From assembly GCA_002715545.1 (NCBI GenBank), contig PAZI01000008.1:3675-15577 (forward strand): DNA of 11,903 bases. The letters are read 5' to 3'. This document shows, piece after piece, positions 1 to 11,903 of this stretch (position 1 is the first letter of the stretch; every line of letters begins with the position of its first letter). This DNA is from Methanobacteriota archaeon. Its GTDB lineage: Archaea > Thermoplasmatota > Poseidoniia > Poseidoniales > SP79. The notes below the pieces were generated by a model that worked only from the letters and a program-made list of their open reading frames with translations, ran no database searches and was not told where the DNA came from. Both the position numbers and the translations under genes were made by a program.

Positions 1-3000
1 AACATCACTCTGCAAGCCGATATTCTTATCGACGGTTGTGAGCTTGAGATTCAAGGTGGTTTAATCACAGTTGATTCTCCATCGGCAGCTTCACCACGGT
101 CTATTTCCATAACAAATGGTGGTGAATTGAACTTCACTGGAATGCTTCTGGGAGCATTGAGCAACCAGAAACCATTTGATTTCGATCTGACCAGTGGCAC
201 ATTGTCGATGAAGGATTCCACATTCCGTAACGCGTTCATGGACAGTTCCTGCAATTGTATCATTGGGGTAAATGAAGATTCAACCCTGAACCTTGATGCC
301 TCAGCGATCGAGGGCTCTTCTTCGGCTGCTGCTGATGAAGCGACAGTTCTGGTCAGTTACGGGTCGATGACTTCGATTGGCGAATCAGTGATTAGGAATA
401 GTGGTAAGTTGGGTATTGGTCTCATGCTTATCGGGACAACCGATGAATCGGTCTCTCTCGATTCAATCAGTGTGAGCAATGCTTCCACAGCCATCAAGCT
501 CAAGGATGCAGCCCCTAGGGTTGACAACTACGAAATCATTGACAGCAACACCGGTGTTGACGTCGAAGGTTCGATGTCCTTGCCTCATCTCTACAGGAGC
601 CTCTCTTTGTGTAATTGTGCGAATGACATCAGCAATAGAGGCTGGGCTCAGTATTCGGTTGACGTCACAAGCCTTGCCAAGGGCAGCAATTACGCCCAGG
701 TTGGAATGAGAATAGAAGTTGATGCGGGCTCCACGGGTCTCTACGGATACACGTGGGGTGGAGATTTCCTTGCCTTCGATGCGATGTTCTACAAGGCCTC
801 CTGGGGTGGTGGGCAGGATTATGTCGTTCGACCAAATAATCAGAATGTGGATGGTGGGTCAACCGGATCATCCTCTTGGACTGGCAGTAATCAGGGTTCT
901 ACTGGCTCGGCGAATCATGGTACTCTATCAGGTACGAGTGAAACCTTCCACAAGCGAAATGCTTTCTACCGCTGCGGTAACGGGTATTCTTACTCTTACC
1001 CATATTATCCCTACTCAAGCAGTTATGTCGAGCCGGGTTCGCAGACTTACACCTACAACTACTACCTCCCGAAGTACAGGAACTCGACAACCAGTGATCA
1101 GCGACAGTTCGGATATCAGTTTGAGTTAATCGATGGTGAGACTCTACCGCAGTATTACTACAACCGTGTCCAATGGTGGGACTCTCAGTGGGGCCGCTTT
1201 GGCCAGTACGGCCAGTACCACAACACTTTCGACAATGGAAGGGGATGGGACTCCAATGGTGTGAATTGGAACTATTGGTATTACCAGAACTACTACAGTA
1301 GTGGTGCCTGCCGAGCATATGCGAACTATGGACAGATGCCGAATGGATACAAGTACATCATGACTGCACCTGTAGCTAAGACCGCAGGCGTCAGTGAGTT
1401 CTCTTTCAATCTTGACTTCTTCCATAGAGGATCACAGAATGTGGAAGATGGAATGCAATTCTTGGTTCGTGTCGGAGACACTGAATCGGAACTCAGGAAC
1501 AGTGAGTGGATCGAACAGATGGGTAGAGCCACGTTCAATGATGGTTCAATCTCAAGGACCGATGTTGGTATCAACTACCGTGGTGACACCGCAACTGCTG
1601 ATATCAACCGATTAGTCATCGATGCACCCAGTGACGCAGGTGTGCTCATCTCCGGAAGTTCTCAAGGTCTCATTGATGACATCACGGTCAATGGCGGAAC
1701 TGATGGTCTGCGTATTGGGCTTGGAGGTTCAGGCGACGTTGAGCTGACGAATATCAATTTCAACAACCAGACCAACGCTGGAATCAACATTGGTAAGAAT
1801 ATGGATATGACCTTCGAGGGTCTTATCGAGAATGCCAACCCTGGTGCCGCTATCAAGGTCGGAAGTTCCGATACTGGTGGCTGGGAATGGAGCGATCTAG
1901 AGTTCAACAACAACGCCATTGGATTCTCTGTGGCAGGTACTGGAGAATATACACTCAACAACCCTACGTTCACCGGCAACACCGAGGACATCAAGGTCAC
2001 AGGTGCAGCAACGGTATCTGTGATTGATGGTACAATCGATCTAGGTAAGGTCACTGTGACTTCCGGGCTCGGTGAGGTTGAGCGTGGCTGGAGTGTCACG
2101 TTCGTTACCAAGTACGGTGGTATCGCACGATCCGGTGCTGAAGTGTACATGCTTCGTGACGGTGGAGGAATCGCTGGTTCTTCGGTATCGGACGCGGATG
2201 GTAAGGCCTTCGGATTCACTAAGGTCACCGAGCGTGTTGACATTAACGGCCTAGCGAACGTGCCTTTGGGCTCCTACGAAGTGGTTGCCCTGATCGCCGA
2301 GGATGATTCAGCATCAACACGTCTCTGGCGCTATGTTCGCGAGACCCCTGTCCTGACATCCACGGGTGCCCAGGAAATTGATCTGTCAATGACACTGTAC
2401 ATCGATGCCATCGTGTGCTCAAGTGGTTGGGACCAGAACTGTGATGTCGGTTGGTCTGGCCAAGTTGGCAACCAGTATGGTTACGGCAGTGACGGCTGGG
2501 GTAACTCCGCTTCTCCAGTTGCCACTTCTTCTGGTGCCGCAGGAGACTGGGATAACACTGCGATGATGTTCACAACAGATTACACATATTTCGGTTGGAG
2601 CACGGATGTCTCAATGGACAATTCAATTGTGTTCCTCAAGCCTCGTATGGGTGCCTATCAGAATGTGTTCCGAATCTACAAGGATGGTTACAACCAGTAT
2701 GACTGGAACATGGAGAAAACCACGATGATCGTGCTCTCTCCTTCAACAATGCCAGAAGACAGTCAGATGGGTGTGAGTTTCGGACAGCCTTGGAACCTCC
2801 TCAACCCGAACATCAAGGATTCGACCATTCTTGGTCTGACCAGCATCTCTCAGGGACTGACTTACAACAGAAACGAACCCGAACAGTTCGAGCTTTGGAA
2901 TAATACGTTCATCGCTCCAGAGTATGATGGTTACCGTAACTTCGAGTATCAGTATGGAATCAATGCTGGAGAGCCAGATAACTACAATGTTGTCAACAAT

Positions 3001-6000
3001 ACGATGATAGGATATGATTACCCGATTCGTCTCTCGCGTACTCAGAATTATTACTACCAGAACACGGCTGACTATGGGCCCGATGGTGCTCAAATCGTCG
3101 GTAACACGTTGATTGATGCCGTGTACTATGGTATCTGGATGCAATCTCCAAGTTACATCGATGATGTGGTTATTCGCGATAACAATATCCATGGTTCCTC
3201 AGGTCTGCAGTATGGTATTCATGCTGATGATTCTCAGATCAAGAATCTGATGATACATGGAAATAACGTCTCAAATGCAGACTCTCCTATCTATATCAAT
3301 CGAGTAGATGGAGTTGATGTAGCTGGTAACACAATCTATGGTGACGGTTCGAGTACCTCTCAATATGGTATCTACATGAGGAACACTCACGGTAATGTCA
3401 ATGGTAACTCATTGACCGATGCAGATGGCGGTATCTATGTCGCTTCTATCCGTGGCGGCCTTGACTTCACCATGAATGACAACTTCGTCACACAGAGTGG
3501 TCGTCCGGTTGACGGTGGATATGGTATCTGGGTGCAGAACTGTGGTGGAGGAACTGTCTGGCTAGCAGACAACGAGGTTCACGTCTATCATCAGGCCTTC
3601 GAGACCAACAACTGTAACGTTGTGGACAACGGTTCGACCTATGATTCAGGCTACTCGGGTTGGTCTGACCGTCCAGGTTACGAAATCTCTGGTAACAATC
3701 TGGAGGTAACACTCAACACGGTCACTATCTCAGGTTTCGTAGATGGTATCATCATGAATGGTGGTGAATTGTCGATGAGCATGAACACGGTCATCAACGC
3801 CAGCAGAAATGCAGTTTCTGTTTCGGATTCAGATCTCACAGTCGGTCAGAATGACCCGATGCAGCATGAGGTATCGTTCGATGAGACTGCAGGAAGTTGG
3901 CCAGCAGATCTCTTGGTGACAACCGGCGACAGCATCAAGTTCGTCAACACTGGTACCAAGAACCTCACGATTGAGGAAGCTACCGGCCATCTATTCAGTT
4001 CGACAGATATCGATTATGAATGGCCACCAGTTGTTCAGACCTGTTCAGACATTGTTCTACAGATGTATGATTCGTATGGCGATGGTAACGATGGTGTTGG
4101 ACCAAACAGCGGTGGTATCTTTGAGTCTGGGACCAATACCCCTGTCAAGAGATCAGATGGGAATGATTTCGTCATCCCCGGTTATGATTGGGGCTATCAG
4201 GTCGCCTTCCCATCGAGTGGCACCCTCAGTCTAAGCTCTGCAACGGATTATGACATCCGCTTCGAGTCAGATTACTGGCCAGAAGAGACAAGTTGGGCGA
4301 TTGTCAATACGAGCAGCAACAGCAAGCTCGCTGAAGGCGACGTCGAGGATCTTCCGGCCACGTTCAGCATCTCTTGTGGTGAAGCATCTGCAGTGAACGA
4401 TGCAACGGTTCCCGTGACCTCTGAGGTCTATCAGCCCTACAATGTCAATGTGATTGACCGTGCTGACAACAGTGTTCTCTACACGGGCACAATCAAGCTT
4501 GTCAATACGCTTGGTGGAGCCACTCTGAAGTCTGGATGCACTGGTTGCGCCCCGAACGGCGCAGACTACGATGGAGTCGCATTGGACATTTCCGGTTCTT
4601 CGACCTATGTGAATGCCGAATACATGACACTTGAAGGAGAATATGGAATCAAGGTGGATGGTGTACAGGATTATCGGTTCAACCAGATCCAGAGCATGGC
4701 TAACAATACCTTCGTCGTCGACAATGGAGCGACAGGGTACTTGGAGAACGTCACGTATCGCAGCCCAATTGATGGAACCACGCCCTACTTAGACATGGGT
4801 TCGATGATCAATGCAGGTACGGATACAACGACTTGGGTCATCAATGGGTCTCTCGATACGAGCAAGCTCGTTGTCGACCCCACTGCTGTGATCTATGAGG
4901 GTAACAACCTCGGTCTCGATGTGACTTACATGGGCTCTCCGACCTTCAACGTCGAAGTTGTCCTACAATCTCACGACAGATACCAGGCGGATTATATCAG
5001 TCCTGGCTGGACCAAGTCAATCAATGTCAACACTGCCAATGATCAAGGCAACATGACGGATTGGTTCGGTGCAACCCCCTCTGAATGGGCGCGACCCGGC
5101 GTCATCTCTGGTGGGCCTGACATCTCAACCCGTATGCGCCAGGATCTCTATGTTGCTGATACTAACAGCACCCTCATGGCGACCTGGGACTTCAACAACC
5201 TCTATTTCGGTCTACGAGGTCATGATCTGGTGAACGATGGAGAGGACCTTGTCATCTACGTCGATTCAGACACGGGTGGAACTCGAAGCGGCCAAACGTC
5301 AGCTTCGGACAATCCCGAATCGCAGACCTATGGTGATGGATTATCACACAGTCTGCCAATCTCTGCGGATTATCGGATTGAGTTGAGCAATGATTTCACC
5401 TACAAGACGATCACAAGTTCGTACAGTGGTACTGGGTGGGTTCACTCTATCTGCACAGGTCTTGAAGAGCACCTCGGCCGAGCAACTTCGGAACCACTGA
5501 CTTCGGAATTCACCGAGATAGCCATTCCATGGAGCTGTATCGGCTTGAATGGAGCTGAAGACTCGATTCGCGTGTTCGCCTTCGTCAAGGATTCAAGCAA
5601 CGGTAATGTCATTGCAACACATCCCAACAACAACGCCGTGCCGACCGCTGGTAGCTCTGCATCGTCCACTGATTGGACAACGCCCAGCATGCTTCGATTC
5701 GATGCACAGAAGGAGTCGACTCTTTCAGTGGGCCAGATGAGAAATCACCTCCTCATCTTCCGTAGCTTCATCGGATCTAACACGCCGGTCGGAACTGATA
5801 CGTCATGGGACGTTACTGTGAAGGACATCATGCGTAACGGCATCCAGAATTGGGATTCATCCAATACCCAGATTGACATGAGCTCGAGTCAGATTATCCA
5901 GATTGATATCAAGCGCAACCAACCAATCATCTTGGAGATACCCGACCAGACTCTTCAGGAGGATCAAGCATCCGTCACTCTTGATTTGAACAACTATGGT

Positions 6001-8694
6001 GAAGATCTTCAGGATCCAAACGATCTGGAGTGGGAGATTAGCTTTGGTGTCAGTCAGTTTGGTCTCGGGGAAAAGTATCAACTTCTGGAGGATCCAGGGA
6101 CGATTGTCGATGGTCAGTTCACTATTGATCTGAGACCCGACATGTTCGGCACTCTTGAGTTGACTGTGACTGTAACAGACCCCGATGGTCTGACCAAGTC
6201 ACGTCCAATGAATGTCGTGGTCTCCAACGTCAACGACGCACCAATCGTCTGTGAGAGGAACGAACTTGGAACAGGTACGACATTCCTTGAGCAGTGCCAG
6301 AAATCGAACGTCAATCTGGACACCGATGATGGCGATGGCAACCAGATCGAGGAAGGATTCATCACTCACTCGTTGAGACTCGATCCCGAAGCTAACAAGT
6401 TCGAGGACATCACGAATGCTCAAGGTCAGCCAGTCAGGGTCTACAAATCCTGGGTCTTCGATCAGGAGAACGAGCAGGATCCAAATATCGCTCCTAACCC
6501 AGAAGCAGCAGATGGAATACCTCCTCAGGTACATGAGTGGAATGTATCTCTTGAGGATGGTTGTGAGGTCTTCTCCATCTCGATGGCAGGCGATGAACTC
6601 ATCCTATGGGAAGAGAACTATCAGATCGGTGGATACTGTGATATCTATCTGGATTTGACTGATAATGCACAGATTAATCCAGACGCAATCACGCACACCG
6701 TGCCATTCCTCGTCCGACCTGAGAACAATCAGCCTGGTATCTACAACCCATCTGACACAGAGGGTCCAGGTGCGAATTCGCTGGTAACGCAGGGTGGTAA
6801 ATCCCTCAACGAAGTCATCGGTGAGTGCGTCGACACAGAGAACCGAGTCAATTGCCCGGTCATCTGGGAGTGGACCTTCGATGAAGATGATTACGATGCG
6901 GACAACACGGTGATCGACCTGAGGAATGTGGTCGAAGACGTGGATGCGTATATCGATGATCCGAACAATGCTAACCAGTGGATTCATGACAAGAATTCCA
7001 CATTGACCTGGGAGGTCGATTCGAGCGATGGATGTCGCTATCAGGACTACTTCCACGTGGTTGATGCGGAGACACCAACTCAGGAAGACCTGATTACCAG
7101 TGGTAAGATGAAGATCATCCCGGTCCCTGATGCGAATACCGAAGGCGAAGAAGTCGATCCGCTCTATGATCAAGGTGTTCACCAGACCAAGCCCAAGGAC
7201 CAATCGGTCTCTGTGGATTACTGTCTGGTGACATTTACTGTCTCAGACGCAGCGTTTGAAGACCGTCCATCGTTCTACGATCTCCACAGTGGGGATTATG
7301 AGCAAAAGAGCGCAACTGTCGATGTTCGCATCAAGATCCGCAACACCGAGGAAGCCGTTCCTGACTACACCTTCAAGCCAAAGTCACTCAGGTACAGTGG
7401 TGACCCTGCAGTTATCGAGGGTACGCAGGTACCATTCTACATCAGTGTCATCAACATTGACTCAACAAGCAATGGGGACTACTTCTACTCCCACCAGATT
7501 GCACTGAAGCTGCACAAGGTCGACAAAGACACAGACATCAATGGTACCGTGTGTGACACGATCACATCTGACCTGCCACGTCCTGGTGACGCCAATGGAG
7601 TTGAACTCGGATGTCACTGGACCATCAATAATGAAATAGTTCAGAAGTTCGAGTTGGTGATTCAAGTGTCAGCCTGTAGGATTATGAAGGAATATTCTCC
7701 CACCAGCCCTGCTGAATTTGGAAGAGCTGGTGTCAAGACGATTGATGACGATGGAAGCTGTCCAGCGCTTACCGGTACACAGGCTAACAGCCCTGCTGTC
7801 CGTAAGTTGCTCGACAAGACCTGTGTCGATGTGCAATGTACTTCCTATGACAACAACAACGTCTCAAACCTCGACTCATCGCAGGATTACCTGGGTAACC
7901 AGATGCCAAAGATCGTAACCGCTGCTCAGAACGTTGCAGCAGTTCCTTCTTTTGCACCGACCCTTGCGACCGTCGCTCTTGTAGGTGCCATGGTAGCCAT
8001 CCTGATAGGTCGTGCTGAGCGCCGGTCTGAGGAAGAAGAAGCAGAGGGGCGTGCCGAAGCAGCAGTTCCTATCCGCAGGATTCTTGAGGATGACGAAGAA
8101 GCAGTCAGCCCTGTCATCGCTACCATCTTGATGGTGGCGATTACAGTGGTACTTGCAGGAGTGCTCTACATCTGGGCGGGTTCACTCGCTGGAGCAGATG
8201 CCAAGGTCGAGCCGACCATCAGTTGGACGACCACGACGTGCAAGACCAAAACGTGCGAGGTAGGTGGCGAACTTCTTGACGCTGAGGATATTCACTTCAA
8301 GATCCTCATCGAAGACTCTCCGGATGACTATCGAACCGGGGCGATACGTGTCGACGTCGAGACTAGCAGTGCGACTTACCAGTTCGACCTGTTCAATTCG
8401 TCTGTCTATGGTGTCAGTCCACAAGAGCAGGCAGTCCCCACCCTCGTGGTGTTCAATGATGAGACAACGGCTGCTACCGATGACCCGAATGGTAACATCT
8501 TCACAAGTTTCGGTGTTGGGGACCAGATCTTCGTGCGCTTCCGAGTGCCACCTGCCGAGGATACGGGTACGCTGGGTGAAGTGATCGGGGCCTCAACGGT
8601 CAAGATCGTCTACACTCCAACGTCTCGCATCATCAAGCAGTTCGACCTGCTTGTTGACCCGACTGGTGACACTGGAACCATCACTCCGGTCTGA
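1..8694 (+). CDS. Giant beta-helix surface protein fused to a C-terminal type IV pilin (5' partial)
   Basis: The frame is open from base 1 to the TGA at 8692-8694, so at least 2,897 residues (over 300 kDa) are visible. The start and any signal peptide lie upstream; the TTG at 127 is only an internal codon. Modules in order: beta-helix (1-640); beta-sandwich-like and Tyr/Trp-rich insert (640-1600); beta-helix (1600-2065); Ig/carboxypeptidase-regulatory-like (2065-2400); main beta-helix with an Asn ladder (2830-3840); Cys-bounded SYGDG module (4042-4380); short beta-helix with a GCTGC motif (4480-4900); CBM9/DOMON-like (5125-5600); cadherin/Ig-like ending NVNDAP (5923-6250); Cys-containing acidic region (6250-7920); VPSFAP plus a transmembrane helix (7942-8010); type IV pilin (8080-8691). 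Many N-x-S/T sequons (e.g. 2899, 2995) suit archaeal N-glycosylation. The family is known for adhesion or carbohydrate contact, but no substrate can be read from this sequence. The role as surface adhesin or pilus component is inferred. Confidence 0.9.
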   Translation, partial: NITLQADILIDGCELEIQGGLITVDSPSAASPRSISITNGGELNFTGMLLGALSNQKPFDFDLTSGTLSMKDSTFRNAFMDSSCNCIIGVNEDSTLNLDASAIEGSSSAAADEATVLVSYGSMTSIGESVIRNSGKLGIGLMLIGTTDESVSLDSISVSNASTAIKLKDAAPRVDNYEIIDSNTGVDVEGSMSLPHLYRSLSLCNCANDISNRGWAQYSVDVTSLAKGSNYAQVGMRIEVDAGSTGLYGYTWGGDFLAFDAMFYKASWGGGQDYVVRPNNQNVDGGSTGSSSWTGSNQGSTGSANHGTLSGTSETFHKRNAFYRCGNGYSYSYPYYPYSSSYVEPGSQTYTYNYYLPKYRNSTTSDQRQFGYQFELIDGETLPQYYYNRVQWWDSQWGRFGQYGQYHNTFDNGRGWDSNGVNWNYWYYQNYYSSGACRAYANYGQMPNGYKYIMTAPVAKTAGVSEFSFNLDFFHRGSQNVEDGMQFLVRVGDTESELRNSEWIEQMGRATFNDGSISRTDVGINYRGDTATADINRLVIDAPSDAGVLISGSSQGLIDDITVNGGTDGLRIGLGGSGDVELTNINFNNQTNAGINIGKNMDMTFEGLIENANPGAAIKVGSSDTGGWEWSDLEFNNNAIGFSVAGTGEYTLNNPTFTGNTEDIKVTGAATVSVIDGTIDLGKVTVTSGLGEVERGWSVTFVTKYGGIARSGAEVYMLRDGGGIAGSSVSDADGKAFGFTKVTERVDINGLANVPLGSYEVVALIAEDDSASTRLWRYVRETPVLTSTGAQEIDLSMTLYIDAIVCSSGWDQNCDVGWSGQVGNQYGYGSDGWGNSASPVATSSGAAGDWDNTAMMFTTDYTYFGWSTDVSMDNSIVFLKPRMGAYQNVFRIYKDGYNQYDWNMEKTTMIVLSPSTMPEDSQMGVSFGQPWNLLNPNIKDSTILGLTSISQGLTYNRNEPEQFELWNNTFIAPEYDGYRNFEYQYGINAGEPDNYNVVNNTMIGYDYPIRLSRTQNYYYQNTADYGPDGAQIVGNTLIDAVYYGIWMQSPSYIDDVVIRDNNIHGSSGLQYGIHADDSQIKNLMIHGNNVSNADSPIYINRVDGVDVAGNTIYGDGSSTSQYGIYMRNTHGNVNGNSLTDADGGIYVASIRGGLDFTMNDNFVTQSGRPVDGGYGIWVQNCGGGTVWLADNEVHVYHQAFETNNCNVVDNGSTYDSGYSGWSDRPGYEISGNNLEVTLNTVTISGFVDGIIMNGGELSMSMNTVINASRNAVSVSDSDLTVGQNDPMQHEVSFDETAGSWPADLLVTTGDSIKFVNTGTKNLTIEEATGHLFSSTDIDYEWPPVVQTCSDIVLQMYDSYGDGNDGVGPNSGGIFESGTNTPVKRSDGNDFVIPGYDWGYQVAFPSSGTLSLSSATDYDIRFESDYWPEETSWAIVNTSSNSKLAEGDVEDLPATFSISCGEASAVNDATVPVTSEVYQPYNVNVIDRADNSVLYTGTIKLVNTLGGATLKSGCTGCAPNGADYDGVALDISGSSTYVNAEYMTLEGEYGIKVDGVQDYRFNQIQSMANNTFVVDNGATGYLENVTYRSPIDGTTPYLDMGSMINAGTDTTTWVINGSLDTSKLVVDPTAVIYEGNNLGLDVTYMGSPTFNVEVVLQSHDRYQADYISPGWTKSINVNTANDQGNMTDWFGATPSEWARPGVISGGPDISTRMRQDLYVADTNSTLMATWDFNNLYFGLRGHDLVNDGEDLVIYVDSDTGGTRSGQTSASDNPESQTYGDGLSHSLPISADYRIELSNDFTYKTITSSYSGTGWVHSICTGLEEHLGRATSEPLTSEFTEIAIPWSCIGLNGAEDSIRVFAFVKDSSNGNVIATHPNNNAVPTAGSSASSTDWTTPSMLRFDAQKESTLSVGQMRNHLLIFRSFIGSNTPVGTDTSWDVTVKDIMRNGIQNWDSSNTQIDMSSSQIIQIDIKRNQPIILEIPDQTLQEDQASVTLDLNNYGEDLQDPNDLEWEISFGVSQFGLGEKYQLLEDPGTIVDGQFTIDLRPDMFGTLELTVTVTDPDGLTKSRPMNVVVSNVNDAPIVCERNELGTGTTFLEQCQKSNVNLDTDDGDGNQIEEGFITHSLRLDPEANKFEDITNAQGQPVRVYKSWVFDQENEQDPNIAPNPEAADGIPPQVHEWNVSLEDGCEVFSISMAGDELILWEENYQIGGYCDIYLDLTDNAQINPDAITHTVPFLVRPENNQPGIYNPSDTEGPGANSLVTQGGKSLNEVIGECVDTENRVNCPVIWEWTFDEDDYDADNTVIDLRNVVEDVDAYIDDPNNANQWIHDKNSTLTWEVDSSDGCRYQDYFHVVDAETPTQEDLITSGKMKIIPVPDANTEGEEVDPLYDQGVHQTKPKDQSVSVDYCLVTFTVSDAAFEDRPSFYDLHSGDYEQKSATVDVRIKIRNTEEAVPDYTFKPKSLRYSGDPAVIEGTQVPFYISVINIDSTSNGDYFYSHQIALKLHKVDKDTDINGTVCDTITSDLPRPGDANGVELGCHWTINNEIVQKFELVIQVSACRIMKEYSPTSPAEFGRAGVKTIDDDGSCPALTGTQANSPAVRKLLDKTCVDVQCTSYDNNNVSNLDSSQDYLGNQMPKIVTAAQNVAAVPSFAPTLATVALVGAMVAILIGRAERRSEEEEAEGRAEAAVPIRRILEDDEEAVSPVIATILMVAITVVLAGVLYIWAGSLAGADAKVEPTISWTTTTCKTKTCEVGGELLDAEDIHFKILIEDSPDDYRTGAIRVDVETSSATYQFDLFNSSVYGVSPQEQAVPTLVVFNDETTAATDDPNGNIFTSFGVGDQIFVRFRVPPAEDTGTLGEVIGASTVKIVYTPTSRIIKQFDLLVDPTGDTGTITPV
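964..1356 (+). other. Tyr/Trp-rich insert in the giant protein
   Basis: This 131-residue stretch holds 28 Tyr, 6 Trp and 5 Phe, about 30% aromatic, with runs such as PYYPY, YNYY, QYYYN and WNYWYYQNYY. It follows a Gly/Ser/Thr/Asn-rich linker (about 840-945). It is flanked by regular beta-strand sequence and sits between two beta-helix blocks, so it looks like a domain inserted into the helix. Dense surface aromatics are known in carbohydrate-binding surfaces and in adhesive or fibrous proteins; which applies here cannot be told. A smaller Trp/Tyr/Gly cluster with similar character lies at about 2416-2610. I do not recognise a named family. Confidence 0.75.
2830..3840 (+). other. Parallel beta-helix (NosD/PbH1-type) domain in the giant protein
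   Basis: About ten consecutive rungs of roughly 20-27 residues are readable. Each has an Asn-turn such as NNTM, GNTLI, DNNIHG, GNNVSN, GNTIYG, GNSLTD or DNFVTQ, followed by a strand such as YGIWMQ, YGIHADD, PIYIN, YGIYMRN, GGIYVAS or YGIWVQN. The stacked Asn and alternating hydrophobic pattern is the signature of right-handed parallel beta-helix repeats (NosD, pectate-lyase-like). No pectinase catalytic Asp cluster was recognised, so it is more likely structural or adhesive than enzymatic. It shares this architecture with blocks at 1-640, 1600-2065 and 4480-4900. Confidence 0.85.
4042..4380 (+). other. Cys-bounded SYGDG module in the giant protein
   Basis: The segment opens with Cys (4042) in CSDIVLQMYDSYGDG and closes with Cys (4375) in SISCGE, enclosing about 110 residues. 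The motif DSYGDG resembles the SYGDGWNG motif found in many secreted proteins of marine bacteria. The two end cysteines could form a disulfide bracketing the module. The sequences on either side read as continuous with one another, so it looks inserted into a larger beta-rich unit. Function unknown; the resemblance is by motif only. Confidence 0.5.
5125..5600 (+). other. CBM9/DOMON-like beta-sandwich in the giant protein
   Basis: The order of elements is typical of CBM9-like or DOMON-like modules. First is LMATWDFNNLYFGLRGHD (a strand carrying W and Y), then DLVIYVDSDTGG (an acidic strand and turn), then SADYRIELSND, and finally EIAIPWSCIGL close to the end. These modules bind sugars or heme in other proteins; the binding residues cannot be assigned here. 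The call rests on the characteristic FNNLYF...DLVIYVD...YRIEL...IPWS progression, not on a search. Confidence 0.55.
5923..6250 (+). other. Cadherin/Ig-like domain in the giant protein
   Basis: It starts with ILEIPDQTLQEDQ, a usual opening of these bacterial and archaeal Ig-like modules. It continues with DPNDLEWEI and FGTLELTVTVTDPDGL and closes with VVVSNVNDAPIV. The DPDG and VNDAP motifs are hallmarks of tandem cadherin-like or Ig-like repeats of large adhesins, which often bind calcium at the junctions. Only one clear repeat is seen, although the following region (6250-7920) contains strands that may be degenerate copies. Confidence 0.7.
7942..8103 (+). other. Membrane anchor and cytoplasmic linker leading to the prepilin site
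   Basis: VPSFAP (7942-7959) is followed by about 17 hydrophobic residues (7960-8010) and then GRAERR (8008-8025). This is a classic outside-to-inside C-terminal anchor with positive charges on the cytoplasmic side. A Glu-rich 32-residue linker (8008-8103) with RRILEDDEEA follows and ends at the start of the pilin helix. VPSFAP fits the VPxxxP pattern of an archaeal C-terminal sorting signal class, so archaeosortase processing is possible, but the signal is not at the protein's C-terminus as it should be. Confidence 0.7.
8080..8694 (+). other. Archaeal type IV pilin module at the C-terminus
   Basis: ILEDDEEA (8080-8103) followed by VSPVIATILMVAITV (8104-8148) is near-identical in style to haloarchaeal and euryarchaeal pilin N-termini (Pilin_N, formerly DUF1628). 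Archaeal prepilin peptidase would be expected to cut after EEA (between 8103 and 8104), giving a mature pilin of 196 residues: a hydrophobic helix to about 8193, then a beta-rich head with CKTKTC. There is no in-frame ATG, GTG or TTG between 7993 and 8127 from which an ordinary short-leader pilin could start, and no stop separates it from the anchor. It is therefore translated as part of the giant protein unless a sequence error is present. Confidence 0.85.
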
Positions 8695-8714
8695 AGCCGG
8701 ACAGGAGGTCTACC

Positions 8715-8749
8715 GGGGGGGGGCATCCCCCCTCCCTCTCTCCTCTCTC
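8715..8749 (+). terminator. G9/C6 hairpin with C/T tract; possible terminator
   Basis: Nine G (8715-8723), CAT, then six C (8727-8732) can form a 6-bp all-GC stem. The strand remains pyrimidine-only from 8727 to 8749. It lies about 20 bases after the stop of the giant gene, which suits transcription termination or processing. Archaeal terminators usually have a T-run rather than a C/T tract, so the call is tentative. Confidence 0.35.
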
Positions 8750-8794
8750 AGTGGGAGGTTTGAGGGAGGAGTAGTCACTCCCACCGTCTGGTGG
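8731..8794. repeat. Overlapping inverted repeats between the giant gene and the HAD gene
   Basis: CCTCCCTC (8731-8738) is perfectly complementary to GAGGGAGG (8762-8769). GTGGGAG (8751-8757) pairs with CTCCCAC (8778-8784). GGAGT (8768-8772) pairs with ACTCC (8777-8781), and CCACC (8781-8785) pairs with GGTGG (8790-8794). Some of these pairings exclude one another, so the 5' leader of the HAD gene could adopt alternative folds. The last stem covers GGTGG, the only ribosome-binding-like sequence before the ATG at 8799. No TATA-like A/T-rich element is visible in this 104-base gap. Confidence 0.55.
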
Positions 8795-8798
8795 AGTC

Positions 8799-9455
8799 AT
8801 GCCAAGGTGTGTAGCGTTTGATTGCGATGGCGTGCTGACGCAGAACGTCTCGTCTTGGAAGACCCTCCATCAGCACTTTGGGACCACGTCTGGTGATCTG
8901 TATCAGGCGTATCTGGACGGTCAATTGACCGACGAAGAGTTCGTGCGAGAAGACATCATACGATGGAAGGCATCTAGGCCCAGAATCCATCGGGATGAGG
9001 TGGTTCGAGCATTTGCAGGCTCACGATTAATGCCTGGGATGAGAGAACTGGTAGCCGAACTCCAATCGAATGATATCGATGTCATCATCGTCTCAGCGGG
9101 AGTCGATGTGTATGTTGCTATGATTGCTCAGATGCTCAAAGTAGATGATTGGATTGCCAATGGTCTTGGATTTGATGATGATGGATGGATGCTTGATGAT
9201 GGCGTCATCCGTGTTCGGGCCAATAACAAATCCAGCGCTATAGACCAATTCTGTGAAATCAGAGGCTATCCTCCTGAAGACGTCATCTGCGTGGGTGATT
9301 CCAGCGTCGATCTCTCGATGTCTGCGAGTGGTGCCTCTTTTGTGGGCTTCAACCCCACCCGCGATATCGATATCGAATCATTTCTGTCGCTTGGTGTTCG
9401 AGTCTTTGAGAAGGAGCAAATCCTCGATCTCAAGAATCACTTGCTCTCGTCTTGA
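8799..9455 (+). CDS. HAD-superfamily phosphatase, SerB-like
   Basis: This is a complete protein of 218 residues with all four HAD motifs. Motif I is FDCDGVLT with nucleophile D8 and acid/base D10; motif II is IIVSAG with S99; motif III is NNKSSA with K144; motif IV is GDSSVD (166-171) with D167 and D171 for Mg2+. The segment between motifs I and II (about 15-75) is helical in character and fits a C1 cap, as in phosphoserine phosphatases (HAD-IB). The family hydrolyses phosphomonoesters in the cytoplasm. Serine biosynthesis is possible, but the substrate cannot be fixed from sequence. The ATG at 8799 is chosen because it places motif I at residue 8, as usual. Upstream is GGTGGAG with unusually short spacing (2-4 bases). 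The gene follows the giant gene by 104 bases without a visible promoter and ends against the convergent polymerase gene. Confidence 0.88.
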   Translation: MPRCVAFDCDGVLTQNVSSWKTLHQHFGTTSGDLYQAYLDGQLTDEEFVREDIIRWKASRPRIHRDEVVRAFAGSRLMPGMRELVAELQSNDIDVIIVSAGVDVYVAMIAQMLKVDDWIANGLGFDDDGWMLDDGVIRVRANNKSSAIDQFCEIRGYPPEDVICVGDSSVDLSMSASGASFVGFNPTRDIDIESFLSLGVRVFEKEQILDLKNHLLSS

Positions 9456-9458
9456 TCA
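9453..9458. other. Back-to-back convergent stop codons forming TGATCA
   Basis: The HAD gene ends with TGA at 9453-9455 (+) and the polymerase gene ends with TGA on the minus strand at 9458-9456. Together they make the palindrome TGATCA with zero intergenic bases. Any transcription terminator for either gene must lie inside the opposite coding sequence. Confidence 0.9.
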
Positions 9459-11036
9459 TGCGAATGGGATGCTGGCAGAAGCATGGGTCTTGAGATTGAT
9501 AACAGTCAGGATACATGGCTTAGGCTGAAATCCCAACATCCTCTGATACGCTGTCTGGTTCTGCCATGTTGATGAGCAGACCAGCGTCGTTCCCTTGTGA
9601 TCCTCACAGTGGTGTCCATGAACATGACCTGTGACGAAGATATCCGGTCGAGTGCCAATGATGAGGTCATCTTCTGGTTCGGGTGAGAGTGGCGTCTTAC
9701 TACCCCACGTCGGAGCAAGGTGGCGCCGCCGCATCATTTCTCTCATCGCCTCTACCGGGCAACCGTAATCGACATTGCGTAGAGTCCCTACGAAGTCGTC
9801 GATGGATTTTCCATGGTACGATAGCAATCTTACACCATGTAGGGAGAAATCACATGGATTACCAACGAAAGTCGTGCTGTTGAAATCGTTCTGGATGTCT
9901 GGTTCTAGTGCTGGTTGTGGCTCTTGTGGACGAACAGCATCATGGTTTCCCGGAAGGAGGAGTATCTCGACCCAATCTGGAAAATCATCTAGAAGACCTG
10001 CTAGATGACTATACTGGTTGAACAGGTCCGGAATCGACAATTCATTCTCTTGCCCAGGATAGATGCCTATGCCATCCACCACATCACCTGATAGGATCAG
10101 GTACTTGATCGTCCGAGCGAGAGGGTCGGTGTGGAACCACTGACGCATCTTCACCCACTGATCATCCAGGAATGTCTTCGAGCCGACGTGTAGATCGGAG
10201 ATGAAGGCAACTGAAACACCTTGTTCAGCATGTGCTCGCTCGTGAACTTCAAGACGTGGAAAGTAAGGTTCCTCAGCGAAGAACAGATCATTGTTGCGAC
10301 TGAAGGACCCCTTTAGGCCGATCACGTCATCAGGCATCAGACCGACGTGGACGATGTCGTTCACATCCTCTTCAGAACGTGTGATGAGGCATTCTACTGA
10401 CGCAGTCTCATCCTCGAGGGTGAAAAGCAGGTTCCCAGCTTTTGTGAATCTCGGATTAGACACCAGCCCAACAATTGTTGCAGAGGTATCGTATCCGGTA
10501 TATTTGGCTCGCTGATCGAGGAGTTGGAGGACAGTTATCGGTCGAGAAAGAGGAGTGGTCTTGAGAATCTCCTTGCGAAGTTTCTCAATACGATTCCTGA
10601 ACAGGCTCGTGATGTCATCGATTTTCCCTTCGGTGCGAGAGCGGCCAGTGATATCGTAGTGGACGGTCAGATCCATATCAATATCCGTGGCGATGTCGGG
10701 GAACATCTCGATGCGATAATCACCTAATGAGGGCGTGGTATGGTCATTCGTACTTGGGAGGATGGGGGCGATGACCCTCCCTGGAGCAGGGCGAATTGGA
10801 TCCGTACTGGAATGGGCTTTCCACAGAGCTTCAATCGCTTCACCTGTGAGAACCAATGGCTCAGAGGATGCAAGAGCCGGAAGAAGCCAATCAGTCGTTC
10901 CAATTCGCTCAAGTGCATCCCTTCCAGGGGCTAGCAGAAGGTGCCCATCACCCGCCAACTCGCGCGACAGTGCCCCAAATCCACTCATGGTCCGGCGGAA
11001 TCTTGGTCGAGAGCACATGAACACTTTGTTCATCAT
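9456..11036 (-). CDS. polB: DNA polymerase D small subunit (DP1), proofreading exonuclease
   Basis: This is the small subunit of the archaeal D-family replicative polymerase (526 residues, within the usual range), which pairs with DP2 and provides 3'-5' exonuclease proofreading. After a divergent N-terminus (1-165) comes an OB fold (about 185-260, e.g. ATIVGLV and LFTLEDE). A calcineurin-like phosphoesterase domain follows, with all metal-ligand motifs present: SDLH (D281, H283), GDVVDG (D318), GNHD (N364, H365), YHG (H408) and GHVHG (H471, H473). Proofreading therefore looks intact. The start at 11036 is preferred because ATGATGA overlaps the upp stop, which suggests translational coupling. 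The second ATG at 11033 and Met17 at 10988 are alternatives, the last giving a leader-free MSGFGALSREL start. DP1 marks the organism as archaeal and, with the pilin, euryarchaeal. Genes for DP2 are not in the window. Confidence 0.95.
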   Translation of the reverse strand: MMNKVFMCSRPRFRRTMSGFGALSRELAGDGHLLLAPGRDALERIGTTDWLLPALASSEPLVLTGEAIEALWKAHSSTDPIRPAPGRVIAPILPSTNDHTTPSLGDYRIEMFPDIATDIDMDLTVHYDITGRSRTEGKIDDITSLFRNRIEKLRKEILKTTPLSRPITVLQLLDQRAKYTGYDTSATIVGLVSNPRFTKAGNLLFTLEDETASVECLITRSEEDVNDIVHVGLMPDDVIGLKGSFSRNNDLFFAEEPYFPRLEVHERAHAEQGVSVAFISDLHVGSKTFLDDQWVKMRQWFHTDPLARTIKYLILSGDVVDGIGIYPGQENELSIPDLFNQYSHLAGLLDDFPDWVEILLLPGNHDAVRPQEPQPALEPDIQNDFNSTTFVGNPCDFSLHGVRLLSYHGKSIDDFVGTLRNVDYGCPVEAMREMMRRRHLAPTWGSKTPLSPEPEDDLIIGTRPDIFVTGHVHGHHCEDHKGTTLVCSSTWQNQTAYQRMLGFQPKPCILTVINLKTHASASIPFA

Positions 11037-11659
11037 GTTCCGAACAATCGGTCACCTGCGTCACCCAGACCAGGTAGTATGAATCCTCTCTCATCCAATT
11101 CTCGGTCGATAGCAGCAAGGATGACGGTGATGTTCGGCTCAGCATCAAGAAGCGTCTGGAGGCCCATTGGAGAAGCCACCAGGCCGACGAACTGAAGCCG
11201 ATGAATACCTGAATCTCGCAATTGCACGCATGCTTCACATGCGGTTCCTCCAGTTGCCAGCATAGGGTCAAGGATGATGGCTTCACTCACTAACGGTGGC
11301 GTTGGAAGTTTGTTGTAATAGGCAATGGGTTCGAGTGTTTCTTCATCACGTTTCAGACCTAGGTGAAGCACCGAAGCTTCGGGTAGGAACTGTTGTGCTG
11401 CCGTGATCATGCCAAGGCCGGCACGTAGGATGGGAACCAACCCTACTTTCGCCGTGATGACGTGTCCTTCCATTCGCTCCAAGGGTGTGTGAACCTCGAT
11501 GGGTGATGTTGGAAGTGTGCGCAAGGCTTCGGTCAGGAGAAGTCGAGTCACATCATCGACGTAGCGACGCATATCCGCACTGTTCGTGTCGGCTGAGCGA
11601 ATCTTCGCCATTCTGTCTTGCACGAGGGGGTGGTCAATCACGTGCACTCTGTCATCCAT
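11033..11659 (-). CDS. upp: Uracil phosphoribosyltransferase
   Basis: Full-length UPRTase of 208 residues, the same length as the Escherichia coli enzyme and alignable to it from end to end. It converts uracil and PRPP to UMP and pyrophosphate in pyrimidine salvage in the cytoplasm. Visible signatures are VPILRAGLGM (75-84), EETLEPIAYYNKL (106-118), the PRPP loop DPMLATGGT (131-139) and the uracil-binding C-terminal segment GFILPGLGDAGD (192-203), ending RLFGT. The ATG at 11659 gives the DHPLVQDRMAKIR start typical of the family (HPLV near residue 10). The gene begins 25 bases after the CinA-like stop and overlaps the polymerase gene by 4 bases, so the three probably share one transcript. No strong Shine-Dalgarno sequence precedes it. 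Archaeal UPRTases are known to respond to GTP and CTP; this cannot be read from sequence here. Confidence 0.96.
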   Translation of the reverse strand: MDDRVHVIDHPLVQDRMAKIRSADTNSADMRRYVDDVTRLLLTEALRTLPTSPIEVHTPLERMEGHVITAKVGLVPILRAGLGMITAAQQFLPEASVLHLGLKRDEETLEPIAYYNKLPTPPLVSEAIILDPMLATGGTACEACVQLRDSGIHRLQFVGLVASPMGLQTLLDAEPNITVILAAIDRELDERGFILPGLGDAGDRLFGT

Positions 11660-11684
11660 AGTTGCTTGAGAGGTAATGAGCGCA

Positions 11685-11903
11685 TCATTCTTCCTCTGTG
11701 TCTTCCCACGCCTCGAGAATCATCTCAAGAGCCATACAGGTGAAGAACCGCTTGTTCGAGGATCGGTCGCCACTGAATTCTCTCTGCCGTGTGACACTTC
11801 GTATTCGATTTGCGACAGCGATGCATACCGTGCCAACGGATTTCATCCCCTCATCATTCATCGGGCCTGCAATGCCTGAGATTGCAACAGCCCAGTCAAC
11901 ATC
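11685..11903 (-). CDS. cinA: CinA/PncC-family nicotinamide-nucleotide amidohydrolase (C-terminal part, 5' partial)
   Basis: The minus strand is open from the window edge to TGA at 11687-11685 and encodes the last 72 residues of a protein. It matches the end of the CinA C-terminal domain: DWAVAISGIAGP (3-14), VGTVCIAVANRIR (23-35), EFSGDRSSNKRFF (42-54), then a terminal helix MALEMILEAWE. In this family the domain (PncC) deamidates nicotinamide mononucleotide to nicotinate mononucleotide in NAD recycling. The usual Gly-rich stretch after SGIAGP is replaced by MNDEGMKS. Whether the protein also has the N-terminal molybdopterin-binding-like CinA domain cannot be seen, so the symbol is provisional. 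It is the first visible gene of the cluster with upp and the polymerase subunit. Confidence 0.85.
   Translation of the reverse strand, partial: DVDWAVAISGIAGPMNDEGMKSVGTVCIAVANRIRSVTRQREFSGDRSSNKRFFTCMALEMILEAWEDTEEE

Follow-up and report, generated by a model that had tools for sequence, protein, structure and literature searches.

Why does a single reading frame in an uncultured marine archaeon encode both a giant surface protein and a type IV pilin, and does it make one protein or two? The frame lies in the window, by which we mean the whole 11,903-nucleotide stretch of Poseidoniales DNA that was analyzed, and encodes, in this order, a giant ectodomain, VPSFAP, a membrane helix, GRAERR and an archaeal type IV pilin. 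We tentatively read the product, with slightly under an even chance of being right, as a surface 'polyprotein' of Poseidoniales, in which a prepilin peptidase cut inside the cell would free the pilin and an archaeosortase cut outside would leave a lipid-anchored giant. The features of the window are as follows; the 5′ end of the fused gene, with its presumed Sec signal, lies outside it.

1..8694, + strand: giant surface protein and type IV pilin in a single frame, 2897 amino acids, open from the window's first base
7942..7959, + strand: VPSFAP motif (residues 2648-2653), part one of a tripartite C-terminal sorting-type signal
7954..8007, + strand: membrane helix 1, predicted to run from outside to inside (hydropathy; AF2 helix 5-36 of the C-terminal construct)
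8008..8025, + strand: basic cluster GRAERR (residues 2670-2675, from the sequence), which closes the tripartite signal
8026..8103, + strand: predicted cytoplasmic linker ending in L-E-D-D-E-E-A, a candidate prepilin-peptidase recognition site (leader conservation)
8104..8691, + strand: type IV pilin VSPVIATILMV..., 196 amino acids, with an N-terminal helix and a beta-rich head
8799..9455, + strand: HAD-family phosphatase-like gene (PF12710, 5.4e-16), the conserved downstream neighbor
9456..11036, - strand: DNA polymerase D small subunit-like gene (PF04042, 9.2e-13), a neighbor

These coordinates agree with the sequence-only reading, which had placed the giant and the pilin in one frame and described a pilin of 196 residues in which V follows EEA; residues 2701 and 2702 (nt 8103/8104) flank the predicted cut in EEA|V. 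The same reading gave the linker 32 residues, a length that holds only when GRAERR is included, as 26 residues come after it. The two helices at the junction are the sole Kyte-Doolittle peaks (19 residues) of at least 1.6 across the 2897 residues; 161 of 200 shuffled sequences also attain 1.6 somewhere, so the weight of the argument rests on conservation rather than on hydropathy.

Far from being an oddity of this genome, the fused gene is conserved across a large archaeal group, where it occupies a single syntenic locus. SFAP, the helix, the basic residues, the acidic linker and AVSPVIAT are present in every one of the 120 giant homologues among the matches listed (the best 120 of 249); 113 of these have VPSFAP and the remaining 7 have V[AST]SFAP, with R or RR after helix 1 in the homologues printed. 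The junction is open in all of the 80 genome loci kept (80 of 466), 79 of which have SFAP while one (L036) has SFTP. In each of the 73 loci with SFAP and 1.2 kb or more of downstream sequence, the next gene downstream is the HAD gene, in the same orientation; among the 69 loci with 3.2 kb or more, 57 have the polymerase subunit-like gene downstream in the opposite orientation. Counted from the table, half of the class genomes (146 of 292) have a strong match to the fusion. Every strong match listed reaches back to query position 1, where the VPSFAP end of the query lies; the one exception, G183, starts at the first base of its contig. No split form occurs among the listed strong matches in the 292 class genomes, and the loci read likewise gave no case of the two separate genes that relatives had been expected to show if the fusion were spurious. 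An assembly error or a missed stop is practically refuted by the homologues, since the identical junction recurs across many independent genomes and proteins.

The pilin part is readily recognized. It matches PF07790 (Pilin_N) at 3.4e-10, with 41.1 bits against a curated cut-off of 25.2, and TIGR02537 at 5.4e-11, and it matches solved archaeal pilins by sequence. The prepilin site stands immediately ahead of the hydrophobic helix, as in other archaeal type IV pilins; what departs from that family is the short N-terminal cytoplasmic leader, since here a giant protein and a membrane helix precede it. Among 65 distinct leaders, all have A at -1, D at -4, D or E at -3, and M, I, L or F at -7, while position -2 and much of the remainder vary. 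Position -2 is uncharged in most fused leaders (E in the window), whereas most of the characterized sites in the table of PMC4371748, such as DAVS, RAVS and KGQV, are charged there, a point against the cut. In all four genomes compared, the helix of the fused pilin is identical at 26 of 28 residues to that of a stand-alone pilin from the same genome. All six fusion-carrying genomes examined have a prepilin peptidase homologue, above the curated cut-off in four, and the pilus platform domain (T2SSF).

Helices and charges together support the topology proposed from the sequence, in which the giant and the pilin head would both lie outside and the linker, with its predicted prepilin site, would face the cytoplasm. 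Among 98 full-length homologues (over 4300 amino acids), 92 have an N-terminal hydrophobic segment, and none reaches a hydrophobic peak of 2.0 or more once the first 80 and last 260 residues are set aside.

The same topology could be kept with no cut at all, if a two-helix hairpin anchored the giant and the pilin head, as a FlaF/FlaG-like domain on the surface, held on to the envelope. The gene does encode one polypeptide, and Foldseek matches the AF2 model of the pilin to archaellins and also to FlaF and FlaG (weak scores). We nevertheless consider this alternative unlikely, given the strict A(-1)/V(+1) with acidic residues at -3 and -4, for which an uncut hairpin has no obvious use, and a pilin helix nearly identical to those of stand-alone pilins. 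The sequence-only reading had also allowed an uncut adhesin-pilin hybrid. This part of it does not hold up well, because pilus assembly comes after removal of whatever precedes the pilin helix, according to the account in PMC6491452, so that the uncut form could hardly join a pilus and would instead be a membrane hairpin.

A free pilin might also arise by internal initiation in the linker, and ATG does occupy the -7 position in 31 of 92 distinct linkers, where gene callers begin some short entries. Separate pilin genes might account for four short called proteins that start at an internal Met (P0141, P0143, P0147 and P0154), but so, equally well, would frame errors or the ends of contigs. In the window, as previously noted, the linker offers no separate start, with no in-frame ATG, GTG or TTG from the Met within helix 1 to the TTG at 8128, and none at -16..-3; the window is one of 28 linkers (of 92) without such a codon at -16..-3. 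Where the -7 codon is not ATG it is mostly ATC, CTC, CTT or TTC, which argues that the position keeps a hydrophobic residue rather than a start, and just 7 of the 31 ATG linkers have Shine-Dalgarno-like bases within 17 nt. Judged from the linkers, conserved internal initiation is not supported, and we regard it as very improbable.

The polyprotein reading further depends on the segment ahead of the linker. VPSFAP-helix-basic is a free-standing C-terminal sorting-type signal: in 7 of 10 genomes examined a second protein ends in it at a real stop, and the tail, variants included, stands at a real stop in 10 further genomes. In 6 genomes (of 35) that lack a pilin match, no VPSFA tail was found. 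With its motif, helix and basic residues, the segment has the tripartite build of archaeosortase substrates and resembles their signals. No curated model for a known sorting motif (PGF, VPXXXP or other) recognizes it: NCBIfam gave no sorting model for VPSFAP in the fusion or in two other proteins that end in such a tail. Up to E 10 the 75-residue segment drew no match, and the whole protein drew no sorting model, in a search in which short models may drop out in filters.

The enzymes are widespread. The archaeosortase family TIGR04178 is found in 115 of 118 class genomes (the window's own genome lies outside that count), and the three stronger-copy proteins tested all exceed the ArtA cut-off; PF09721 was found in none of the 6 genomes searched. 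VPSFAP is not PGF, and because one genome with VPSFAP-type tails also carries PGF-type tails, ArtA may serve the latter alone. The tentative pairing of VPSFAP with a second archaeosortase comes from co-occurrence that follows lineage, a point against it; an archaeosortase for VPSFAP would perhaps be a second, undescribed type specific for this motif.

The sequence-only reading had the pilin freed by prepilin peptidase and the giant left as a membrane-anchored adhesin held by helix 1, with no archaeosortase. That model explains the leader conservation as well as ours does and fits the lack of a named sorting model that matches VPSFAP. We take it seriously, but do not think it likely: recurrence of VPSFAP-helix-basic at real stops in other proteins goes beyond the needs of a plain anchor and suggests that the giant may be attached to lipid by archaeosortase, and archaeosortase-family genes occur in nearly all of the 118 class genomes. 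The anchor of the giant may thus be lipid instead of helix 1. Conversely, archaeosortase alone might cut, passing the giant to lipid and leaving an uncut pilin behind helix 1 as a small two-helix membrane protein. The signal is there, related genomes carry the enzymes, and HVO_0405 offers a precedent, but the conserved prepilin site would be left unexplained, and we find this quite unlikely.

In the two-cut polyprotein reading, a Sec-type signal would start export of the giant ectodomain, the VPSFAP-helix-RR segment would stop transfer, and, after the short cytoplasmic linker, the pilin helix would re-insert and send its head outside. A prepilin peptidase of the PibD/FlaK type would cut at A|V on the cytoplasmic face, freeing a pilin with a normal N-terminus that could join a filament with stand-alone pilins, and leaving the giant with a C-terminal tripartite signal. 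Archaeosortase would then cut at VPSFAP outside and hand the giant to lipid. The two cuts would be coupled, since the first would convert an internal signal to a C-terminal one, and one translation product would yield one anchored giant and one pilin. That a chain of 4-5 thousand amino acids is matured in this way by two unrelated membrane proteases on opposite membrane faces, to lipid-anchored giant and pilin in equal numbers, we hold somewhat more loosely than the polyprotein reading itself.

Among the planktonic archaea in surface waters of the ocean, Marine Group II (Poseidoniales) has been called the most abundant; no representative has been cultured, and these archaea are thought to attach to particles by means of surface structures (PMC6461757). 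With a giant surface protein and a pilin joined in one conserved gene at a single locus, there is a concrete candidate for the building of their surface. The fusion predicts that prepilin peptidase can act even where a membrane helix precedes its site and that, throughout a whole group, an archaeosortase-type signal can lie within a protein; both predictions are testable, in metaproteomes and in Haloferax.

The gene has several known counterparts. The pilin shares Pilin_N, the SPVIATILMV helix, the beta-rich head and the A|VS site with archaeal type IV pilins (PF07790, PilA family), but their short leader is N-terminal, while here an exported giant and a membrane helix come before it. PGF-CTERM proteins such as the Haloferax S-layer glycoprotein likewise bear a motif-helix-basic tail on a large exported protein, and genomes of both groups encode archaeosortase A; in the present gene the motif is VPSFAP, has no NCBIfam match and is internal rather than terminal. 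The sugar-binding proteins of Sulfolobus have a class III site near the N-terminus. With their class III signals they share with the present gene a prepilin-type site on a protein that is not a simple pilin (PMC4371748). A parallel in layout is HVO_0405 of Haloferax volcanii, a fusion of two formerly separate genes with an ArtA-dependent central cut, and also with an archaeosortase cleavage site between fused parts (PMC7157517). The description of HVO_0405 in that paper calls it strain-specific and a PGF-type ArtA substrate, with no pilin mentioned there, whereas the present fusion is group-wide, uses VPSFAP and has a prepilin-type site after it.

The giant surface protein and the type IV pilin lie in one forward-strand frame (1..8694), which has no stop from the first base of the window until the TGA at 8692-8694 and supplies 2897 residues of a larger protein. 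Pilin_N scores 41.1 bits in this protein against a Pfam cut-off of 25.2, and the NCBIfam archaellin/pilin N-terminal domain is found at 5.4e-11. The frame runs open through the junction, as the sequence-only reading had claimed, and the linker of the window contains no start codon, which agrees with its statement that separate initiation has no place there. Shortly after the pilin stop, a G run and then a C run (8712-8740) possibly form a terminator hairpin. The C-terminal features, read from the sequence, are as follows.

7942-7959, + strand: VPSFAP
between VPSFAP and GRAERR, + strand: hydrophobic helix
8008-8025, + strand: basic residues GRAERR
between GRAERR and the pilin, + strand: linker of 26 residues, ending in LEDDEEA
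after LEDDEEA, + strand: pilin of 196 residues, opening with VSPVIATILMVAITVVLAGVLYIWAG

The fusion is real and conserved. Comparison with orthologues, which the sequence-only reading had proposed as the way to judge its fusion, bears it out at the level of both proteins and genomes. A search of long proteins with the C-terminal 308 residues as query gave 249 homologues; all 120 that we examined carry xxSFAP followed by a helix, a basic stretch, an acidic linker and AVSPVIAT, and VPSFAP is exact in 113 of the 120. Genome contigs scanned with the window alone yielded no relative; with the alignment as query they yielded 466 loci, located by the patterns AVSPVIATI or VA[IV]TVVL[SA]GV, and the junction is open in every one of the best 80 of the 466, which were those examined. 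These 80 are labelled as Poseidonia, Poseidoniaceae, Poseidoniales, or just as Euryarchaeota or Thermoplasmatota. Strong matches (best E ≤ 1.3e-46) are present in 146 of 292 genomes of the class, by hand tally of a table that lists matches down to 1.3e-46 and not every weaker one; those listed all begin at query position 1, except that of genome G183, which starts at the first base of its contig. The other half of the genomes presumably comprises some other lineages and some incomplete assemblies. A stop within the match in 14 genomes was considered and rejected as a break, since it is the pilin's own final stop and all 14 are fused. The fusion gene occupies one genomic place: in each of the 73 loci that extend far enough, the next gene downstream is a HAD gene, and in 57 of 69 a polymerase D small subunit-like gene comes after it, both as in the window.

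The layout of the whole protein was examined in 98 full-length homologues (over 4300 residues, with a Met start). An N-terminal hydrophobic segment is present in 92. Once the first 80 and the last 260 residues are set aside, hydrophobicity over 19 residues peaks at 2.0 or more in none of the 98, which argues that about four thousand residues are exported between the signal and the terminal helices. At the 2.0 threshold, 31 of the 98 register just one of the two C-terminal helices. For the window itself, shuffling was uninformative with respect to hydrophobic peaks, as 161 of 200 shuffled sequences likewise reach 1.6. By the positive-inside rule, the GRAERR that follows the first helix and the ten residues preceding VPSFAP in the window, none of them K or R, would place the linker inside, which is the topology that had been predicted. 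An AF2 model of the C-terminal 250 residues of the window (21 rows; mean pLDDT 75, pTM 0.58) has a helix at 5-36, a low-confidence linker, a helix at 57-84 and a beta-rich head. Four PDB matches, to archaellins and an archaeal filament, reach E ≤0.001 in Foldseek, the best of them at 1.8e-5; FlaF and FlaG rank lower, mixed with unrelated matches such as Kir channels and immunoglobulins. The closest solved chains by sequence are the archaeal pilins 8fj5, 8gi2 and 9myg.

The candidate prepilin site, between A(-1) and V(+1), is under constraint, judging from its leaders. The protein search supplies 65 distinct leaders, which were not chosen by AVSPVIATI, yet have words in common with the query and were found through SPVIAT. 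All of them have A at -1, D/E at -3, D at -4 and a hydrophobic residue at -7, while -2, the other linker positions and linker length vary. When loci are included (129 distinct sequences, after removal of those that are too short or have a stop or X ahead of the site), A(-1) is found in 129, D/E(-3) in 127 and D(-4) in 123, but the count of A(-1) on loci is biased because these were found by AVSPVIATI, as some were, or by VA[IV]TVVL[SA]GV. The helix that follows is also maintained: in all four genomes compared, 26 of 28 residues are identical between the fused and the stand-alone pilin of the same genome, but only 63-66 of 84 bases, so the helix has been kept by selection and not by recent copying. 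In six genomes picked for carrying the fusion, prepilin peptidase (PF06847) is found in all six, over the cut-off in four, and pilus platform domains (PF00482) in all six. A platform-domain pair lies about 8 kb from a stand-alone pilin in the genome of locus L068 (G002:C1:747006-748074 and 755460), possibly a separate pilus locus.

Constraint at -7 might instead reflect a start codon from which the pilin is initiated internally. At -7, an ATG is present in 31 of the 92 distinct linkers, and lineages with this ATG could still initiate there. The remaining codons are ATC (20), CTC (11), CTT (10), TTC (9), ATT (4), CTA (3), TTG (2), CTG (1) and ATA (1); 28 of the 92 linkers, including that of the window, have no ATG, GTG or TTG from -16 to -3, and Shine-Dalgarno-like bases are found within 17 nt of just 7 of the 31 ATGs. 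Internal initiation is not supported as a conserved mechanism, and the feature preserved at -7 is, from codon usage, a hydrophobic residue rather than a start codon. Four called proteins (P0141, P0143, P0147 and P0154) start at the internal Met(-7), P0147 on a 13-kb contig; frame errors or contig ends may account for them, or the genes may genuinely be split.

In a pilin tree of 61 rows, the fused label requires 5 changes, at least 4 of them by well-supported branches, and the tree therefore does not establish a single origin of the fused heads. Three proteins with stand-alone leaders (P0157, P0195 and P0207; longest contigs 720-1370 bases) have heads nested among fused heads, and P0223, together with six TadC-side pilins (L093-L098), sits on long branches at an open fork, on the side of the fused heads. 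These mixed placements may stem from chimeric contigs, from real recombination or from long branches. The first three and P0224, which is not among the tree rows, are short pilins whose leader, MxNxxRNEEAV, is of the stand-alone kind (longest contigs 623-1370 bases), and may be either products of chimeric contigs or real recombinants.

The VPSFAP-helix-basic unit is a signal in its own right. By pattern search, 7 of 10 genomes have, besides the fusion, another protein with a tail of this type at its true C-terminus, ending in SPGLVPSFAPSIIIILLVGVALGFLQRRTRV and relatives directly before the stop. In the L068 genome this is a 663-residue Ig/CARDB-type protein, with a relative in three more genomes (G111, G227 and G268). 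Within 873 kb of that genome, partly chosen for known loci, we count 13 C-terminal helix-basic tails, among them one PGFG, one PGL and the VPSFAP tail. Seven genomes of 1.0-1.3 Mb (L200-L206) with no strong fusion match have a large protein that carries no pilin and whose tail runs from [VI]PSF[AS]L through a helix to R[RQ][KR]EEE at the stop codon (frames of 1766-1821 residues in six; 640 at a contig edge in one). From its tail, to which the match is limited, this protein looks like the state before pilin addition.

PF09721 was found in none of the same six fusion-carrying genomes; the absence of an archaeosortase that this implied is overturned by the exosortase/archaeosortase model TIGR04178, which is over its cut-off in 115 of 118 class genomes (G151 was left out of this examination). 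Three proteins representing the stronger copy exceed the cut-off of the archaeosortase A model itself (97, 96.6 and 98.3 against 75 bits), and three of the weaker copy pass that of the general TIGR04178 alone. A second archaeosortase-family protein (L177:602-1816, L179:766-2133 and others), which passes the cut-off of TIGR04178 and of none of NCBIfam's models for particular archaeosortases, is found alongside VPSFA-type tails. By hand tally, at least two copies are present in 49 of 56 fusion genomes, in 21 of 27 whose pilin matches are all weaker and in 1 of 35 that have no such match. Six of these 35, with one copy each, gave 8 VPSFA-pattern matches, none of them a tail; the same search in five two-copy genomes found a tail in four, and G009 has an IPSFAL variant outside the pattern, although G009, G030 and G002 were known beforehand for such tails and serve as a control, not an independent test. 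As the pattern tracks lineage, the link between the second copy and the tails is no more than suggestive.

We infer that two cuts are the simplest account of all constraints. A prepilin peptidase would cut between A(-1) and V(+1) on the inner side, so that the N-terminus of the pilin becomes free and the tail of the giant protein is shortened to a near-terminal signal; an archaeosortase would cut at VPSFAP on the outer side, transferring the giant protein to lipid. The prepilin cut probably occurs; the archaeosortase cut we favour slightly; that both occur is a tentative proposal, somewhat short of an even chance. The uncut adhesin-pilin hybrid, which the sequence-only reading had also allowed, could hardly be incorporated into a pilus.

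Named homologues are labelled 'type IV pilin', 'FlaG/FlaF family flagellin (archaellin)' or 'hypothetical protein'. We found no description of a giant-pilin fusion in the open-licence PMC literature (titles, starts of abstracts and some passages; subscription papers lie outside it), consistent with the earlier statement that no archaeal pilin of this origin is known to have been described. As far as searched, the parts are of known kinds and their union in one conserved gene is undescribed. Characterised prepilin sites, which in passages of PMC4371748 include DAVS and RAVS, usually have a charged residue at -2; the window has E, but many fused relatives depart from this with M, A or T. ArtA, according to parts of PMC9263693, works on the outer side, and its signals may be C-terminal or lie elsewhere; HVO_0405 of Haloferax volcanii, as described in passages of PMC7157517, consists of two former genes that are fused and is cut centrally by ArtA.
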